A stretch of DNA of 64,000 nucleotides from Natronobacterium texcoconense (lineage in GTDB: Archaea; Halobacteriota; Halobacteria; Halobacteriales; Natrialbaceae): positions 434,001-498,000 of the forward strand of contig NZ_FNLC01000001.1 in assembly GCF_900104065.1 (NCBI RefSeq). The letters run 5' to 3'. The notes beneath the pieces were generated by a model. It ran no database searches. It saw only the letters and a program-made list of their open reading frames with translations, and was not told where the DNA came from. Below are positions 1 through 64,000 of the stretch, piece after piece; the first letter of the stretch is position 1; each line of letters opens with the position of its first letter. Made by a program: the position numbers and the translations under genes.

Positions 1-1278
1 ACCGGCGAGGACGGGGCAACCCTCGGGTTTACCGGCGTCGGCCGTAACGTCAGCGAGCGGAAAGAACGTGAGCGGGAACTCGAACGTCTCGACCGGCTCA
101 ACGGCGCTATCCGGGCGATCGACGAGGCGATCGTGGTCGCAGAGGGCCGCCAAGAGATCGGATCCGCCACTGTGGAGCGACTCGCGCAGACGGATCTCTA
201 CCAGTTCGCCGCGATCGGTCGCACGGAGTCGACTGGTGATCGACCAACTCTCGAGGCGTGGGCGGGAGAGGGTATCGACGCGGATGGTCTCGAGGATGTG
301 CTGGCCTCGTTCGCGACTCCGCGAGGCGACGCTCCGAACGAATCGACGCTCGAGAAACGGCGCATCCGGGCGCATACGAACCTCCGAGAGAGCGACGTCG
401 ACGCGTGGCGGACCGACGCTCGCGAGTACGAATACGGCGCAGTCACGGTCGTTCCGCTCGTCGCGGGCGAGCGCAAACTTGGATCTCTCCTGATCGCCGC
501 TGCCGAGCCATCGCCGTTCGCCGATCGCGAACTCGAGGTGCTCGAGGAGTTCGGCGGAACCGTCGGTCACGCGATCCACGCGATGACGCTGCGACGACTG
601 CTCTATACGGACACCGTCGTCGAACTCGAGTTCGAGTCGACCGATCGAGGTGACGTCTGCGTCGATCTCTCCCGGCGACTGAACTGTCGACTCACCGTCG
701 ATCACGTCCTCCCGCTGACCGACGACGCGTTCGTCTACTACGTCACCGTCTCGGAGTGCGACCCGGACCGGATCCGCGAGGACGCAGTGGCACACGACGC
801 GATCCGGGACGTCCGGTCGATCGACGTCGACGGCGACGAGAGCCACTGGGAACTGGTCGTCGCCGAAACGCCGATCGCCGGTCTGCTCGCCGAGTACGGC
901 GCCCGAATCCGGGCGAAGACCGTCGACGACGGCGTCTCGACCGATCTCGTACAGGTCAGCCCCGACGCGGACGTCCGCGAACTCGTCGATGTCGTGACCT
1001 CGGTCTACCCCGACGCGACCCTGGTCTCGAAACACACCGTCGAGCGACCGGTCAGGACTCGCGGTGACTTCCGACAGACTGTCGAGGCGAGGGTGACCGA
1101 TAGACAGCAAGCCGCCCTCGAGGCGGCCTACTACGGCGGCTATTTCGAGTGGCCCCGACGCCGTAGCGACGCTGGCGATATCGCCGAACAGCTCGGAATC
1201 GCTCGCCAGACGTTCCACCAGCACCTCCGGGTCGCACAGCGGAAGTTGCTGACCGCCTATTTCGAGGGGGCGCCTTGA
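1..1278 (+). CDS. PAS/GAF bacterio-opsin activator-type transcriptional regulator, 5' end outside window
   Basis: Frame 1 is open from the first base, so the start lies upstream. The first residues (GFTGVGRNVSERK, then a Glu/Arg-rich helix) look like the end of a PAS domain. A GAF-like region follows (roughly 45-200 in the visible protein), then a bacterio-opsin-activator (BAT) type domain. The last 60 residues read as an HTH_10 helix-turn-helix, with the segment VTDRQQAALEAAYYGGYFEW and a recognition helix near GIARQTFHQHLR. Such haloarchaeal proteins are thought to sense redox or light through PAS/GAF domains and control transcription. The stop is followed within a few bases by the right end of an IS200/IS605-type element, so the insertion lies just behind the gene. 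The cognate signal and targets cannot be inferred. Confidence 0.85.
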   Translation, partial: TGEDGATLGFTGVGRNVSERKERERELERLDRLNGAIRAIDEAIVVAEGRQEIGSATVERLAQTDLYQFAAIGRTESTGDRPTLEAWAGEGIDADGLEDVLASFATPRGDAPNESTLEKRRIRAHTNLRESDVDAWRTDAREYEYGAVTVVPLVAGERKLGSLLIAAAEPSPFADRELEVLEEFGGTVGHAIHAMTLRRLLYTDTVVELEFESTDRGDVCVDLSRRLNCRLTVDHVLPLTDDAFVYYVTVSECDPDRIREDAVAHDAIRDVRSIDVDGDESHWELVVAETPIAGLLAEYGARIRAKTVDDGVSTDLVQVSPDADVRELVDVVTSVYPDATLVSKHTVERPVRTRGDFRQTVEARVTDRQQAALEAAYYGGYFEWPRRRSDAGDIAEQLGIARQTFHQHLRVAQRKLLTAYFEGAP

Positions 1279-1282
1279 TGTG

Positions 1283-1480
1283 ACATCCTCCTCGCTGTAA
1301 ACGGCGAGGCTTCCCACGCATGGGGAATACCAGTTAGTCGTCGTCTCCAGAACCTTCGGTTCTGGCGGGCTGCACGAGACCTCCGGTCTCGTGAACGCTG
1401 GCAGAGGGTTCCGACTCTTGGAACGCCGTGAGAGTCATCTGCGCTGGTACGCTCTTCTCACGGTGAGCCGTGGCGGTGTC
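1283..1480 (-). ncRNA. Candidate omega-RNA (reRNA) from the 3' end of tnpB
   Basis: TnpB proteins use a guide RNA made from the 3' end of their own gene and the element's right end; this is established for the family. Here that region holds three closely spaced perfect hairpins: 1290-1309 (6-bp stem), 1347-1365 (8-bp stem ccagaacc/ggttctgg, 3-nt loop) and 1373-1393 (9-bp stem cacgagacc/ggtctcgtg, 3-nt loop). Two of them overlap the tnpB coding end. The guide would be the flanking sequence just beyond the right end, about 1262-1282 on the minus strand, i.e. the end of the upstream regulator gene. The 5' limit is a guess; no transcript evidence is available. Confidence 0.5.
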
Positions 1481-2644
1481 ACAACCGCTCCCATCCCGAG
1501 GCGAGTCATCGCGCTCCGCCTTGTCAAGCGGGACGCTCTCTCCCCACGGGTCAACCCGTCGTGCGATATTTGCGGAAGCGTTGATGTCGGCCTGAAACGT
1601 CGAAACGTGGCAGTCGTCGTGTGGACACCGGAACTCGGCCTGTGAGTCCCGCCGACCGATACGGTGGCACAAGTGGCACATCTGCGAAGTGTACTCTGGA
1701 TTCACGTACTCGACTGGGATGCCTGCTTCCATCGCCTTGTCTTCGATGCGCCCTTGCAATCGGGCGAACGCCCACGAGTGAAGACGGCGGTTCATGTACC
1801 TCCCGTAGTTGAGACGCTCACGGATGTATGTCAAGTCCTCCATCACCAACACCGGGTTCTGGAACTGTCGGGCGTACTCGACGGCCTGCCGAGACGCCTT
1901 CTCCACGATGTCGGTGAGCGCGTTCTGGTAGTACGAGAACCGATCGTCAATCCGCCACTCGGCAGCGTCACGTTCTTGGAGGCGTTTCAGGGTCGTGTGC
2001 ATCTCTTTGCGGAGATGCTTCGCTCTGCTTCCGTCACACACAAACGGGTTAGTCGGAGAACCGTCCTTGAGGGCACAGCCCGTAATCAGTGCGGTTTCTC
2101 CGATATCTAAGCCGATGTGCGTGACGTCACCGTCCGTCGATGGTTCTTCAACCTGGTACTCAACGGTGACGTGCAGTACCCAGTTCTTCCGATGTTTCTG
2201 AAGCCGTATCTCGCCCGCCTTAGCGTCCTCCGATACGAGGTCATGCCAGAGATCTTCTTGATCGGGGTTGATTTGGAGTGGAATCCAGAAGTTCGTTCCC
2301 CGACCGGGGCGTGGAACCCACCATGTAAACTCGTGGTCGCGTTCGTCGGAGTGGTCGAACTTCGCTGCTTGGTTCGTGAGCCGTATCGGGTGATCGTCGT
2401 CTAACTCCTGTGCGTTGTACGTCTTGTGGAGTTGCGGGACGTAGTTGCACAGAGCAGCCTTCGCTTGATACGGCAGGTCGTAGGGCGTCACGATATCACT
2501 CACCGCTGACATGGTACTCGCCCCGGAGTCGAACGCTTCTTGCAGTCCGTCACGATACGTTTCGAGCAGGTCGTTCAGTTTCGACTGCTTGTGCGCTGTC
2601 GGTGGGACAAACGTCGCTTGAAGAGTTTTAGTTATCGTTGTCAC
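1334..2644 (-). CDS. tnpB: TnpB RNA-guided nuclease (IS200/IS605 family)
   Basis: The protein has 436 residues, near the normal upper range for TnpB. RuvC-type acidic residues are visible: Asp180 in HIGLDIGET, Glu269 in VMEDLTY and Asp353 in QADINASANIA. A zinc finger lies between the last two, with Cys323/Cys326 (CHLC) and Cys340/Cys345 (CPHDDC). All the usual catalytic and zinc ligands are therefore present and the gene looks intact. The start is GTG at 2644, overlapping the small upstream ORF by 17 nt, so the two are probably translationally coupled. A hydrophilic C-terminal tail after about residue 365 overlaps the structured 3' end that probably encodes its guide RNA. Confidence 0.93.
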   Translation of the reverse strand: MTTITKTLQATFVPPTAHKQSKLNDLLETYRDGLQEAFDSGASTMSAVSDIVTPYDLPYQAKAALCNYVPQLHKTYNAQELDDDHPIRLTNQAAKFDHSDERDHEFTWWVPRPGRGTNFWIPLQINPDQEDLWHDLVSEDAKAGEIRLQKHRKNWVLHVTVEYQVEEPSTDGDVTHIGLDIGETALITGCALKDGSPTNPFVCDGSRAKHLRKEMHTTLKRLQERDAAEWRIDDRFSYYQNALTDIVEKASRQAVEYARQFQNPVLVMEDLTYIRERLNYGRYMNRRLHSWAFARLQGRIEDKAMEAGIPVEYVNPEYTSQMCHLCHRIGRRDSQAEFRCPHDDCHVSTFQADINASANIARRVDPWGESVPLDKAERDDSPRDGSGCDTATAHREKSVPAQMTLTAFQESEPSASVHETGGLVQPARTEGSGDDD

Positions 2645-2771
2645 TGGCGTCTAATCCCTTCTCGATTAGTTCAGCATATGCGCGGGGATGTCGGATTCCA
2701 TTATCGCGGGCGTAGTGTTTCACCCGTTCATGGAGATCGCTTCCCCGCTCGATATCGATTTCAGTTCGCAC
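2628..2771 (-). CDS. Small 47-aa protein upstream of tnpB, ribbon-helix-helix-like
   Basis: A GTG at 2771 opens a 47-codon frame (VRTEIDIERGSDLHERVKHY at the N-terminus, ending in GLDASDNDN) that overlaps the tnpB start. The pattern, a short beta-strand-like start then two amphipathic helices (ERVKHYARDNG, PRAYAELIEKGL), resembles small ribbon-helix-helix (CopG/Arc-like) proteins found upstream of some haloarchaeal tnpB genes. It may autoregulate the element; that role is inference. It is short and was recognised by frame, overlap and composition only. Confidence 0.55.
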   Translation of the reverse strand: MRTEIDIERGSDLHERVKHYARDNGIRHPRAYAELIEKGLDASDNDN

Positions 2772-2957
2772 AATAATTTGTACGTTAGTTTGTGACTAAA
2801 ATCCTCCGTTTGGTATCCGGGTTGCTGTAGACTGTGGGCTGTGTAGTCAAGTGACGCGATTCACGCCCGTTGAGCAAACCGAAGGTTTGCGATGCCCATC
2901 AGAACGCTTCGCGTTCTGAGGACGCCCTAAAGGGCGGGATTCTCTCGCTGTTTAAAG

Positions 2958-3041
2958 ATAGTAACAACTGCAACTATTTACACACTGATCGCACAGCTGT
3001 CGTGCGATCAGGTGTGCATTGACTTGCAGTGGCTACTATAG
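2958..3041. repeat. 84-bp imperfect-palindrome hairpin element, copy 1
   Basis: The element runs from atagtaacaactgcaacta to gacttgcagtggctactatag, with two roughly 39-nt arms and a short central loop (agctgt). A second copy lies in reverse orientation at 63353-63437. Its arms are virtually identical base for base, including the same internal mismatches, and only about five loop bases differ. Ends of the form ctatagta(a/g)c resemble terminal inverted repeats, so a MITE-like or REP-like mobile hairpin is likely. It sits directly beside the left end of the TnpB element. Confidence 0.85.
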
Positions 3042-3178
3042 TTCCTGCCCGTAGATAGCGGATTCTACGTCTATCTGCCTCGAGAGTCGCTATACCGTTG
3101 AATACGAACGAATACTACCGGCTCGTACCAGACAACGCTGGTACACCTCTTACCCCTGTTCGTCGGCTGTCTCGTACA

Positions 3179-4432
3179 ATGAGTTCGACACTGGCTGACG
3201 ACAGCTTCACGACTACCGCGTTCGAAGTCCTCTCCGATTCTCGCCGCCGTTGCTTGCTCCGCGTTCTCCTCGACCGTCCCGACGAACCGCCGGACGACGT
3301 CACGCTCTCGAGCGTCGCGACCGAGATTGCCAGCCGGGAACAGCGCCGGGCGATCGTCTCGGACGACCGCTGTTCTCGCGTCGAGGTCGCGCTCGTCCAC
3401 CGTCACGTCCCGATGCTCGCCGACGCTGGGGTCGTCGTCCGGGAGTCGACCGCCGAGGGAACGACTCTCTCGCCGACCGACCACCCGCTTCTCGAGGCCG
3501 ACTGGGTCCACGCGCTGCTCGAGAATCCCGGACTGGACGCGGACCGACTCGACCGGACGCTGGACGCGCTCGCGCCGGACCGTCGACGGACGGTCTGTGA
3601 GGTGCTCGCGACGAGACGCGACGCCGTCCACCTCGAGGACCTCGCCGCGACGATCGTCGCCCGCGAGACCGATCGACGCCTCGTCGACGTCTCGGCCGAC
3701 GACTGTTCGTCGCTCGCGACCGACCTCGCCCACAGCCATCTGCCCGTGCTTACCGACGTCGACCTCCTCGAGTACGACCGCGGGGACCGGACGGTCGCGC
3801 TCGCGACCGACGCCGACCTGTGGCAGGTCGACTGGGCGAGCGAGAGCCCGCTCGAGGCAGTGGTAGGGCCGCTGGACCGTTCCGAAGAGAGTCGAACGGC
3901 CGACGACGGCGGGGTGGGAAACGGCGCGTGCTGGACGATCCAGGGGCCCGAGAACGTCGTCGCGTACGCCCACGAGATCGCCGACAGTGCCGACGACGAA
4001 CTCGTCGTGACGGTACCTGACGATGGGATGATCCAGCAACAGTGTCTCGAGCGCTGGCGTGCGGCCGTCGATCGCGGCGTCGACGTCTACGTCGGCTCGC
4101 GGTCGGAGCTGGTCCACGAGACGGTCCGGGCGGCGGTACCCGGAGCGATCGTCTGTGAGCCTCAGTTCGACTGGATCAACTTCCCGGTCGAACGACTCCA
4201 CCACGGCCGAGTCGTGTTCGCCGACCGCGAGCGTGCCATGCTGGTATCGGTCACCGAGCACGGAGCGGGCGAGGGACCACACGCGACGGCGATCGCCGGG
4301 AGCGGCGAGGACAACGCGCTGGTGTCGTTACTGCGTGAGCACTTCGGTCCGAGACTCGATCGGCTGGCCGAGGAGTTCGACAGCGACGTGCCGGCCGCTA
4401 CTGACGTCGAAGCGACGCCGCTTCCGCTGTAG
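3179..4432 (+). CDS. Tandem winged-helix (DUF7344-like) haloarchaeal regulator
   Basis: The start was placed at the ATG at 3179 (MSSTLADDSFTTTAFEVLSD), because the 27 codons upstream look non-coding and a TATA-like ctcttacc lies about 27 nt before it. The protein has 417 residues. Two similar N-terminal units occur, near 10-110 (LSDSRRRCLLRVLLDRPDE ... VEVALVHRHVPMLADAGVV) and 120-215 (LAPDRRRTVCEVLATRRDA ... LATDLAHSHLPVLTDVDLL). Each matches the HTH-bearing repeat of haloarchaeal DUF7344-type regulators. The C-terminal 190 residues (WTIQGPENVVAYAHEIADSA onward) resemble the effector domain of TrmB/HTH-type regulators. It is probably a soluble transcription factor; ligand and targets are unknown. 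Confidence 0.75.
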   Translation: MSSTLADDSFTTTAFEVLSDSRRRCLLRVLLDRPDEPPDDVTLSSVATEIASREQRRAIVSDDRCSRVEVALVHRHVPMLADAGVVVRESTAEGTTLSPTDHPLLEADWVHALLENPGLDADRLDRTLDALAPDRRRTVCEVLATRRDAVHLEDLAATIVARETDRRLVDVSADDCSSLATDLAHSHLPVLTDVDLLEYDRGDRTVALATDADLWQVDWASESPLEAVVGPLDRSEESRTADDGGVGNGACWTIQGPENVVAYAHEIADSADDELVVTVPDDGMIQQQCLERWRAAVDRGVDVYVGSRSELVHETVRAAVPGAIVCEPQFDWINFPVERLHHGRVVFADRERAMLVSVTEHGAGEGPHATAIAGSGEDNALVSLLREHFGPRLDRLAEEFDSDVPAATDVEATPLPL

Positions 4433-4439
4433 CGCCCTC

Positions 4440-4444
4440 TTTTT
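4440..4444 (+). terminator. T-tract after the winged-helix regulator
   Basis: Five consecutive T (gccctctttttcctc) lie 8 nt after the stop at 4432. This is a typical archaeal oligo-T terminator, in the 19-nt gap between this gene and the convergent exchanger gene. Confidence 0.45.
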
Positions 4445-4451
4445 CCTCACG

Positions 4452-5396
4452 TCACGGCACGAGCAGGTAGATGAACGCGCCGTAGCCAGCGACGAGAACC
4501 GCGCCGTCCACTCGAGAGAGGCCGCGACCGTACCCCATCATCGCGGTGAGGACGAGCGTGAAGACGATTAGCGCGGGGAGTTCGAACCGGAGCGTGCTCG
4601 AGGCGATTTCGATCGGTGTGATCAGGGCCACGATCCCGAGGACGGCGAGGATGTTGTAGATGTTCGAACCGACCACGTTGCCGATCGCGAAATCGGTTTC
4701 GTCCCGGATGGCACCGATGACCGACGCCGCCAGTTCCGGTAGCGAGGTGCCGAGTGCGAGTACTGTCAATCCGATAAAGAGGTCCGAGAAGCCGAGCGCC
4801 GACAGTAGGCCAGTTCCGCCCGAGACGAGCCACCGGGAGCCGACGACGAGCGCGATCAGGCCCCCGACGACGAGCGCGACGTCCTTCGCTGCGACGCCTT
4901 CGCCGGCGTCGGGGTCGTCGGCGACCGGTGCCGGATCTGCGTTGACGTAGTACAGCAGGAAACCGGTGAATGCAGTGAGGACGAGCAGGAAGATTGCACC
5001 CTCGAGTCGGCCGATTCGACCGTTCGCACCGAACGCGAGCAACAGCAGCGCCGCGAGTACCATGGTGGGGACGTGGCGGCGCATCACTCGCTCGCTGACA
5101 GCAAGCGGTTTGATGAGCGCGGTCACACCCAGGACCAGCCCCACGTTCGCGATGTTCGACCCGAGGATCGCTCCCAGACCGATATCCGTCGAGACCTGGA
5201 GTGCGCCGATCGTCGCGACGAACAGTTCGGGTGCGGTCGTCGCGAACGCGATGACAGTGACGCCGACGGTCGCGGCACGTAATCCGATCCCGAGTGCGAG
5301 TCGTCCCGCGCCGGCGACCAGGAGTTCCGCCCCGACGTACAGTGCAGCGGCACCGGCCACAAGGAGCACGACGAAGAGTCCGATCCCCGAAAGCAT
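4452..5396 (-). CDS. Sodium/calcium exchanger family (CaCA) membrane transporter
   Basis: The 314-residue polytopic protein has the two alpha-repeats of cation/Ca2+ exchangers. The first is near residues 40-85 (TVIAFATTAPELFVATIGAL, GSNIANVGLVLG), the second near 200-260 (GTSLPELAASVIGAI, GNVVGSNIYNILAVLG). Both GNxxGSN/GSNIxN signatures with acidic residues are intact. The ATG at 5396 was chosen because the alpha-helical MLSGIGLFVVLLVAGAAAL begins there; the upstream extension is Arg-rich and unlike a membrane segment. It probably exchanges Na+ for Ca2+ across the cytoplasmic membrane. It is divergent from an Lrp/RCK_C regulator, a plausible controller. Confidence 0.88.
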   Translation of the reverse strand: MLSGIGLFVVLLVAGAAALYVGAELLVAGAGRLALGIGLRAATVGVTVIAFATTAPELFVATIGALQVSTDIGLGAILGSNIANVGLVLGVTALIKPLAVSERVMRRHVPTMVLAALLLLAFGANGRIGRLEGAIFLLVLTAFTGFLLYYVNADPAPVADDPDAGEGVAAKDVALVVGGLIALVVGSRWLVSGGTGLLSALGFSDLFIGLTVLALGTSLPELAASVIGAIRDETDFAIGNVVGSNIYNILAVLGIVALITPIEIASSTLRFELPALIVFTLVLTAMMGYGRGLSRVDGAVLVAGYGAFIYLLVP

Positions 5397-5531
5397 AGCG
5401 GAGGTTACTCGAGACCGGCCAAAAGTACCCCGAAACGAGTCCTGTCCTCGATCGAGTCGAATCAATCCTGCGAACACGTTTTCGATTCGAAAATATTACG
5501 CACAGGTATTTCGAGGGGAAAAATACCGTGG

Positions 5532-5540
5532 CTATTTATT
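5532..5540 (+). promoter_or_regulatory. TATA box for the Lrp/RCK_C regulator
   Basis: The element ctatttatt is centred 27 nt before the ATG at 5563, consistent with a leaderless transcript. Confidence 0.6.
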
Positions 5541-5562
5541 CGGGCATCACGGAAACGAGGGT

Positions 5563-6360
5563 ATGGGAGACGGCAGTGGGAACGGTTATCGACTCGACGA
5601 GATCGATCGTCGGATCATCTACGCACTGATGGCCGACGCCAGAAACACGTCGGCCCCGGCGATTGCCGAGGAGGTGAGCGTCTCCGGGGCGACGATCCGA
5701 AACCGGATCGCACAGCTCGAGGAACACGGCGTCATCGAGGGGTATCACGCCACTGTCGACTTCGAGCACGCCGAGGGCGCGCTGATGAACCTCTTTCTGT
5801 GTCACGTCCCTTTCGGCGAGGTCGAGGGAGCCGCCCGGAAGATCGGAACGATTCCGGGCGTCATCAACGTCCGCGAACTGATGGGTGGCCGGATCAATCT
5901 CCACGTACTCGCCGTGGGAACGGACACGGCTGACCTCCGGCGTGTCGGCCGAGAACTCGAGAAGCTAGACGTCGAAATCGAGGACGAGTACCTGCTCCAG
6001 ACCGAACACGACTTTCCCTACGCGCCGTACGGACCGGCCGACGGCCGCCGCCGGGAGCCACTCGCGGACTACATCAGCCTCACCGGTGGCGCCGAAGTCG
6101 TCGAGGTGACGGTCCACGAAGATGCACCGATAGCCGGCCGTACGCTCGAGGGCGCCGCACGGGACGACGTGCTCGAGGATCAGACGCTCGTCGTGGCGAT
6201 CGAGCGCGACGACGCCGTGATCACACCCCACGGTGACACGGAGATCCGTCCGAACGACGTCGTAACCGTCTTCTCGCCGAGCGAGAGCGACGAACCGACG
6301 CTTCGAGGATTCCGTGGCCCGGACGACGAGAACTCGCTGCGATCGCCCGGACTCGAGTAA
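5563..6360 (+). CDS. Lrp/AsnC-type regulator fused to a TrkA-C (RCK_C) domain
   Basis: The 265-residue protein begins with an AsnC-like HTH (LDEIDRRIIYALMADARNTS ... SGATIRNRIAQLEEHGVIEG, residues 8-60). An Lrp-type alpha/beta region (65-150) follows. The C-terminal TrkA-C domain is near 175-250 (VVEVTVHEDAPIAGRTLEGA ... IRPNDVVTVFSPSE). Fusion of a DNA-binding module to the ligand domain of K+/Na+ channel regulators suggests it senses an ion or nucleotide and controls transport genes. The divergent cation exchanger at 4452-5396 is the obvious candidate target (inference). The frame is open far upstream, but MGDGSGNGYRLDEID fits the family start and the TATA box spacing. Confidence 0.85.
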   Translation: MGDGSGNGYRLDEIDRRIIYALMADARNTSAPAIAEEVSVSGATIRNRIAQLEEHGVIEGYHATVDFEHAEGALMNLFLCHVPFGEVEGAARKIGTIPGVINVRELMGGRINLHVLAVGTDTADLRRVGRELEKLDVEIEDEYLLQTEHDFPYAPYGPADGRRREPLADYISLTGGAEVVEVTVHEDAPIAGRTLEGAARDDVLEDQTLVVAIERDDAVITPHGDTEIRPNDVVTVFSPSESDEPTLRGFRGPDDENSLRSPGLE

Positions 6361-6361
6361 G

Positions 6362-6604
6362 ATGCCGATCGAAAACCTGCTTCCCGAGTTCCTGCAGCGA
6401 TCGGAGGAGGTCGACGAGGAGGGCGTGCTGCGGGAGTGTCGCCACTGCGGATCGAAGTTCGACGAACCGGTCGATCACTGTCGCGTCTGTGGCTCGACCG
6501 AAATCGCGACCTACGAGTTCGTCGCCGATTCCGAGGATGCCGACGAAGAGACCGACGCGGAGTTCGACGAAACACCCAACGACGAAACCGACCCTCGTTC
6601 CTGA
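6362..6604 (+). CDS. 80-aa zinc-ribbon protein
   Basis: The gene starts one base after the stop of the regulator and is probably cotranscribed with it. Two CxxC pairs, CRHCG (about residue 27) and CRVCG (about residue 44), form a zinc ribbon. They follow a short helical N-terminus (IENLLPEFLQRSEEVDEEGV), and the tail is very acidic (DSEDADEETDAEFDETPNDE). Small haloarchaeal zinc-ribbon proteins of this kind are common but mostly uncharacterised; protein or nucleic-acid binding are both possible. Confidence 0.75.
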   Translation: MPIENLLPEFLQRSEEVDEEGVLRECRHCGSKFDEPVDHCRVCGSTEIATYEFVADSEDADEETDAEFDETPNDETDPRS

Positions 6605-6653
6605 CGTAGCGTCTGCTCGTGTCGCCGCTCTCGAAAAGTCAACCGAGTCACAA

Positions 6654-6665
6654 TTATCTTATAAC
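6654..6665 (+). promoter_or_regulatory. TATA box for the TlpA-like gene
   Basis: The sequence ttatcttataac is centred about 26 nt before the ATG at 6686; the transcript is probably leaderless. Confidence 0.6.
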
Positions 6666-6685
6666 GTTCGCTCGTACTGACGAGT

Positions 6686-7240
6686 ATGCCCCGTCTGACG
6701 AGACGACACGCCCTTCACGCTGGCGTCGTCTCCTCGCTTGCCCTCGCTGGCTGTACCGACTCGATCGATCGCATTCCCGTCGTCGGCGGCGGTGAAATCG
6801 ACGATGTCGTCGACGAACAGGACGGTCCCGTTACGCTCGAGCGCGTCGACGGCGACTCGATCGAGGAGCATCCGGTCGTCGACACCGACCGAGAACTGAC
6901 ACTCCTGTACTTTTTCGCGACATGGTGTGAGCCCTGTGCGCCACAGAACGAGGAACTCGCCGACGTCGAAGCAGCGATCGGCGACGACGTCGCGATGCAC
7001 GCGATTTCGCCGGAGTCCGATACCGACCTCGTCGCCGACTACTGGGCGGACAGTCCGTCGTCGTTTCCCGCCCTCGTCGATCCAGATGCCGCCGTCATGG
7101 AGTACTTCTCGGTGCGTGGCTACCCCTCGCTGGTCCTCGTCGACTCGAGCGGGCGCGTTCTCTGGGAACCCGGCGACGAACGGGAGAACCTCGCTATCGG
7201 AACGGTGCCGGCTGACGTGATCCTCGAGCAACTCGAGTAG
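6686..7240 (+). CDS. TlpA/thioredoxin-like Tat lipoprotein
   Basis: The 184-residue protein has an N-terminal [18 protein letters not shown]: a twin-arginine-like start, a hydrophobic stretch and a lipobox with Cys about residue 22. It is therefore exported and lipid-anchored outside the membrane. The thioredoxin-fold active site WCEPC is at residues 80-84 ([20 protein letters not shown]). A cis-Pro-type segment ([20 protein letters not shown]) lies near 145. It probably reduces or exchanges extracytoplasmic disulfides, for example in cytochrome or copper-protein maturation. No cytochrome-biogenesis genes are adjacent, so the substrate is unknown. Confidence 0.88.
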
Positions 7241-7256
7241 CACGGAGAAACCCACC

Positions 7257-7267
7257 GATTATATTCC
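7257..7267 (+). promoter_or_regulatory. TATA box for aroE
   Basis: The sequence gattatattcc is centred about 26 nt before the ATG at 7287. Confidence 0.6.
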
Positions 7268-7286
7268 GCCGGCATCGACTGCGAAC

Positions 7287-8105
7287 ATGGCTATGGACGT
7301 GTTCGGTCTGCTCGGCAACCCCGTGGGACACTCGCTGTCGCCGCCGATGCACGAGGCGGCCTACGACGAACTCGGACTCGAGGCCAGATACGTCGCGTTC
7401 GAACCGGACGTCGACGACCTCGAGGCTGCTATCGACGGGGCACGTGCCCTCGGCATTACGGGACTGAACGTGACGATCCCGTTCAAACAGGACGTGCTCG
7501 AGAGCGATGCAGTCGCCGTCGACGAGATGGCGACCCGGATCGGCGCGGTCAACACGATCGACTTCTCGGGGGAGCGACCGACGGGACACAACACCGACGC
7601 CTCGGGCGCGCTGCGGGCGCTTCGAGAGCACGACGTCGTGGTCGAGGGAGCGACGGCAGTGGTCGTCGGTGCCGGCGGCGCTGGCCGTGCGATCTCGTTT
7701 GGGCTGGCCGACGCCGGCGCGACCGTCGAAATTGCGAACCGAACAGAGGAGTCGGCCCACGAACTCGCCGCCGAAGTGCCGAACGCGACCGGGCACGGAC
7801 TCGAGGACGGAACCCTCGAAGACCTGCTCGCAGAAGCAGATATTCTGGTCAACGCCACGAGCGTCGGCATGGAGGAAGACGCGACGCCGGTTCCGGCCGA
7901 CGCGCTCCACGACGAACTGGCCGTACTGGACGCGGTTTACCGGCCGCTCGAGACGCGACTCCTGCGTGACGCGGCCGACGTCGGCGCGACGACCGTCGAC
8001 GGGGCCTGGATGTTGCTCTATCAGGGGGTCGAAGCGTTCGAACTGTGGACCGGGCGGGACGCACCGGTCGCGTCGATGAACGACGCGTTGCGATCACGAC
8101 TGTAG
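7287..8105 (+). CDS. aroE: Shikimate dehydrogenase
   Basis: The 272-residue protein has normal length for AroE. It reduces 3-dehydroshikimate to shikimate with NADPH in the chorismate pathway (cytosol). Visible motifs are the N-terminal substrate site [20 protein letters not shown] (residues 8-27), [11 protein letters not shown] with the catalytic Lys near 68, the NADP-binding [11 protein letters not shown] near 132 with NRTEES after it, and a C-terminal [11 protein letters not shown]. The chorismate-consuming genes pabB and pabA follow 0.7 kb downstream, so the region forms a chorismate-to-folate precursor block. Confidence 0.95.
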
Positions 8106-8142
8106 GTACTGGTAACCCGTCGTTTCGGCCGCCGATGGAAGG

Positions 8143-8150
8143 AATTTAAG
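8143..8150 (+). promoter_or_regulatory. TATA box for the HhH protein gene
   Basis: The sequence aatttaag is centred about 28 nt before the ATG at 8176, consistent with a leaderless mRNA. Confidence 0.55.
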
Positions 8151-8175
8151 TGCTGAAGCGGCCTACGTTTCACCG

Positions 8176-8760
8176 ATGGCAATCCTCGACACACTGAAGT
8201 CACTGTTGGGACTCGACGATTCGGGTTCGGAACGCCAGCCCTCCCGAGAGGTCGGAGTCACCGTCGAACGGGAAGGACCGGGTTCGGCCGACGGTAGCTC
8301 CGAGACCGGAGTCGACGAGGACGCGGCCGCGGACGAGGCTGCAGCGGCCGGCTCGACTGCGTCGAGTTCGACTGACACGATGGTCGAACCGACCGAGAAG
8401 CCGGAGGAAGCCGCTGAACCGGCCGAAGCTACCGGCCCGACGACGACGGATGCCACCCCAACCGAGACCAAGACTCCGGACGAGACCAAGACAGCGGACG
8501 AGAGCACGACAGTAGACGAGACTCCAGATGAGACCACGACAGTAGACGAGACTCCGGCGGCGGAACCAGAAGACGAAACGGAAACCGAACCCGTCGTCGA
8601 GATCAAGGGAATCGGGCCGGCCTACGCCGACCGGCTCGCGGACGCCGGCGTCGAAACCGTCGCCGACCTCGCCGAGGCCGACGCAACCGACCTCGCCGAA
8701 GCCACCGACATCTCCGAGAAGCGAATTCAGGGCTGGATCGACAGGGCCGAAGTCAGGTAA
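8176..8760 (+). CDS. Helix-hairpin-helix protein with acidic Thr/Glu/Asp repeat linker
   Basis: The 194-residue protein has a short N-terminal helix (MAILDTLKSLLGLDD). It is followed by about 110 residues of low-complexity acidic sequence with imperfect tandem units of the type (P)DET(K/T)T(A/V)DE near 100-130. The C-terminal 55 residues hold a helix-hairpin-helix module (EIKGIGPAYADRLADAGVET, then ISEKRIQGWIDRAEVR). That module is the usual non-specific DNA-binding kind. The arrangement, acidic tail plus HhH, is common among haloarchaeal proteins of unknown role; DNA binding is inferred. Confidence 0.75.
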   Translation: MAILDTLKSLLGLDDSGSERQPSREVGVTVEREGPGSADGSSETGVDEDAAADEAAAAGSTASSSTDTMVEPTEKPEEAAEPAEATGPTTTDATPTETKTPDETKTADESTTVDETPDETTTVDETPAAEPEDETETEPVVEIKGIGPAYADRLADAGVETVADLAEADATDLAEATDISEKRIQGWIDRAEVR

Positions 8761-8829
8761 GGACGTCTCGTTTTCCACGCTACTCTCGAGACCGAAAAAC
8801 GATTGGTCGTACGTTGCGTTCTCGAGGGT

Positions 8830-10410
8830 ATGATTGATCCACGCGTCGTTACGACGCTCGACGCGTTCCGGACGGCCGTTCGCGAGGACGAGAGCCGGTC
8901 GGCCGACTCGTCGACGGCCCGCCGCGTTCCCGTCGAGGTCCAGGTACCCGTCACCGATCCGTTTCTCGCCTACCGTCGAGCGCGTGACGGCCGCGACGGT
9001 GGCGTCTTCCTCGAGACGACCGGCGGCCAGCCGGGGTGGGGCTACTTCGGCGTCGATCCGGTCGATCGACTGACCGTCGGCCCCGACGCAGTGACGCGGG
9101 ACCGAACGGACGAGCTCCGATCACCGACGCTCGCCGCACTCGAGGGACTGCTCGCCGACGACGGTCTCGTCCGTGGCTCGTGTGACGTCCCCTACCCCTG
9201 TGGGGCCGTCGGCTGGCTCTCCTACGACGTCGCTCGCGAACTCGAGGACCTGCCGGAGTCGGCGGCCGACGACCGGGGACTCCCGCGACTCGAGGTCGAA
9301 GTGTACGACCGACTGGCGGCCTGGGAAGGACCAATCGAGGGCGACGACGTCACGCTTCGCGTGACGGCCTGTCCGCGGATCGACGGCGACCTCGAGGCGG
9401 CCTACGAACGCGGCCGGGAACGCGCACTCGAACTCGCTCGCGCCGTCCTCGAGGGCGATCCGATCGTCGGGGAGCCACCGGTCGAGACTGACGAATCCAC
9501 GTTCGAGAGCGACTGCGGACGCGAGGCCTTTGCAGAGCGCGTCGAACGGGTCAAGGAGTACGTCCGCGACGGCGACACCTTCCAGGCGAACATCTCCCAA
9601 CGACTGACCGCGCCCGCGGCCGTCCACCCCGTCGCGGCCTACGACGCCTTGCGGCGGGTCAACCCCGCGCCGTACTCGTGTCTGCTCGAGTTTCGCGCGG
9701 CGGATCTGGTGAGTGCGAGTCCGGAACTGCTGCTCGAACGTGATCGGGACTTCGTGCGAACCGAGCCGATCGCCGGCACGCGACCGCGCGGCGAGACGCC
9801 CGAGGAAGACGACCGACTCGAGGAGGACCTGCTCGCCGACGAAAAAGAGCGCGCCGAACACGCGATGCTGGTCGACTTAGAGCGCAACGACCTCGGGAAG
9901 GTCTGTGCGTACGGCTCCGTCGCGGTCGACGAGTACCGGCGGATCGACCGCTACTCGGAGGTGATGCATCTCGTCTCGAACGTGACGGGACGGCTTCGAC
10001 CCGAGCAGACGCTCGACGACGCCGTCGCTGCGGTCTTCCCCGGCGGGACGATCACCGGCGCACCGAAGCCGCGAACGATGGAAATCATCGACGAACTCGA
10101 GGCGACGCGACGCGGTCCCTACACCGGTAGCGTCGGAATCTTCGGCTTCGACGGCCGGGCGACGCTGAACATCATCATCCGGACGCTGGTTCGCCAGGAC
10201 GAGGAGTATCACCTGCGAGTGGGTGCTGGCATCGTTCACGACTCCGAACCCTACCGCGAGTACGACGAGACGCTGGACAAGGCCCGCGCGCTCATCAACG
10301 CGGTCGACGAGGCACTGGGCGAGCGGGCGGAGATGGCACTCGAGACCGACGGTGGCTCGAGTGGTGCCGTACTTGAGGACGAGATAGATGGGGGTGAGGC
10401 CGATGAGTGA
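8830..10410 (+). CDS. pabB: Aminodeoxychorismate synthase component I (or anthranilate synthase component I)
   Basis: The 526-residue chorismate-binding enzyme includes the conserved C-terminal motifs [45 protein letters not shown] and [13 protein letters not shown]. It aminates chorismate with ammonia from the partner amidotransferase encoded next. PabB is preferred over TrpE for two reasons: the N-terminus lacks the LLES-type tryptophan-feedback motif, and a pabC-like gene follows pabA. Against it, the site motif reads PIAGT with Ala315, where many PabB proteins have Lys (PIKGT), so TrpE remains possible. The ATG at 8830 was chosen over 8803 for family fit. Confidence 0.8.
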
Positions 10411-11041
10411 TCGGACTCGAATTTTGGTGATCGACAATTACGACTCATTCGCCTACAACCTCGTCCAGTACGTGGGCGAGGTGGCCGACGAGGTCGTCGT
10501 CCGGCGAAACGACGTGATCGATCTCGAGGACCTCCGCGACCTCGATCCCACGGGTATCGTCGTCTCGCCGGGACCCGGCACGCCACAGGAGGCAGGGATC
10601 TCGATTCCCCTGTTCGCCGAGACCGAGTATCCTATCCTGGGGGTCTGTCTCGGCCATCAGGCGCTGTGTGCTGCCAACGGGTCGCCCGTGGTTCACGCGC
10701 CCGAGGTCGTCCACGGCAAGCCCTCGACTGTCAGCCACGACGGGACGGGGATCTTCGACGGCCTGCCCGAGACGTTCCAGGTCGGGCGCTACCACTCGCT
10801 GGCCGTCGAGCGTGGCGACCTGCCGGAATCGCTCGAGGAGACCGCCCGGACAACCGACGAACGCGGCGTCTTGATGGCCGTTCGCCACAGGGAGAAGCCT
10901 CACCTCGGCGTCCAGTTCCACCCCGAGAGCATCCTCACTCGTGGGCACGACGACGCCGCCAGCGGGGACGGTATCTCGCTTCGCGTGGGGAAGCGGATGG
11001 TCGAGAACTTCTGTCGGTTCGCCGCTCGAGTCGACGGGTGA
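10403..11041 (+). CDS. pabA: Glutamine amidotransferase subunit of aminodeoxychorismate/anthranilate synthase
   Basis: The 212-residue class I glutamine amidotransferase supplies ammonia to the chorismate-binding subunit. The start ATG at 10403 overlaps the previous stop by 8 nt (ATGAGTGA), a strong sign of translational coupling. Motifs are an N-terminal [19 protein letters not shown], the nucleophile Cys in [10 protein letters not shown] (about residue 80), and the His/Glu pair in [11 protein letters not shown] near residue 175. An alternative start at 10388 would add five residues. The assignment to folate rather than tryptophan follows the partner gene. Confidence 0.88.
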
Positions 11042-11197
11042 GAGTGCAGTACCTCGGACGTACAACTGGCTCTCCGCGGAAGTTTTTCTGGGATATCGTC
11101 TCGTAATTTCGTTCGAACTGTCCTCGACGGTCTCCGCAGAGATTCCCGACTGCCAAGGACGAGATGCCCCTTCAGAGAACGAGTACGTCGATGTTCG

Positions 11198-11527
11198 TCA
11201 CAGTGACGTGTAGCCGTGCAGGGCTTCGATAGCCTCTGCAACGAGTGCATCCGCGAGCTCCCCTTGCTGGTTGTCGAGATCGCGGTGTTTGATCGTCGTT
11301 ACGTACCACGGAGACACGTATGCCTCTTTGTTTGACCCGCCTCGAGTCCACGCTTCGTCGGGAACGGGGATTCCATCGGGGTGGTTCTGGGTCGTCATCG
11401 CGACGACGATACACTCGTCGGCCGAAAACGGATGTGAGCTATCGCTGACGACGAGCCACGGACGATACGCGCCGTCGGATTTGTGCGGTGCTGGACCCCA
11501 CCAGACTTCTCCTTGTATGTCGGTCAT
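11198..11527 (-). CDS. PemK/MazF-like toxin
   Basis: The 109-residue protein begins QGEVWWGPAPHKSDGAYRPW, like MazF/PemK proteins, which start with a basic Gly-x-x-W strand followed by an RP pair. A conserved core (VVSDSSHPFSADECIVVAMT) and the strand region SPWYVTTIKHRDL follow. MazF-type proteins are mRNA-cleaving endoribonucleases held inactive by an antitoxin. The ATG follows directly on the stop of the wHTH gene, so the pair is cotranscribed, antitoxin first. It lies on the strand opposite the pab genes. RNase activity in this haloarchaeal branch is inferred. Confidence 0.75.
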   Translation of the reverse strand: MTDIQGEVWWGPAPHKSDGAYRPWLVVSDSSHPFSADECIVVAMTTQNHPDGIPVPDEAWTRGGSNKEAYVSPWYVTTIKHRDLDNQQGELADALVAEAIEALHGYTSL

Positions 11528-11902
11528 CTATTCGTCTCGATCGTCATCGTCCGTCTCCACGCCGGGCCCCCACTCGTCGGGATCCTCAGAGCCGAGTCGA
11601 TCGGTAGCCGCTCGAGCGGTTGCCATCGCACTGAGTGTCTTCTCGACGTCCTCGTCGTCGGCGATCGCCCAGTACTCGCCGCGGTGGCGGACGAGTTCCC
11701 GGTCTTCTAACCGCGACAGGACGACGCCGACGCTACCGCGTGCGACGTCGGTCGATTCGTGGATCTCCTTCGGTGTGAACGCCTTGTCGGGCGACGACGC
11801 GAGGAATGAGAGGATTTCCTCCGCGTTTGTCCGTCCGTTCGCCCGAAGTTCCTCCACCGGGTCCGCCTCGAACCGTTCGATGTCGATGGGCACATCCGAC
11901 AC
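11528..11902 (-). CDS. Winged-helix protein, probable antitoxin/autorepressor of the PemK-like toxin
   Basis: The 124-residue protein has a MarR-like winged helix near 28-85 (AEEILSFLASSPDKAFTPKE ... ARGSVGVVLSRLEDRELVRH). It ends in a strongly acidic tail (ETDDDDRDE). Its stop codon is immediately followed by the toxin ATG. In TA pairs the DNA-binding partner commonly neutralises the toxin and represses the operon; here that is inferred from arrangement alone. Classical MazE antitoxins use a swapped-hairpin fold, so a wHTH partner is a less usual pairing. Confidence 0.7.
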   Translation of the reverse strand: MSDVPIDIERFEADPVEELRANGRTNAEEILSFLASSPDKAFTPKEIHESTDVARGSVGVVLSRLEDRELVRHRGEYWAIADDEDVEKTLSAMATARAATDRLGSEDPDEWGPGVETDDDDRDE

Positions 11903-12074
11903 TATGTAATAAAATGTAATAGCTGTAACGCACCGATCCAGTGATGCGGTCCCTCCTTGCTGGTGTATTGCCAGAGCCGTGGATACCGTGGCCGATACGT
12001 GTTCGCGAGGACCGGACAGTCGGATTCATAGTACTCCGAGTACCACGACGAGACGAACTCAACTCGAGTACCCA

Positions 12075-12947
12075 ATGACCGACGACCTCATCTACCACGT
12101 CGACGGTGACCTCGTCCCCGCAAGCGAGGCGACCGTCAGCGTCGACGACCGCGGCTTCCGGTACGGCGACGCCGCCTTCGAGACACTGCGGGCCTACGGC
12201 GGGACGGTCTTCGAGTGGGAGCGCCACGTCGAGCGCCTCGAGGCCACCTGCGACACCCTGTCGCTCGAGCACGGCCTCTCGCCAGCGGACCTCCGGGAGC
12301 GGATCGACGAGACGCTCGCGGCCAACGACCTCGCGGATGCCTACGTCCGCCTCTCGATCACGCGCGGCGTCCAGCCCGGAAAGCTGACCCCCCAGCCCGA
12401 GGTCGATCCCACGGTCGTGATCTACGTGAAACCGCTCCCGCGTGGCGGCCTCGAGGGCGCCCCCGTCTGGGACGAGCCAGCGACGCTCGAGACCGTCGAG
12501 ACGCGCAAGATTCCCGACGCAGCCCTGCCCGCGAGCGCGAAGACACACAACTACCTGAACGGCATCCTGGCGCGGACGGAACTCTCGAGTGAGGTCGACG
12601 AGGCGCTCCTGTTAGACGCGGACGGCCACGCCGCCGAGGGGACGACGAGCAACCTGTTTTTCGTTCGTGACGACGTCCTGCATACTCCCTCGACCGACGG
12701 TCCCGTCCTGCCCGGAATTACGCGAGAGGTCGTCCTCGAACTCGCCGACGAAGCCGAAATTCCGACTCGAGAAGGAACGTACGACCTCGAGGACATCCTC
12801 GCGGCAGACGAGGCGTTCCTGACGAACCGAACGTGGGGACTGCGGCCGGTCGCGGGGGTCGACGGGCGAGCGATCGGTGGTGGGCCAGTGACGGATCGCC
12901 TCTCGAGGCTGTACGACGAGCGCGTCGAGGAGCGCTGTTACGGGTAG
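12075..12947 (+). CDS. pabC: Class IV PLP aminotransferase, probable aminodeoxychorismate lyase
   Basis: The 290-residue protein has the fold-type IV family pattern: N-terminal SVDDRGFRYGDAAFETLRAY, the PLP Lys in SAKTHNYLNGILA (about residue 157), and EGTTSNLFFVRDD near 195. Branched-chain aminotransferases share these. Position one gene pair after pabB-pabA favours 4-amino-4-deoxychorismate lyase, the last step of 4-aminobenzoate synthesis, though D-amino-acid or branched-chain transamination cannot be excluded. The ATG at 12075 was chosen because the upstream extension lacks family similarity. The toxin-antitoxin pair separates it from pabA. Confidence 0.82.
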   Translation: MTDDLIYHVDGDLVPASEATVSVDDRGFRYGDAAFETLRAYGGTVFEWERHVERLEATCDTLSLEHGLSPADLRERIDETLAANDLADAYVRLSITRGVQPGKLTPQPEVDPTVVIYVKPLPRGGLEGAPVWDEPATLETVETRKIPDAALPASAKTHNYLNGILARTELSSEVDEALLLDADGHAAEGTTSNLFFVRDDVLHTPSTDGPVLPGITREVVLELADEAEIPTREGTYDLEDILAADEAFLTNRTWGLRPVAGVDGRAIGGGPVTDRLSRLYDERVEERCYG

Positions 12948-13252
12948 AGGGAGGAGTTCGTTCTCGGGCGTGTACTCGCTGAAGATGGTATAGTCTACTC
13001 GTCAGAGACGATAATACGAAGAAGTGTTCTGCTACCGTGGCAACGGGGAGTAGCCACGTCCTCCCCAGCCGATTCGTTCGGTCACTCCGTTCCCTCACTC
13101 ATCCACTGTCAGAGCAAGCTCTGACAAGCCTTCACTCGCTTCGCTCGTGAAGACCTCGCGCAGCTTCGTCGACTGGCCTCGTAGATACTCGGCCAGTCGC
13201 CAGCGCGCGCCACCGTACGCTCGACGAACCAGCTACGTTCCGCTAGCCGAAC
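12948..13252. other. Gene-free interval with short palindromes
   Basis: No convincing coding frame is present. It contains a perfect hairpin gtcagagc-aa-gctctgac at 13109-13126 and a second imperfect one, cttcactcgcttcgctcgtgaag, a few bases later. A gtccctcact/cttcgctcg-rich stretch lies around them. Similar cttcgctc-type palindromes occur near the tRNA genes of this window. Confidence 0.5.
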
Positions 13253-13261
13253 CGTTATTTC
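13253..13261 (+). promoter_or_regulatory. TATA box for the luciferase-like gene
   Basis: The sequence cgttatttc is centred about 26 nt before the ATG at 13283. Confidence 0.5.
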
Positions 13262-13282
13262 TCGCAGTTCCCGAGTAGGGGT

Positions 13283-14311
13283 ATGAAACTCTCTGCTGTC
13301 GACCTCTCTCCGGTTCCCGACGACGGCACTGCGACGGAAGCGTACGAAAACACAGTCGAAGCCGCTCAACAGGCCGAACGCCTCGGATTCGAACGGTTCT
13401 GGGTGGCCGAACACCACGGCATGGCGAACAACATCGCGGGCACGACACCCGAAGTGTTGCTCGGGCATCTCGCCGCCGAAACGGACTCGATCCGGCTCGG
13501 ATCGGGAGCCGTGTTGCTCAACCACTACAGCCCGTTCAAGGTCGCCGAAGCGTTCGGCGCGCTCGACGCGCTCGCGCCGGGTCGCATCGACGCGGGCCTC
13601 GGACGAGCGAACGGCTCGCCGGCCGCGGATCAGGCCCTCGGAACGTCCCGTCGCGTCCAGAACCCCGACCAGGACCACGCCGAGAAGATCGAAGCCGTCG
13701 TCAACCACCTCTACGACGACTTTCCGGCTGGACACGCCTACACCGACCTCGAGATCGCACGCTCGAGCGCGGAGCCACCCGTACCGTGGGTACTGGGCTC
13801 GAGCCCCTCGAGTGCGAAGATTGCGGGACAGCTCGGTCTTCGCTACTGTTTTGCAGCGTTCATCCGCCCACAGTTGGCCACACAGTCGTTCGAGGCGTAC
13901 CGCGAGCACTTCGAGCCGTCGGCCCTCGCCGGTGGCATCGACGAACCGGAGGGACTGGTCGCGGTAAACGCCGTCTGCGCCGAAACCGACGAGGAGGCGG
14001 CACGCCAGCGTGCGGTCGCCGAGGCGTCGTTCGCGCGGATGCGGCGTGGCGTCGTCGGAACGACGCCCTCGGTCGAGGAGGCCATCGACGAACTCGGTGG
14101 TGTCCCGGAACCGACGCCGGCCACGCTCGAGGCCGGCGAGTGGCCGCGGGCGATTTCCGGAAGCCCCGCAACCCTCGCTGGCCTGCTCGAGCAACTCGCC
14201 GATCGCGTCGGCGTGAACGAGGTGATGATCCAGCACGTACTCGCCGACCACGACGACGCGCTTCGATCCCACGAACTGCTGGCCGAGGGCGTCGACCTCT
14301 CCTCAGCATAA
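13283..14311 (+). CDS. LLM-class flavin-dependent oxidoreductase (luciferase-like)
   Basis: The 342-residue TIM-barrel protein of the bacterial-luciferase superfamily starts MKLSAVDLSPVPDDGTATEA. It carries the core FERFWVAEHHGMANNIAGTT (about 36-55), RLGSGAVLLNHYSPFKVAEA and GRIDAGLGRANGSPAADQAL. These match the MsnO8-like group of FMN/F420-using oxidoreductases. Haloarchaea have F420, so either cofactor is possible; the substrate is unknown. It stands alone, followed by a MATE pump on the same strand 44 bp downstream. Confidence 0.87.
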   Translation: MKLSAVDLSPVPDDGTATEAYENTVEAAQQAERLGFERFWVAEHHGMANNIAGTTPEVLLGHLAAETDSIRLGSGAVLLNHYSPFKVAEAFGALDALAPGRIDAGLGRANGSPAADQALGTSRRVQNPDQDHAEKIEAVVNHLYDDFPAGHAYTDLEIARSSAEPPVPWVLGSSPSSAKIAGQLGLRYCFAAFIRPQLATQSFEAYREHFEPSALAGGIDEPEGLVAVNAVCAETDEEAARQRAVAEASFARMRRGVVGTTPSVEEAIDELGGVPEPTPATLEAGEWPRAISGSPATLAGLLEQLADRVGVNEVMIQHVLADHDDALRSHELLAEGVDLSSA

Positions 14312-14354
14312 CGCCGCTCGGTTCCGGGGCCGCCGCGTACGGGGGACGTCTCGA

Positions 14355-15797
14355 ATGCCGCCTCCAACAGGTTCAAGCGGCGGACGATTCGAGTGTTACG
14401 CCGTGCGGTCTCTCGGACGCCGACGGCTCGTCGACGTCTGGCGGCGCGTGCTCGATCTCTCCTGGCCGGTGATGGTCGAGCAGTTCCTCCGGACGCTGAT
14501 GCGGACGACCGACGTCGCCGTCACCGGTCTGTTCTCTCCTGCGGCGGTGGCAGCCGTCGGACTCGCGGACCTCTACGCGCGACTCCCGCTGCGGATCGGC
14601 CTCGGCCTCGGCAGCGGCGTCATCGCGCTCTCGAGTCAGGACACTGGCAGCGGTGCGACGGCAAACCGGGACGAGGCGATCACGCAGGCGATACTGCTCG
14701 GTGCCGTCGCCGGCATCCCCTTCATCGTTTTCGGGTATTTCCTCGGACAGTGGGCTATCGCCATCATCGGGCCGGAGCTCACTCCCGAGTCGGAAGTCGC
14801 CCAGATGGGTGGGATCTATCTCGCGATCATCTTTGCGACGACGCCCGCACGCCACGTCGCGCTCGTGGCTGCACGGTCGATTCAGGGTGCCGGCGACACC
14901 CGCACCCCGATGTACGTCAACGGCGTCTCGAACGCGCTCAACGTCGTCGGAACGGTCGTTCTGGGGCTCGGGCTCGGCCCCTTCCCCTACCTGCACATCG
15001 TCGGCGTCGGCATCGCGACCGCCGTCGGCAACGTCTTCTCCGCGCTCGCGCTCGTCGCAGCGATATACGGCTCGTGGACGCCAGCCGGCTTCGTCCGGCC
15101 AACCCAGTGGACGATCACCCGGCAACTGCTCGCGATCAGCGCCCCACGGATCGCCGAGGGCCTGGTGACGACCGTCCTCGAGTTCCCGTTCAACTCGATC
15201 CTGCTGTACTTCGGGACGGACGTCAACGCCGCCTACCAGATCGGCAGACGCGTCTACCAGCAGATCACGTCGCCGCTGTCGCGGGGGTACCGGACGGGGA
15301 CGAGCATCGTCGTCGGCCAGACGCTCGGCGAGGGCGATCCCGCCAGAGCACGGTACAACGGCTGGGCGGCCGCGGCGCTCGGCGTTTTGACGGTCGGCTC
15401 GCTCGGCGTCGTTCTCTTCTTCGGTGCCGAGTGGTTCGTCGACCTCTTCACCGACGATCCGGAGACGCGGTTCTACGCGGCCGGCTTCGCTGCGGCCTAC
15501 GCGCTCGCCGCGCCGGTGACCGTGCTCTACGTCGTCCTCGCGGGTGCGCTCACGAGCGGCAGTGATACGAAGACGCCGTTTATCGCCAGAATCACAGGGA
15601 TGTTCTTCGGAATGCTCGGCGTCTCCTACGTCGGCGGAATCGTCCTCGGCTACGGCGTCCCAGCTATCTACGCCTCGATTATCGTCTACTACCTGTGGGC
15701 GACGGTCTACGTCACCGTCGGCTTCTATCGTGGCGCCTGGATCGAGCGCACGCAGTCGATGATGGACGAACGCGGGAGTACGACGGGCGAGGACTGA
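14355..15797 (+). CDS. MATE family multidrug/Na+ antiporter-type efflux protein
   Basis: The 480-residue polytopic protein has about 12 hydrophobic segments. The N-lobe begins RVLDLSWPVMVEQFLRTLMR. MATE features follow: AVTGLFSPAAVAAVGLADLY, ARSIQGAGDTRTPMYVNGVS, and the second-lobe SAPRIAEGLVTTVLEFPFNS and RTGTSIVVGQTLGEGDPARA. MATE proteins expel cationic compounds using Na+ or H+ gradients. The start may instead be the GTG at 14403, which would remove 16 weakly conserved residues. Confidence 0.9.
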   Translation: MPPPTGSSGGRFECYAVRSLGRRRLVDVWRRVLDLSWPVMVEQFLRTLMRTTDVAVTGLFSPAAVAAVGLADLYARLPLRIGLGLGSGVIALSSQDTGSGATANRDEAITQAILLGAVAGIPFIVFGYFLGQWAIAIIGPELTPESEVAQMGGIYLAIIFATTPARHVALVAARSIQGAGDTRTPMYVNGVSNALNVVGTVVLGLGLGPFPYLHIVGVGIATAVGNVFSALALVAAIYGSWTPAGFVRPTQWTITRQLLAISAPRIAEGLVTTVLEFPFNSILLYFGTDVNAAYQIGRRVYQQITSPLSRGYRTGTSIVVGQTLGEGDPARARYNGWAAAALGVLTVGSLGVVLFFGAEWFVDLFTDDPETRFYAAGFAAAYALAAPVTVLYVVLAGALTSGSDTKTPFIARITGMFFGMLGVSYVGGIVLGYGVPAIYASIIVYYLWATVYVTVGFYRGAWIERTQSMMDERGSTTGED

Positions 15798-15803
15798 GAC
15801 GGA

Positions 15804-15870
15804 TTGCTGTAACTATTTACCGCCGATTGCCAACCCCGTTCTGGCAATCGGTGGTAACGGACTACAGTAA
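15804..15870. repeat. 67-bp imperfect palindrome related to the hairpin repeats at 2958 and 63353
   Basis: Two 29-nt arms, beginning ttgctgtaactatttaccgc and ending ggtaacggactacagtaa, pair around a 9-nt centre. The segment ctg(t/c)aactatttac is shared with the 84-bp elements, and the next bases (cgattgcca versus tgatcgcac) are similar. It starts 7 bp after the MATE stop and precedes a convergent gene, so a dual terminator role is an alternative. Confidence 0.65.
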
Positions 15871-15893
15871 ACCGTATGAGACGGGCTACCGCA

Positions 15894-17018
15894 TCAGTCA
15901 TCCGACGGAATCCGCGAGTGCGTTCGCTCTGAATCCTCGAGGTCCGGCGCCTCGAGCACCTCGCGACGAGTTCCGTCGAACTCGAGGACGAAGTCGCTGC
16001 CGAACGCGGTCGCTGGGGTCTGGAACCCGTCGTCGACGGCTCCCTCGAGCACGCGCTCGCTCGCGGCGAGTGCCGTTTCGACCGTCAGGGCGTACGGATT
16101 CGGCGTCTCGAGACGTGCCTGTGCGTGCCGGCCGGCACCGTCTTCGACCTCGCCCCAGACGACAGCCGAGTCGGTCGCCAGTTCTCGGTCGTCCGGCCCG
16201 TCGGCAACTGCGTCTATCGCTTGCTCGAGTGTGCGTTTCACCGGTTCCGTCGCGATCAGTGGGCCGAGCGAATCGAGGGCCGACATCGCCGTCGTCGCCC
16301 ACGGGGGCGCGGCGGTGTAGACCTCGACCGATCCGATCCCAGTACTGTAGGCCGCGGTGACGACGTCACCGAAGGGGACCGTGACGGCGTGTTCGGGACC
16401 GTCCCCGAAGTCGATCTTTCGGGTTCGAAAGGCCAGTGGAATCTTCAGGAGTCGTCCGTTCCGACGGATTACGTTGCCGTCGCCTAGCCCCTCGAGGACA
16501 GTGCGTGCAGTGCCCCGCGAGAGCGAACTCCGGCTCTTGATTCCGAGCGTGAGCCGGTCGGCTCCCGGGAGCAGTTCGGCGAGAAACGCCGCCAGACAGT
16601 CCGTCGGGACGACGTCGAATCCGACGCCGGGCAACACCGTCACGTCGGCGTCGCGCGCGAGGTGATCCCGCTGGCGAAGCCGTTCGAACACCGAGAACTC
16701 GCCGGTGACGTCGAGGTAGTCCGTTCCCGTCTCGAGACAGGCCTCGACCAGCGGTTCTGCGGTGTCGACGAACGGTCCCGCGCAGTTGAGGACGGCCCCA
16801 GCGTCCTCGAGATGGTCGGTGAGAGCCGACCGCGCCCCATCCCCTGCGTGTTCGGCCAGGTCGAACGCCCGTCCGTCGACTCCGAGCGTGTTGGCCTGGC
16901 GAGTGACTTTCTCCCGGTCGCGGCCGGCGACGATCGGCGACCAGCCCCGAGAGACGGCTTCCGCGGCGATCCGGCTTCCAGTGTAGCCGTACGAGCCGTA
17001 GATGAGCAGGGAGTCCAT
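15894..17018 (-). CDS. Saccharopine-dehydrogenase-like NAD(P)-binding enzyme
   Basis: The 374-residue protein has an N-terminal Rossmann fold (LLIYGSYGYTGSRIAAEAVS, then SPIVAGRDREKV). A conserved VLNCAGPFVDTAEPLVEACL and DYLDVTGEFSVFERL follow. Together these match the trans-acting enoyl reductase / saccharopine dehydrogenase-like family. Such proteins reduce double bonds of lipid-like substrates in other organisms; the substrate here is unknown. The ATG at 17018 (MDSLLIYGS) was chosen over a GTG 15 bp upstream. It is divergent from the Rieske gene. Confidence 0.82.
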   Translation of the reverse strand: MDSLLIYGSYGYTGSRIAAEAVSRGWSPIVAGRDREKVTRQANTLGVDGRAFDLAEHAGDGARSALTDHLEDAGAVLNCAGPFVDTAEPLVEACLETGTDYLDVTGEFSVFERLRQRDHLARDADVTVLPGVGFDVVPTDCLAAFLAELLPGADRLTLGIKSRSSLSRGTARTVLEGLGDGNVIRRNGRLLKIPLAFRTRKIDFGDGPEHAVTVPFGDVVTAAYSTGIGSVEVYTAAPPWATTAMSALDSLGPLIATEPVKRTLEQAIDAVADGPDDRELATDSAVVWGEVEDGAGRHAQARLETPNPYALTVETALAASERVLEGAVDDGFQTPATAFGSDFVLEFDGTRREVLEAPDLEDSERTHSRIPSDD

Positions 17019-17122
17019 ACGTTTCGTTGCCACCTGGCGGTGTTAAAACTCCGTCAGACGGTCGGCTGCCGAGTGATAGCGAGTCGTAACGTTCACCAAA
17101 CCGGACTGAAAACGGAGGACCG

Positions 17123-17536
17123 ATGGAGACCGAGCCACGGATCGCGACGCTCGAGCGGGTGCCGGCGGAGTCGACGTTCCTGTTTCGGGTTCGAAACGGG
17201 GACGACGAGGTGCGGGAGGCGATTCTCGTTCGTGCGGGCGAGGACGTCGCCTGCTGGCTCAACTACTGCCAGCATTTCACCCACATCAAACTCGACAAAG
17301 GATCGGGCGCGGCGATGCGAAACGGGGAACTCGTCTGTGAGAACCACGGCGCGTACTTCGAGGCCGACTCCGGGATCTGTACGTACGGCCCCTGCGAGGG
17401 CGCGACGCTGCCCGAACTCGAGGTGACCGTCGACGACGGTGACGTCTACCTGACCGACGACGCCTACGAGTTCGTCGACACCGGACCGATCGAAGACGAC
17501 GGCGATCTGACCTCGACGTCGAACGTCGAGTTCTAG
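17123..17536 (+). CDS. Rieske [2Fe-2S] domain protein
   Basis: The 137-residue soluble protein has the Rieske cluster motifs CQH (NYCQHFTHIKLDKGSGAAM, about residue 52) and CENHGAYFEADSGIC (about residue 73), providing 2 Cys and 2 His ligands. No signal peptide or oxygenase domain is present, so it is probably a small cytosolic ferredoxin-like electron carrier or the regulatory part of a nitrite reductase-like system. An unusually good Shine-Dalgarno (ggagg) lies 8 nt before the ATG, in contrast to the leaderless neighbours. A divergent oxidoreductase at 15894-17018 might be a partner (inference). Confidence 0.88.
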   Translation: METEPRIATLERVPAESTFLFRVRNGDDEVREAILVRAGEDVACWLNYCQHFTHIKLDKGSGAAMRNGELVCENHGAYFEADSGICTYGPCEGATLPELEVTVDDGDVYLTDDAYEFVDTGPIEDDGDLTSTSNVEF

Positions 17537-17581
17537 TCGGCACGCTCGAGCGCGAACTGTTTCGCGATTGCCAGGACCACC

Positions 17582-17588
17582 AATATAC
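17582..17588 (+). promoter_or_regulatory. TATA box for the phosphoesterase gene
   Basis: The sequence aatatac is centred about 29 nt before the ATG at 17614. Confidence 0.5.
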
Positions 17589-17613
17589 GTGTCGGCGTCG
17601 GACGTGTGACACT

Positions 17614-18945
17614 ATGGCTGACGATGCCGACGGCCGGGTCTACTACGTCATCAGCGACCTCCACATCGGCGGCGACGAGCAACTGGCAGCGGTCGATTTC
17701 CTCGAGGAGTTGATCGCGTTTCTCGAGCGACTGGAGACGACTGACGAAGACGTAGAGTTACTCGTCAACGGCGACGCGTTCGGGCTGTGGGAGTTTACGG
17801 AAGTCGACGGCCTGGCGAAGTTCGACGTCCTGACCGAGCGCTATCCCGAGTTGTTCGAGCAGTTGCGTGCGACCGGTGAGTCGGTTCCGATCACGATGTT
17901 GCCCGGCAATCACGATCACGAACTCGCTGCGTACGACGAGTACGTCGACCGTCTCGCCGAGTACAACGTCGACCTCGTCCAGGCCGAGTCGATCACCCGT
18001 CCGGTCGGCGACCGGGAGATACACTTCGAACACGGCCACCAGCAGGATCCGAACAACCGATTCGAGGACTTCGGCAACCAGCGCGAGACGCCACTCGGTT
18101 ACTACTACAACACGCTCGTAACGAGTCGAGCAGGTCGGCTCTCCGAACGAGGGCGGTACAACTGGTTGAAAGACGTCCAGGCAGTCACGCCGACGGAGCG
18201 AGTCCCACGCTGGCTCCTCTCGAAGTACTTCTATCGTGAGATGAATCCGCTCTTGCGGTACGCCGTACTCCCGTTTCTGCTGCTGTTCAACGTCAGTGTC
18301 GTCCTCGCAGTGCTGGCGGGGCTGGACGTCGCCGGTATCTGGACGATGCCAGTCGAGACGACGGATGCGGTTCTCGATCAGTTGGGTCTCGTGGGTGAGG
18401 CGGTTCACTTCCTGCTGGTCGCTAACGCGGCGATCGCTGGTATCCTTCTCCTTACGGGCATTCCCGTCTACTTCCTGCTGCGGGATTTCGGGCAGACCGT
18501 CGACCGATTCGGTGTCCTCGAGACCGACCTCACAGTCGATCCGGACGAACCCTACGAGGAGGCTGCTCGAGCGGTGTTCGACGATCGGCCGGAGACGGCG
18601 ATTTTCTGTTACGGCCATACCCACCGACCGAAGGTGATCGAGGTCGACGGACGGTTGCTCGTCAATACCGGGACGTGGCTGAAACGCCTTCACCGTCGGA
18701 ACGTCGTCACGGGAGTGCTCCCACCGGTATTTTACCCGTCGTATCAGCTGTGTGTCGTCAGAATTAGCGCCGAGACGGACGGGGTGGCAGTCGAGTACGA
18801 GGAGATCGAAAAGTCAGATCCAAGCAGGATGGAAATCAGTCGTACCGAACGGCTGCTCACGCTGGGCCGGGAACCCGTTTCGAGTCTCCCCGATCGCTCG
18901 GTCGTCCCCGACACGGTGTCGGACCCGCCGGCCGACGAGAACTGA
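17614..18945 (+). CDS. Membrane-anchored calcineurin-like metallophosphoesterase
   Basis: The 443-residue protein has metal-binding motifs in order: DLHIGG (about 12), NGDAFGLWE (about 51), GNHDHE (about 97) and HGHQQ (about 145). Two hydrophobic transmembrane-like segments follow, near 213-243 and 262-291. Only after them comes the last metal motif GHTHRP (about residue 334). The membrane hairpin is thus inserted inside the phosphoesterase fold. The active site probably faces the cytoplasm; the substrate is unknown. It converges with the small regulator at 18997. Confidence 0.88.
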   Translation: MADDADGRVYYVISDLHIGGDEQLAAVDFLEELIAFLERLETTDEDVELLVNGDAFGLWEFTEVDGLAKFDVLTERYPELFEQLRATGESVPITMLPGNHDHELAAYDEYVDRLAEYNVDLVQAESITRPVGDREIHFEHGHQQDPNNRFEDFGNQRETPLGYYYNTLVTSRAGRLSERGRYNWLKDVQAVTPTERVPRWLLSKYFYREMNPLLRYAVLPFLLLFNVSVVLAVLAGLDVAGIWTMPVETTDAVLDQLGLVGEAVHFLLVANAAIAGILLLTGIPVYFLLRDFGQTVDRFGVLETDLTVDPDEPYEEAARAVFDDRPETAIFCYGHTHRPKVIEVDGRLLVNTGTWLKRLHRRNVVTGVLPPVFYPSYQLCVVRISAETDGVAVEYEEIEKSDPSRMEISRTERLLTLGREPVSSLPDRSVVPDTVSDPPADEN

Positions 18946-18996
18946 TCGTACTCGAGAGCGACACGTATCGTCGCGGAGTTCGAACGAATCCCGGTG

Positions 18997-19365
18997 TTAC
19001 TGAATTTGAACGGGTGAAACGAGGTCTCGTTCCTGATCGTACTCGACCAGTCCCGTCCCGACGAGTCGCGGCAGGTGATCGTGATACAGCGAGATGTAGA
19101 CGTCGGCGACGTGTTCGGCCGACAGCTCCTGAACCGAGTCACCGGTTTCCCGGACGGCGACCTCTTCGGCCGCGTCGGGAAGCGTGATCGACTCGCCGTA
19201 ACACCGCATCACGTTCAGGAACAGCCGTCGTCGTTCGCTCGCGAGCACGTCGAACGCCTGGTCGACCGTCTCGGTCGGGACGTCGCGCTCGTGGTCCTCG
19301 AGCCACTCGAGAACTGCGAGCACGAATTCCGAACGGTCGAACTCGGAGTTAGACGTAGCAGTCAT
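18997..19365 (-). CDS. Small haloarchaeal regulator, DUF7344-like winged helix
   Basis: The 122-residue protein carries a DUF7344-type segment: QAFDVLASERRRLFLNVMRC (about 43-62), LPDAAEEVAVRETGDSVQEL, and VYISLYHDHLPRLVGTGLVE. This matches the two repeats of the larger regulator at 3179-4432. Such proteins are predicted transcription factors with one winged helix. No partner gene indicates a target. Confidence 0.75.
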   Translation of the reverse strand: MTATSNSEFDRSEFVLAVLEWLEDHERDVPTETVDQAFDVLASERRRLFLNVMRCYGESITLPDAAEEVAVRETGDSVQELSAEHVADVYISLYHDHLPRLVGTGLVEYDQERDLVSPVQIQ

Positions 19366-19576
19366 TCGTATCGATGGCCTCCTTCTCCCCGATGCGATGT
19401 AACGGACGCCGCTGAGAGTGGAATCGGCGGGACGGCCGGTCTCGCACGACTCGAGGAGGTCGCGTTCGTACCGGGTTCATGCCTGCCGGCTAAATAGGCG
19501 TGTCGGAACTGATCCACGTTATCTGCGTCCGTGACGGTCCCGACGAACTGACGGTTTTCGAATCGGATACGACGGG

Positions 19577-19867
19577 CTATTCGATCGTAAACGTCGGCTC
19601 GGTCACCGACTCGCTCTTGCAGGAGGGGCATCGCGACGGGAGGTTCACCAGGTCGTCGAAGTCGTCGAACCCGCAGTCGCGACAGGTCGGCGGCGCGACG
19701 AGCAACTGTTCGTCCGTGCCGTCGACGGATCGGGAGACGTGTTCGACGTGGCCGACGACCGCGTGGGGCGTCAGATCTAGCTGGTTCGCGAGTTCGCTCG
19801 GCGTCGCTGGCTCGGCGCGTAACGCGTCGGCGAGTCGCTGTCGGGTCGTTCGATCGGCCTCGCGCAT
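19577..19867 (-). CDS. HTH plus zinc-ribbon transcriptional regulator
   Basis: The 96-residue protein has an ArsR-like HTH (RLADALRAEPATPSELANQL ... HAVVGHVEHVSRSV). A C-terminal zinc ribbon follows, with CRDCG (about 64) and CPSCKS (about 82). This two-module layout is a known archaeal regulator type. The region 19868-20023 separates it from the divergent nucleotidyltransferase, which could share regulation. Confidence 0.8.
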   Translation of the reverse strand: MREADRTTRQRLADALRAEPATPSELANQLDLTPHAVVGHVEHVSRSVDGTDEQLLVAPPTCRDCGFDDFDDLVNLPSRCPSCKSESVTEPTFTIE

Positions 19868-20023
19868 GCTGGCCGGTCGGTACGGCGTTCGGTCGTTTAT
19901 ATCATCGGATGCAAGACGAGTTCCGTTCGCCCGCTTCCAATATCGGCGAACTGGAAATGGTACATTTCTGACAACACCGGTGAAAGGGTAAGTGACTTAC
20001 ATCCGTCCGTCGAATCCGAGGGC

Positions 20024-20998
20024 ATGAAAGCCGTCGTTCTCGCGGGCGGATACGCGACCCGCATGTGGCCGATCACGAAACATCGGCCAAAGATGTTCCT
20101 CCCGATCGGCGACTCGACGGTCGTCGATCGCATCTTCGCGGAACTCGAGGCAGACGATCGGGTCGACGACGTCTACGTCAGCACCAACGAGCGGTTCGCG
20201 GCCGACTTCGAGGCTCACCTCGCGGAAAGCGAGTTCGAGAAACCACAGCTCTCGGTCGAGGAGACGACTGAGGAAGACGACAAGTTCGGCGTCGTTGGTG
20301 CGCTCGCCCAGTTGATCGACCGCGAGGGAATCGACGACGACCTGCTGGTCATCGCCGGCGACAACCTGATCAGTTTCGACGTCGCCGACTTTCTCGATTA
20401 CTTCCAGCAACAGGACGCCCCGACGCTCGCCGCCTACGACGTCGGCTCCCGGGACAAAGCCAAATCCTACGGCCTGGTCGAACTCGAAGATGACCGCGTC
20501 GTCGACTTTCAGGAGAAACCCGACGATCCCAAGAGTACGCTCGTCTCGATCGCCTGCTACGCGTTCCCCGAAGACGCCCTCTCCTTGCTGCCGACCTACC
20601 TCGAGGAGGGGAACAACCCCGACGAACCAGGCTGGTTCGTCCAGTGGCTCCAGAACCGCGAGCCGACGTACGCCTACACGTTCGAGGGTGCGTGGTTCGA
20701 CATCGGAACGCCGGAGAGCTACCTCGACGCCGTCGCCTGGCACCTCGCCGGCGACTCGCTGGTTGCGGAATCAGCGACCCTCGAAAACGCGACGATCGGC
20801 GACAACGTCCACGTGATGGACGACGTCACGCTCGAGGACACGCACCTCGAGCACGCGGTGGTGTTCCCGGACGCGACGGTCCAGAACGGCGACATTCGCC
20901 GGTCGATCATCGACCAGGGGACCCACCTCGAGAACCTGGATCTCGCGGGCGCGTTGATCGGTGCGCACACGACGATCCGGAACGGCCCGTCGGAGTAA
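20024..20998 (+). CDS. Sugar-phosphate nucleotidyltransferase (NDP-sugar pyrophosphorylase)
   Basis: The 324-residue enzyme has an N-terminal NTP-transferase signature (KAVVLAGGYATRMWPITKHR with PKMFLPIGDS) and a nucleotide/metal site in LLVIAGDNLISF (about 108). The FDIGTPESYLDAV motif lies near 226. Left-handed beta-helix hexapeptides start near 250 (ATIGDNVHVMDDV, AVVFPDATVQNG). It joins a sugar-1-phosphate to an NTP, for polysaccharide or protein N-glycosylation. A TATA-like gacttaca is centred about 27 nt before the ATG. Sugar and nucleotide specificity cannot be read by eye. Confidence 0.88.
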   Translation: MKAVVLAGGYATRMWPITKHRPKMFLPIGDSTVVDRIFAELEADDRVDDVYVSTNERFAADFEAHLAESEFEKPQLSVEETTEEDDKFGVVGALAQLIDREGIDDDLLVIAGDNLISFDVADFLDYFQQQDAPTLAAYDVGSRDKAKSYGLVELEDDRVVDFQEKPDDPKSTLVSIACYAFPEDALSLLPTYLEEGNNPDEPGWFVQWLQNREPTYAYTFEGAWFDIGTPESYLDAVAWHLAGDSLVAESATLENATIGDNVHVMDDVTLEDTHLEHAVVFPDATVQNGDIRRSIIDQGTHLENLDLAGALIGAHTTIRNGPSE

Positions 20999-21034
20999 CC
21001 CGCCCGCTCTATCCGAACCGGAATTCGGCGGTAA

Positions 21035-21044
21035 ACATTTAATC
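21035..21044 (+). promoter_or_regulatory. TATA box for the nfeD-like gene
   Basis: The sequence acatttaatc is centred about 28 nt before the ATG at 21068. Confidence 0.5.
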
Positions 21045-21067
21045 GGGCTGAGCCCTTAGCCATAGAT

Positions 21068-21703
21068 ATGCTCGAGGTCCTCTTGGGGAACGTGCCGCTC
21101 TTGCTCCTGTCGGTGGGGCTCGTACTGATGGCGCTGGAAGCCCTCTCGCCCGGTGCCCACCTCATCGTCATCGGCGTCGCGCTCGTCGGCGCAGGGCTGC
21201 TCGGCGTACTCTTCCCACCCCTGGCCGACGTACTCATCCTATCGATGCTGACGCTGGGGATCGGACTCGCTGCAGCGTACGTCTACAACGAGTTCGACTT
21301 CTACGGCGGCAAAGGGACGGCACAGACTTCCGATTCGGGATCGCTTGCCGGTGTGACCGGCTACGCCACCAAGGAGATCACGACTCGCGACGGCGAAGTG
21401 AAACTCGACGAAGGCGGCTTTGCACCGTACTACAGCGCGCGGACGACCAGCGGAACGATCGAAGAAGGCGAGGAAATCATCGTCCTCGACCCCGGCGGCG
21501 GAAACGTCCTCACGGTCGAATCGATGGGCGCTATCGGGGAGGACGAAATCGACCGGGCGCTGGCCCGGGCACAGGAACAGTCCCAGGAGGCCGAGACGGA
21601 GCCAGAAGGACTCGAGTCCGACGAATCCACGAATCCGAGTGACAGTCGCTCCGCGAGCGGAACCGATACCGATCCGGAAGTCGAGACCGAATCGGAAACG
21701 TAA
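21068..21703 (+). CDS. NfeD-like membrane protein
   Basis: The 211-residue protein has three N-terminal hydrophobic segments: VPLLLLSVGLVLMALEAL, GAHLIVIGVALVGAGLLGVL, and ADVLILSMLTLGIGLAAAY. An OB-fold-like domain follows (SLAGVTGYATKEITTRDGEV ... GEEIIVLDPGGGNVLTVESM), then an acidic tail. This is the short NfeD form, which partners with stomatin/SPFH proteins. The stomatin gene follows 110 bp downstream on the same strand. The pair probably organises membrane microdomains. Confidence 0.88.
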   Translation: MLEVLLGNVPLLLLSVGLVLMALEALSPGAHLIVIGVALVGAGLLGVLFPPLADVLILSMLTLGIGLAAAYVYNEFDFYGGKGTAQTSDSGSLAGVTGYATKEITTRDGEVKLDEGGFAPYYSARTTSGTIEEGEEIIVLDPGGGNVLTVESMGAIGEDEIDRALARAQEQSQEAETEPEGLESDESTNPSDSRSASGTDTDPEVETESET

Positions 21704-21812
21704 CCCGGCCCGTTCTCGTCGATCGACGACTACGTCGAACATAGTAACAGTCCGCCGGACATGTCGATCAGACAAGGGAACGTTTTTCACTTCACCGCCA
21801 TAAAGACAGGAT

Positions 21813-22964
21813 ATGGTCGTAGAACTGTTCCCCATGCAAACCGGCGGTGCACTGCTGTTCGTCGGAGCCCTCGTCCTCGTCGTCGTACTCGCCGCGCTAC
21901 TCAGCGCGATCGAGATCGTCGACGCGTACGAGAAACGAGCCCTGACCGTCTTCGGAGAGTACCGTAAACTCCTCGAGCCGGGTATCAACTTCGTCCCGCC
22001 GTTCGTGTCGAACACCTACCGGTTCGACATGCGAACGCAGACGCTGGACGTCCCCCGGCAGGAAGCGATCACGCGCGACAACTCGCCCGTGACCGCAGAC
22101 GCGGTCGTCTACATCAAGGTGATGGACGCGAAGAAGGCGTTCCTCGAGGTCGACGACTACAAGAAGGCCGTCTCGAACCTCGCCCAGACCACCCTGCGTG
22201 CCGTGCTGGGTGACATGGAACTGGACGACACGCTGAACAAACGCCAGGAGATCAACGCGAAGATCCGCAAGGAACTCGACGAACCCACCGACGAGTGGGG
22301 GATCCGCGTCGAGAGCGTCGAGGTCCGTGAGGTCAACCCATCGAAGGACGTCCAGCGCGCGATGGAGCAACAGACCTCCGCCGAGCGGAAGCGTCGTGCC
22401 ATGATTCTCGAGGCACAGGGTGAACGCCGCAGTGCCGTCGAGAAGGCAGAAGGTGACAAGCAGAGTGAGATCATCCGTGCACAGGGTGAAAAGCAGAGCC
22501 AGATCCTCGAAGCACAGGGTGACGCGATTTCGACCGTCCTGCGCGCAAAATCCGCCGAGTCGATGGGTGAACGCGCCGTCATCGACAAAGGCATGGACGC
22601 CCTCGAGAATATCGGCCAGAGCGAGTCGACGACGTTCGTCATGCCCCAGGAGCTGACGTCGATGGTCGGTCGCTACGGCAAACACCTCTCGGGCAGCGAC
22701 GTCAAGGAAGACGGCGAGCAACTCGAGAGCCTCGACTTCGACGAGGAGACCCGCGAACTGATCGGCCTGGACGACATCGCCGAAATCATCGGCGAGATCG
22801 ACCAGGAAGCCGAGATGGACGTCGAAGCGATGGAACAGGAGGCCCAGGCGATCAAGGAAGGCCAGGATCCGTCGAACATCTCCGACCCCGAAGAAGTCAT
22901 CGAGGAGATGGATCAGGACTTCCAGGAAGCCGAGCCAGCAGCCGAAGAGACGCAAAACGACTGA
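21813..22964 (+). CDS. Stomatin/SPFH-domain membrane protein
   Basis: The 383-residue protein has one N-terminal transmembrane segment (GALLFVGALVLVVVLAALLS). A prohibitin/SPFH domain follows (EYRKLLEPGINFVPPFVSNT, TADAVVYIKVMDAKKAFLEV, TTLRAVLGDMELDD). Next is a coiled-coil region with repeated AQGE units (ILEAQGERRS, EIIRAQGEKQ, QILEAQGDAI; about 195-240), and last a very acidic C-terminus. It probably forms oligomeric membrane assemblies with the NfeD-like protein encoded just upstream. Confidence 0.93.
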   Translation: MVVELFPMQTGGALLFVGALVLVVVLAALLSAIEIVDAYEKRALTVFGEYRKLLEPGINFVPPFVSNTYRFDMRTQTLDVPRQEAITRDNSPVTADAVVYIKVMDAKKAFLEVDDYKKAVSNLAQTTLRAVLGDMELDDTLNKRQEINAKIRKELDEPTDEWGIRVESVEVREVNPSKDVQRAMEQQTSAERKRRAMILEAQGERRSAVEKAEGDKQSEIIRAQGEKQSQILEAQGDAISTVLRAKSAESMGERAVIDKGMDALENIGQSESTTFVMPQELTSMVGRYGKHLSGSDVKEDGEQLESLDFDEETRELIGLDDIAEIIGEIDQEAEMDVEAMEQEAQAIKEGQDPSNISDPEEVIEEMDQDFQEAEPAAEETQND

Positions 22965-23142
22965 TCGACGGCCCGATCGTCGAACCGTCCACAACCGACC
23001 GTTTTCCGTATTTCACCCTCGAGAGCGCCCGGAGTGAGATCCACGGCAAAGACAGGTCGAAAACCACGACTTTCACGGTTCAGTGACGGAAGTCGAGCGA
23101 AACCTGTTTTACGTCGGATCCCCTTTCGGGTTGTAGACGGAC

Positions 23143-23766
23143 ATGACATCGCCTGACGGGGTCGACGACGACAAACGTGCGACCCTGCGCCGCTTCGCCG
23201 CCCTCGGTGCCGCTGCTCCAGTCGCCGGCCTCTCCGAGAAAGCGTCCGCGACGGAGGAGACGGGAGACAGCGACGCGCGGGACGCGATCGCTGGCTACCT
23301 CTCGACGACGCCCGGCGCACACTTCTCGAAGATCCGCGACGATCTCCAGCTCGGGACCGGCGAGACCCAACACCACCTGCGACGTCTCGAGGAAAGCGGT
23401 GCGATCGAACGCTACAGCGACGGCGATTACAAGCGATTCGTCCCGGCCGGCCGATTCGACGAGTTCGAGAAACGGGCGCTGGGCTATCTGCGCCGGGAGA
23501 CCGCACGCGGGATGTTGATCGAACTCCTGGCCACACCAGAGGCGACCGCCGGCGACCTCGCGGACGGACTGGACGTCTCGCCGCCGACGGTCAGCAAGTA
23601 TGCAGGCGAACTCGAGGACGCAGGGCTGCTCTCCCGGGAGGATGGCTACGCGGTCGAACGGCCCGAGACCGTCCTGTTACTTGTCGTCCGGTACGCCGAT
23701 TCCTTCGGCGAAGGTGCGACTCGTCTCGCGGGCAACGCCGCCCAGTTGCTCGAGTACGAAGGGTAG
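23143..23766 (+). CDS. Double winged-helix transcriptional regulator
   Basis: The 207-residue protein has two wHTH modules. The first is near 47-110 (HFSKIRDDLQLGTGETQHHL), the second near 120-175 (MLIELLATPEATAGDLADGL, VSPPTVSKYAGELEDAGLLS). Residues 15-35 (LRRFAALGAAAPVAGLSEKA) look like a weak Tat-like or membrane stretch, which would be odd for a DNA-binding protein; a misplaced start or a membrane anchor are both possible. Haloarchaea have many such double-wHTH regulators. Confidence 0.75.
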   Translation: MTSPDGVDDDKRATLRRFAALGAAAPVAGLSEKASATEETGDSDARDAIAGYLSTTPGAHFSKIRDDLQLGTGETQHHLRRLEESGAIERYSDGDYKRFVPAGRFDEFEKRALGYLRRETARGMLIELLATPEATAGDLADGLDVSPPTVSKYAGELEDAGLLSREDGYAVERPETVLLLVVRYADSFGEGATRLAGNAAQLLEYEG

Positions 23767-23850
23767 TGGCGGTCAAAGCCTGAACTGATTGAGCGAATCC
23801 AGCAGTGTCGGTCGATTCTCCCCATCAGTCGACGCTTGGTACGGGACTAG

Positions 23851-24498
23851 TTACGCGACAATTTCGAGTAACTCAGTGAGTGACTCGAGTTCGTACGTCG
23901 CGTCGGCGGGACGGTCGAGGTCCCGGTTGTGTGGTCGTCGAACGAACGCAGTCTCGAGTCCTGCGGCCGTGCCCGCGACGACGTCTTTCGGCTTGTCGCC
24001 GACGTAGAGCCCCTCGCTCGCGTCCAGTTTCGAGAGCGTCTCGTCGAGATAGTAGGTGTCGGGTTTCCGGCGACGATAGCCCTCGAGCGTCGGGTCGCGG
24101 CCACGGGCGACGTCGAACTCGAATCCGAGGTGGTCGGCGACGAACTCGACGGTCTCGTGGCGGTTGTTGCTCACCAGGCCGGTCGTCGTCCGCCTCGAGA
24201 GGTCGCCGATCACATCGACGTCGTCGTACAGGCCGCGCTCACCCGATCGAATTCGGTCGTGGGTTCCCCGCGAAGCGTAGGTCTCTTTCAACTCCCAGAA
24301 CCGGTCGGGATCGATCTCGAGTTCCTCACAGCGGTCGACGACCGTCTCGGGGCCGCCGTGTCGCAGCTCCGTTCGTTGCGTTTCGGTCGGATCGGCCCCG
24401 AGTTCGGCGAGTGCGGCGTCGGCCGCGTTAGCGTAGACGCTCGGATCGGTCCGTGGCCCCTCGAGGACGATCCCGTCCATATCGAAGAGTACGATCAT
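23851..24498 (-). CDS. HAD-superfamily hydrolase (phosphatase)
   Basis: The 215-residue protein has HAD motif I FDMDGIVLEG (residues 5-14) with the nucleophile Asp, and motif II TTGLVSNNRHETVEF near 104. A helical cap separates the motifs, and motif IV is GLYVGDKPKDVVAGTAAGLE (about 165-184). It resembles phosphoglycolate phosphatase-like members. The start overlaps the upstream gene's stop by one base (TGATG), so the two are coupled. Substrate unknown. Confidence 0.87.
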   Translation of the reverse strand: MIVLFDMDGIVLEGPRTDPSVYANAADAALAELGADPTETQRTELRHGGPETVVDRCEELEIDPDRFWELKETYASRGTHDRIRSGERGLYDDVDVIGDLSRRTTTGLVSNNRHETVEFVADHLGFEFDVARGRDPTLEGYRRRKPDTYYLDETLSKLDASEGLYVGDKPKDVVAGTAAGLETAFVRRPHNRDLDRPADATYELESLTELLEIVA

Positions 24499-25031
24499 CA
24501 GTTTCCGGGAAGGAGATCCGTGTGAACGACGGCTCGATACTGGTCGTTGGTCGCCTCGTCGACGCGCTGTAGCAGCGCGACTGCGTCAGGCATCTCTGCT
24601 GGCGTCTCGAAGGGGTCGTCCGGTTCGTCGGCGCGTTGCTTGCAGAGTTTGACGAACGCCCGGAGCGTCTCGTCGGTTCCCGGCGTCGCGTAGACGACGC
24701 CGACGTCCTCGTCGACCGTCTCGAGCCAGTTCTCGAGGACGGTTTCGGCGGCGAGACGCGTCGACCGCTTCTGCTCGACCAGATCGTCGGCGTCGATTGC
24801 GTGATCGTCCAGGACGTCGTCGAAAACCGCCTGGAGTTCGTCGGCGTTCTCCTCGAGATACGGCGCGTCCGCCTCGGCCTGGATCAGTCGGTCGAACGCC
24901 TCGAGTTCCCGGCGCCGGGCCGCGACGGGGTAGACGAAGTCGTGGGTCTCTTTTGGGAGGGTATAAGAGTGGCCCTCGACTCCCTGTTCGCCGGGGCCCG
25001 ACCGCCCAAACATCAGATCGAGTATTCCCAT
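24498..25031 (-). CDS. Conserved haloarchaeal protein of unknown function, coupled to the HAD gene
   Basis: The 177-residue soluble acidic protein begins MGILDLMFGRSGPGEQGVEG. It is mostly alpha-helical in character (RRRELEAFDRLIQAEADAPY, LAAETVLENWLETVDEDVGV), with no recognisable motif, signal peptide or membrane segment. It is translated immediately before the HAD phosphatase (1-nt overlap), which suggests a shared pathway or complex. I do not recognise a characterised family. Confidence 0.75.
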   Translation of the reverse strand: MGILDLMFGRSGPGEQGVEGHSYTLPKETHDFVYPVAARRRELEAFDRLIQAEADAPYLEENADELQAVFDDVLDDHAIDADDLVEQKRSTRLAAETVLENWLETVDEDVGVVYATPGTDETLRAFVKLCKQRADEPDDPFETPAEMPDAVALLQRVDEATNDQYRAVVHTDLLPGN

Positions 25032-25208
25032 AGCTGAAACAGACAGGCTGACTCGAATAAGTGTTCGGACGATGGGGGCATACTCGAGACGGTGACGATC
25101 GTTTTCTGGTAGTTGTTGGTCTTTTTCTGGTCTGAAAGCGAAGAATCAGGTGACTCTGTGAGGACCAATCGCATCACGCCACCGCTACTGACTGACGGAG
25201 AAGCCAAA

Positions 25209-25216
25209 ATTTATAC
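25209..25216 (+). promoter_or_regulatory. TATA box for the exported PQQ-propeller gene
   Basis: A clear atttatac is centred about 28 nt before the ATG at 25241. Confidence 0.65.
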
Positions 25217-25240
25217 AGACACTAGACAAACCCTCGACAG

Positions 25241-26575
25241 ATGCCCTCCACTGACGACGCGTGGACGTGGACGCGCCGTCGCGTACTGACCGCTTGTGGT
25301 GCTGCAGTCGCCGTCGGCGGCCTCGCGGGATACGGCCTCGGAGCCGGTGTCTTCGCCGACTCGCCCGAACCGACGTCGCTCGACGTTTCGCCGGCCGACT
25401 GGCCCGCTCCGCACCGCGATGCTGCACACACACGCGCCGTGCCCGTCGAGGCATCTCCTGGCTTCGACGTAACCGAACGATGGACGGCGTCGTTCCACGA
25501 ACCCATCGCGCTCGTCGCAGCTAACGGCGTCGTCATTGTCGTTCGCAAAGATGGCTCCGTTACCTCCCTCGCTGCCTACGACCTGCTAACCGGCGAGGAA
25601 CGCTGGCAGTATCGTACGATGGCTACGGCTCCGCAACGAAGCATCTCACCCGCTATCGGCGGAGACACCCTGTTTCACCCGTTCGACGACGTCGACGACG
25701 GCGACGGAGTCGTGACCCGGGCGCTGGCTACCGCGGACGCGAGTCACCGATGGGCGGCCGAACCGAACCACGCTCACAGTCTGGTTTCACACAACGCCGG
25801 CGTACTGATCGTCCCCGACGGCGACGAACTGGTCGCTCTCGACGCCCACACCGGCGAGGAACGCTGGCGATCGAGACTGTCCGACCACCCGCGGTCGATA
25901 GCCTCCGACGGCGATACCATCGTGACACACGCCGGAACCGACGGTCGACTTCTCGGACTGGACGCCGCGACCGGCGACCAGCGGTGGGAAGCCGACGTCT
26001 CCGACCACTTCATTGAACACGAGGATTTCAGTGATAGCATTCTGGGCCAGTTCGTCGTCGGCGACGATCGCGTTTTCGTACACACGTGGAGTGGGCTGCT
26101 TCTCGCTCTCGATCTCGATTCCGGGAGCGTCGACTGGACGGCAGAATCGACCGAACCGTTTACTCCGGAGCTGATAGCGTCGGACGGGGAAACGTACGCA
26201 CCAGCGCGACTTCGTCCGGTCGCGTTCACCGGCGACGAATTGCTGGCGGTCGACGACTACTCTCCGGACGATACCGCGTCGATTTGCACCATCGATCCGG
26301 CGTCGGGAGACGAGTTGTGGGCGTACGATACCAGCGTCGACGGATCGCTCGAACTGGCCGTCGGTAGCGAACCAGCCGCCGATACTGATCCAGCCGTCGG
26401 TGGCGATGTGGTGTACGTGCCCACGCCCGACGAATTGCGGTTGCTGGATCTCGAGACAGGTGAGGAGGAAAGTGTCGTTGACCTCGAATCGGAGATAGAG
26501 GCCGTTGCGCTTGCAGGTGGGTATTGTCTCGTGGCTACGTCCGCCGGTATCGTCGCGCTGGAACGGTCCACGTAA
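25241..26575 (+). CDS. Tat-exported PQQ-like beta-propeller protein
   Basis: The 444-residue protein starts with a twin-arginine signal (TRRRVLTACGAAVAVGGLAG), with a possible signal-peptidase site after GVFA near residue 38. Repeated propeller blades are visible: YDLLTGEERWQYRT, LDAHTGEERWRSRL, LDAATGDQRWEADV, LDLDSGSVDWTAES and IDPASGDELWAYDT. These are the tryptophan-docking repeats of PQQ-dehydrogenase-like and BamB-like proteins. No catalytic PQQ residues are obvious, so a binding or scaffold role outside the membrane is likely. A related lipoprotein is at 30872-32164. Confidence 0.85.
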   Translation: MPSTDDAWTWTRRRVLTACGAAVAVGGLAGYGLGAGVFADSPEPTSLDVSPADWPAPHRDAAHTRAVPVEASPGFDVTERWTASFHEPIALVAANGVVIVVRKDGSVTSLAAYDLLTGEERWQYRTMATAPQRSISPAIGGDTLFHPFDDVDDGDGVVTRALATADASHRWAAEPNHAHSLVSHNAGVLIVPDGDELVALDAHTGEERWRSRLSDHPRSIASDGDTIVTHAGTDGRLLGLDAATGDQRWEADVSDHFIEHEDFSDSILGQFVVGDDRVFVHTWSGLLLALDLDSGSVDWTAESTEPFTPELIASDGETYAPARLRPVAFTGDELLAVDDYSPDDTASICTIDPASGDELWAYDTSVDGSLELAVGSEPAADTDPAVGGDVVYVPTPDELRLLDLETGEEESVVDLESEIEAVALAGGYCLVATSAGIVALERST

Positions 26576-26636
26576 GCGAATTACGCGAGCAGGGAGAGTC
26601 TGGACCGTCCCGCGTTTCTGCCGGACGAGTTGGTGG

Positions 26637-27215
26637 CTACCATTCGTCGCCGAGTGCCGCTTTCGCCCCGCCGTAGCCGCTCGCGGTCGTCCACGTGCGG
26701 CCGCTGTCGACGTGTTCGGCCTCGTAGGAACCGCCACAGGCACCACACCGGTACCGGTCGGGAGATTTCACCGGTTTCGAGGCGCGATGACGCCTCGCTC
26801 GCCAGTCGCAGTTCGACTCGAGACACCGGAGGAGATAGCGTGGGTCGGCAAACGCCTGGCAGTGTCGCGGCGCGTCGAGTTCGGCCGCCCGCTCGTGGAA
26901 CCGCTTCCCGTGGCCGGACTCGCCGAACTGCTGGAACTCCCAGGCGTGGACGAGTTCGTGACGGACGACCGCGGCAAACGCCGGCCAGTCGTAGCGTTCG
27001 TAGGCTCGTCGAGCGAGAACGATCGTCGCCACCTCGCGATCCGCGTTCCACCGGCACGCGCCGGCGCGACGTCGCGCTCGCGAGGAGACGTCCCACTCGA
27101 GGCTCTCGAGGTCGACCGGAAGGTGGTAGTCGCCGTCGCCGTTCGCGACTTCTCGAGCGTGGATTCGGGCACGGGCGACGATTTCGTCGACAAGCGTCGG
27201 CGCGTCGCTGCTCAC
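26637..27215 (-). CDS. SprT-like zinc metalloprotease family protein
   Basis: The 192-residue protein has the zinc-protease motif in VVRHELVHAWEFQQFGESGH (about 84-103, HExxH plus a downstream His). A C-terminal zinc ribbon is formed by CLESNCDW and CGACGGSYE (about 130-165). SprT/Spartan-type proteins digest DNA-crosslinked proteins in other organisms. The start is GTG at 27215. It lies opposite in strand to the flanking genes, converging with the PQQ-propeller gene 61 bp away. Confidence 0.88.
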   Translation of the reverse strand: MSSDAPTLVDEIVARARIHAREVANGDGDYHLPVDLESLEWDVSSRARRRAGACRWNADREVATIVLARRAYERYDWPAFAAVVRHELVHAWEFQQFGESGHGKRFHERAAELDAPRHCQAFADPRYLLRCLESNCDWRARRHRASKPVKSPDRYRCGACGGSYEAEHVDSGRTWTTASGYGGAKAALGDEW

Positions 27216-27307
27216 GGCTCGAGGATCGAAGACGGAGCCCGAAGCTTTTGCGGTCTTGCTGGCCCGGTTCCGGAGTCCCTTTGCCGACGTACCGTCACGA
27301 GTCGCGT

Positions 27308-28252
27308 ATGAGCGACCTTTCCGTCCCGGAGCCGCGACCGCTCGAGCGCGGCGAAACCGTCCGGCCGTCCGTGCTGGTGATGCCGGCCGTGGCCGAACCG
27401 CCGCTCGCAGAGCGAAGGCCGTGGCTCGAGTCTCACGAGGTCGTCGACGCGATCACCGTCCCGGGCTGTTACACCCCGATCTACCTGACGAGCGACGAGA
27501 TCGCGATCACGACGACCGGAATCGGCAAGAGCGACGCGGCGACGACGGTGGCGGCGTTGCTTTCGAATTCGGCCGTCGACCTCTCCGCGGCGTACGTCCT
27601 CTCGACTGGGATCGCCGGCGCGCCGCCAGCAGAAACCGCACTCGGTTCGGTCGTAGTCGCCGACGCCGTCGTCGACTGGGATCGGAAACATCGGTGGGAC
27701 CGCTCGGACTCGAGCGAGGCGTCGTCCGCGACCGACGAACCCCCTATCGACCGACTGGCCTATCGTCCACGGGAGTACGTCCACCGCCTCGAGTCGGATC
27801 TCGTCGATTCGGCACTCGCCGTGGCGGAGTCGGCCCCGCTTTACGAGGACGACGACGTGCTCGCCTACCAGAACCAGTATCCGGACGCCCCCGATTCGGG
27901 ACCGGCCGTCAGGACGGGGACGACGGTCTGTGGCGACGAGTTCTGGCACGGGCCACGTTACGCACGCGAGGTGGAGTGGCTCTGCGAGCAGTACGGCGTC
28001 GCCCCCTACGTCACGACCCAGATGGAAGACGCGGCCACGGCGACGGCACTCGAGCGATTCGGTGCCCTCGAGCGATACCTGTCGATTCGTGCCGTCGCGA
28101 ACTACGACCGGCCGGCGCCTGGCGAGTCGGTGGAGGAAAGTTTCGACGGGACCGACGCGAGCCTCGAGTTAGCGATCGAGAACGCAGCGACCGTGGGATC
28201 GGCGGTAGTTGGGGCGCTGCGTGCGGAAGATCCGCTCGGACTGTTCGGGTAG
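27308..28252 (+). CDS. Purine nucleoside permease (NUP) family protein
   Basis: The 314-residue protein resembles the NUP family: N-terminal RPSVLVMPAVAEPPLAERRP, GCYTPIYLTSDEIAITTTGI (about 57-76), STGIAGAPPAETALGSVVVA and VTTQMEDAATATALERF. The fold and motifs also resemble nucleoside phosphorylases, so despite the family name an enzymatic purine nucleoside-binding role is possible; the sequence has no membrane segments. The ATG at 27308 is preferred because the long upstream open frame is Arg-rich antisense to the SprT gene. Confidence 0.82.
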   Translation: MSDLSVPEPRPLERGETVRPSVLVMPAVAEPPLAERRPWLESHEVVDAITVPGCYTPIYLTSDEIAITTTGIGKSDAATTVAALLSNSAVDLSAAYVLSTGIAGAPPAETALGSVVVADAVVDWDRKHRWDRSDSSEASSATDEPPIDRLAYRPREYVHRLESDLVDSALAVAESAPLYEDDDVLAYQNQYPDAPDSGPAVRTGTTVCGDEFWHGPRYAREVEWLCEQYGVAPYVTTQMEDAATATALERFGALERYLSIRAVANYDRPAPGESVEESFDGTDASLELAIENAATVGSAVVGALRAEDPLGLFG

Positions 28253-28267
28253 AAGGAAGCAGTTCGT

Positions 28268-28678
28268 CTATGGCCAGTCGTCTCTGACCTGTTCGGCGTC
28301 GTCCTCGTCTTGCTCCGTGTGTGTCGCGACGACCCAGTCGGCGGCCTCGGCCGCGTCCTCGAGGGGGAGATACTCCCAGTCGACCTCCTCGGCGAGTTGT
28401 TCGTCCTCCTCGTCGACCCCAATGTAGACGTACCGTTCGGTCTCGAACTGGTCTTTGACGCCCTCGAGACTCTCGCGTTTGCCACGGGGACCGGAGAAAA
28501 AGTCCTGTCGGACGCGGTTTTTGCGCGTGAAGTTCGTCACGACGTAGGTCGGTTTCTCGGAAACGACGCCGATGTACTCGGTCCATCCTCTGGCGTCCTC
28601 GAAGACGCTCTCGGGCGAGGCGAGTTCCTGCAGTGCCTCGAGTTCGAACGCCAGGGTCATGTCCGTGTCGCCGTTCAT
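28268..28678 (-). CDS. Conserved haloarchaeal protein of unknown function
   Basis: The 136-residue soluble acidic protein has a start at 28678 (MNGDTDMTLAFELEALQELA); the ATG at 28660 (MTLAFELEAL) is equally plausible. The body has an alternating beta/alpha look (YIGVVSEKPTYVVTNFTRKN, ERYVYIGVDEEDEQLAEEV). It ends in an acidic tail, EQDEDDAEQVRDDWP. No catalytic motif is visible and I do not assign a family. It converges with the NUP gene, leaving a 15-nt gap. Confidence 0.75.
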   Translation of the reverse strand: MNGDTDMTLAFELEALQELASPESVFEDARGWTEYIGVVSEKPTYVVTNFTRKNRVRQDFFSGPRGKRESLEGVKDQFETERYVYIGVDEEDEQLAEEVDWEYLPLEDAAEAADWVVATHTEQDEDDAEQVRDDWP

Positions 28679-28767
28679 ACGGGATCGAACGCTCGCACCG
28701 GGGAAAACGGCTTCGATACGCCCCTTCGTGGGACGGCTCGACGTGGAGAAAGCGCCGTTTCTGCAGT

Positions 28768-28941
28768 TCAACTGCTGTCGACCAGGAAGTAGTCGGTGAA
28801 GACGGCGACGGTTCCTTCCTCGAGGCTCGTTTCGCTGGCGGGAACCGCGTTCTCTGCCTCGACTACCTCGATGAACTCCTCGAAAGCGTCGGTCTCGAGT
28901 TGGTCGACGTGACGAACGGTCGCGGTCGGATCGATCGACCT
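28768..28941 (-). pseudogene. 57-codon frame with a lost start codon (AGG in place of ATG)
   Basis: The minus frame ending at the TGA 28770-28768 reads like a real haloarchaeal protein end (VDQLETDAFEEFIEVVEAEN then SLEEGTVAVFTDYFLVDSS). Between it and the upstream in-frame stop (28954-28956) there is no ATG, GTG or TTG. Reading back, the frame would begin naturally at the codon AGG (28941-28939) followed by SIDPTATVRH; one T-to-G change from ATG would explain this. A non-canonical start or a chance frame are the alternatives. Function unknown. Confidence 0.4.
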
Positions 28942-29117
28942 GGCGTCGTACCGTCAGATGCTGGCCGCAGAGGTCACTGTTCGACAGTTTCGCTACAGTG
29001 TGTATTGGCACTAACTGACGTCACCTGTCTCGAGGGTTTCGCGGTGGAGTGCGATTTTCGGCCGACGCGGACGAGGCGTCAGGTTGATAGCGCGAGAGTC
29101 CGTCGGATTAGCTGAAC

Positions 29118-30146
29118 ATGCCGTCCGCTCTCGCCGCACCTGTCGTCGACTCGAGCGAAATCGTCGCCCTCGAGTCGACCGGCGTGGCCGCGTTCGCTCC
29201 CGCGATGGTCGGCAGCGTCGGGCTGGCGGACGCACTCGCCTGGATCTCGATCGGTTCGTTCTTCGCCGCCTTGCTCTTCCAGTGGCGCGGTGAGTCCGAC
29301 GTAGCCCGTCGGCTCGGAGCCGCTGCCTGGGTGCTTTTCGGCGTCTTCTGGCTTACGATGGTGCCGTACTACTACGGCGAAGTACAGAGCCCGCTGCAGA
29401 CGGTGCTGGCACTGGCTGCGCTCCCGCTGTGTGCCTACACGGGGTATCTCCTCTTTGCGGGCCGGCAGTCGTTGCTCTTGCTCACCAAGGCAGTCGCGTT
29501 CATGGGTCTGATCTACTTGCCGGCCGAGACGATCCCGTTCGTTCGTGCGTGGTTGATCGAGACGACCGCGGCCCAGACTCACTACGGAATGGAACTGCTC
29601 GGTCACAGTCCAGGCCTCAGTGAGGGTGCCAACGGCTACGAGAGTCGCTTCGACTTCGACCCCGACGAGACGGTCACCGGGCGGACGACCTACATCATCA
29701 TGGCCTGTACGGGCCTGGGGAGTATGGCCATCTTCGGCGGCCTGATCGCGTCCGTCTCGGCCCCGATCAAACGCAAACTGACGGCCTTCGCGCTCGCGAT
29801 CGGCGTCATCTGGTTCCTCAACCTCTCGCGCAACGTCTTCATCGGATTGGCCTCGCCGTGGGGCTGGTTCCAGCAGGACTGGCTCGTCTCGTTCATGACG
29901 ACCTACATGGGAGCCGAGGCAAACCGCGTCTCCTATCTCGTCGCACACAACTACATCTCCCAGTCGCTGTCCGTCGTCGCGCTGATCGGGATCACCTACC
30001 TCATCGTCAAGATCCTCCCCGAGATACTCGCGCCACTCGAGGAGGTGCTCTACATCCTCTCGGGTACCGACTACGACCTCTTCGAGGCGCTCGGCAAAGA
30101 GGAGTATCGACCCGAGCAACCCAGTTCGGGCGTCTCCGCCGATTGA
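29118..30146 (+). CDS. artA: Archaeosortase A
   Basis: The 342-residue polytopic membrane enzyme of the exosortase/archaeosortase family has about eight hydrophobic segments. The candidate catalytic triad is Cys197 (IIMACTGLGSMAIFG), Arg238 (FLNLSRNVFIG) and His277 (YLVAHNYISQS). ArtA removes the PGF-CTERM tail of secreted proteins and allows C-terminal lipid attachment, so it anchors surface proteins such as the S-layer glycoprotein. A probable substrate is encoded in this window at 41908-44679. A phosphoesterase gene begins 7 bp after its stop. Confidence 0.93.
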   Translation: MPSALAAPVVDSSEIVALESTGVAAFAPAMVGSVGLADALAWISIGSFFAALLFQWRGESDVARRLGAAAWVLFGVFWLTMVPYYYGEVQSPLQTVLALAALPLCAYTGYLLFAGRQSLLLLTKAVAFMGLIYLPAETIPFVRAWLIETTAAQTHYGMELLGHSPGLSEGANGYESRFDFDPDETVTGRTTYIIMACTGLGSMAIFGGLIASVSAPIKRKLTAFALAIGVIWFLNLSRNVFIGLASPWGWFQQDWLVSFMTTYMGAEANRVSYLVAHNYISQSLSVVALIGITYLIVKILPEILAPLEEVLYILSGTDYDLFEALGKEEYRPEQPSSGVSAD

Positions 30147-30153
30147 CCCGACC

Positions 30154-30867
30154 GTGACGACCACAGACGTCTACGTTCCGTTCTCCGCCCTCGAGCGGGC
30201 CGCCTTCTTCCCCGACGCCGACGCGCTCGTGATCGCCGACCTCCATCTCGGCCGAGCCGTCGCCTCGAGCGTCGACGCACCGATCGACGACGGCGAGGAC
30301 GTACGCCAGCGACTCGCTGACCTGCTCGAGCGCACCGATGCCGCGACTGTCGTCGTCGCCGGCGACCTGTTACACTCGTTCGATCGCGTGCCACGCGGCG
30401 TCGAACGAGACCTCGAGGCACTCGAGGCGACAGTCGACGACCGAGACGCCGACCTCGTCGTGACGCCGGGGAACCACGACACGATGCTCGAGGACGTTTT
30501 CGACGGCGAGACGGCCGACGAGTACCGTCTGTCCGACGGCGAGACGGTCGTCTGTCACGGTCACGAACCGCCAGAAATCGACGCCGAGAGGTACGTCGTC
30601 GGCCACGACCATCCGGCCCTGTCGGTCGACGGCCGGAAACTCCCCTGTGTTCTCTACGGCCCCGGCGTCTACGATGGCGCGGACGTGCTCGTGCTCCCGG
30701 CGTTTACCCGACTCGCTGGCGGCGCGACGGTCAACGGGATGTCCGCTCGAGACTTCCAGACGCCGCTCGCGGGAGACGCCGACGCCTTCTATCCGGCAGT
30801 CCGGGACGAAGAGAGCGAGGAGACGCTGTGGTTTCCGCCGCTCGGAGAGTGTCGGCGGTTGCTGTGA
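30154..30867 (+). CDS. Metallophosphoesterase (calcineurin-like)
   Basis: The 237-residue protein has metal motifs in the classical order: DLHLGRA (about 29), GDLLHSF (about 70), GNHDTM (about 108), CHGHEPPE (about 132) and a final GHDHPAL (about 150). It belongs to the ICC/YfcE-like soluble phosphoesterases that hydrolyse phosphodiesters or phosphomonoesters; the substrate is unknown. The start is a GTG at 30154, 7 nt after the archaeosortase stop, indicating cotranscription. Confidence 0.9.
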   Translation: MTTTDVYVPFSALERAAFFPDADALVIADLHLGRAVASSVDAPIDDGEDVRQRLADLLERTDAATVVVAGDLLHSFDRVPRGVERDLEALEATVDDRDADLVVTPGNHDTMLEDVFDGETADEYRLSDGETVVCHGHEPPEIDAERYVVGHDHPALSVDGRKLPCVLYGPGVYDGADVLVLPAFTRLAGGATVNGMSARDFQTPLAGDADAFYPAVRDEESEETLWFPPLGECRRLL

Positions 30868-30871
30868 ATCG

Positions 30872-32164
30872 TCAGTAGAGACAGCGCCCTGCAATCTCGC
30901 GTGTACACGGCTCGAGTGCTACGACTTCGCCCAGTGCAGAGACGAAGAGCCGGTCGTCGGCCACCGCGAACGGTGCTCGTTCGGTCACGTTCGACTGGAT
31001 CGACGCAAACTCGAGTTCCTCGCCCGTGTCGGGATCGAGAACGGCCACGCCGTTTTGCCTGTCCCGTCCGCCGCCGGTACCGACGTACAGCAGGTCGTCG
31101 GTGACTACGGGTCGTGTCCCGGTTGGATAGCCGGATTCGGACTGTCGCCACCGCTGCTCGCCGGTTTCGGCGTCGCGAGCGACGAAGGCCTCGAGTCCCT
31201 CGCGGGCGTAGACGGTCCCGTCGGCGACGGCGAGTTGTCGCCCGGATCGGTCCCCGTCGCCCGTCCGCCGCCAGCGTTCGTCGCCAGTCGCCGCGTCCAG
31301 CGCAGCGACGAACGAGAGTCGGTCGTCGTCGGTCTCTCCGGGGACGAACACACGGCCATCGGCGACGGTCGGCGGGCCCGTCGCCGGAACGTCGGTCTCC
31401 CACTCGAGTTCGCCCGTGGCAGCCTCGAGTGCGACGACGCGTTCGCCCAGCAACGAGACGTAGACGGTGTCGTCCGTGACTGCAGGTGAGTACGTCCAGC
31501 CGTACTCCAGCGAATCTGGGACGTCGTACCGCCAGCGGACGTCGCCAGTCTCGTCGTCGACAGCGTACACTCCCTCCGACGTCTCCGTGCCTCGAGTGAT
31601 CGATGCCGTCGAGACGAAGACGGTGTCACCGGCGACGACTGGCTGTCCCGAGACGAGATTACTGCCGTTCGGAACGCCGTCTATCGGACAGTGCCAGCGG
31701 CGGTCGCCCTCGAGCGTGAAACTGTGGAGGCCGTCGAATGCGAGGACGGACAGCGAGCCGTCGGCGGCGACCAGCGAGTCGCGGTAGAGAAATTCGGATG
31801 TCGACTCGTCGTACTCCGTCACGGTGAACCTCTCGAGCGTCTCACCGGTAGCAGCGTCGAGGACGCGGACGACGACGTGCTGTGAGCCGTCGTCTTCGAC
31901 TGCTGGATGGCAGACGTACAGCCGTTCGTCGACCAGTACGGGTGTGGAATGCACGTACGCGTTTCCTCGAGGAACGTCGGCTCGCCACGACGTCGTGAGC
32001 GAGGAGCCAGGCCCGTCGCTCTCGGGTACGAAGCCAGTGTTGGTATCGTCGTATCCCGCACGTGGCCAACGTCCCGTAACTGGATCTTCGTCACCGAGAC
32101 AGCCGGCTATCGTTCCGAGACCGCCGGCAGCCAGCGTAGCGAGGACGGCTCGTCTGGAGGGCAT
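30872..32164 (-). CDS. Tat lipoprotein with PQQ-like beta-propeller
   Basis: The 430-residue protein starts MPSRRAVLATLAAGGLGTIA followed by GC, a twin-arginine signal with lipobox Cys at about residue 22. Propeller repeats are visible, such as VLDAATGETLERF, VDDETGDVRWRYDV, LEAATGELEWETDV, LDAATGDERWRRTG and LDPDTGEELEF. The open frame continues upstream as Arg-rich sequence, which is not part of the protein. It probably binds ligands or scaffolds complexes on the cell surface. It is a distant relative of the protein at 25241. Confidence 0.87.
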   Translation of the reverse strand: MPSRRAVLATLAAGGLGTIAGCLGDEDPVTGRWPRAGYDDTNTGFVPESDGPGSSLTTSWRADVPRGNAYVHSTPVLVDERLYVCHPAVEDDGSQHVVVRVLDAATGETLERFTVTEYDESTSEFLYRDSLVAADGSLSVLAFDGLHSFTLEGDRRWHCPIDGVPNGSNLVSGQPVVAGDTVFVSTASITRGTETSEGVYAVDDETGDVRWRYDVPDSLEYGWTYSPAVTDDTVYVSLLGERVVALEAATGELEWETDVPATGPPTVADGRVFVPGETDDDRLSFVAALDAATGDERWRRTGDGDRSGRQLAVADGTVYAREGLEAFVARDAETGEQRWRQSESGYPTGTRPVVTDDLLYVGTGGGRDRQNGVAVLDPDTGEELEFASIQSNVTERAPFAVADDRLFVSALGEVVALEPCTREIAGRCLY

Positions 32165-32189
32165 TACGTCTTGCAAACTGATTGGCAAG

Positions 32190-32195
32190 AAAAAA
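32190..32195 (-). terminator. T6 tract after the EamA-like gene
   Basis: On the minus strand a TTTTTT run follows the stop at 32212 by about 17 nt and precedes the start of the next minus-strand gene, as in archaeal oligo-T terminators. Confidence 0.5.
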
Positions 32196-32211
32196 GGACA
32201 GCGATTACCGA

Positions 32212-32625
32212 TCAGGACGCGACGAGGACGACCGCGATCACGGCGAGCAACAGTCCGACGACGTTCGTCGGCGTGAGCGCGGCGTCGAAGTAGAGAACGC
32301 CGACGATCGCGGGGATAACGAAATAAAGCGCCGCGATCGCCGACACGATCGCCATGTTGCCGTGCGTAAGTCCGGCGTAGAAACTGATCGTTCCGACCGC
32401 GAGAAAGGCACCCGACAGCAACGCGAACACGACGTCGACTCGACTGCCGACGATGGGCCGTCGCGTCGCGAGTACGTAGCTGCCGACGATCCCGAGACTC
32501 GCCACGTACGAGAGCAACACCGCGTTGACCGGCGTGAGCGACCGCGTCGCGACGCCTGCCGCTACTGCCCAGCCGCCAAACAGGAGCAACGCACCGACTG
32601 CGAGTACGATCGAGATGCTGGTCAC
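32212..32625 (-). CDS. EamA/DMT-type small membrane transporter
   Basis: The 137-residue protein has about five hydrophobic helices, e.g. ISIVLAVGALLLFGGWAVAA, VNAVLLSYVASLGIVGSYVL and LYFVIPAIVGVLYFDAALTP. The last strongly resembles the C-terminal signature of EamA domains (IPAIVGVLYFDAALTPTNVV). It is a single EamA unit of about five helices, so it presumably works as a dimer. The exported compound is unknown. A minus-strand oligo-T tract follows the stop. Confidence 0.82.
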   Translation of the reverse strand: MTSISIVLAVGALLLFGGWAVAAGVATRSLTPVNAVLLSYVASLGIVGSYVLATRRPIVGSRVDVVFALLSGAFLAVGTISFYAGLTHGNMAIVSAIAALYFVIPAIVGVLYFDAALTPTNVVGLLLAVIAVVLVAS

Positions 32626-32699
32626 AGGACACGGCTGTGCGTTCGTGCAGAAAAGACTCTCGCTCTCGAGAACCCTTCACGTCCCAACACTTCTGGCGA

Positions 32700-33980
32700 T
32701 TATCGGGAGAGATCCTCGAGTACGGCCTTCGCCGCCTCCTGCCCGCTTTCCATCGCACCCTGGATCGACGACCAGTGGGTGTAGTCGCCGGCCAGGTAGA
32801 CCGGACCGTCCGGATCGCGGGTACCGGGCAGGTCGTCGTGGATACCCGGTGGCTGGTCGAACTGGGCGAACGGGACGCGTTCGGTGTGGACGTGCTCGAA
32901 TCCGTCGAGAGAGCGTTGGGGATACCACGACTCGAGAGCCGATCGACTCCGGTCGGCCAGTTCCTCGTCGTCGGCGTCGGGCTCGCCGAGGTAGGTTCCG
33001 CTGAGCAGGATTCGATCGTCGGGTGCGTACTCGGGGGCAACCTCGCTGTGGGGGACGATCTGGTTCGGCCCGTCGTCGCCGGCGTTCAGCAGGAGTCGCT
33101 TGCCGGTCTCGAGTTCGACCCGTTCGGGGAGGGTGTAGTACTGGGTGACACAGCCACGGCCGTCGGTCGGGATCGCGTCCACGCCGGTGAGGTCGCGGGC
33201 GGTCGGCGGGTCAGTCGCGACGACGACCGCGTCGGCCTCGTGTTCGCCGTTGCTGGCCCGTACCGTCACACTCGAGTCGTCGACGGTCGAGACCGACTCG
33301 ACCTCGTCGCCCGTTTGGATTGTCGCTCCCTCGTCCCGTACGCGGTCGGCCAGTTGTGCCGGAATCGCACCCATTCCCTCGGCCGGAACCGCGATCGATC
33401 CCGTCGCGAGCGTCCGGAACGTGTACTCGAAGACTCGCTTCGAGGTCGACAGCGACCGATCGAGCGTGATCCCGCCGTAGAAGGGTTCGACGAAGTTCTC
33501 GAGGAACCGATCCGAGAACCCTCGATCGCGAAGGTAGGAGTCGATCGACTCGTCGGAGCCGCGGAATATCTCCTCGAGATCGGTTCGTCGAAGCGTCCAC
33601 TGGAGGCGTGCGACGCGAAGTTTGTCCGAGAGGGAGACGTCGGGGTTGAAAAGCGTCGCTCCCAGCGCACTCGGCTCCCGGAGCGGATCCGAAAGCGTCG
33701 AGCGGTGGTTCGGCCGGGCGATCGTCGCTCCCGGCGAGAACCGACGGAGATCGAGGTCGTCGAGGTCCAGTTCCCGCTTCACTGCTGGATAGTCGGTAAA
33801 AAGCACCTGGAACCCGCGATCGAACCGGAAGCCGTTCCGTTCGACCGTCCGGACGCGGCCACCGACCGTCTCCGCCCGTTCGAGAAGCGTGACCTCGAGG
33901 CCGGCACCTGCGAGATGCCGTGTTGCGACGAGTCCAGCGAGTCCGCCACCGACGACGATCGCGCGCGAAGTCGACTGCAT
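32700..33980 (-). CDS. FAD-dependent amine-oxidase/phytoene-desaturase-like oxidoreductase
   Basis: The 426-residue protein has an N-terminal dinucleotide-binding fold (AIVVGGGLAGLVATRHLAGA, then ERAETVGGRVRTVE). The GG-doublet motif (GGRVRT) and a C-terminal FAD site (VYLAGDYTHWSSIQGAMESG) place it in the FAD-dependent desaturase/amine-oxidase superfamily. Carotenoid or other isoprenoid substrates are plausible in haloarchaea but not proved. The start at 33980 (MQSTSRAIVVGGG) fits the fold. Confidence 0.87.
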   Translation of the reverse strand: MQSTSRAIVVGGGLAGLVATRHLAGAGLEVTLLERAETVGGRVRTVERNGFRFDRGFQVLFTDYPAVKRELDLDDLDLRRFSPGATIARPNHRSTLSDPLREPSALGATLFNPDVSLSDKLRVARLQWTLRRTDLEEIFRGSDESIDSYLRDRGFSDRFLENFVEPFYGGITLDRSLSTSKRVFEYTFRTLATGSIAVPAEGMGAIPAQLADRVRDEGATIQTGDEVESVSTVDDSSVTVRASNGEHEADAVVVATDPPTARDLTGVDAIPTDGRGCVTQYYTLPERVELETGKRLLLNAGDDGPNQIVPHSEVAPEYAPDDRILLSGTYLGEPDADDEELADRSRSALESWYPQRSLDGFEHVHTERVPFAQFDQPPGIHDDLPGTRDPDGPVYLAGDYTHWSSIQGAMESGQEAAKAVLEDLSR

Positions 33981-34031
33981 GGCCGAGAGTTGGTGTCGAC
34001 GATATAAAATCGTGGACCAAACCACGCAACG

Positions 34032-35207
34032 TTACAACTCGAGATCGAACGCCCAGTTCACGACGAGCGCCAGGAACGCGAGCACGAGCAAGCCGCCGAG
34101 GAGGGCGAAGGAGACGCCCCAGCCGAAGACGTCCGCGACGAGGCCGACCACAACCGATCCGGACGACGCCGTGACGAGGTAGACGGTTCTGACGAGGCCG
34201 AAGCCGGCCCCGCGTTCGGCGTCGCCGAGAACGGTCAGGAACCGCGGCAACAGCGCGGCCTCGAAGCTCATCGCGATCCCGAGCAGGGCCAGGCCGACCG
34301 CCACGGCGACGAGTCCCTGACCGGTGATCAGCAGGCCGATCCCGACTGCGCCGGCGAGCAGACAGCCGGCAGTCGCCCGATCCTGGCCGAACCGGTCCGA
34401 GACGACGCCGACGCCGACCTGAGCGATCCCCTGAGCGACGAAGTAGGCGGAAAAGCCGGTCGCCGCGAGCGTCGGCGAGTACTCGTGATGTGCCATCAAG
34501 AAGACCGGCAGGAACGACGCTACACCCTGCCAGACGAACTCACCGACGATCGCGATGAACAGGCTAAATGCGATCACGGGACGGGAGAGCAACTCGAGGA
34601 CCGACTCGAGTTCGATTCGGTCGCGCATCGATTCGTCGGGTCGCTGGGGTTCCGTCGGCCGGACGAAGAGATAGATGAGGACGAACGAGGGGACGCCGAC
34701 GGCGACGGTGAGCGCGATCGCCGGCCGCCAGCCGTAGGTGACACCCACCCACGCGACGACGATGGGGGCGACCAGGCCAGCGACCGTCGCGCCCGAATTG
34801 TGTATTCCGATCGCGGTGCCGACGTTGTCGTGGATCCGTGAGAGAAGCGTCGTCGCGACGCTGTAGTGCAGGCCCGCGACGGCTCCGAGAACGAGCGTCG
34901 CGACGACGAAGGCCGGGAACGCCGGTGCGAGCGCGATAAAGAGGCTCGCGGCCGCGGTTCCGCCGACCGCGACCAGGATGGTCTTTCGCTCGCCGAACCG
35001 GTCACCGATCACGCCGCTCGGGTACTGCGTCAGTCCGTAGGCGAGCCACATCCCCGTCAGCGCGGCCCCGATGACGGCGTTCGAGACGTCGAACTCTCCG
35101 GTGATCTCGGGGACGACCGGACTGATCGCGAGTCGTCCGAACATCACCACGAAGAACGCGAGCGTACACAGCAGGAGGACGGTATTTCGGTAGCGCCAGC
35201 GCATCAT
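34032..35207 (-). CDS. MFS transporter
   Basis: The 391-residue protein has about 12 membrane segments. Major-facilitator features are the loop motif GVIGDRFGERKTILV (about 62-76) and a second-half equivalent VVSDRFGQDRAT near 263. An N-terminal FFVVMFGRLAISPVVPEITG opens it. Two adjacent ATGs (35207 and 35204) are possible starts. A second MFS gene lies upstream on the same strand 103 bp away, so they may be coexpressed. Substrates unknown. Confidence 0.88.
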   Translation of the reverse strand: MMRWRYRNTVLLLCTLAFFVVMFGRLAISPVVPEITGEFDVSNAVIGAALTGMWLAYGLTQYPSGVIGDRFGERKTILVAVGGTAAASLFIALAPAFPAFVVATLVLGAVAGLHYSVATTLLSRIHDNVGTAIGIHNSGATVAGLVAPIVVAWVGVTYGWRPAIALTVAVGVPSFVLIYLFVRPTEPQRPDESMRDRIELESVLELLSRPVIAFSLFIAIVGEFVWQGVASFLPVFLMAHHEYSPTLAATGFSAYFVAQGIAQVGVGVVSDRFGQDRATAGCLLAGAVGIGLLITGQGLVAVAVGLALLGIAMSFEAALLPRFLTVLGDAERGAGFGLVRTVYLVTASSGSVVVGLVADVFGWGVSFALLGGLLVLAFLALVVNWAFDLEL

Positions 35208-35310
35208 CGATGACTTTCCCTCGTGCCGCCTCGAGCCGACTGGACTCGAGGACGGCGTGTTCGATCGTCAGTCACGCGAGATAGTCAAGAAAGTAGTGAT
35301 ATTTACGTCG

Positions 35311-36588
35311 TCAGCGTCGTTCGCCGTACCGGTACAGCAGGATTGCGAACGACGCTCCCAGGAGCGGGAACGCCGCGAGGATCGTGAACGTCCCCCTGAT
35401 CGAGGTCACCTCGAGCAGGTAGCCGGCGATGGCCGCGCCGGTCGCGCCGATGCCGAAGACGACGAGGTAGGTGTAGCCGTAGGAGAGGCCCCGGTCGCCG
35501 GGGGGACTGTACTCGGCGATCGTCGCCTGGTACATCGGCTGCAGGGAGAAAAGCAGGAAGCCGAGTACCGCGCTGACGAGCAGAAGCGTCGTCGTCCCGG
35601 CCTGGGCTGCGGGAACGAATAGAACGGCGACGACGGCGAGTGATCCGAAGATGACCGCGAGACCGGTCTCGGTCGGGATCCGGTCAGTCAGTTTCCCACC
35701 GACGTACTGGCCGCCCATACCGACCATCAGCAGGCCGGCATAGAGGTACGACGCAGGATCGAACTCTTCTGCCATCGGACTGTCCGGATCGAATAGCTGC
35801 AGTTGTGCGGCCACGTCCGGCAGGAAGTCGCTCAGGACGTCGGGCAGGAAGGTCAACGTTCCGCGGTAGAACAGGCCGTTCATCATCACAACGACCATCG
35901 CGAGCGTGAACCCGAGCGTAAACAGCGCACGGCTGTCGGTGATGAACGCGGACAGCGAGCTCGGACTGTCGTTTTCTTCGTCCTCGAGTCCGCCGTCGGT
36001 TTCGACGGCGGCAGTCTCGTCGAAACTTGCGGTGACGGCGTAGGCGATCGCGATCACGGCCGGGAGGACGAGCAGGGCAGTGACGAGTCGCCAGTCGAAG
36101 AACAACAGCAACACCGCCGTCAGCAGCGGGCCGAACGCGATCCCGAAGTTGCCGGCCATCCCGTGGTAGGCGAAGCCGGTTCCTCGCTGTTCGACGCCGG
36201 TCGAGATCAGCGAGAGTCCGGCGGGGTGGTAGATACTCGCCGCGATCCCCCAGATACAGAGCGCGAGCGTGATCGTCACGATTCCCTGGGCTGCGCTCAA
36301 CAGGAGGAACGAGCCACCCATTCCGGCGAGACAGGCGAGGACGAGTTCCCGCGAACCGAACCGATCGACGAGAACGCCGGCCGGGAGCGCGCCGATACCG
36401 AACAGCCCGTAGCCGACCGCGACGGCAGTCCCGAGGACCGCCGTCGTCAGGCCGAACTCGCCGATCCAGATGACCATCAGGATCGGAATCGAGAGCTCGT
36501 AGGTGTGAACGACCGCGTGCGAGATCATCACGAATCCCGTGATGGACCTGTCGTTTTCGGTCATCCCACCCGTCTGCTCCGTACTCAT
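35311..36588 (-). CDS. MFS transporter
   Basis: The 425-residue protein has about 12 helices. The MFS signature after TM2 is GVLVDRFGSRELVLACLAGM (about 76-95), and the central loop near 195-215 is acidic (ETDGGLEDEENDS). It begins with a hydrophilic 13-residue N-terminus (MSTEQTGGMTEND). It differs from its neighbour at 34032, so the two are not a recent duplication. Substrate unknown. Confidence 0.88.
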   Translation of the reverse strand: MSTEQTGGMTENDRSITGFVMISHAVVHTYELSIPILMVIWIGEFGLTTAVLGTAVAVGYGLFGIGALPAGVLVDRFGSRELVLACLAGMGGSFLLLSAAQGIVTITLALCIWGIAASIYHPAGLSLISTGVEQRGTGFAYHGMAGNFGIAFGPLLTAVLLLFFDWRLVTALLVLPAVIAIAYAVTASFDETAAVETDGGLEDEENDSPSSLSAFITDSRALFTLGFTLAMVVVMMNGLFYRGTLTFLPDVLSDFLPDVAAQLQLFDPDSPMAEEFDPASYLYAGLLMVGMGGQYVGGKLTDRIPTETGLAVIFGSLAVVAVLFVPAAQAGTTTLLLVSAVLGFLLFSLQPMYQATIAEYSPPGDRGLSYGYTYLVVFGIGATGAAIAGYLLEVTSIRGTFTILAAFPLLGASFAILLYRYGERR

Positions 36589-36684
36589 ATGTGATCGACA
36601 GACAGGGTGCCTCTCAGATAACGATTGCTAAGTTCAGGCCCGTGGACCGCTTCTACCGGCAAAGATTGAGAGTACCGGACTTCC

Positions 36685-38331
36685 TCACGGTTCGTTCATC
36701 CAGACGCTCGCCTGTGGTTCGTAAGGGTCGGTCGGAATCTCCACGAACGTCGGCCCGTCGGTTTCGACCGCCTCGCCGACGGTCTCGATGATTTCGGCCG
36801 GCGTCTCGGCCCGTTTCGTCTCGACCCCCATCCCGCCTGCAACCGACTGGAAGTCGATCGGCGTCGCTCCCCAGCCGTACTCGCCGGCATCCATCCGATA
36901 GCTGCGCTCGGCTTCCTCGCTGATGATCGCGTAATCGTTGTTGTCGAGGACGACGACAGTGATATCGAGTTCTTCCTCGGCGATCGTGTGGAGTTCGTGG
37001 ACGCACATCATGAGTCCGCCGTCGCCGGTGATCGCGACGACGTCCTGGTCCGGGTTGGCGACGGCCGCACCGATCGCCGACGGGACGCCGGTCCCCATCG
37101 TCGCCCACGACCCGGGGTTGACGTAATCGCGTGGCGCGTAGGCATCGAACGCAACCAGTGTCCACAGCCGGAACCCACCTGCGTCGACGGCGACGACGCC
37201 GTCTCGTGGGATCGCCTCCCGGAGCGCCTCGATCGCGCTGACGGATGTCAACGGTGGTTCTTCGACCGCAGCCAGTTCCGACAGGCGATCCGCGATGGCA
37301 TCCTGCGTTCGTCGCGCGCGTTCGACACCAGTCTCGTTTCGAATCTCACAGTCCACGAGTTCGCTCTCGAGTGCCGACAGCGTCTCTCCCGCGTCGGCAA
37401 CGATCGACACTGTCGGCTCGTACCCCGTCCCGACGTCGGACGCCTCGAGCGTAACGTGAACGAGATCCGCTGGCACGTCGATCGACCAGTTTTTCGTCGT
37501 CACCGCGTCGAAGTCGGTCCCGACGCCTAGTGCGGCGTCGGCCTCGGCGATACACTCCTTGATGGCCGTCCCGCTTCCCCCACAGAGAGTGCCCGCGGAC
37601 AGTTCGTGATCGTCGGGGAAGACACCTTTGCCCTTGTAGGTCGTGATCACCGGTGTCTCGAGACGTTCCGCTACGGCCCGTAGTTCGTCGCTCGCGTCGG
37701 ACGCGCGGACGCCCCCGCCCGCGATGACGATCGGTGCAGTGGCGTCCGCGAGGAGCGCGGCGGCCTCCGAAACCTTCGCTTCGGGAGCGTCGCCAACCGA
37801 CGTCGTCTCGCTCTCGCCGGGTTCGGCCAGCGGCACGTCCATCGGGAGGAAGTTCTTCGGGATCCCGATCCGGACCGGACCCTTCGGTGCCGTTCGAGCG
37901 ATCCGAATCGCCCGCTCGAGTTCGGCGATCGTACTGTGTGGCGTTTCGACCGTGATATTCTCCTTGACGACGTTGTCGTAGGTATCCGTCGGCGTCTCGT
38001 GGATGCCGTCACCGCCTCGTATTTCGGGTTCGGTCTCGACTGCGATGTGAACAATCGGCGTACAGTCGTTTTTCGCGTTCTTCAGGCCGTTCATCGCGTT
38101 CATGTCGCCCGGACCCGGGATGACGACGGTCGCGGCCATCTCACCGCTGGTCTCGGCGTACCCCCACGCCTGGTGGGAGACGGCCGTCTCGTGGCGTGCC
38201 ATCACGAACTCGACGTCGTCGCGCTCGCTGATCGCCTCGTTCAGCGGCAACGTCTGCTTGCCGGGGATGCCAAACAGCGTCTCGATTCCCCCGTCTACCA
38301 GCCGATCGATGACCGCCTCGCTGACTCGCAT
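36685..38331 (-). CDS. Thiamine-pyrophosphate-dependent enzyme (acetolactate-synthase-like)
   Basis: The 548-residue protein has the TPP-enzyme layout. The N-domain contains ETLFGIPGKQTLPLNEAISE and the catalytic Glu in VMARHETAVSHQAWGYAE (about residue 48). The central NAD/FAD-like domain is near 200-340. The C-domain has the TPP-Mg motif AITGDGGLMMC ... VVVLDNNDYAI (about 440-470). It resembles acetolactate synthase or benzoylformate decarboxylase-type enzymes. No small regulatory subunit or ilv genes are near, so branched-chain synthesis is unlikely to be its role; the substrate is open. Confidence 0.87.
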   Translation of the reverse strand: MRVSEAVIDRLVDGGIETLFGIPGKQTLPLNEAISERDDVEFVMARHETAVSHQAWGYAETSGEMAATVVIPGPGDMNAMNGLKNAKNDCTPIVHIAVETEPEIRGGDGIHETPTDTYDNVVKENITVETPHSTIAELERAIRIARTAPKGPVRIGIPKNFLPMDVPLAEPGESETTSVGDAPEAKVSEAAALLADATAPIVIAGGGVRASDASDELRAVAERLETPVITTYKGKGVFPDDHELSAGTLCGGSGTAIKECIAEADAALGVGTDFDAVTTKNWSIDVPADLVHVTLEASDVGTGYEPTVSIVADAGETLSALESELVDCEIRNETGVERARRTQDAIADRLSELAAVEEPPLTSVSAIEALREAIPRDGVVAVDAGGFRLWTLVAFDAYAPRDYVNPGSWATMGTGVPSAIGAAVANPDQDVVAITGDGGLMMCVHELHTIAEEELDITVVVLDNNDYAIISEEAERSYRMDAGEYGWGATPIDFQSVAGGMGVETKRAETPAEIIETVGEAVETDGPTFVEIPTDPYEPQASVWMNEP

Positions 38332-38437
38332 ACGGGAACATCGAGAGACGGGAGCCTAAAAGATACGGACCATACTGACGCCGAAACTACCGTGCGGATA
38401 CCGGCACACGGTTCGGTACGGGTTCCGGTTCGGCAAT

Positions 38438-38446
38438 CCTTAATAG
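38438..38446 (+). promoter_or_regulatory. TATA box for the CBS-domain gene
   Basis: The sequence ccttaatag is centred about 26 nt before the ATG at 38468. Confidence 0.55.
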
Positions 38447-38467
38447 GACTACCCGCTATCTTGCTGT

Positions 38468-38875
38468 ATGGAAGACATTTTCGTGGCACGAGTTATGTCG
38501 TCGTCACTTCACACGGTACGGCGAGACACGCTCGTCGAAGACGCCGCACAGGTGCTGCTCGAGAACGGAATCAGTTCGGTTCTCGTCGTCGACGAAGACG
38601 GCGGACTCGAGGGAATCCTGACGTCGACCGATTTCGTCGATATCGTCGCCCAGAGCCGCCCCAAAGCCGAGACGACCGTCGAACGGTACATGAGCACGGA
38701 CATCGTCACGGCGTCGGCCCAGGACAGTATCCGCGACGTCGCGGACCTGATGATCGAACACGGGTTCAAACACGTCCCTATCGTCGACGAGGACGAAGGT
38801 GCGATCGGTATCGTCACGACGACCGACCTGGCGTCGTACCTCTCGCGGCTCCAGTCGCCAAGCCCCGAGGAGTAA
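38468..38875 (+). CDS. Two-CBS-domain protein
   Basis: The 135-residue protein consists of a CBS pair: residues 5-60 (VARVMSSSLHTVRRDTLVED ... VLVVDEDGGLEGILTSTDFV) and 70-128 (YMSTDIVTASAQDSIRDVAD ... VPIVDEDEGAIGIVTTTDLA). Such stand-alone Bateman modules bind adenine nucleotides and regulate partner enzymes or transporters. It is divergent from the TPP enzyme and followed by an APC permease in opposite orientation, so partners are not evident. Confidence 0.92.
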   Translation: MEDIFVARVMSSSLHTVRRDTLVEDAAQVLLENGISSVLVVDEDGGLEGILTSTDFVDIVAQSRPKAETTVERYMSTDIVTASAQDSIRDVADLMIEHGFKHVPIVDEDEGAIGIVTTTDLASYLSRLQSPSPEE

Positions 38876-38949
38876 CGGTCGGCAATCGAGTCAGTAGCGA
38901 GAGAAAACGCCGGGGGACCCGCGCCGAACCAGGCTCCGATCGCGTTCGA

Positions 38950-40434
38950 TCAGTCGCCGTCGCCAGCAGTATCGGAGCCGCCAACTTTCTCGTGTTTGTG
39001 TAGCAGGGACATCTTTTCCTCGAGGTCGAACCCATTCCGGTCAGCCACCCGAACGCGGTAGGCGTATCCAAGTGACGCGACCAGTACGATAGACAGCATG
39101 ACGACGAGCGCCGATGGAGCGCTGGCAGCGACGAGTACCATGAAGACGAACGAGATGACGACGTTCCCGACGGCGACGAACTTGAGGACGGGAAGTGGCA
39201 GCCTGTAGAACGAGTGTTCGTAGCGTTGCGGGAACACTCGTGGCAGGTTCCACAGCGCGACGCCGCTGATCATAAACGAGAGGAAGATCCCGGTGACGAT
39301 GAGTACGACGAGCCAGTCGAGGAACTCGACTGCGGTTAGTCCGTCGAAGATCCCAACGAACGGTGCTGCGACGATGGGCGGAATCCCCATGAGGATAACC
39401 GATCGATGCGGCGTCCCGAACCGGTCGTGAATCGCCGCGAAGTAGCCTGGCAAGAGTTCGTCGCGTGAGGCGCGCATAATCGTCCGCGAGTACGACGTAT
39501 AGAGCGTGTTTACCGTCGTCACCGCGGCGACCAGCGCCGCCAGCGCGATGAACACCAGTGCCAGATCGGGTAACGTCCCGAACTCGGCACCGACGGCCGC
39601 GAGTCCGCCCTCGACCGGACCGCCCGTTTCGGGATCGACTGCGCCACGCCAGGACGCACCGCCAACGAGCGCGACGACGATCGCAACGGACATCACGGAG
39701 ACGAACGCCATCCCCACGGCCAGGACTCGCGGAATATTCTTGACGGGATTCTCGAGTTCTTCACCGATCTCGATGATCATCGCGAATCCCTGGAACGGGA
39801 TATAGAGCAACACGATAGCCAGGAAGAAGGGTGTGAGCCCTTCCTCGAACGGCTCACCTTCGCCGGCCGGGAAAAGCGGATCGAAGTTACCGGCGTCGAA
39901 CGAGGCGGCTCCACCGAGGATGAACGTTACCATGCCGGCGATCAGAACGCCGACGAGCGCGATCTGTACCTTCGTCGTGATCCGGATCCCGACGTAGTTG
40001 ATCACGAGGAATGCTCCGAGTACGGCCCACACCGTCAGCACGGTGTTGACCCCGACGTCGATCGGGAGCACCTCGATGAAGACGGGCAAGTACTGGGCAA
40101 ATCCCAGCGCTGCGAACAGGAGATACGCCCACACAGCCACGACTGGAAGTAACACGTTCAGGAATCCCCAGAAAGGTCCGACCAGTCGCGAACCGTAAAC
40201 GTATGCACCTCCAGCGACGGGAATCGCACCGCCGAGTTGTAACAGTTGCAACACCCCAAACACCATCGGAACGATCGATATCAGGATCGCGATCGTGATG
40301 CTTGGACCGGCCTCCGCAGCCATCTGCGTTGGCACCAGGAAGATACTCATCCCGAGTGCAGTTCCAACCAGCAACACGATCGCCCCGAGCGGTCCCACCG
40401 CTTCCGTAATCAGTTTAAATTCGTCTTCCGTCAC
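38950..40434 (-). CDS. APC-family amino-acid permease
   Basis: The 494-residue protein has about 12 membrane segments. The APC signature is at the N-terminus (VGPLGAIVLLVGTALGMSIF) and a conserved AGGAYVYGSRLVGPFWGFLN (about 75-94). A charged region lies between mid helices (EIGEELENPVKNIPRVLAVG). It is an amino-acid or amine/proton (or Na+) symporter; specificity is unknown. The start is a GTG at 40434. Its upstream region is an AT-rich, gene-poor stretch. Confidence 0.88.
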   Translation of the reverse strand: MTEDEFKLITEAVGPLGAIVLLVGTALGMSIFLVPTQMAAEAGPSITIAILISIVPMVFGVLQLLQLGGAIPVAGGAYVYGSRLVGPFWGFLNVLLPVVAVWAYLLFAALGFAQYLPVFIEVLPIDVGVNTVLTVWAVLGAFLVINYVGIRITTKVQIALVGVLIAGMVTFILGGAASFDAGNFDPLFPAGEGEPFEEGLTPFFLAIVLLYIPFQGFAMIIEIGEELENPVKNIPRVLAVGMAFVSVMSVAIVVALVGGASWRGAVDPETGGPVEGGLAAVGAEFGTLPDLALVFIALAALVAAVTTVNTLYTSYSRTIMRASRDELLPGYFAAIHDRFGTPHRSVILMGIPPIVAAPFVGIFDGLTAVEFLDWLVVLIVTGIFLSFMISGVALWNLPRVFPQRYEHSFYRLPLPVLKFVAVGNVVISFVFMVLVAASAPSALVVMLSIVLVASLGYAYRVRVADRNGFDLEEKMSLLHKHEKVGGSDTAGDGD

Positions 40435-41008
40435 AGCGTATCACATCTCGTTATGGGAACCATAGTTAATTAATATGGTGTTTTACTTACCATCGTTATA
40501 TGAATTGACTTCCATATATAACAGAACGCCCAGAATATGTCTGTTCAGGTTTCTGATGTAGATTCGGGCCGACTCGGGACTGGAACTGACTCGTTGTCGT
40601 TCGAATTGACGCCGGACGTTCGAGAGTTAACTGTCGGAATAGGGTTTACATTTGTGGCAACACGATCGCCGTTAGTGTGAATGATGCTAAACGTCGGCCA
40701 GAACAATAAATAGTCTAAACTGAGAAGCGTAGACTGGTCTCACGAGACTGCGTGCCTCTGACACACCACTGCTGTGAGACCTCTTTTCGAGATGCGGAGT
40801 GACAAAACCAGCGTACCAAGTGATATAGTGCCTCTAATCCGTTTTCGTCGGATTTCTACCAGCGTCTTCAGGTAGGCACAGAGTCCGCCCACGTGTGCAT
40901 ACTACTTTCCGGCCGGGCAGTCGCTGGCTCGCGTGTAGTGGAGCCAGTACCGAAGTTGCGTCCGTCCGTCTGACGGTTGACAGACGCACGTCAGTAAAGG
41001 GTCCCCCT
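40435..41008. other. AT-richer gene-poor interval
   Basis: About 570 bp hold no firmly supported gene. A TATA-like catatata lies at 40513-40520 and a 47-codon frame at 40537-40680. Several small inverted repeats occur (gtctc-ac-gagac near 40740, gtctg...cagac near 40975). Base composition is clearly poorer in G+C than flanking genes. Confidence 0.5.
40537..40680 (+). CDS. Possible 47-aa small ORF
   Basis: The ATG at 40537 opens 47 codons beginning MSVQVSDVDSGRLGTGTDSL, ending at the TGA 40680. It is 17-24 nt behind a TATA-like catatata, a little close for a leaderless start. Codon use is less GC-rich at third positions than in neighbouring genes, so this could be chance or a decayed gene. 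No family recognised. Confidence 0.25.
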   Translation: MSVQVSDVDSGRLGTGTDSLSFELTPDVRELTVGIGFTFVATRSPLV

Positions 41009-41017
41009 ACTTTATAG
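41009..41017 (+). promoter_or_regulatory. TATA box for the HalOD1 gene
   Basis: The sequence actttatag is centred about 28 nt before the ATG at 41041 but only 22 nt before that at 41035; it favours the second ATG as the leaderless start. Confidence 0.55.
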
Positions 41018-41040
41018 GTAAGAATCTGGCAGCGATGAGC

Positions 41041-41307
41041 ATGCCATCGGAGAACCCGATCAGTTTCGAGATTGCGGAAGAAGTCGCCGCGTACGAGGGA
41101 ACTCGTGTCGAAGACCTCCACCCGCCACTCCACGACGCTATCGACACCGATGCACTCGACGCGATGTTTCGGTCGTCCGGTGCCGATCGAATACTTCCGT
41201 CGGTCGAGTTTACGTACAAAGGATACACGATTCACGTCGATAACTCGTCCGAGATTACTATCAGGGACCGTGCTCCGACAGCCGAACCGACGAAGGAGAC
41301 GGCGTAA
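41041..41307 (+). CDS. HalOD1 output-domain protein
   Basis: The 88-residue protein matches the HalOD1 family: FEIAEEVAAYEGTRVEDLHP (about 8-27), an LHDAIDTDALDAMFRSS segment, and a C-terminal strand pair (VEFTYKGYTIHVDNSSEITI). HalOD1 is a haloarchaeal output domain of signal transduction proteins, here stand-alone. The start ATG at 41041 was chosen by TATA spacing; 41035 would add two residues. It lies alone between gene-poor stretches upstream of the S-layer gene. Confidence 0.8.
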   Translation: MPSENPISFEIAEEVAAYEGTRVEDLHPPLHDAIDTDALDAMFRSSGADRILPSVEFTYKGYTIHVDNSSEITIRDRAPTAEPTKETA

Positions 41308-41907
41308 CGAGTGCGAAGATGTACTCGTCCCGGAAACAGCTGCGGAACAGATTCGCTCGTAATTGTCTCGCCCCGGTCGGTCACTGACGGTCGATTGCTC
41401 GTCGACACCTGATTCGAATACCCGTCGTCCAGTGGTGATAGTTGCTGTAGACTGGCTTTCGGTGACACACTCCTTTGTATCCGCCTCCTCTGGGTACTAG
41501 CAATCCGAGTCTGTTATGCCGTGACGGACCTCGTAGCGATCCGATCGAAGTCGGGATGTGGTGCAAAAACCGCTAGCTTACTGGGTTACGAGAGGAGGGG
41601 AGTGTTTTCTCGAGTTTCACCCACCTAACAGCCGGTTAATCTCCACATTCGGTCCGACGACGAATTCGTTATTATTTGCTGAAACGTCTCTTTGACCGAT
41701 TTTCCATCTTCCATTCCAAGCCGATAATGACACATTTACTGACTCTTCATCGAAAATTTTATTCAGGAATCCCTGAATGATCCGGCTACCCCTACCCGGA
41801 ACCAGAGTCGCCCTGATCGACGATGCGTTGGATGTGCCGACAACGGTTGCCGCTCGGTGAATCGGCTGCTAATCAACCCGATCGAAACTAACCCAACAAA
41901 ATAATAC
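41308..41907. other. 600-bp gene-free, AT-richer leader region before the S-layer gene
   Basis: No convincing coding frame. It contains runs such as cgaaaattttattc and a perfect palindrome attcagg-aatc-cctgaat at 41761-41778. A long upstream region is typical of strongly expressed S-layer genes, so promoter, operator and 5' leader elements probably lie here; the exact transcription start cannot be assigned by eye. Confidence 0.5.
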
Positions 41908-44679
41908 ATGACACGCGAACCTCCATATCGCGAGAAAGCACGTGCAGTGTTTCTAGCCGCGATTATGGTCGTGTCTGTCGTTGCAATGTCCGCCGCGTTC
42001 GCGGGCACGGCAGTGGCAGCAGATAATACGACGGTAGAGATCACTGAAGAAATAGACGAAGACGGGAATATCGAAGCGAACCTTACCAACGGCGAATTAG
42101 ATGATGGGGAAAACGTAACCGTCTACGTCACTGCTGAAGACGAAGACGACGCCGAACTTGCCGATGAAGACGTAGCCCTCGAGGGTGATGAAGACGAGGA
42201 TGAGGCCACGGCGTCCGTGAAACTCACCGTCGATACTGATGGACTCGATGACGGCGATGACGTCACTGTCGTCGTCTACGAAGACGACGAGCACTCTGAG
42301 CAGGCTGACTACGCAGTAACCACCTTCAACACCGGTGATGGTGAATTCGAGCAGGACTACGACGATGCTGGTCCTGTATGGGACGGTGATGCAGATAGTC
42401 CCGCTTACATCGGTCAGGAAATCACGATCACGGATGACGAGTTCGAAGGAGAGCATGACGTAAGCTCCGTCATCCTATACGAAGGTCCGGCCAGCCTTAG
42501 CGATCCAACTCACGAAACGTCGATCGAAATCCACGACGCAGACGAACACGACGACCTCACCACGGCATGGGGTACGTTCGAGACTGCTGATCTCGAGCCC
42601 GGCGAAGCGTATCACTTCTACATCGACGAAGATGACGAAGGGTGGGAGCACCCCAGTGACTTCCACGGCGCTGAATTCTGGACTGACGAAGAAGACCTCG
42701 ACGTCGACTTCCAGCGAAACACCGTCACCGAGGACGGTGAGGCCGAGATCAAATTCGACTCGGAGCGCGAAGAACAGTACATCAACGTCACCAGCGAAGA
42801 CTTCGACGGCGAGGATCTCTATGAGATGTTCGTCGACCACGACGAAGATTCCTACCCCGGTGACGCCGACCACTACACGGACGACGTCCTGACGCTCAAG
42901 AACCTCAACGTCAACGACAACACGTCGGAGTTCTACGTCAACTTCGACGGTGTCGACGCCGGTGAGTACGAGTTCGAGTTCGAAACCACCGACTCGCTCG
43001 CGTGGGACAACGCCACGATCGAAGTCGTCGACGCTGACGAGTCCGTCGACTTCGCCGAGCAATCTTCCGGTGAAGTCGGTGACGTGATCGACATCAAACT
43101 CGATCTCGAGTACGCTGAAGGAGGCGCTGTCCAGATCAGCGAGTACGACGAGACGTACTTCCAGGCCGCTGTAGAGTTCGAGGCCGAAGATCACAACGTC
43201 GACGAGGCGGTTATCCAGTTCAACGCCAACAATCCCGACGACGAGGAATCGTGGCGGGTTCACCCCGACTACGACGACGAGATTGGTCTGATTGATGATG
43301 AAAAGTACGCAAACGCAACGTTCGACGGAGCACTCGGCGTCCACGACTACACCATGTTCGCCGGACAGGGACTCAACGAGTCGGACGCAACTCCTGTCGT
43401 TGACCCCGAGACCGACACGGAGTTCTTCTCCGTACACGAGCGAACCCCGGTCACTGACGTGACCACCTCGATCGCACCGATCGACTCGAGTCTCGACGAC
43501 TACGACGACTTCAACGAGACGACCGTCACCGAGCAGTCGGAAGTCGCTGACGGCGACGCTCTCCTCGTGACGCTCGAGGACTTCGGTCTCTCCGGTGTCC
43601 TCCAGAGTGAGAACACGGTCGCCGACGAACTCGCTGATGGCCACATCGACATCTCGCTCGTCGAACAGGACCCCGGTCCGAACGTCGACGCGCAGACCTG
43701 GACGATCAACGAGACTGATGCTGACGGCGATGACGACGTCCACCAGATCAACGTCAGCGCCGTCTACACTGACCTCGAGCACTACGACGGAGATCTCGTG
43801 CTCCAGCTCGAGTACGACGAAGACGTCATCGACGAGGAACTCGAACTTGGCGAGTACGACCTGACTTACGAGGTCACTGAGGATAGTCCGTACATCGCTG
43901 ACGAAGACGACGAAGTCGAGATCGAGACTGAGTTCGAGATCGTCGAACCGGTCGTCGAGTGGGACCACACGGTTGAAGAGGTGCCAAATGCCGAGGACGC
44001 TGAAGTGAGTGGTACGACCACCACTGCGCCCGGTAGTGAGATCAGCACCGATGCGCGTTCGGCCGGTAACTTCACCGAAGCTGCTGACGCCATCGTCGAA
44101 GAAGGTGGCACCTTCACCGCTACGTACGACTTCAGCGATCAGGACCCAGGCATCGAGTTCGAGCTCGGGGCCTACCACGACGACCGAAGCAGCTACGATT
44201 ACGACAACGACAAACTCGAGGACAAGGTCGATGCTGTCCTCGTAGACGCTGAGGAACCACTGATCAACCTCCACGCCAACGCACCTGGTGAGGTCGAGGT
44301 CGGTGACGCTGCTGCACTCGACGTGACCGTCAGCAACGACGGCGGTGCTGCTGACGACGTTAACATCACCGTCACGATCGACGGTGAGGACGTCAAGGAC
44401 GATAGCACTACGCTCGACCCCGACGAGGAGTGGAGCGATAGCTTCGACTTCGACACGTCCGAAGAAGCTGACATCAGCTGGGAAGTCACTGCTGGTGACA
44501 ACGAAGACAGTGGCGTCCTGAACGTCGAAGAAGAGGCTGTCGACGACGATGACGACGACAGCACGGACGACGATGACGACGATGACGACGACGCAGACGA
44601 GACGCCCGGTCTCGGCGTTGCAGTCGCAGTCGTTGCCCTGCTGGCAGCCGCCATGCTGGCGCTGCGCCGCCAGGACTAA
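41908..44679 (+). CDS. S-layer surface glycoprotein with archaeosortase-type C-terminus
   Basis: The 923-residue protein has an N-terminal leader of the haloarchaeal S-layer type (YREKARAVFLAAIMVVSVVA, cleavage after about AVA at residue 37). It is extremely Asp/Glu-rich throughout. At least 13 Asn-X-Ser/Thr sequons are visible (e.g. DNTT, YINVTSED, YANATF, FNETT, NITV), so N-glycosylation is likely. The C-terminus has an Asp-rich linker, then PGLGVAVAVVALLAAAMLAL and RRQD: the PGF-CTERM pattern of motif, transmembrane helix and basic tail, but with Leu for Phe. It forms the cell-wall lattice and is the presumed substrate of ArtA encoded at 29118. Confidence 0.9.
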   Translation: MTREPPYREKARAVFLAAIMVVSVVAMSAAFAGTAVAADNTTVEITEEIDEDGNIEANLTNGELDDGENVTVYVTAEDEDDAELADEDVALEGDEDEDEATASVKLTVDTDGLDDGDDVTVVVYEDDEHSEQADYAVTTFNTGDGEFEQDYDDAGPVWDGDADSPAYIGQEITITDDEFEGEHDVSSVILYEGPASLSDPTHETSIEIHDADEHDDLTTAWGTFETADLEPGEAYHFYIDEDDEGWEHPSDFHGAEFWTDEEDLDVDFQRNTVTEDGEAEIKFDSEREEQYINVTSEDFDGEDLYEMFVDHDEDSYPGDADHYTDDVLTLKNLNVNDNTSEFYVNFDGVDAGEYEFEFETTDSLAWDNATIEVVDADESVDFAEQSSGEVGDVIDIKLDLEYAEGGAVQISEYDETYFQAAVEFEAEDHNVDEAVIQFNANNPDDEESWRVHPDYDDEIGLIDDEKYANATFDGALGVHDYTMFAGQGLNESDATPVVDPETDTEFFSVHERTPVTDVTTSIAPIDSSLDDYDDFNETTVTEQSEVADGDALLVTLEDFGLSGVLQSENTVADELADGHIDISLVEQDPGPNVDAQTWTINETDADGDDDVHQINVSAVYTDLEHYDGDLVLQLEYDEDVIDEELELGEYDLTYEVTEDSPYIADEDDEVEIETEFEIVEPVVEWDHTVEEVPNAEDAEVSGTTTTAPGSEISTDARSAGNFTEAADAIVEEGGTFTATYDFSDQDPGIEFELGAYHDDRSSYDYDNDKLEDKVDAVLVDAEEPLINLHANAPGEVEVGDAAALDVTVSNDGGAADDVNITVTIDGEDVKDDSTTLDPDEEWSDSFDFDTSEEADISWEVTAGDNEDSGVLNVEEEAVDDDDDDSTDDDDDDDDDADETPGLGVAVAVVALLAAAMLALRRQD

Positions 44680-44875
44680 CTGACTGAATCCGGTTCACTT
44701 CGGATTTCAGTTTCGCCGCATTTCGCTTTTCTTTCGACGAGAAATGACCCGATACCTGACGAGTTATCGCCACTGTACCAGTCGTGACTATTCCAAAGTC
44801 TCGCTCGTGAAGAGACCTGAGAGTGGCTATCGGTATCGAGGATGCTGATTTACGACATCCCATCGAGTCCACTTC

Positions 44876-44927
44876 TTCGCGCCGCTCGCGGATTTGCTCG
44901 CGGCGCAGAATAGTGGACTCGTCGGGA
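44876..44927. repeat. 52-bp exact direct repeat of the tRNA-Ala 3' end and trailer, copy 1
   Basis: The 52 bases are identical to 45142-45193, which cover the trailer hairpin and the last 14 nt of the real tRNA-Ala. This copy ends inside the acceptor/T-arm boundary (tggactcgtcggga) and continues into unrelated sequence, so it cannot encode a tRNA. Confidence 0.9.
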
Positions 44928-44995
44928 GTCACGCGAGCGAAGCGAGTGTGACTACGGAGAGTCCTCAACTGAACGAGCGAAGCGATGTGAAGAAG

Positions 44996-45017
44996 TGGAC
45001 TCGTCGGGATTTGAACC
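44996..45017 (-). repeat. 22-nt fragment of the tRNA-Ala 3' end
   Basis: The + strand sequence tggactcgtcgggatttgaa plus cc equals the acceptor 3' strand and T-loop region of tRNA-Ala (45180-45201). It then diverges (atagg instead of cgagg). It lies 184 nt from the true gene and 82 nt from the 44914 copy. Confidence 0.85.
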
Positions 45018-45141
45018 ATAGGAAGACGGTCGCTCGCTACGCTCACGGCTTCGCCGTTCGCATCGCGGTTCTCACTTCGTTCCGAATCGCGCCCCGCTCG
45101 CGCTGCGACTTCCAGGGCTTCAAATCCGACTTCGACGACGA

Positions 45142-45193
45142 TTCGCGCCGCTCGCGGATTTGCTCGCGGCGCAGAATAGTGGACTCGTCGGGA
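45142..45193. repeat. 52-bp exact direct repeat, copy 2 (tRNA-Ala 3' end and trailer)
   Basis: It is identical to 44876-44927 and overlaps the 3' end of the functional tRNA-Ala; see that entry. Confidence 0.9.
45145..45179 (-). terminator. tRNA-Ala trailer hairpin
   Basis: On the minus strand the tRNA is followed by CTATTCT and the hairpin GCGCCGCGAGCAAATCCGCG with its closing half. The stem gcgccg/cggcgc is at 45145-45172. A closely similar structure follows tRNA-Gln at 58837-58866, so it is probably a processing or termination signal. Confidence 0.55.
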
Positions 45194-45251
45194 TTTGAAC
45201 CCGAGGCCTCTTCCTTGCGAAGGAAGCGATCTACCACTGATCTACGAGCCC
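45180..45251 (-). tRNA. tRNA-Ala (anticodon CGC)
   Basis: A 72-nt cloverleaf reads GGGCTCG ... CGAGTCC with discriminator A. The anticodon stem-loop is CTTCC-TTCGCAA-GGAAG (anticodon CGC) and the T-arm is CTCGGGTTCAAATCCCGAC. No intron. CCA is not encoded, as usual in archaea. Partial copies of its 3' end lie downstream at 44914 and 44996. Confidence 0.95.
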
Positions 45252-45275
45252 GCACCCGTTTCTAACCCGGCGTCT

Positions 45276-45285
45276 CTATTTGTAG
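45276..45285 (-). promoter_or_regulatory. TATA box of tRNA-Ala
   Basis: On the minus strand CTACAAATAG lies 25-34 nt upstream of the tRNA 5' end at 45251. Confidence 0.6.
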
Positions 45286-45369
45286 CTTGTGTTTCGCGGG
45301 CAGGTCGTGAGAGGCCACCACGCGACCTTTCCGCTCGCTTCGAAGCTTCACACGATCGATCGGCTGTCT

Positions 45370-46065
45370 TTATCCCACCTGCAACACTCGAGCGCGCCCT
45401 GCAATCAATCCGAGGAAGAACCCGGTGAAGTGGGCGATCAGTGCGACGCCGGGCGCTGCGGTCGCGAGCGTGACTGCGATTGCAAGTCCCGCGAATACGA
45501 GGATCGTGGTCCACCGTGGTATCTCGATGGCGGACGCGAAACCGGCGGAGAGTCGGTTCGAAGCGGCGAGATATCCAAGTAGTGCGAAGACGGCTCCACT
45601 GGCTCCCAGTACGCCGTCGGTCGGCGTCGCAGGGATCAGTGGCATCGCTGCTGCCGCTCCGGTCACGACGATCTGGGCGATTCCGGCGAATGCTCCCATC
45701 GTCACGAAAAACACGTGGAATCGTAGTCGAGTCGTCGCCCGTGCGACGGCCCAGCCGAAGAGGACCAGTGCGAGACTGTTCGAGAGAAGATGGGCGAGTC
45801 CGTCGTGGGCGTAGACGCTCGTTACGATCGTCCACGGGTTCGCCGCCAGCGGCGGCGTGAGGACGAATAGCCCCGTCATTACTCCCAGAAGCGCAGCGAT
45901 CCGTTGCAGTAAAAAGACGACGAGAAAAACGGCGAGCACCTCGAGGATAGGGCTCCCGGATCCAGCAGTGTTTCCGGTCGCGCCGGCCCCGCGCTCGGGT
46001 CTCGAGTTGGGGGTTGCGTCCGACGGCGACCGCGTCCGCGGACGGTTTCGGTTCCCGTTTGACAT
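45370..46065 (-). CDS. Rhomboid-family intramembrane serine protease
   Basis: The 231-residue protein has a hydrophilic N-terminus (about 40 residues, Arg/Gly-rich) and then six hydrophobic helices. The catalytic Ser is in VLGASGAVFALLGYL (about 153) and the His in IAHFTGFFLGLIAG (about 212). An HxxxN-like element (YAHDGLAHLLSNSLALVLFG) precedes them, as in active rhomboids. It cleaves membrane proteins within the bilayer; haloarchaeal rhomboids affect S-layer glycoprotein processing in another species, and an S-layer gene lies 1.4 kb away. Confidence 0.9.
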   Translation of the reverse strand: MSNGNRNRPRTRSPSDATPNSRPERGAGATGNTAGSGSPILEVLAVFLVVFLLQRIAALLGVMTGLFVLTPPLAANPWTIVTSVYAHDGLAHLLSNSLALVLFGWAVARATTRLRFHVFFVTMGAFAGIAQIVVTGAAAAMPLIPATPTDGVLGASGAVFALLGYLAASNRLSAGFASAIEIPRWTTILVFAGLAIAVTLATAAPGVALIAHFTGFFLGLIAGRARVLQVG

Positions 46066-46226
46066 ACACGTACTGAGGTGTCGAGAAACAAAAGTCTACA
46101 CGGCTTACGCAGGTCAGCCCGGAGGAAGCGGGGGGTTTCTCGAGTAGGGGAAAGATACGGAGGTGATGGCTGTGGCTACTGGTGTAGAAAACGTGAAAAA
46201 GTTGAATCGGCGAACGGCGATCGGAT

Positions 46227-46535
46227 CTAGTCTTCGAGGACGATCTCGATCGAAACGTCGTTTGGCACCTGAATGCGCATGAGCTGTCGGAGTGCGCGTT
46301 CGTCGGCGTCCAGATCGATCAGGCGCTTGTGGACGCGCATCTCCCAGTGCTCCCACGTCGCGGTGCCTTCGCCGTCAGGCGACTTCCGCGCCGGTACCTC
46401 GAGGGTCTTGGTCGGCAGCGGGATCGGACCGCTGAGGTTGACGCCGGTGTTGTTCGCGATCTCGCGGACGTCGTCGCAGATGTCGTCGAGGTCGTCTGGA
46501 CTCGTGCCCGCGAGTCGAACGCGTGCCTGCTGCAT
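46227..46535 (-). CDS. rpsJ: Ribosomal protein uS10
   Basis: The 102-residue protein is recognisable by [20 protein letters not shown], the [19 protein letters not shown] loop and [19 protein letters not shown]. It is part of the 30S head. Its ATG follows the EF-1alpha stop codon with no gap, so they are cotranscribed, as is common in archaea. Confidence 0.97.
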
Positions 46536-47798
46536 TTATTTCTCGTTGACCTCGAGGACCTTCCCGGCCGCGATGGTCTGACCCATGTCGCGGATCGCGA
46601 AGCTCCCGAGTTCGGGGATCTCGCTGGACGGCTCGATGCTGAGGGGCTTCTGTGGTCGGATGGTGACCACAGCAGCGTCGCCCGACTGGATGAAGTCGGG
46701 GTTCTCCTCGGCGACCTCGCCGCTCGAGGGGTCCATCTTCTTGTCGATGGATTCGATCGTACACGCGACCTGGGACGTGTGGGCGTGGAAGACCGGCGTG
46801 TATCCCGAGGTGATGACCGAGGGGTGCTGCATGACGACGATCTGAGCCTGGAAGGTTTCGGCAACCTTTGGCGGGTCGTCGGCCGGACCACAGACGTCAC
46901 CACGGCGGATGTCGTCCTTGCCGATGCCGCGGACGTTGAATCCGACGTTGTCACCGGGCTCTGCTTTCGGCACCTCTTCGTGGTGCATCTCGATCGTCTT
47001 GACCTCGCCACCGACGTCGGATGGCTGGAAGACGACGTCGTCGCCAATGTTCATGACACCGGTTTCGATACGTCCGACGGGGACGGTACCGATACCGGAG
47101 ATCGTGTAAACGTCCTGGATGGGGAGTCGGAGCGACGCGTCCGTCGGCGGCTCCGGCTCCGGCAGGGCGTTGAGGGCCTCGAGGAGGATCTCGCCGTCGT
47201 ACCAGTCGGTGTTGTCGGAGCGCTCGGCGATGTTGTCGCCTTCGAACGCCGAGATCGGAATGAACGAGGCGTCGTCGGTGTTGAACTGGACCTGCTTGAG
47301 CAGCTGCTCGACTTCTTCGACGACCTCGTCGTACGTCGACTCCTTGTAGTCGACGACGTCCATCTTGTTGACGCCGATGATGAGTTCGTCGATACCCAGG
47401 GTGCGAGCCAGGAAGACGTGCTCCTGTGTCTGGGGTGCGACGCCGTCGTCAGCAGCGACGACGAGGACGGCGTTGTCGGCCTGGCTCGCGCCAGTGATCA
47501 TGTTCTTGACGAAGTCGCGGTGACCAGGACAGTCGACGATGGTGAAGTCGTACTCGTCGGTGGAGAACTCCTGGTGGGCGATGTCGATGGTGACACCACG
47601 CTCTCGCTCTTCGGCGAGGTTGTCCATGACGTAGGCGAACTCGAATCCGCCCTTGCCTTTCTCCTCGGCTTCCTCGCGGTGCTGTTCGATGACGTGCTCG
47701 GGTACGCTCCCCGTCTCGTAGAGGAGTCGTCCCACGAGCGTACTCTTCCCGTGGTCAACGTGACCGATGATGGCCAGGTTCTGGTGTTGTTCGCTCAT
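46536..47798 (-). CDS. tef1a: Translation elongation factor EF-1alpha (aEF1A)
   Basis: The 420-residue GTPase has G1 [20 protein letters not shown] (about 12-31), switch I near [11 protein letters not shown]3 [12 protein letters not shown] (about 88), G4 NKMD (about 145), and beta-barrel domains 2 and 3. It carries aminoacyl-tRNA to the ribosome. Length and motifs are normal. A TATA box lies about 29 nt upstream of the ATG. Confidence 0.98.
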
Positions 47799-47823
47799 TG
47801 TTGTAGCTCACGCGCAGAGGCGC

Positions 47824-47830
47824 TTATATC
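47824..47830 (-). promoter_or_regulatory. TATA box for tef1a
   Basis: On the minus strand gatataa is centred about 29 nt before the ATG at 47798, consistent with a leaderless or very short-leader mRNA for this highly expressed gene. Confidence 0.6.
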
Positions 47831-48011
47831 GGTCTCTTTCGCTCGTTGCGGTTAAAACCATTTCGAAAGCGTATTCGATTCACCCCGTCGCCGTCTTGCG
47901 GTTTGTGTCTCGTACACACGGAACGTGCATGACGACGGGTCGTTATCGATCGGCGACGTGGTGCGCTCTCGAGCGGTGAGACGAACCGGGTCCGAAATCG
48001 CGTGCGTATCC

Positions 48012-48962
48012 TTATTCGAGCGGTGGAAGCCGACCGACGTCGGAGAGGACTGCGGTCGCCGTCTCTGGACCGCCCGCACCGCGGCCGCTCGAGTGGAGGG
48101 AGCCGGCGTGTCGGGTCTCGATCTGGACGATGTTTCGGGTGCCAGTGACCGCGAGTGCGCCGTTTTCGGGGACGAGTCGCGGACCGACGCGGACGCCGTC
48201 GCGGGTCGCTTCGCCGATGAGGCGGATCGTTCGGCCGTCTTCGGCGGCGAGTTCGAGCGCGCTCCCGGGGACGTCTTCGATTCCGTCGACGGTGGCATCC
48301 TCTAGCGAGAAGCCGCCGTCGGCGAGCACGTTCGCGAGGATGACGAACTTCAGTGCGGCGTCGGTGCCGTCGACGTCGAAGGTGGGGTCGGCCTCGGCGA
48401 CGCCAAGGTCCTGTGCTTCCGCGAGGACGTGCTCGTAGTCGAGCCCTTCGGCTGCCATCCGCGTGAGGATGAAGTTCGCGGTCCCGTTGAGCACGCCACG
48501 AACGGCGGTGACCGCCTGTGGCGTCTCGTCTTCGATCGTCGAGAGCACGGGGATAGCGCCGCCGACGGTGGCCTCGAATCGGACCGAACCCGCGCTGTCA
48601 GCCTCGAGTTCGCGCAGTTCCTCGTACCGTTCGGCGACGGGGCCTTTGTTCGCCAGGACGACGTGTCGGTCGTCCTCGAGCGCGCGTTCGGCGTGCGAGA
48701 AGCCAGGCTGGGCGTCGTCGAGCGTCGTCGGGGTTGCCTCGACGAGGACGTCGTACTCGGTTTCGAAGACGTCGTCGGGATCGGCTGGCCCGAGGTCGTC
48801 GCCACTGACCTTTCGGTCGATAGCTTCCCGAGTGTCGATACCGTCGGAATCGACCGCCGCAGTCGTCGAGTCCGCGAGCGCGACGACCTCGTGTCCGTAC
48901 TCGCTGGCGAGGTCGGCGACCGAGCGGCCGACGTCACCGGCACCGAGGATCGCGAGTTTCAT
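48012..48962 (-). CDS. hom: Homoserine dehydrogenase
   Basis: The 316-residue enzyme has an N-terminal Rossmann motif (LAILGAGDVGRSVADLASEY) and the catalytic-domain motifs EATVGGAIPVL and GVLNGTANFIL (about 155). Next comes DPTFDVDGTDAALKFVILAN (about 193). It converts aspartate semialdehyde to homoserine, supplying threonine and methionine. It lacks the C-terminal ACT domain of longer forms; a separate ACT protein is encoded just upstream, overlapping by 4 nt. Confidence 0.93.
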   Translation of the reverse strand: MKLAILGAGDVGRSVADLASEYGHEVVALADSTTAAVDSDGIDTREAIDRKVSGDDLGPADPDDVFETEYDVLVEATPTTLDDAQPGFSHAERALEDDRHVVLANKGPVAERYEELRELEADSAGSVRFEATVGGAIPVLSTIEDETPQAVTAVRGVLNGTANFILTRMAAEGLDYEHVLAEAQDLGVAEADPTFDVDGTDAALKFVILANVLADGGFSLEDATVDGIEDVPGSALELAAEDGRTIRLIGEATRDGVRVGPRLVPENGALAVTGTRNIVQIETRHAGSLHSSGRGAGGPETATAVLSDVGRLPPLE

Positions 48963-49537
48963 GCAGTGTCACCTCCGATCAGGGGTTCGACGACGGTGAG
49001 TTCCTTCTCGTCGCCGATCGACCGAATCGCGGTCAGTGCCTCCTCGGATCGGCCCGAGTCGATCGCGAGTCGAACCCGTGCGCTCGAGACGGCGTCGGTT
49101 CCGTCGGGAGCGGCAAGCGAGAGGTCGAGGACAGCGGCGCTTGCCTCGTCTTCGATTCGGGTGAGCGTCTCGGAGAGGCCGTTTTCGACGAGTTGGCCGA
49201 CCAGAACGACGCTGATTTCTTCGCCGTAGTGTTCGGCACCGGCCTGGATGACGTTGACGCCGGCGTCGCGAAGCGCCTCGACGACGTCGTCGAACCGATC
49301 GGGCGGACACTCCAGGTCCACCTCGACTGGGATATGCCCACGGGGTGTGATGTTGCCACGCTCGTGGTGAATACTCAGGAGATTGCCACCGTTGTCCGCG
49401 ATTGGAGCGAGCGCCCGGAGCAGTTCGCCGGGTTCGTCGACGAGCTCGAGGCGGACGGTGTACGCGCGGACGCCGCCGTCGGCCTCCGTTTCAGCGTCAG
49501 TTCCTCGATCGCTGCTTTCGTCAGCCATCGCCGTCAC
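48959..49537 (-). CDS. ACT-domain protein, probable regulatory partner of homoserine dehydrogenase
   Basis: The 192-residue protein has an acidic N-terminal 20 residues. An ACT domain follows (YTVRLELVDEPGELLRALAP, about 25-44, and GGNLLSIHHERGNITPRGHI). A further region resembles a second ACT-like fold (LVGQLVENGLSETLTRIEDE). The 4-nt ATGA overlap with hom indicates coupling. ACT modules bind amino acids and feedback-regulate, so it is likely to make homoserine dehydrogenase respond to threonine (inference). ATG at 49528 is an alternative start. Confidence 0.85.
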   Translation of the reverse strand: MTAMADESSDRGTDAETEADGGVRAYTVRLELVDEPGELLRALAPIADNGGNLLSIHHERGNITPRGHIPVEVDLECPPDRFDDVVEALRDAGVNVIQAGAEHYGEEISVVLVGQLVENGLSETLTRIEDEASAAVLDLSLAAPDGTDAVSSARVRLAIDSGRSEEALTAIRSIGDEKELTVVEPLIGGDTA

Positions 49538-49787
49538 CTCCTGTTCGTGAGCGTCTACACGTCCTCATTGTGTATGGCTCCGAATTTGGGCCGTAAAAGG
49601 ATATAGTCGTTCCCAAAACTCACCAACCCTGCCAACGTGGACCATACAGGTTACGGTCGGTTGGTGGGTTCGTCGCACTCGCCCGGATTGTATCTCGGTG
49701 ATGGTCGAAGACGGTGTTGGTGGTGAGGGCGGTGAGACCGAACGCTCGCGCGTACGGGAAACACAAAATAGAGATAATGAATTCAGC

Positions 49788-50171
49788 CTAGAGGTGATCT
49801 TTGCCCGGATTCGACGACCCCCAGTCACCCCGCCCACCTTCGGTTCGATCGATACCCATGATCGATTCGGGCTGATCCGGTCCGCCGAGGCTATCGCGAG
49901 CATCCGGAACTCGGACCGTTACTTCGTCGATTTCGGGCCACTTGATGAGTTCTGCCTTGATGTTTCCCGTCGTTACGTCGCTGACCGAACACCCCTTGCA
50001 CCCGCCGCCGAGTTCGATCACGACCTCGCCGCCCTCGGGGTCGGCCTTTCGAACCGCGCTGGTCCCCCCGTGCATCTGGATAATCGGCATCTCCCGGCTG
50101 AGCCACTTCTCGACGCGTTCGCGCAGTTCCCCCTCCGCGTCGGCGTCGGTATCGACGTCGGATTCAGTCAT
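49788..50171 (-). CDS. NifU C-terminal-domain-like Fe-S scaffold protein
   Basis: The 127-residue protein contains the NifU/Nfu core: VEKWLSREMPIIQMHGGTSA (about 20-39), VVIELGGGCKGCSVSDVTTG (CxxC near 65) and IKAELIKWPEIDEVTVRV. It probably carries or delivers Fe-S clusters. The ATG at 50171 is preferred; the upstream open frame lacks conservation. The acidic start (TESDVDTDADAEGEL) is normal for haloarchaea. Confidence 0.9.
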   Translation of the reverse strand: MTESDVDTDADAEGELRERVEKWLSREMPIIQMHGGTSAVRKADPEGGEVVIELGGGCKGCSVSDVTTGNIKAELIKWPEIDEVTVRVPDARDSLGGPDQPESIMGIDRTEGGRGDWGSSNPGKDHL

Positions 50172-50313
50172 CACTCCTCGTACACACTCGAGCGGGGAAT
50201 AGGTTTGGTTCGACAAAACGTTCGTGGTTAATAATACACGTTTACTGTCCACCGCCGGCTTCACCGACACGATCTGTAGTAAAAGATGGAGATCGGTGGC
50301 CGTTCGCTCGAGT

Positions 50314-50895
50314 TTACCGTTTTCCGCTCAGTCTCCGGTCGAGGATCGTTCCGAGGACCCCGCCGGCCCCTGCGAAGACGGCAGGGTAGACGAGTCCGGC
50401 GAGGCCGATTGCGGGAAGCGTGTCCGGCGAACCGCTCGCTCCGCCGACGGTAACCTCGAAGAGGAAGACGCCAGCGACGGTCAACAGGAGGTAACCGGGC
50501 AGTGCCGTAAGCCCCACGAGCAGTCCGTCGGTCGGCGTCGACGGTCGTCGGTAGCTAGCGAGGCCGATACCGGCTGCGAGCAAGAGGCCTGCCGGAACCG
50601 CGTACAGGGCGACAGTGAACCCGTTCTCACCACCGATGAACGTCGTCACGTGGCTGCCGACCAGTGGCAGGTCACTGAACAGCGTCTCGACCTGGTGGGC
50701 GTTGTAGAACACCCAGCCGACCATTTCGTAGGTCGCAGCCCCTCCGTCGAACGCCTCGACGAACCGATGAAGTGGAGATTCCCGAATATCGCCCGCAACG
50801 ACCAGGAAGGTCGAGGTATATCCGACGAGCCACGCCAGGATTCCGGCGACCGCACCCTCGAGGTAGGGAAGTCGGTCGGAAGCCGCGTTCGTCAC
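50314..50895 (-). CDS. Haloarchaeal membrane protein of unknown function
   Basis: The 193-residue protein has four or five hydrophobic segments (VAGILAWLVGYTSTFLVVAG, FTVALYAVPAGLLLAAGIGL, LLVGLTALPGYLLLTVAGVF, IGLAGLVYPAVFAGAGGVLG) and no catalytic motif. It starts at a GTG at 50895, two bases after the stop of the upstream membrane-protein gene. The pair is probably cotranscribed and could form one complex. It resembles a halobacterial DUF-only family. Confidence 0.75.
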   Translation of the reverse strand: MTNAASDRLPYLEGAVAGILAWLVGYTSTFLVVAGDIRESPLHRFVEAFDGGAATYEMVGWVFYNAHQVETLFSDLPLVGSHVTTFIGGENGFTVALYAVPAGLLLAAGIGLASYRRPSTPTDGLLVGLTALPGYLLLTVAGVFLFEVTVGGASGSPDTLPAIGLAGLVYPAVFAGAGGVLGTILDRRLSGKR

Positions 50896-50897
50896 GG

Positions 50898-51446
50898 TTA
50901 CTCACCTCCTGTCCCGTCGATACCGGCTTGCTCGTCGCGTTCGTCGCCGCGAGTAACTCGCTCGGCCAGGAGTTCCGAGATCGGCTCGAGCGAGACGTAC
51001 AACCGCGCCGCGAGGATCGCCAGTGGCGGTAACGCGATCGCGAGGAAGACGACGTCGTACGTCCAGCCCGCGTCGCCGAGCAACGGAACGAAAAGCGGTG
51101 CGAGTCCTCGGTGGGCAACTATCACTGCGAGAAAGACGACGAGCAACTGGACGATTGAGGCGATGTCGTCGACGACTGCCGGCGGCCCCTCGAGGGCCGA
51201 CCGGAGCAGCGACGCGAGTGCGGGTGCGAGATACAGCAGAAGGGCGACGATTGCGACCGTCACGATCGCACCGACGACGCCGACGAAGGTGACCGGCGTC
51301 CCGGGAATTACGCGATCGACGCCCGGGAGAACGGAGATCAGCGAGAGCAGCAGTATCGCTGACAGTGTCGCGATCAGGAGCTTTCCGACTGTTCGGACCG
51401 TATCGTGGTCCATCGGTGCAGGGTATTCAGAGCGGTCGTAGGTCAT
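50898..51446 (-). CDS. Haloarchaeal membrane protein, partner of the 50314 gene
   Basis: The 182-residue protein has four or five transmembrane segments (GKLLIATLSAILLLSLISVL, FVGVVGAIVTVAIVALLLYL, IASIVQLLVVFLAVIVAHRG, VVFLAIALPPLAILAARLYV). The C-terminus is hydrophilic and acidic. It is followed by the other membrane gene after a 2-nt gap. No family function recognised. Confidence 0.75.
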   Translation of the reverse strand: MTYDRSEYPAPMDHDTVRTVGKLLIATLSAILLLSLISVLPGVDRVIPGTPVTFVGVVGAIVTVAIVALLLYLAPALASLLRSALEGPPAVVDDIASIVQLLVVFLAVIVAHRGLAPLFVPLLGDAGWTYDVVFLAIALPPLAILAARLYVSLEPISELLAERVTRGDERDEQAGIDGTGGE

Positions 51447-51622
51447 ACGCGTCTGGGTCTGGGGGCCATCACCCCTAATAATCAGATGGTCGTCAACGTT
51501 GATTTCTCCCGTTTGATTACGTTTTAAAACCGTTTATCGGCGACACGTTCGATCCGACGCGGCGTCGTGCTGGCCGTACACGACTCAGTTACGAATTTGT
51601 GTATTGATACCGTAGTACAAGT

Positions 51623-51859
51623 ATGGGGCTCCTCGACTCGCTCCGTAACGCTGCACGGCTGCTCGAGTCCAGCGCGGCTTCGAACTCGCGTATGGCCACC
51701 GATTCGGACTCGAGAATCGCAGGCGCGTACTGGTGTGACGACTGTTCGGTCCGGATTCCCGTCTCGAAAGAGGAACTTGACGACGAGCGATCGTGTCCCG
51801 ACTGCGGCGAGTCGATGCGACTGGAGCGGCATCCCGAGTCGGGACACTGTGCCTGCTGA
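51623..51859 (+). CDS. Small zinc-ribbon protein
   Basis: The 78-residue protein has CxxC pairs CDDCS (about 38) and CPDCG (about 58) and a further C-terminal CAC. They follow a helix (LLDSLRNAARLLESSAASN). A Ser/Asp-rich linker connects them. It is similar in style to the 80-aa ribbon protein at 6362. A weak TATA-like aatttgtg is about 27 nt before the ATG. Confidence 0.7.
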   Translation: MGLLDSLRNAARLLESSAASNSRMATDSDSRIAGAYWCDDCSVRIPVSKEELDDERSCPDCGESMRLERHPESGHCAC

Positions 51860-51902
51860 TCGTCGGCAAAACGACGATTCGGCCGGCACGGACGGTGGAC
51901 GG

Positions 51903-52704
51903 TCAACTGTAGAACGCGTCCGCCCCGTGGTCGTCCCGCCACGTGAACGCGAACAGCCGACGCGCTGGCAGACGCTCGAGTTCACGTCCGTCGGCCGCGT
52001 CGCCGGTCACACCGTCCCAGACGGTGCCGTCGGCGCGGAAGCCGAAGCGTTCCGTGTCGCCCTCCTCGCTACCTCCAGCTTGTTCGAACTCGTACCCCGG
52101 ATTCTCGAATGCGTGCAACCCGCCATCGGTCGCGAACGCGACGACGTCGACATCGCCGACGGTCTCGTAGACGACACCACCGGCGGCCTCCACGCGCGGT
52201 AGCGGGAACCCGAGCGCGTCGCCACCGGTCTCGAGGCCGAGAACAACGGTCTTTGGCTCGAGGTCAAGTCCCCACTCCCGCGTCTCGTCTGCGCCCCGGT
52301 GGGCTGCCAGCCCGAACCCGTCGGCGTCGAAGTAGTCCGCGTACGGGCGGTCGTCGTAGTCGATCTCGGCGGGTTCGTCGTCGTCGCTTGCAGCCTCGCT
52401 CGCCGCGTCTTCGACGGGCTGGAGCACGAGACCGTCGGGATACCGCTCGCGGAAGGCCGCCCAGGTCGTCGTCGTGGCCGCCCGGACCGCCAGCCGTTCG
52501 CCCTCGAGGTCGCCGGCGATACAGGCTCCAGAGGACGTCGTTGACGATCTCGTGGTAGTCGAGAATCCGGATCGGATACGCCTTCGGCGGCGACGACTCG
52601 AGGACGATTACGTCGTCGGTCGGTTCGCCCACGTGTTCCGAGCCGAAGGTCGGCTCGTCGATGCTCGGTATCGCATCTTTCGGGATGACCTGGCGGACGT
52701 TCAC
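51903..52704 (-). pseudogene. DUF3179-family gene with internal deletion and frameshift
   Basis: The N-terminal frame (from 52704) reads QVIPKDAIPSIDEPTFGSEH ... RILDYHEIVND, as in DUF3179 proteins. The C-terminal frame, ending at 51903, reads CIAGDLEGERLAV ... TTTTWAAFRERYPDGLVLQP and continues to TWRDDHGADAFYS. The two lie in different frames and join around 52540 (cctctggagcctgtatcgccg). The expected middle part, which normally contains the VTWCPLC-type motif, is missing (about 80 residues estimated). The gene is therefore inactive. DUF3179 function is unknown. Confidence 0.8.
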
Positions 52705-53105
52705 GGTAGTCGACGTTCGAGACCGCGGCTACTGAACGTGGTGGAAACGGTTTCCTGCCTGTCGTGACTCAGTCGATAACGGTGATTCACGTCTCTTCAT
52801 CCCGAACAAAGGCTCATTTCCAACGGTCGCGTCAGCACGCCTTCCCTGAACCCGTTCAGGAGGTGGAATTACCCAATCCGAAAACGACGCCGATCGACTC
52901 GGTCATCCGTTCAACGCGTCATTAGTTACTAATCCTCGTTCGATAACCGCGGGCCGCTATTACTCTGTCCGTCTCGATCCGTTCCTCGCGGTCTCGTGGC
53001 CAGAATGCCGTCGAATTGCTGTCGTGCCCCACCGTCGATGCAATCCGCCATTAGCTTCGATGGTTCGTCGACAATCTCTGAATCACTCCTAGAACGAAGT
53101 GTGAA
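52705..53105. other. Gene-free interval upstream of the ABC solute-binding gene
   Basis: No supported coding frame. A hairpin cctgaac-cc-gttcagg lies at 52845-52860. A TATA-like agcttttac ends the interval and probably belongs to the downstream gene. Confidence 0.5.
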
Positions 53106-53113
53106 AGCTTTTA
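53106..53113 (+). promoter_or_regulatory. TATA box for the solute-binding protein
   Basis: The sequence agcttttac is centred about 27 nt before the ATG at 53136. Confidence 0.55.
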
Positions 53114-53135
53114 CAGCAGGTGTGGCACGACCTCC

Positions 53136-54356
53136 ATGGTTCGAATCAGCCGACGCGGTGTACTGGCGGGAATCGGTGGTGTGGGTGCGCTGTCGCTCAC
53201 GGGACGCATCGGTGCGCAGGAAGGTCGCGAGGTAATGCTGGGAATTGTCCAACCGGAATCGGGCGACCTGGGCGAACTGGGGACGCCGATCGCGGACGGG
53301 GCCGAACTTCCGGGTCGGGAACTTGCCGACGCAGGAAGCGAGTTTACGGTCGACGTTCAGCGCGAAGACACCCAGACGCTCTCCGAAGCGGGAATTAGCG
53401 CCGCACAGTCGCTCGTCGACGCCGGTTATCCAATGTTTACGGGTGCGGCAGCGTCAGACGTCACGATCCCGGTCGCACAGGAGGTCGCGACCCCGAATCA
53501 GGTCGTCATGTGTTCGCCCGCGAGCACGAGTCCGGACATCACGGACCTCGCGGACGACGACTTCGTCTTCCGAACGGCGCCGAGCGACGCGTTACAGGGC
53601 GACGTCATCGCTGAAGTCGCGTTCGAAGAACGAGGCTGGGAGCAGGGCGCGTCGCTCCATCTGAACGACGCCTACGGCGTCGCGCTCTCGGGCGTGTTCG
53701 AAGACAGGTTCGAGGAACTCGGCGGGGAGATCACGGGTACGGAGGCGTTCGAACCGGAACAGCCGTCGTACACGTCCGTCCTCGAGAGCGTACTCGCGGA
53801 CGACCCGGACTTCCTGCTGGTGATCGCGTTCCCGGTCAGCGGTATTCAGATTTTCCGGGACTTCTACGCGGGCTTCGACCCCGACCTGCCCGTGATCGTC
53901 ACCGACGGGTTGATCGAAGACGATCTTCCCGAGAGCGTCGACAATCCGATGGACAACGTGCTGGGGACCGCACCTGCTGCTGACGGCCCCGAGGTCGACG
54001 CGTTCGCCGAGAGCTACGAAGACGAGTACGGACGGAGTCCGGGCGTCTTCAACGCTCACGGCTACGACGCGAGCGCCGTCATGATCCTCGCGAACGTCCG
54101 CGCCGGCGACAACGACGGCGTCGCCGTCCGCGACGAGATGCGCGCCGTGGCGAACCCGAACGGCGAGACGGTCGGTCCGTCGAACTTCCCCGAAGCGGTC
54201 GAACTCGCCGCCGCTGGCGAGGAGATCACCTACGAAGGGGCCTCGAGCGTCGTCGAGTTCGACGACAACGGCGACATGCGAGCGGTTACCTACGACATCT
54301 TCGAGTTCGGCGACTTCGAACTCGAGGTGGTCGATCAGATCGACTTCGAGGAATGA
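53136..54356 (+). CDS. ABC transporter solute-binding protein, branched-chain amino-acid type
   Basis: The 406-residue protein has a Tat-type signal (RISRRGVLAGIGGVGALSLT) with likely cleavage near residue 27. The mature part has the LivJ-like start (VMLGIVQPESGDLGELGTPI) and the substrate-pocket region MFTGAAASDVTIPVAQEVAT, then MCSPASTSPDITDLADDDFV. It delivers branched-chain amino acids, or similar compounds such as amides or urea-like solutes, to the permease encoded by the convergent liv cluster (54391-58430). Confidence 0.92.
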   Translation: MVRISRRGVLAGIGGVGALSLTGRIGAQEGREVMLGIVQPESGDLGELGTPIADGAELPGRELADAGSEFTVDVQREDTQTLSEAGISAAQSLVDAGYPMFTGAAASDVTIPVAQEVATPNQVVMCSPASTSPDITDLADDDFVFRTAPSDALQGDVIAEVAFEERGWEQGASLHLNDAYGVALSGVFEDRFEELGGEITGTEAFEPEQPSYTSVLESVLADDPDFLLVIAFPVSGIQIFRDFYAGFDPDLPVIVTDGLIEDDLPESVDNPMDNVLGTAPAADGPEVDAFAESYEDEYGRSPGVFNAHGYDASAVMILANVRAGDNDGVAVRDEMRAVANPNGETVGPSNFPEAVELAAAGEEITYEGASSVVEFDDNGDMRAVTYDIFEFGDFELEVVDQIDFEE

Positions 54357-54377
54357 GGGAGGGCGACAACGGCTGCC

Positions 54378-54383
54378 TTTTTT
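54378..54383 (+). terminator. T6 tract behind the solute-binding protein gene
   Basis: The run tttttt follows the stop codon at 54356 by about 22 nt, within the 34-nt gap between the convergent solute-binding and livF genes. Confidence 0.55.
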
Positions 54384-54390
54384 GCGAACC

Positions 54391-55089
54391 TTACCCGCCC
54401 AGAAAGTCCTGTCGCACCTGCTCGTCGGCGAGCAGCGCGTCGCCGCTGCCCTCGTATCGATTCTCTCCCTGCACTAGCACGTATCCCCGGTCACACCGAC
54501 GGAGCGCCTCCTTCGCGTTCTGCTCGACGATCAACACCGCTGTTCCGTCGTCGTTGATCGCGTCGACGCGATCGAACATGTCTCCGACGAGATCCGGGGC
54601 CAGACCGGCCGAAGGTTCGTCGAGCATCAACAGATCGGGGTCCAACATTAGCGCCCGGCCCATCGCTACCATCTGCTGTTGGCCGCCGCTCATACTGCCA
54701 ACCGTCTGGCCCTTGCGCTCTCTCAAGATCGGGAAGCGATCGTAGACCGCGTCCAGCGCGTCCTGTGGCACCTCGTCCAAGATGTACGCCCCCATCTCGA
54801 GGTTCTCGCGGACGGTAAGCGACGGAAAGACGTTGTCGTTCTGGGGTACGTATCCGATACCGTACCTGATAATCTCTTCCGGTGGCCTGCCGTCGATCCG
54901 CTCGTCTCGGAACCCGACCCGGCCGCCGAAGTGCGTCGTCAGCCCGAACACCGACTTCATAACGGTGGACTTCCCCGCGCCGTTTGGCCCGACGATCACC
55001 ACGTACTCTCCCTCCTCGACCGTAAGATCGACCTCGGAGAGAACCTGCAGATCGCCGTACCCAGCGTCGAGGTCGTCGACAGTGAGCAT
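54391..55089 (-). CDS. livF: Branched-chain amino-acid ABC transporter ATPase LivF
   Basis: The 232-residue ATPase has Walker A GPNGAGKST (about 36), Q-loop PQNDNVF, signature MSGGQQQM (about 137) and Walker B LLMLDEPS (about 157) followed by the H-loop region LIVEQNAKEALR. The ATG is at 55089; the first base of the ATG is also the last base of livG's stop. Together with livG it energises import. Confidence 0.95.
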   Translation of the reverse strand: MLTVDDLDAGYGDLQVLSEVDLTVEEGEYVVIVGPNGAGKSTVMKSVFGLTTHFGGRVGFRDERIDGRPPEEIIRYGIGYVPQNDNVFPSLTVRENLEMGAYILDEVPQDALDAVYDRFPILRERKGQTVGSMSGGQQQMVAMGRALMLDPDLLMLDEPSAGLAPDLVGDMFDRVDAINDDGTAVLIVEQNAKEALRRCDRGYVLVQGENRYEGSGDALLADEQVRQDFLGG

Positions 55090-55895
55090 CAGATTTCCCC
55101 TCCGAGATAGGCGTCGATGACGCGTTCGTCCTCCTGTATCGCCTCGGGTGATCCCCGCGAGAGCACCTGTCCCTGGTGCATGACGATCACCGTCTCGCAG
55201 TTGTTCATGATGACGTCCATGTCGTGTTCGACGATCAGGAAGGTGTACCCCTGCGACCTGAGTTCGTGGAGGCGAGCGAGGAGTTTTTTCTCGAGCGTCG
55301 GGTTGACGCCCGCCATCGGCTCGTCGAGCAAGAGCAGCGACGGCTCCGTCAGGAGTGCCCGGGAGAGTTCGAGCAACTTCCGCTGGCCACCCGAGAGGTT
55401 CGCTGCGTCTTCGTGGGCGAGGTGATCGAGTTCGAACAACTCGAGTATCTCCCACGCACGATCGAGCAACTCACGCTCCTGGTGGACGACGGAGCGCCGA
55501 GCGCCCGGGAGAATCGACCGCCAGAGCGATTCGCCGAGTTGCTCGCCGAACGCCAGCAACATGTTCTCGAGCACCGTCATTCCTGCGAGTTCCCGGCTGA
55601 GCTGGAAGGTTCGAACCAGCCCGCGATCCACCAGCTGGTTTGGTCGAAGCTCGGTCACGTCCTCACCCTGGAAGTAGACGCTTCCGCCGTCCGGCTTGTA
55701 GACGCCGGTGATCAGGTTGAACGCCGTCGATTTGCCGGCCCCGTTCGGCCCGATGAGTCCGGTTATCGTCTCGCGTTCGATCTCGAAACTGGCGCCGTCG
55801 ACTGCTACGATGCCGCCAAACCGCTTTTCGAGGTTCGAGACTCGGAGTATCGACTGTTCGGTCCGTTCCCGTTCCTCGAGTGCGACGTCACTCAT
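55089..55895 (-). CDS. livG: Branched-chain amino-acid ABC transporter ATPase LivG
   Basis: The 268-residue ATPase has Walker A GPNGAGKST (about 46), signature LSGGQRKL and Walker B LLLLDEPMAGVNPTLEKK, with H-loop FLIVEHDMDVIM. The longer insert after Walker A and the form NPTLEKKL match LivG. ATG at 55895 (MSDVALEE) overlaps the livM stop by 8 nt (ATGAGTGA); a GTG at 55904 is an alternative. Confidence 0.95.
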   Translation of the reverse strand: MSDVALEERERTEQSILRVSNLEKRFGGIVAVDGASFEIERETITGLIGPNGAGKSTAFNLITGVYKPDGGSVYFQGEDVTELRPNQLVDRGLVRTFQLSRELAGMTVLENMLLAFGEQLGESLWRSILPGARRSVVHQERELLDRAWEILELFELDHLAHEDAANLSGGQRKLLELSRALLTEPSLLLLDEPMAGVNPTLEKKLLARLHELRSQGYTFLIVEHDMDVIMNNCETVIVMHQGQVLSRGSPEAIQEDERVIDAYLGGEI

Positions 55896-57327
55896 CGTTT
55901 TCACCTCCGTCTGCGACCGTCGGCTCGCGTTCGCTCGGTGCCCGTTCCCTCGTCAGATCGATCGGCGACGCCGGTTCGTTCCGGTGGCCGAGGATCCCAT
56001 CCGGTCGGTAGATCATCAGCGCAATCAGTACCGCGCCGAAGAGGACGAACCGGAGATTCGGGAGTTCGGCCACCGCGTACCCCAGCAAGGGTATCGGGTC
56101 GAAATCGGCGAGCGCGACGGCGCCGTCGTACACTGTCGGGGGGTGTGGCAGGTCGAACGTGGCGTCTACGATGCGCTGGACGAACGGCGGCCCCTCGAAC
56201 AGCAGGCCGGCGAACAGCAACGCACCGACCACGCTCCCGGTATTCGACCCCGAGCCGCCGATTATCAGCGCGATGAAGATGTAAAACGTGATGATCGGCA
56301 AGAAGAGGTTCGGATCGACGTAGCCGCGGCGACCCTGCCAGACGATTCCCGCCAGCCCCATGAACATGCAGCCGAGCATGAACACCTTGATCTTCACGCG
56401 ATCGGTGTTCTTCCCCAGCGACTGCGCCGCGAGTTCGTCCTCCCTGATCGCTTTCAGCATCCTGCCGAACGGAGAGTTCCCGATCCGGGTGATGACGACG
56501 AACACCAACGCAACCAACGCGACGAGAACGACGGTGTACACCCACCCCTCGACGACCGAGATGCTCAACTCGAGGCGGTCCCCGATCGCCATGAACGGCC
56601 GGCCGAACAGCGTCGGCTCCGCAGTTGGATCGCCGTCGACGTACAGCAGTTCCCGCGAAATCGTGTTTCGCAGGTTCGGGAAGGACATCCCCTGTCCGCT
56701 TCCCGTCCCGAGTTCGACGCCGAGCACCGAGAACTCGTGGAGTGCACTCGAGTTGAACACCAGCCGAATCATCTCCGCGGCTGCCAGTGTGACGATCGCG
56801 AAGTAGTCCGCACGGAGGCGCAACGCCGGCAGTGCGACCACGAATCCGACGAGCGCGGACGCGACGAGTCCCGCGATCACGCCGACCCAGAGCGGCAACC
56901 CGAGACCGGGGAACGTGGCGTCCGGCGCGGCCGTCACCAGCGCCATCGTGTACGCGCCGACGGCCATGAAGCCGGCGACGCCGATGTTGAACAGTCCTGT
57001 GTATCCCCAGTGGAGGTTAAGTGCCAAAACGACCAGCGCGAACGAGGCCGCAAGCAACGTCACCTGCTGGAGGGTACTGACGATCCCGTTGAAGTCGAGG
57101 CCGGCCGCGAGGCCGAGCACGATGAAGAGACCGTACACCACGATCGTGGCCTTGACGATGATGAGAATGTCGTTCAGCCAGCGGGGACGGGCATCTCCGT
57201 CGAGAAGGTCGCCGAGACTGGCTCCGTCGCCGGAGCCACCGGCAGGCGACCCGCCGTCGGGTTCGAGTCGTTTCCCGTCGGTAGGAGTGTCTCTCACGAA
57301 GCCTTCGTTGTTCTCATCGCGGGTCAT
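55888..57327 (-). CDS. livM: Branched-chain amino-acid ABC transporter permease LivM
   Basis: The 479-residue permease has about eight to ten helices and a long hydrophilic N-terminus (TRDENNEGFVRDTPTDGKRL). The LivM signatures LNLHWGYTGLFNIGVAGFMA (about 115-134) and GRMLKAIREDELAAQSLGKN (about 290) are intact, the latter being the EAA-like loop that contacts the ATPases. It overlaps livH by 4 nt. Confidence 0.93.
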   Translation of the reverse strand: MTRDENNEGFVRDTPTDGKRLEPDGGSPAGGSGDGASLGDLLDGDARPRWLNDILIIVKATIVVYGLFIVLGLAAGLDFNGIVSTLQQVTLLAASFALVVLALNLHWGYTGLFNIGVAGFMAVGAYTMALVTAAPDATFPGLGLPLWVGVIAGLVASALVGFVVALPALRLRADYFAIVTLAAAEMIRLVFNSSALHEFSVLGVELGTGSGQGMSFPNLRNTISRELLYVDGDPTAEPTLFGRPFMAIGDRLELSISVVEGWVYTVVLVALVALVFVVITRIGNSPFGRMLKAIREDELAAQSLGKNTDRVKIKVFMLGCMFMGLAGIVWQGRRGYVDPNLFLPIITFYIFIALIIGGSGSNTGSVVGALLFAGLLFEGPPFVQRIVDATFDLPHPPTVYDGAVALADFDPIPLLGYAVAELPNLRFVLFGAVLIALMIYRPDGILGHRNEPASPIDLTRERAPSEREPTVADGGENDE

Positions 57328-58430
57328 GCTGTCTCCACCCCGCCGAAGAGACCGGCCGGTCTGAAGATGAGAATCAGGATCATGAGCGTGAACGCGGCGA
57401 CCTCGGTCAGGTCCGCTGGGATCCAGACCAGTGAGACGTTCGTCGCTAGCCCGATGATCAACCCACCGGCGATCGCACCATATATCGACCCGATCCCCCC
57501 GAGAATGACCGCCGAGAAGATCAGAAGCAGCAGGAACCAGCCGGTGTTGAAGCTGAGCGTCTCCTGCTCGAGGACGATCAGGTAGCCGGCGACGCCGGTC
57601 AGTCCCGCACCGAGTATCCAGGTTACCAGGATCACTCGTTCGGTCGGGATGCCCGTGATAAGCGCGAGGTCACGGTTGTCGGCCATCGCCCGCATGGCCG
57701 TCCCGAGTTTGGTGTGCTGTAACATGAGGTGGAGTGCGAGCATTAGTCCGATTCCGACCACCACGAGTGTGGCCTGGTGGACGTGCAGTGAATCAGTCCA
57801 GAAGACGAGCGAGTGATCGACCGTCGGCGAGCTTCTGGTCACGCCGCGGGTGTGTTCGCCGTAGAAGAACACGATCATGTATCGAAGTACCAGCGCGACG
57901 CCGATACTCGCGATCAACAGCGGTATTCCGCCGGCAGTTCGCATGCGTTTGTAGACGAGTCGATCGAACGCGAGTGCGACGAGGATCGTCGCGAGAGCCG
58001 CGACGATCAAGCCGACGAGAATCGCGAGTGGAGCCCCAAACAGGTGCATGTCGAGTTCGCGAGCGGAGGTGCCACGATCCGCGTTCAGGAGAATCCGCGA
58101 CCCGAAGTCGGCCACGCCGATTCCCGCGACGACGTACGAACCGGTCCAGCCTGCAAACGCGCCGGTCGTAACGAGGTCGCCCTGCGAGAAGTTCGCGAAC
58201 TTGAGAATCGCGTATGTCATCGACAGCCCGACGGCGGCAAGCGCGATGATCAACCCGTCGACCAACCCTCGCCATAGGAAGACCGAGAGGGTATCGACCG
58301 GAAGCTCTCCGAAGACGACGCGCCGAACGAGATCGAGCACCAGTACTCCCAGTACCGCGAGAATCAACGCTCCGAACCACTGCTCCACCGTTACCTTCGA
58401 AAGGCGTCCTCGACCACCTATCGCCCCCAT
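57324..58430 (-). CDS. livH: Branched-chain amino-acid ABC transporter permease LivH
   Basis: The 368-residue permease has about eight helices: start LVDGLIIALAAVGLSMTYAI (about 48-67), then KFANFSQGDLVTTGAFAGW (about 71). The ATPase-contact loop HTKLGTAMRAMADNRDLALI follows (about 240-259). It is the first gene of a minus-strand cluster, livH-livM-livG-livF, all overlapping. The matching solute-binding gene stands at the other end in convergent orientation. Confidence 0.94.
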   Translation of the reverse strand: MGAIGGRGRLSKVTVEQWFGALILAVLGVLVLDLVRRVVFGELPVDTLSVFLWRGLVDGLIIALAAVGLSMTYAILKFANFSQGDLVTTGAFAGWTGSYVVAGIGVADFGSRILLNADRGTSARELDMHLFGAPLAILVGLIVAALATILVALAFDRLVYKRMRTAGGIPLLIASIGVALVLRYMIVFFYGEHTRGVTRSSPTVDHSLVFWTDSLHVHQATLVVVGIGLMLALHLMLQHTKLGTAMRAMADNRDLALITGIPTERVILVTWILGAGLTGVAGYLIVLEQETLSFNTGWFLLLLIFSAVILGGIGSIYGAIAGGLIIGLATNVSLVWIPADLTEVAAFTLMILILIFRPAGLFGGVETA

Positions 58431-58470
58431 ATTATCACCCAGTTAGCAAGAATCCTACATCCTCCACTGT

Positions 58471-58477
58471 AATTAAT
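58471..58477 (-). promoter_or_regulatory. TATA-like element for the liv cluster
   Basis: The palindromic aattaat lies 41-47 nt upstream of the livH ATG, implying a short leader; ggtgat just before the ATG could serve as ribosome-binding site. The rest of 58431-58666 shows no gene. Confidence 0.4.
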
Positions 58478-58666
58478 GATGTTTGGATACCGGTGATGTG
58501 TAACCAGCTAAATCCATTACAGGTCTGTGTTAGTCGGAAACACAGTCCAGTAGGGGTGATCTCGAGGCGGGTTCAGTGGTCGGTTGGCTGGAACGCTGCC
58601 GCTTGAGGATAGACGCTCGAGGGCGTGTGAGCACCAGCCTAAATCCTATTCATCAAATATGCGTCA

Positions 58667-58788
58667 TAGCTCCGGGCGGATTCGAACCGTGGGGGCTCAC
58701 AGCCGCTCGTCCTCTGGGCCCGAATCCCGGACTATTCGCTCTTCACGTCCGTTCGTCGTAGAAGTAGTCCCGGGCGGATTCGAACCGC
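58667..58788 (-). repeat. Two tandem fragments of the tRNA-Gln 3' end
   Basis: The 3' end of tRNA-Gln (tagtcccgggcggattcgaa and following bases, 58867-58890) recurs at 58765-58788 with no mismatch over 24 nt, and at 58667-58689 with two changes. Steps are 102 and 98 nt. The sequences between the copies are also recognisably related (ggctcgaatcctctcgcctt versus ggctcacagccgctcgtcct), so the copies are diverged tandem units of tRNA end plus trailer. None can form a whole tRNA. Confidence 0.85.
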
Positions 58789-58836
58789 GAAGGCTCGAAT
58801 CCTCTCGCCTTCTGGGCTCGAACCGCCGAGGATATC

Positions 58837-58866
58837 TGCGCCTCACGAGTTTGTTCGGCGCAAAAG
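58837..58866 (-). terminator. tRNA-Gln trailer hairpin
   Basis: On the minus strand the tRNA end is followed by CTTTTGCGCCGAACAAACTC and a closing GGCGCA: a T-run plus hairpin of the same design (gcgcc, central caaa, ggcgc) as behind tRNA-Ala. Confidence 0.55.
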
Positions 58867-58969
58867 TAGTCCCGGGCGGATTCGAACCGCCGTCATGGGC
58901 TGTCTTCCGTGACGGAATGAACCGAACACGTCCAAAGGCCCATATGATTGGCCACTACACCACGGGACT
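58867..58969 (-). tRNA. tRNA-Gln (anticodon TTG) with a 30-nt intron
   Basis: The acceptor is AGTCCCG/CGGGACT with discriminator A, the D-arm GTGTAGTGGCCAATC and the T-arm GGCGGTTCGAATCCGCC. The anticodon stem TGGGC/GCCCA holds loop CTTTGG then the intron. Anticodon TTG is at 58933-58935. The intron is about 58902-58931, directly 3' of position 37, the canonical site spliced by the archaeal endonuclease. An intron in tRNA-Gln(UUG) is known in haloarchaea. Mature length is about 73 nt. Confidence 0.92.
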
Positions 58970-59017
58970 TCTCACTGCGTTCGAAGCCTCGTGAGGCTCG
59001 TAAATCCGTCGGATTCA

Positions 59018-59099
59018 CTCACCACCACGGGACTCCCCGCTTCGCTCGTCGTCCCGTGTACCTCGCAGCTCCTTTGGAACTGCTCACCACCACGGGACT
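59018..59099 (-). repeat. Two tandem fragments of the tRNA-Gln 5' end
   Basis: The + strand sequence ctcaccaccacgggact occurs at 59018-59034 and again at 59083-59099. It matches the 5' end of the tRNA (cactacaccacgggact, 58953-58969) over its acceptor and first D-arm bases. Spacing is exactly 65 nt in both steps. The in-between sequence is loosely similar. A TATA-like cacaatagtg (59124-59133) lies at promoter distance from the outermost copy rather than the functional gene. Confidence 0.8.
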
Positions 59100-59133
59100 T
59101 CATTGCTGGATAGACGACGATGCCACAATAGTG

Positions 59134-59883
59134 TTACTTTTCGTTGTGGGACGGCAGCGTTATCTCTCCTTCTTCTGCCTGTCTGTGACAACTCCGGCAG
59201 AGAGCGATCACGTTATCTAACGTGTGTGCCTCTTCTGGCCGATCAAACGACCGAACCGGTTCGAGATGATGGACATCCGGATTCCGACCGATCTCTTCTT
59301 TCGTCGCGCCACAGTGTTGGCACTCGTAGTCGTCGCGCTCGAGTGCCCGTCGGCGAACGCGCCACCACGTCCGCCCGTAGCTGATCGATCCGCCCTCCCA
59401 CTGATGGTGGTCCGACCCGACGACGTTCTCCGAGAGCCAGGAGCCGTAACACTCGAGCGTACAGAAGACGCCGCGTTTTTGTTTCTCGAGGCGGGTCGGC
59501 CGCACCTCGAGTTCGGTGCCACAACCACGACACGGGGCCGTTACCCGGTCGCCTTTTTCGGGATACGTTTCCGGCAGCAATCCGTCGGCGTCGTCAACGC
59601 AGGACGGACAGTAGACGCCGTCCTTGTCGGAGGGATAGTACGAGAACGTCGACCCACAGAGCTTGCAGTCCGTCGTCTCTTTCGCCCCCTTCCAGTTCCC
59701 GTTGTGCTCTCCCGCGTTCGGATTGCAGGAATCGCAGTAGGATCGCCGTGACTTCGGGTCGTAGAACTCGCTGTCACAGCCCTTGCACGTCCGATTCGGC
59801 AGCGGTTCGTCGTGGACCTTGGTGTGGTGCTGTCGCACCCCTCGTTCCGTGGTCAGCTCTTTCCCACACGTCGGGCAGTCCAT
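59134..59883 (-). CDS. HNH endonuclease with multiple zinc fingers
   Basis: The 249-residue protein has an N-terminal C2H2 finger (CPTCGKELTTERGVRQHHTK). Three CxxC-type ribbons follow (CKGCDSEF ... CDSC; CKLCGSTF ... CPSC; CRGCGTEL ... CTLECY). The C-terminal HNH nuclease has CQHCGATKEE, DVHHLEPVRSF and NVIALCRSCHRQAEEG. The domain combination suggests a sequence-specific, perhaps homing-type or restriction-type nuclease. It is encoded directly upstream of, and on the same strand as, the tRNA-Gln array. Confidence 0.87.
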   Translation of the reverse strand: MDCPTCGKELTTERGVRQHHTKVHDEPLPNRTCKGCDSEFYDPKSRRSYCDSCNPNAGEHNGNWKGAKETTDCKLCGSTFSYYPSDKDGVYCPSCVDDADGLLPETYPEKGDRVTAPCRGCGTELEVRPTRLEKQKRGVFCTLECYGSWLSENVVGSDHHQWEGGSISYGRTWWRVRRRALERDDYECQHCGATKEEIGRNPDVHHLEPVRSFDRPEEAHTLDNVIALCRSCHRQAEEGEITLPSHNEK

Positions 59884-59964
59884 GAAAAAAGTCCGGCGTA
59901 GTGACTGGTAAACCTGAGCGACGGACAGTGAAAGTGAAACTAGAACAGTTCTATCTCGAGCCGA

Positions 59965-61113
59965 CTACAGATACCCTTCCTCGGCCAGTCGCTCGATTCC
60001 TTCCTCGAGTCGCTCCTCGCTCGCCGCATACGAAATCCGTGCGTAGCCGGGCGTACCGAACGCGCTTCCGGGGACGGTCGCGACGTGGGCGTCCTCGAGT
60101 GCGCCTTCGCACCAGGCCTGATCGTCGTCGTCGACGGGAAGCATCATGTAGAACGCGCCGTCCGGCACGGCGACGTCGACGTCGTGTTCCTCGAGCAGTT
60201 CCACGACCAGGTCACGACGCTCTTCGAAGGCGTCGACCATCTCGTCGACGGCGTCGTCGGTGTTCTCGAGTGCTTCGACGCCGGCGCGCTGGACGAAGTT
60301 CACTGCGGAAGAGACGGAGTGGCTGTGGAGTTTGCCGGCCTGGTCGATCAGGTCCTCGGGGCCGGCGAAGTAGCCCAGCCGCCAGCCGGTCATCGAGTAG
60401 GCTTTCGAGAAGCCGTTGACCGTGATCGTGCGGTCGGCCATCCCCTCGAGCGTGCCGAGACTGGTCGGCTCGACGCCGTAGGTGATCTCCTTGTAGATCT
60501 CGTCGGCGATGACGGTGACGTCGTGTTCGACGGCCAGGTCGCGGACGCCCTCGAGTGCCTCGTCGGAGTAGACCGCGCCGGTGGGGTTCGACGGCGAGTT
60601 GACGATCAGCAGGTCGGTCTCGTCGGAGACGGCATCGGCGAGGTCGTCGAGACCGGGCTCGAGCTGGAAGTCGTACTCCGAGAGGTCGACGCGGGTGAGG
60701 TCGCCGCCGGCCATCTTGACCATCGCTTCGTAGGAGACCCAGGCGGGGTCGAGGAGGACGACCTCGTCGCCTTCCTGAACTAGGGCGTGGACGACCTCGT
60801 ACAGCGCCTGCTTCGCGCCGGGCGTGACGATGACCTCGTCGGTGGTGTGCTCGAGGCCGTCGTCGGCGAGTTTGTCGACGATTGCCTCACGGAGTTCGAG
60901 GATGCCCGCCGACGTGGTGTATCCGGTGTGGCCGGCGTCCATCGCTTCTTTGCCCGCTTCGACGACGTTCTCGGGCGTGGGGAAGTCGGGTTCGCCGACC
61001 GAGAGGTCGACGACGTCTTTCCCTTCGTTCTCCAGTTCGGTCGCGAGCGCGGAGATGGCAAGCGTCGCGGACGGTTCGACTCGAGTCAGGCGGTCGGTGA
61101 ATTCCATGGACAT
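59965..61113 (-). CDS. Class I pyridoxal-phosphate aminotransferase (aspartate-type)
   Basis: The 382-residue protein has fold-type I motifs: DLSVGEPDFPTPENVVEAGK near 37, SPSNPTGAVYS near 174, ADEIYKEITYG near 205, and the PLP Lys in NGFSKAYSMTGWRLGYFAGP (about 237). The Arg near the C-terminus (YARISYAAS) would bind the carboxylate. It is similar to aspartate or tyrosine aminotransferases. It follows ribH by 8 nt on the same strand, suggesting coexpression, though a metabolic link to riboflavin is not obvious. Confidence 0.9.
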   Translation of the reverse strand: MSMEFTDRLTRVEPSATLAISALATELENEGKDVVDLSVGEPDFPTPENVVEAGKEAMDAGHTGYTTSAGILELREAIVDKLADDGLEHTTDEVIVTPGAKQALYEVVHALVQEGDEVVLLDPAWVSYEAMVKMAGGDLTRVDLSEYDFQLEPGLDDLADAVSDETDLLIVNSPSNPTGAVYSDEALEGVRDLAVEHDVTVIADEIYKEITYGVEPTSLGTLEGMADRTITVNGFSKAYSMTGWRLGYFAGPEDLIDQAGKLHSHSVSSAVNFVQRAGVEALENTDDAVDEMVDAFEERRDLVVELLEEHDVDVAVPDGAFYMMLPVDDDDQAWCEGALEDAHVATVPGSAFGTPGYARISYAASEERLEEGIERLAEEGYL

Positions 61114-61121
61114 AGCTGGTA

Positions 61122-61535
61122 TTACTGTGGATCGGGTAATTCCTCGACGAGGTCGAGCGCACCGTCGACGGCTTTCGCCGCGTTCTCGATGCGCTCGCGT
61201 GACTCGGCGGCGGACATACCGGGACCCGTCACGCCGAGGGTCACGGGGGTGTCACGCTCGAGACTGACGTCGGCAAGCTGCTGTGCGGTGGCGTCGGTGA
61301 TCACCTGATCGTGATCCGTGTCGCCGGTGATGACGGTTCCGATGACGGCGACAGCGTCGACTGCCTCGAGGCGGGCGAGTCGATCGGCCGCCAGCGGCGC
61401 GTCGTAGACGCCCGGGACGTGAACCGTCCCGTACACCTCGGCGCCGGCGTCGTCGGCGGCTTCGAGGGCGACTTCTTCCATCTGCTCGGTGATCGGTCTG
61501 TTGAACTCGGCGACCACCAGTCCGAGCGTGGTCAT
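61122..61535 (-). CDS. ribH: 6,7-dimethyl-8-ribityllumazine synthase
   Basis: The 137-residue protein has the archaeal length. It starts TTLGLVVAEFNRPITEQMEE, with YGTVHVPGVYDAPLAADRLA (the PGVYDxP-like pocket) and AVIGTVITGDTDHDQVITD near 80. It condenses the riboflavin pyrimidine and dihydroxybutanone phosphate in riboflavin synthesis. The ATG at 61535 fits a TATA box 27 nt upstream; the longer frame is unlikely. Confidence 0.92.
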   Translation of the reverse strand: MTTLGLVVAEFNRPITEQMEEVALEAADDAGAEVYGTVHVPGVYDAPLAADRLARLEAVDAVAVIGTVITGDTDHDQVITDATAQQLADVSLERDTPVTLGVTGPGMSAAESRERIENAAKAVDGALDLVEELPDPQ

Positions 61536-61557
61536 ACTCGAGCGGTGGAGAGGACGG

Positions 61558-61565
61558 GTAAAAGA
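61558..61565 (-). promoter_or_regulatory. TATA box for ribH
   Basis: On the minus strand tcttttac lies about 27 nt before the ATG at 61535. Confidence 0.55.
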
Positions 61566-61729
61566 GGTACCGTTCTCGGCGGACGCTGCGAGACGGCTGT
61601 CGAGCGGAGTGTAAGCCGTCAGACCGCGGAGTTCTTGCAAAAACGTCGTTCACCGGTTCGAATCACGAAATAGTCACGAACATGTATATCATGGTCGTGG
61701 TTCGGCGTGGAAATCAGCAATATTGAGAA

Positions 61730-61738
61730 TACTTAAAC
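61730..61738 (+). promoter_or_regulatory. TATA box for purK
   Basis: The sequence tacttaaac is centred about 29 nt before the ATG at 61763. Confidence 0.55.
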
Positions 61739-61762
61739 GCCGGCACGAACAACCGTCGGTCG

Positions 61763-62920
61763 ATGACAACGCTACGGACGCCAGGGCCGACGATCGGGGT
61801 CGTCGGTGGCGGACAGCTCGGTCGAATGCTCGCCGAGGCAGCGGCACCGCTCGGCGTCGAGGTTATCGTCCTCGATCCGACGCCGGACTGTCCGGCCGCG
61901 CTCGTGGCACGCGACCAGATCGTCGCCGACTTCGACGACGAGGCCGGCATCCGTGAACTGGCCGCGCGCGCAGACGTTCTCACGTTCGAGATCGAACTCG
62001 CAGACCAGGAGGTCCTGAATCGAGTCAGCGAGGACTCGGGGACGCCCGTCCACCCCGACCCCGCGACCCTCGAGACGATCCACGACAAACTCGTCCAGAA
62101 ACGCGAACTCGAGGACGCAGGCGTCCCAGTCCCACCCTTCCGCGAGGTCGAGGACGCCGACGATATACGCGCGGCGATCGACGATTACGGCGCGCCGGTC
62201 ATGCTGAAGGCTCGAACGGGTGGGTACGACGGTCGTGGAAACGTCCCCGTCGAGTCGAAAGACGAGGCCGACGACGCCCTCGAGTCGGTCGCCGGTCCCG
62301 CGATGGTCGAGTCGTTCGTCGACTTCGAACGGGAGGTGTCGGTCATCGCCGTCAAGGGAGACGACGAGATTGCGACCTTCCCCATCGGCGAGAACGTCCA
62401 CGTCGACGAGATTCTGCGAGAGACGATCGTTCCGGCGCGCTCGAGCGAGGCCGTCGAGGAGCGCGCCCGGGAAGTCGCAGCGGACGTCCTCGAGGTGATG
62501 GAGGGACGTGGCGTCTACGGCATCGAGTTATTCGAAGCGGCTGACGGTGACGTTCTGCTCAACGAGATCGCTCCCCGTCCCCACAACTCCGGTCACTGGA
62601 CGATCGAGGGCGCACAGTCGTCCCAGTTCGAACAGCACGTCCGTGCGGTGCTGGGCTGGCCGCTCGCGGCGACCGACCTGCGGTCGCCGACCGTCATGAC
62701 GAACCTTCTCGCCGACGTCAACGAAGAACGAGAAGCCGAACTGGGCGATCTCGATCGAATTCTCGAGACGCCCGGGGCGACCCTCCACTGGTACGGGAAA
62801 CGCCAGGCACGGCCGCTGCGAAAGATGGGCCACGTGACGGTTACTCGCGAGGACGCGAGTCGGGAGGAACTGCTGGAGACCGCCCGCGAACTCGAGGACG
62901 CCGTCTCGTTCCGATCGTAG
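61763..62920 (+). CDS. purK: N5-carboxyaminoimidazole ribonucleotide synthase
   Basis: The 385-residue ATP-grasp enzyme begins TIGVVGGGQLGRMLAEAAAP. Visible motifs are VMLKARTGGYDGRGNVPVES (about 149), REVSVIAVKGDDEIATFPIG (about 191), and the ATP-grasp catalytic NEIAPRPHNSGHWTIEGAQS (about 268). It carboxylates AIR to N5-CAIR with ATP and bicarbonate in purine synthesis; PurE, encoded at 63545, is the next step. Normal length. Confidence 0.95.
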   Translation: MTTLRTPGPTIGVVGGGQLGRMLAEAAAPLGVEVIVLDPTPDCPAALVARDQIVADFDDEAGIRELAARADVLTFEIELADQEVLNRVSEDSGTPVHPDPATLETIHDKLVQKRELEDAGVPVPPFREVEDADDIRAAIDDYGAPVMLKARTGGYDGRGNVPVESKDEADDALESVAGPAMVESFVDFEREVSVIAVKGDDEIATFPIGENVHVDEILRETIVPARSSEAVEERAREVAADVLEVMEGRGVYGIELFEAADGDVLLNEIAPRPHNSGHWTIEGAQSSQFEQHVRAVLGWPLAATDLRSPTVMTNLLADVNEEREAELGDLDRILETPGATLHWYGKRQARPLRKMGHVTVTREDASREELLETARELEDAVSFRS

Positions 62921-63045
62921 TCGCGGCAGTTTACGACGGGCGGTCTCGCTCCGCCCCGATCATGTTCGTGTGATGGTTTGTCGGACGATCCAACGCGAAC
63001 GTGTTCGTCCGAAACCAGTGTCTTGGGGCTCGTAACGCAGAAAAC

Positions 63046-63054
63046 GTTTTATAC
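63046..63054 (+). promoter_or_regulatory. TATA box for the 63078 gene
   Basis: The sequence gttttatac is centred about 27 nt before the ATG at 63078. Confidence 0.6.
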
Positions 63055-63077
63055 GCCTTCCTGTAAGGTAGTTAGAC

Positions 63078-63419
63078 ATGCTCGACACAGAACACGTCCT
63101 CGACCGGCTCTCGGAGGGTCGTGGATCGGAGATCGACCTCGGCCCCGAGCCGACGAAAGCCGAGATTCGCGAGGTCGTCGAACAGTTCAAAGCCGAGGGC
63201 CTGTGTGGTCGCCGCGTCGCCGAACAGCGATTCGGACCGTACCTCATCGCGAGCGACGGTTACGGCCAGCGCGAACTGGACCTCCTCGAGGAAGTACTCG
63301 AGGCGGAGTACGAGGGAACCGATCTCTGTCTGAAAACTCGCCGCTCCGAGTGTATAGTAGCCACTGCAAGTCAATGCACACCTGATCGCACGAGGGTTGT
63401 GCGATCAGTGTGTAAATAG
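63078..63419 (+). CDS. Conserved small protein with C-terminus supplied by a hairpin repeat
   Basis: The 113-residue protein has a haloarchaeal-style acidic body: LDTEHVLDRLSEGRGSEIDL, PTKAEIREVVEQFKAEGLCG, ELDLLEEVLEAEYEGTDLCL. It then has an abrupt tail, IVATASQCTPDRTRVVRSVC, that lies wholly within the hairpin element at 63353-63437. The element also gives the stop codon. The original C-terminus was therefore probably replaced by the insertion. The gene sits between purK and purE, an unusual interposition. Function unknown. Confidence 0.7.
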   Translation: MLDTEHVLDRLSEGRGSEIDLGPEPTKAEIREVVEQFKAEGLCGRRVAEQRFGPYLIASDGYGQRELDLLEEVLEAEYEGTDLCLKTRRSECIVATASQCTPDRTRVVRSVCK

Positions 63420-63437
63420 TTGCAGTTGTTACTATAG
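63353..63437. repeat. 85-bp imperfect-palindrome hairpin element, copy 2
   Basis: It is the reverse complement of the element at 2958-3041, with nearly identical 39-nt arms and a different central loop (agggt instead of agctg). Ends are tatagtagcc ... gttgttactatag. It overlaps the 3' end of the 63078 gene and ends 107 bp before purE, so it may affect purE expression. Confidence 0.85.
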
Positions 63438-63544
63438 CCGTCTGCGCGGCGGTTGTCAGGGATCGCGCTGAGTGGCGGTTTCGAAAGCGTGCTGAGCGGG
63501 CCAAATCACCACCTTTCATTGCTCCTGCGACGGAAGCCGCGCGT

Positions 63545-64000
63545 ATGACCGCACCGGCAGTCGACGACCTGATCGACCGACTCCACGAGGAGTCTACAGC
63601 GGATCGACCGACGGAGGAGACCCCGGACGTCGGCATCGTCATGGGCAGCGACTCCGACCTCGAGACGATGATGACCGGCGGGAAGCGCCGCGGAGCCTAC
63701 GACGCCTTCGTCGACGAACTCGGTTTCACCGAGCAGACCGATTACGAGAACCCGCCCGAGGAACGCTTTACCTTCGAGACCTACGTCACCTCGGCCCACC
63801 GGACGCCGGACCTGATGACGGCCTACGCCGAGACAGCCGAGGACCGCGGTCTCGAGGTTATCATCGCGGGCGCAGGCGGCAAGTCCGCGGACCTGCCGAA
63901 CATGACGGCTTCGATCGCGTACCCGCTGCCAGTGATCGGCGTCCCGGTTCAGGAGAAGTCCGTCGACAGCGTGATCGGAATGCCGACGGGCGCGCCGCTG
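63545..64000 (+). CDS. purE: N5-carboxyaminoimidazole ribonucleotide mutase, 3' end outside window
   Basis: The ATG at 63545 opens a frame running off the window (152 codons visible). The PurE core is VGIVMGSDSDLETMMTGGKR (about 28-47), VTSAHRTPDLMTAYAETAED with the catalytic His region (about 81), and EVIIAGAGGKSADLPNMTAS (about 103). PurE isomerises N5-CAIR to CAIR after PurK. The N-terminal 25 residues (APAVDDLIDRLHEESTADRP) are an extension relative to bacterial PurE. Confidence 0.93.
   Translation, partial: MTAPAVDDLIDRLHEESTADRPTEETPDVGIVMGSDSDLETMMTGGKRRGAYDAFVDELGFTEQTDYENPPEERFTFETYVTSAHRTPDLMTAYAETAEDRGLEVIIAGAGGKSADLPNMTASIAYPLPVIGVPVQEKSVDSVIGMPTGAPL

Follow-up and report, generated by a model that had tools for sequence, protein, structure and literature searches.

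A haloarchaeal family of hairpin cassettes tailored to the ends of tRNA genes

Among described systems, the nearest precedent for the cassettes reported here may be the rtT repeat behind tyrT of Escherichia coli. In that operon, tandem 178-bp repeats lie 3' of the tRNA, each with its last ~19 nt, and are contained in the tRNA transcript. The haloarchaeal cassettes likewise form repeats 3' of a tRNA that carry its 3'-terminal ~19 nt, a likeness of plan and not of homology; rtT, in contrast, belongs to a single bacterial operon and has neither 5' units nor tailoring over many tRNAs. The cassettes also resemble REP/REPIN and MITE units, being short, non-coding and hairpin-forming, patchy in occurrence, and gained or lost whole. 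REP and MITE units, however, are fixed sequences without tRNA tailoring, whereas the cassettes sit at tRNA ends and carry the terminus of that very tRNA in both orientations. Some casposons and other Cas1-type integrations occur at tRNA 3' ends, with a longer target-site duplication; the cassettes share that location but are structured bodies of ~65–165 nt, and no Cas1-bearing element lies at the present locus. To our knowledge, no element duplicates the end of its target tRNA and copies that end into its own arms.

Like the cassettes, integrase att scars contain the 3' part of the tRNA copied in direct orientation, starting at the T-loop, but they flank kilobase elements that bear an integrase (PMC8371274, PMC9897764, PMC3119063), whereas the cassettes have hairpin bodies of ~65–165 nt, an inverted arm and a tandem arrangement. 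An earlier sequence-only reading of the locus described below had set such scars aside on the premise that they normally duplicate only the 3' end. Ordinary 3' scars indeed provide no explanation, but the premise is not absolute, as pTN3-like archaeal integrases target the 5' half of the tRNA gene (PMC8371274).

Here, we describe an array of such cassettes around a tRNA-Gln gene in a 64,000-nt stretch of DNA (hereafter ‘the window’) from a haloarchaeal genome of 4.0 Mb. The gene matches Rfam RF00005 with 50.7 bits and was missed by ARAGORN run in intron-free mode; it contains an intron of ~30 nt (about 58901–58930), whereas orthologues without the intron measure 73 nt. This intron corresponds to the 31-nt intron of the Haloferax tRNA-Gln(TTG) (PMC7714728). 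In 5'-to-3' order along the minus strand, the locus consists of the promoter-like element AAAAGTAACACTATTG, two 65-nt units that each begin with AGTCCCGTGGTGGTGAG, the tRNA-Gln gene, a 102-nt unit, and a 98-nt unit (Table 1). The two 3'-end copies reported by the sequence-only reading, at steps of 102 and 98 nt, were confirmed, each corresponding to about the last 22 nt of the tRNA. On the 5' side, its claim that both steps are exactly 65 nt holds for the 12-mer AGTCCCGTGGTG, although the copies begin a few nucleotides from the positions it gave (59018 and 59083). The TATA-like element that it placed at promoter distance is AAAAGTAACACTATTG; 42 nt separate this element from the outermost 5' copy, and the 5' part of the array lies between promoter and tRNA. 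At most loci without 5' units, promoter and tRNA are likewise separated by 42–50 nt. Finally, the units were rightly described as diverged and in tandem, and the spacers as related: those of the two downstream units are 77% identical over 65 nt, and the upstream units belong to a single 65-nt family with compensatory changes.

These copies are not a product of chance, an explanation that was rejected by shuffling, by the clustering of the 12-mer, and by the genome-wide controls given below. All three exact matches of AGTCCCGTGGTG in the window fall inside 142 nt. The 18-mer CGGTTCGAATCCGCCCGG of the 3' copy has three exact matches in the window and, with up to three mismatches, four against 0.44 expected; none of 100 shuffles reached four. 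Neither similarity at the level of shuffled sequence nor absence from relatives was found; 44 of 109 tRNA-Gln loci of the family carry 5' units.

A search of positions 58600–59160 with cmscan up to an E-value of 10 returned only the tRNA and a chance match to cyano_tmRNA, RtT RNA (RF00391) not being among the matches, and plasmid and phage collections searched at ‘distant’ sensitivity contained no match to the cassettes. The largely open-access literature that we searched contains no description of this repeat family, and an earlier one may exist. An open reading frame of 136 aa (58584–58994, plus strand) that reads through the tRNA copies, with peptides such as VPGGFEP, is almost certainly spurious and is likely to be a trap for annotation. 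A zinc-finger/HNH endonuclease-like gene (59134–59883, minus strand; Pfam HNH, E-value 2e-8) ends just 5' of the tRNA-Gln promoter, and related coding sequence occupies the same position in many relatives. The tRNA-Arg called by ARAGORN at 61365–61441 (minus strand), inside a lumazine synthase-like open reading frame (61122–61640, minus strand), is probably false since it has no Rfam support.

The units share a common plan, D-h1-I-h2-D. D stands for the adjoining tRNA's own end copied directly (about nt 54–73 on the 3' side and nt 1–12 on the 5' side), I for part of that end copied in inverted orientation, and h1 and h2 for tandem-G.A hairpins. Bodies are structured and measure about 65 or 80–165 nt, with no gene between the copies. 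That 5' and 3' units follow the same plan is evident when the 3' anatomy is set beside a 5' unit adjoining tRNA-Gly(CCC), which has a core of the tRNA-Gln type (GTGAGCAAATCCG..GGATTTGCGAG) but ends of its own; a similar unit is present in a relative.

Table 1. Features of the two tRNA-associated arrays of the window (positions count from its first letter)
Feature	Position	Strand	Details
Promoter-like element AAAAGTAACACTATTG	59126–59141	minus	Conserved ahead of the outermost 5' copy; precedes the tRNA itself at loci lacking 5' units
Outer 5' unit, 65 nt	59035–59099	minus	Direct copy of tRNA nt 1–12 at 59088–59099; inner stem-loop 59065–59083; inverted copy CACGGGAC 59051–59058
Inner 5' unit, 65 nt	58970–59034	minus	Direct copy 59023–59034; inner stem-loop 59000–59018; degenerate inverted copy 58986–58993; terminal tandem-GA hairpin 58967–58988
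tRNA-Gln gene with intron	58867–58969	minus	Rfam match
3' unit 1, 102 nt	58765–58866	minus	h1 58838–58862; h2 58790–58812; inverted partial copy about 58815–58832; direct copy 58765–58788
3' unit 2, 98 nt, diverged	58667–58764	minus	Terminal direct copy of tRNA 3' end 58667–58690
Second array, tRNA-Ala(CGC)	44850–45251	minus	tRNA 45179–45251; h1 45147–45171; own-3'-end copy 44996–45017; partial copy 44914–44926; further h1 44881–44905

Both arms are tailored to the tRNA that they adjoin. Across 65 units, the D copies are 97–100% identical to their own tRNA over nt 2–12 from the 3' end and 83% identical at the last nucleotide, whereas identity to other tRNAs is mostly 0.3–0.5. The copy breaks off sharply at the T-loop, 21–22 nt from the 3' terminus of the tRNA, and identity falls to background beyond nt 22. 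In 57 of the 65 units, the I arm matches its own tRNA more closely than it matches other tRNAs (Wilcoxon p 7e-9), as is visible at unusual T-arms such as those of Met and His.

The array itself is real, as the sequence-only reading held, but that reading overlooked that units also adjoin the majority of the genome's tRNA genes, among them the tRNA-Ala of the window. The last 20 nt of the gene are copied (with no more than four mismatches) within ~180 nt downstream at 29 of 41 tRNA genes, and an oddity of tRNA-Gln alone was accordingly rejected; the controls, a copy of the own end upstream and the end of another tRNA at the same downstream place, both yielded zero. Copies of the own 3' end are also found at 21 of 30 tRNA genes of a second genome of the same family, and at 11 of 30 and 5 of 30 tRNA genes of genomes from a second and a third family, respectively; in the last of these, tandem tRNA genes account for part of the signal. 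A pattern for the h1 loop has nine matches in the window's own genome, all directly 3' of a tRNA (Val, Phe, Ile, Gln, Gly, Thr, Pro, Cys, and Pro), and a stricter version occurs in 98 of 292 haloarchaeal genomes of a class-wide sample, against none for the reversed control. A tRNA called by ARAGORN adjoins the match in 15 of 19 named haloarchaeal loci with the stricter pattern; at the other loci, four in number, an intron-bearing tRNA may have escaped ARAGORN in its intron-free mode, and one of these loci shares a contig with a tRNA-Gln locus of our set (L011). None of the 21 bacterial control loci that were checked has a tRNA adjoining the match. Elsewhere in the window (12980–13220, minus strand), tandem-GA hairpins at 13131–13152 and 13174–13196 have no tRNA close by and may represent a stray hairpin of this kind.

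At the 109 tRNA-Gln loci of the family, we counted 54 units on the 5' side, 41 of them exactly 65 nt long, and 41 units, mostly of 98–103 nt, on the 3' side of 36 loci; 45 loci have no unit whatever. Several genera share the copy offsets -65, -130, and -195. The distance from the promoter to the outermost 5' copy is mostly 42–55 nt and overlaps the promoter–tRNA spacing of loci without 5' units, which places the 5' units between leader and tRNA. The tRNA-Gln gene of another genome of the family (L115) has an altered acceptor stem, AGCCCTG.

Several observations bear on the strand that folds. Beside the inner stem, tandem G.A steps number 103 in tRNA sense, 2 on the opposite strand, and 0.2 in shuffled sequence; since the orientation of the units is locked to that of the tRNA, this indicates that the folded molecule is the tRNA-sense strand, whether as RNA or as single-stranded DNA. 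The 446-nt sense strand folds better than its shuffles (z -5.9). In the 65-nt 5' unit, two-sided changes affect 9 of 18 pairs, with 59 cells against 20.6 when shuffled, a value that none of 500 shuffles reached, and the signal is lost when the pairing partners are slid. The stems of the units are nearly all Watson–Crick, without a strong preference for G.T: wobble positions are G.T in 24 and A.C in 18 cases in I arms genome-wide (p 0.44), whereas tRNA stems of these genomes have 43 G.T and no A.C. The 5' units favour G.T when cells are counted (37 versus 8) and only slightly so by distinct pair types (11 versus 7).

Closely related loci differ by whole units. Two loci that are 95% identical over 2 kb (L049 and L048) have arrays that differ by exactly 201 nt, i.e. 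two units; within the window's own genus, two loci (L098 and L099) are one 62-nt 5' unit apart; and further pairs are separated by one unit of 65 nt (L024 and L014) or 101 nt (L027 and L105). In each of these clean empty and filled sites the indel ends in a duplicated tRNA end, as is characteristic of MITE-like units. Between genera, units may be far more alike than their surroundings: in L049 and L050, the unit body is 100% identical, compared with 65% for the adjacent HNH coding DNA and 81% for the tRNA intron region, and 48 inter-genus pairs of unit bodies are at least 90% identical, with a mean HNH identity of 0.68. These results show a haloarchaeal family of hairpin cassettes tailored to tRNA ends, with sense-strand hairpins, compensatory changes and some near-identical members in different genera; whole cassettes are gained or lost between close relatives.

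We consider it somewhat probable, on balance, that the tRNA-Gln array is one case of haloarchaeal cassettes that each insert whole, the tRNA end being duplicated in the process. Among the three explanations that the sequence-only reading had offered, insertion of a tRNA-targeting element also fits best, given the clean empty and filled sites, the units common to several genera, and their confinement to tRNA ends. A cassette would enter a tRNA end as a unit, probably via a folded single strand, with that end being duplicated, so that the promoter and terminator would still face an intact tRNA end. Recombination between D copies could later remove or amplify cassettes, which may have spread between species by the same insertion route or by gene transfer. 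Against insertion count the absence of a recombinase or transposase tied to the cassettes and the tailoring of the I arm, which goes beyond a simple target-site duplication. Unit similarity is 0.68 for the same tRNA in two genomes, 0.58 for different tRNAs, and 0.49 for shuffled sequence, so movement between tRNAs appears rarer than spread at one tRNA, and jumps between different tRNAs must, on this measure, be rare, which again counts against insertion. A dedicated enzyme may not be needed at all, as gene transfer and homologous recombination could explain the identity between genera. Whether the cassettes amount to tRNA-targeted mobile hairpin elements of a new class, inserted as a folded strand at the 5' or 3' end of nearly every tRNA gene, with both arms rewritten to match and dozens of tailored termini in one family, is a bolder proposition, which we advance tentatively and regard as rather doubtful.

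Other explanations account for part of the evidence. The units might be functional pre-tRNA elements, i.e. transcribed leader and trailer hairpins that steer processing by RNase P or tRNase Z, act as attenuators of the tRNA, or yield stable small RNAs. The transcribed array of tRNA-derived fragments suggested by the sequence-only reading may likewise apply. The promoter spacing, the sense orientation of the tandem-G.A hairpins, the compensatory changes in the 5' units, and the folding of the 446-nt sense strand would all suit such a role, which we nevertheless judge unlikely given the many unit-free tRNA-Gln loci, the whole-unit differences among closely related strains, and I arms that hardly prefer G.T. 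Nor is a protective (‘insulator’) role of the I arm against disturbance of the cloverleaf supported in silico: predicted native acceptor pairing averages 0.97 for the tRNA alone, 0.24 for the precursor, and 0.15 with the I arm shuffled (native versus shuffled p 0.24), values that describe equilibrium folding at 37 °C and ignore co-transcriptional folding and high salt. Fold-back copying would dispense with a mobile entity altogether: a stalled nascent strand would fold at a hairpin, copy the tRNA end inverted, fold again, copy the direct arm, and re-anneal. Such double template switching would yield exactly D-h-I-h-D on the 5' and 3' sides with both arms tailored, and agrees with stems that are nearly all Watson–Crick, but leaves unexplained the hairpin core GTGAGCAAATCCGNNGGATTTGCGAG common to Gln and Gly, the retention of tandem G.A steps in the stems, and the near-identical unit bodies across genera; we deem it quite improbable.

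Still less can be said for two further processes. If each partial copy were the att site of a tyrosine integrase whose element has since been lost, the gene end should be copied directly, starting at a symmetric loop, as is indeed found; the 3' copy begins at the T-loop, one of three tRNA-gene regions that integrases use (PMC8371274), use of the 5' half has the pTN3-like precedent, and Haloquadratum prophages have left partial tRNA copies of 22 and 43 nt (PMC3119063). Between the copies, however, there is no integrase or element DNA, only the hairpin bodies, which are uniform, structured, and marked by compensatory changes, at 29 of 41 tRNA genes, and tailored inverted arms are not expected in scars, making this origin highly improbable. 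Replication slippage, one of the suggestions of the sequence-only reading, or unequal crossing-over would duplicate tRNA ends with their flanks, and survives as a minor process of copy number. The D repeats would permit it, and tandem duplication does occur, as shown by a locus (L041) in which two adjoining 5' units are identical; but neighbouring units mostly differ in sequence and type, and plain slippage therefore accounts for some copy number only. As an origin of the units it is refuted, since one unit type recurs amid unrelated flanks and genera and the hairpin plan with its inverted copies is not a slippage product.

If the cassettes are mobile, tRNA genes would be colonised harmlessly by elements that duplicate the target end and copy it into their own arms. 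If they instead function as RNA, undescribed structured leaders or trailers would be present on most of the tRNA precursors in these archaea. On either reading, a partial tRNA sequence in a haloarchaeal genome should not by default be taken for a prophage scar.
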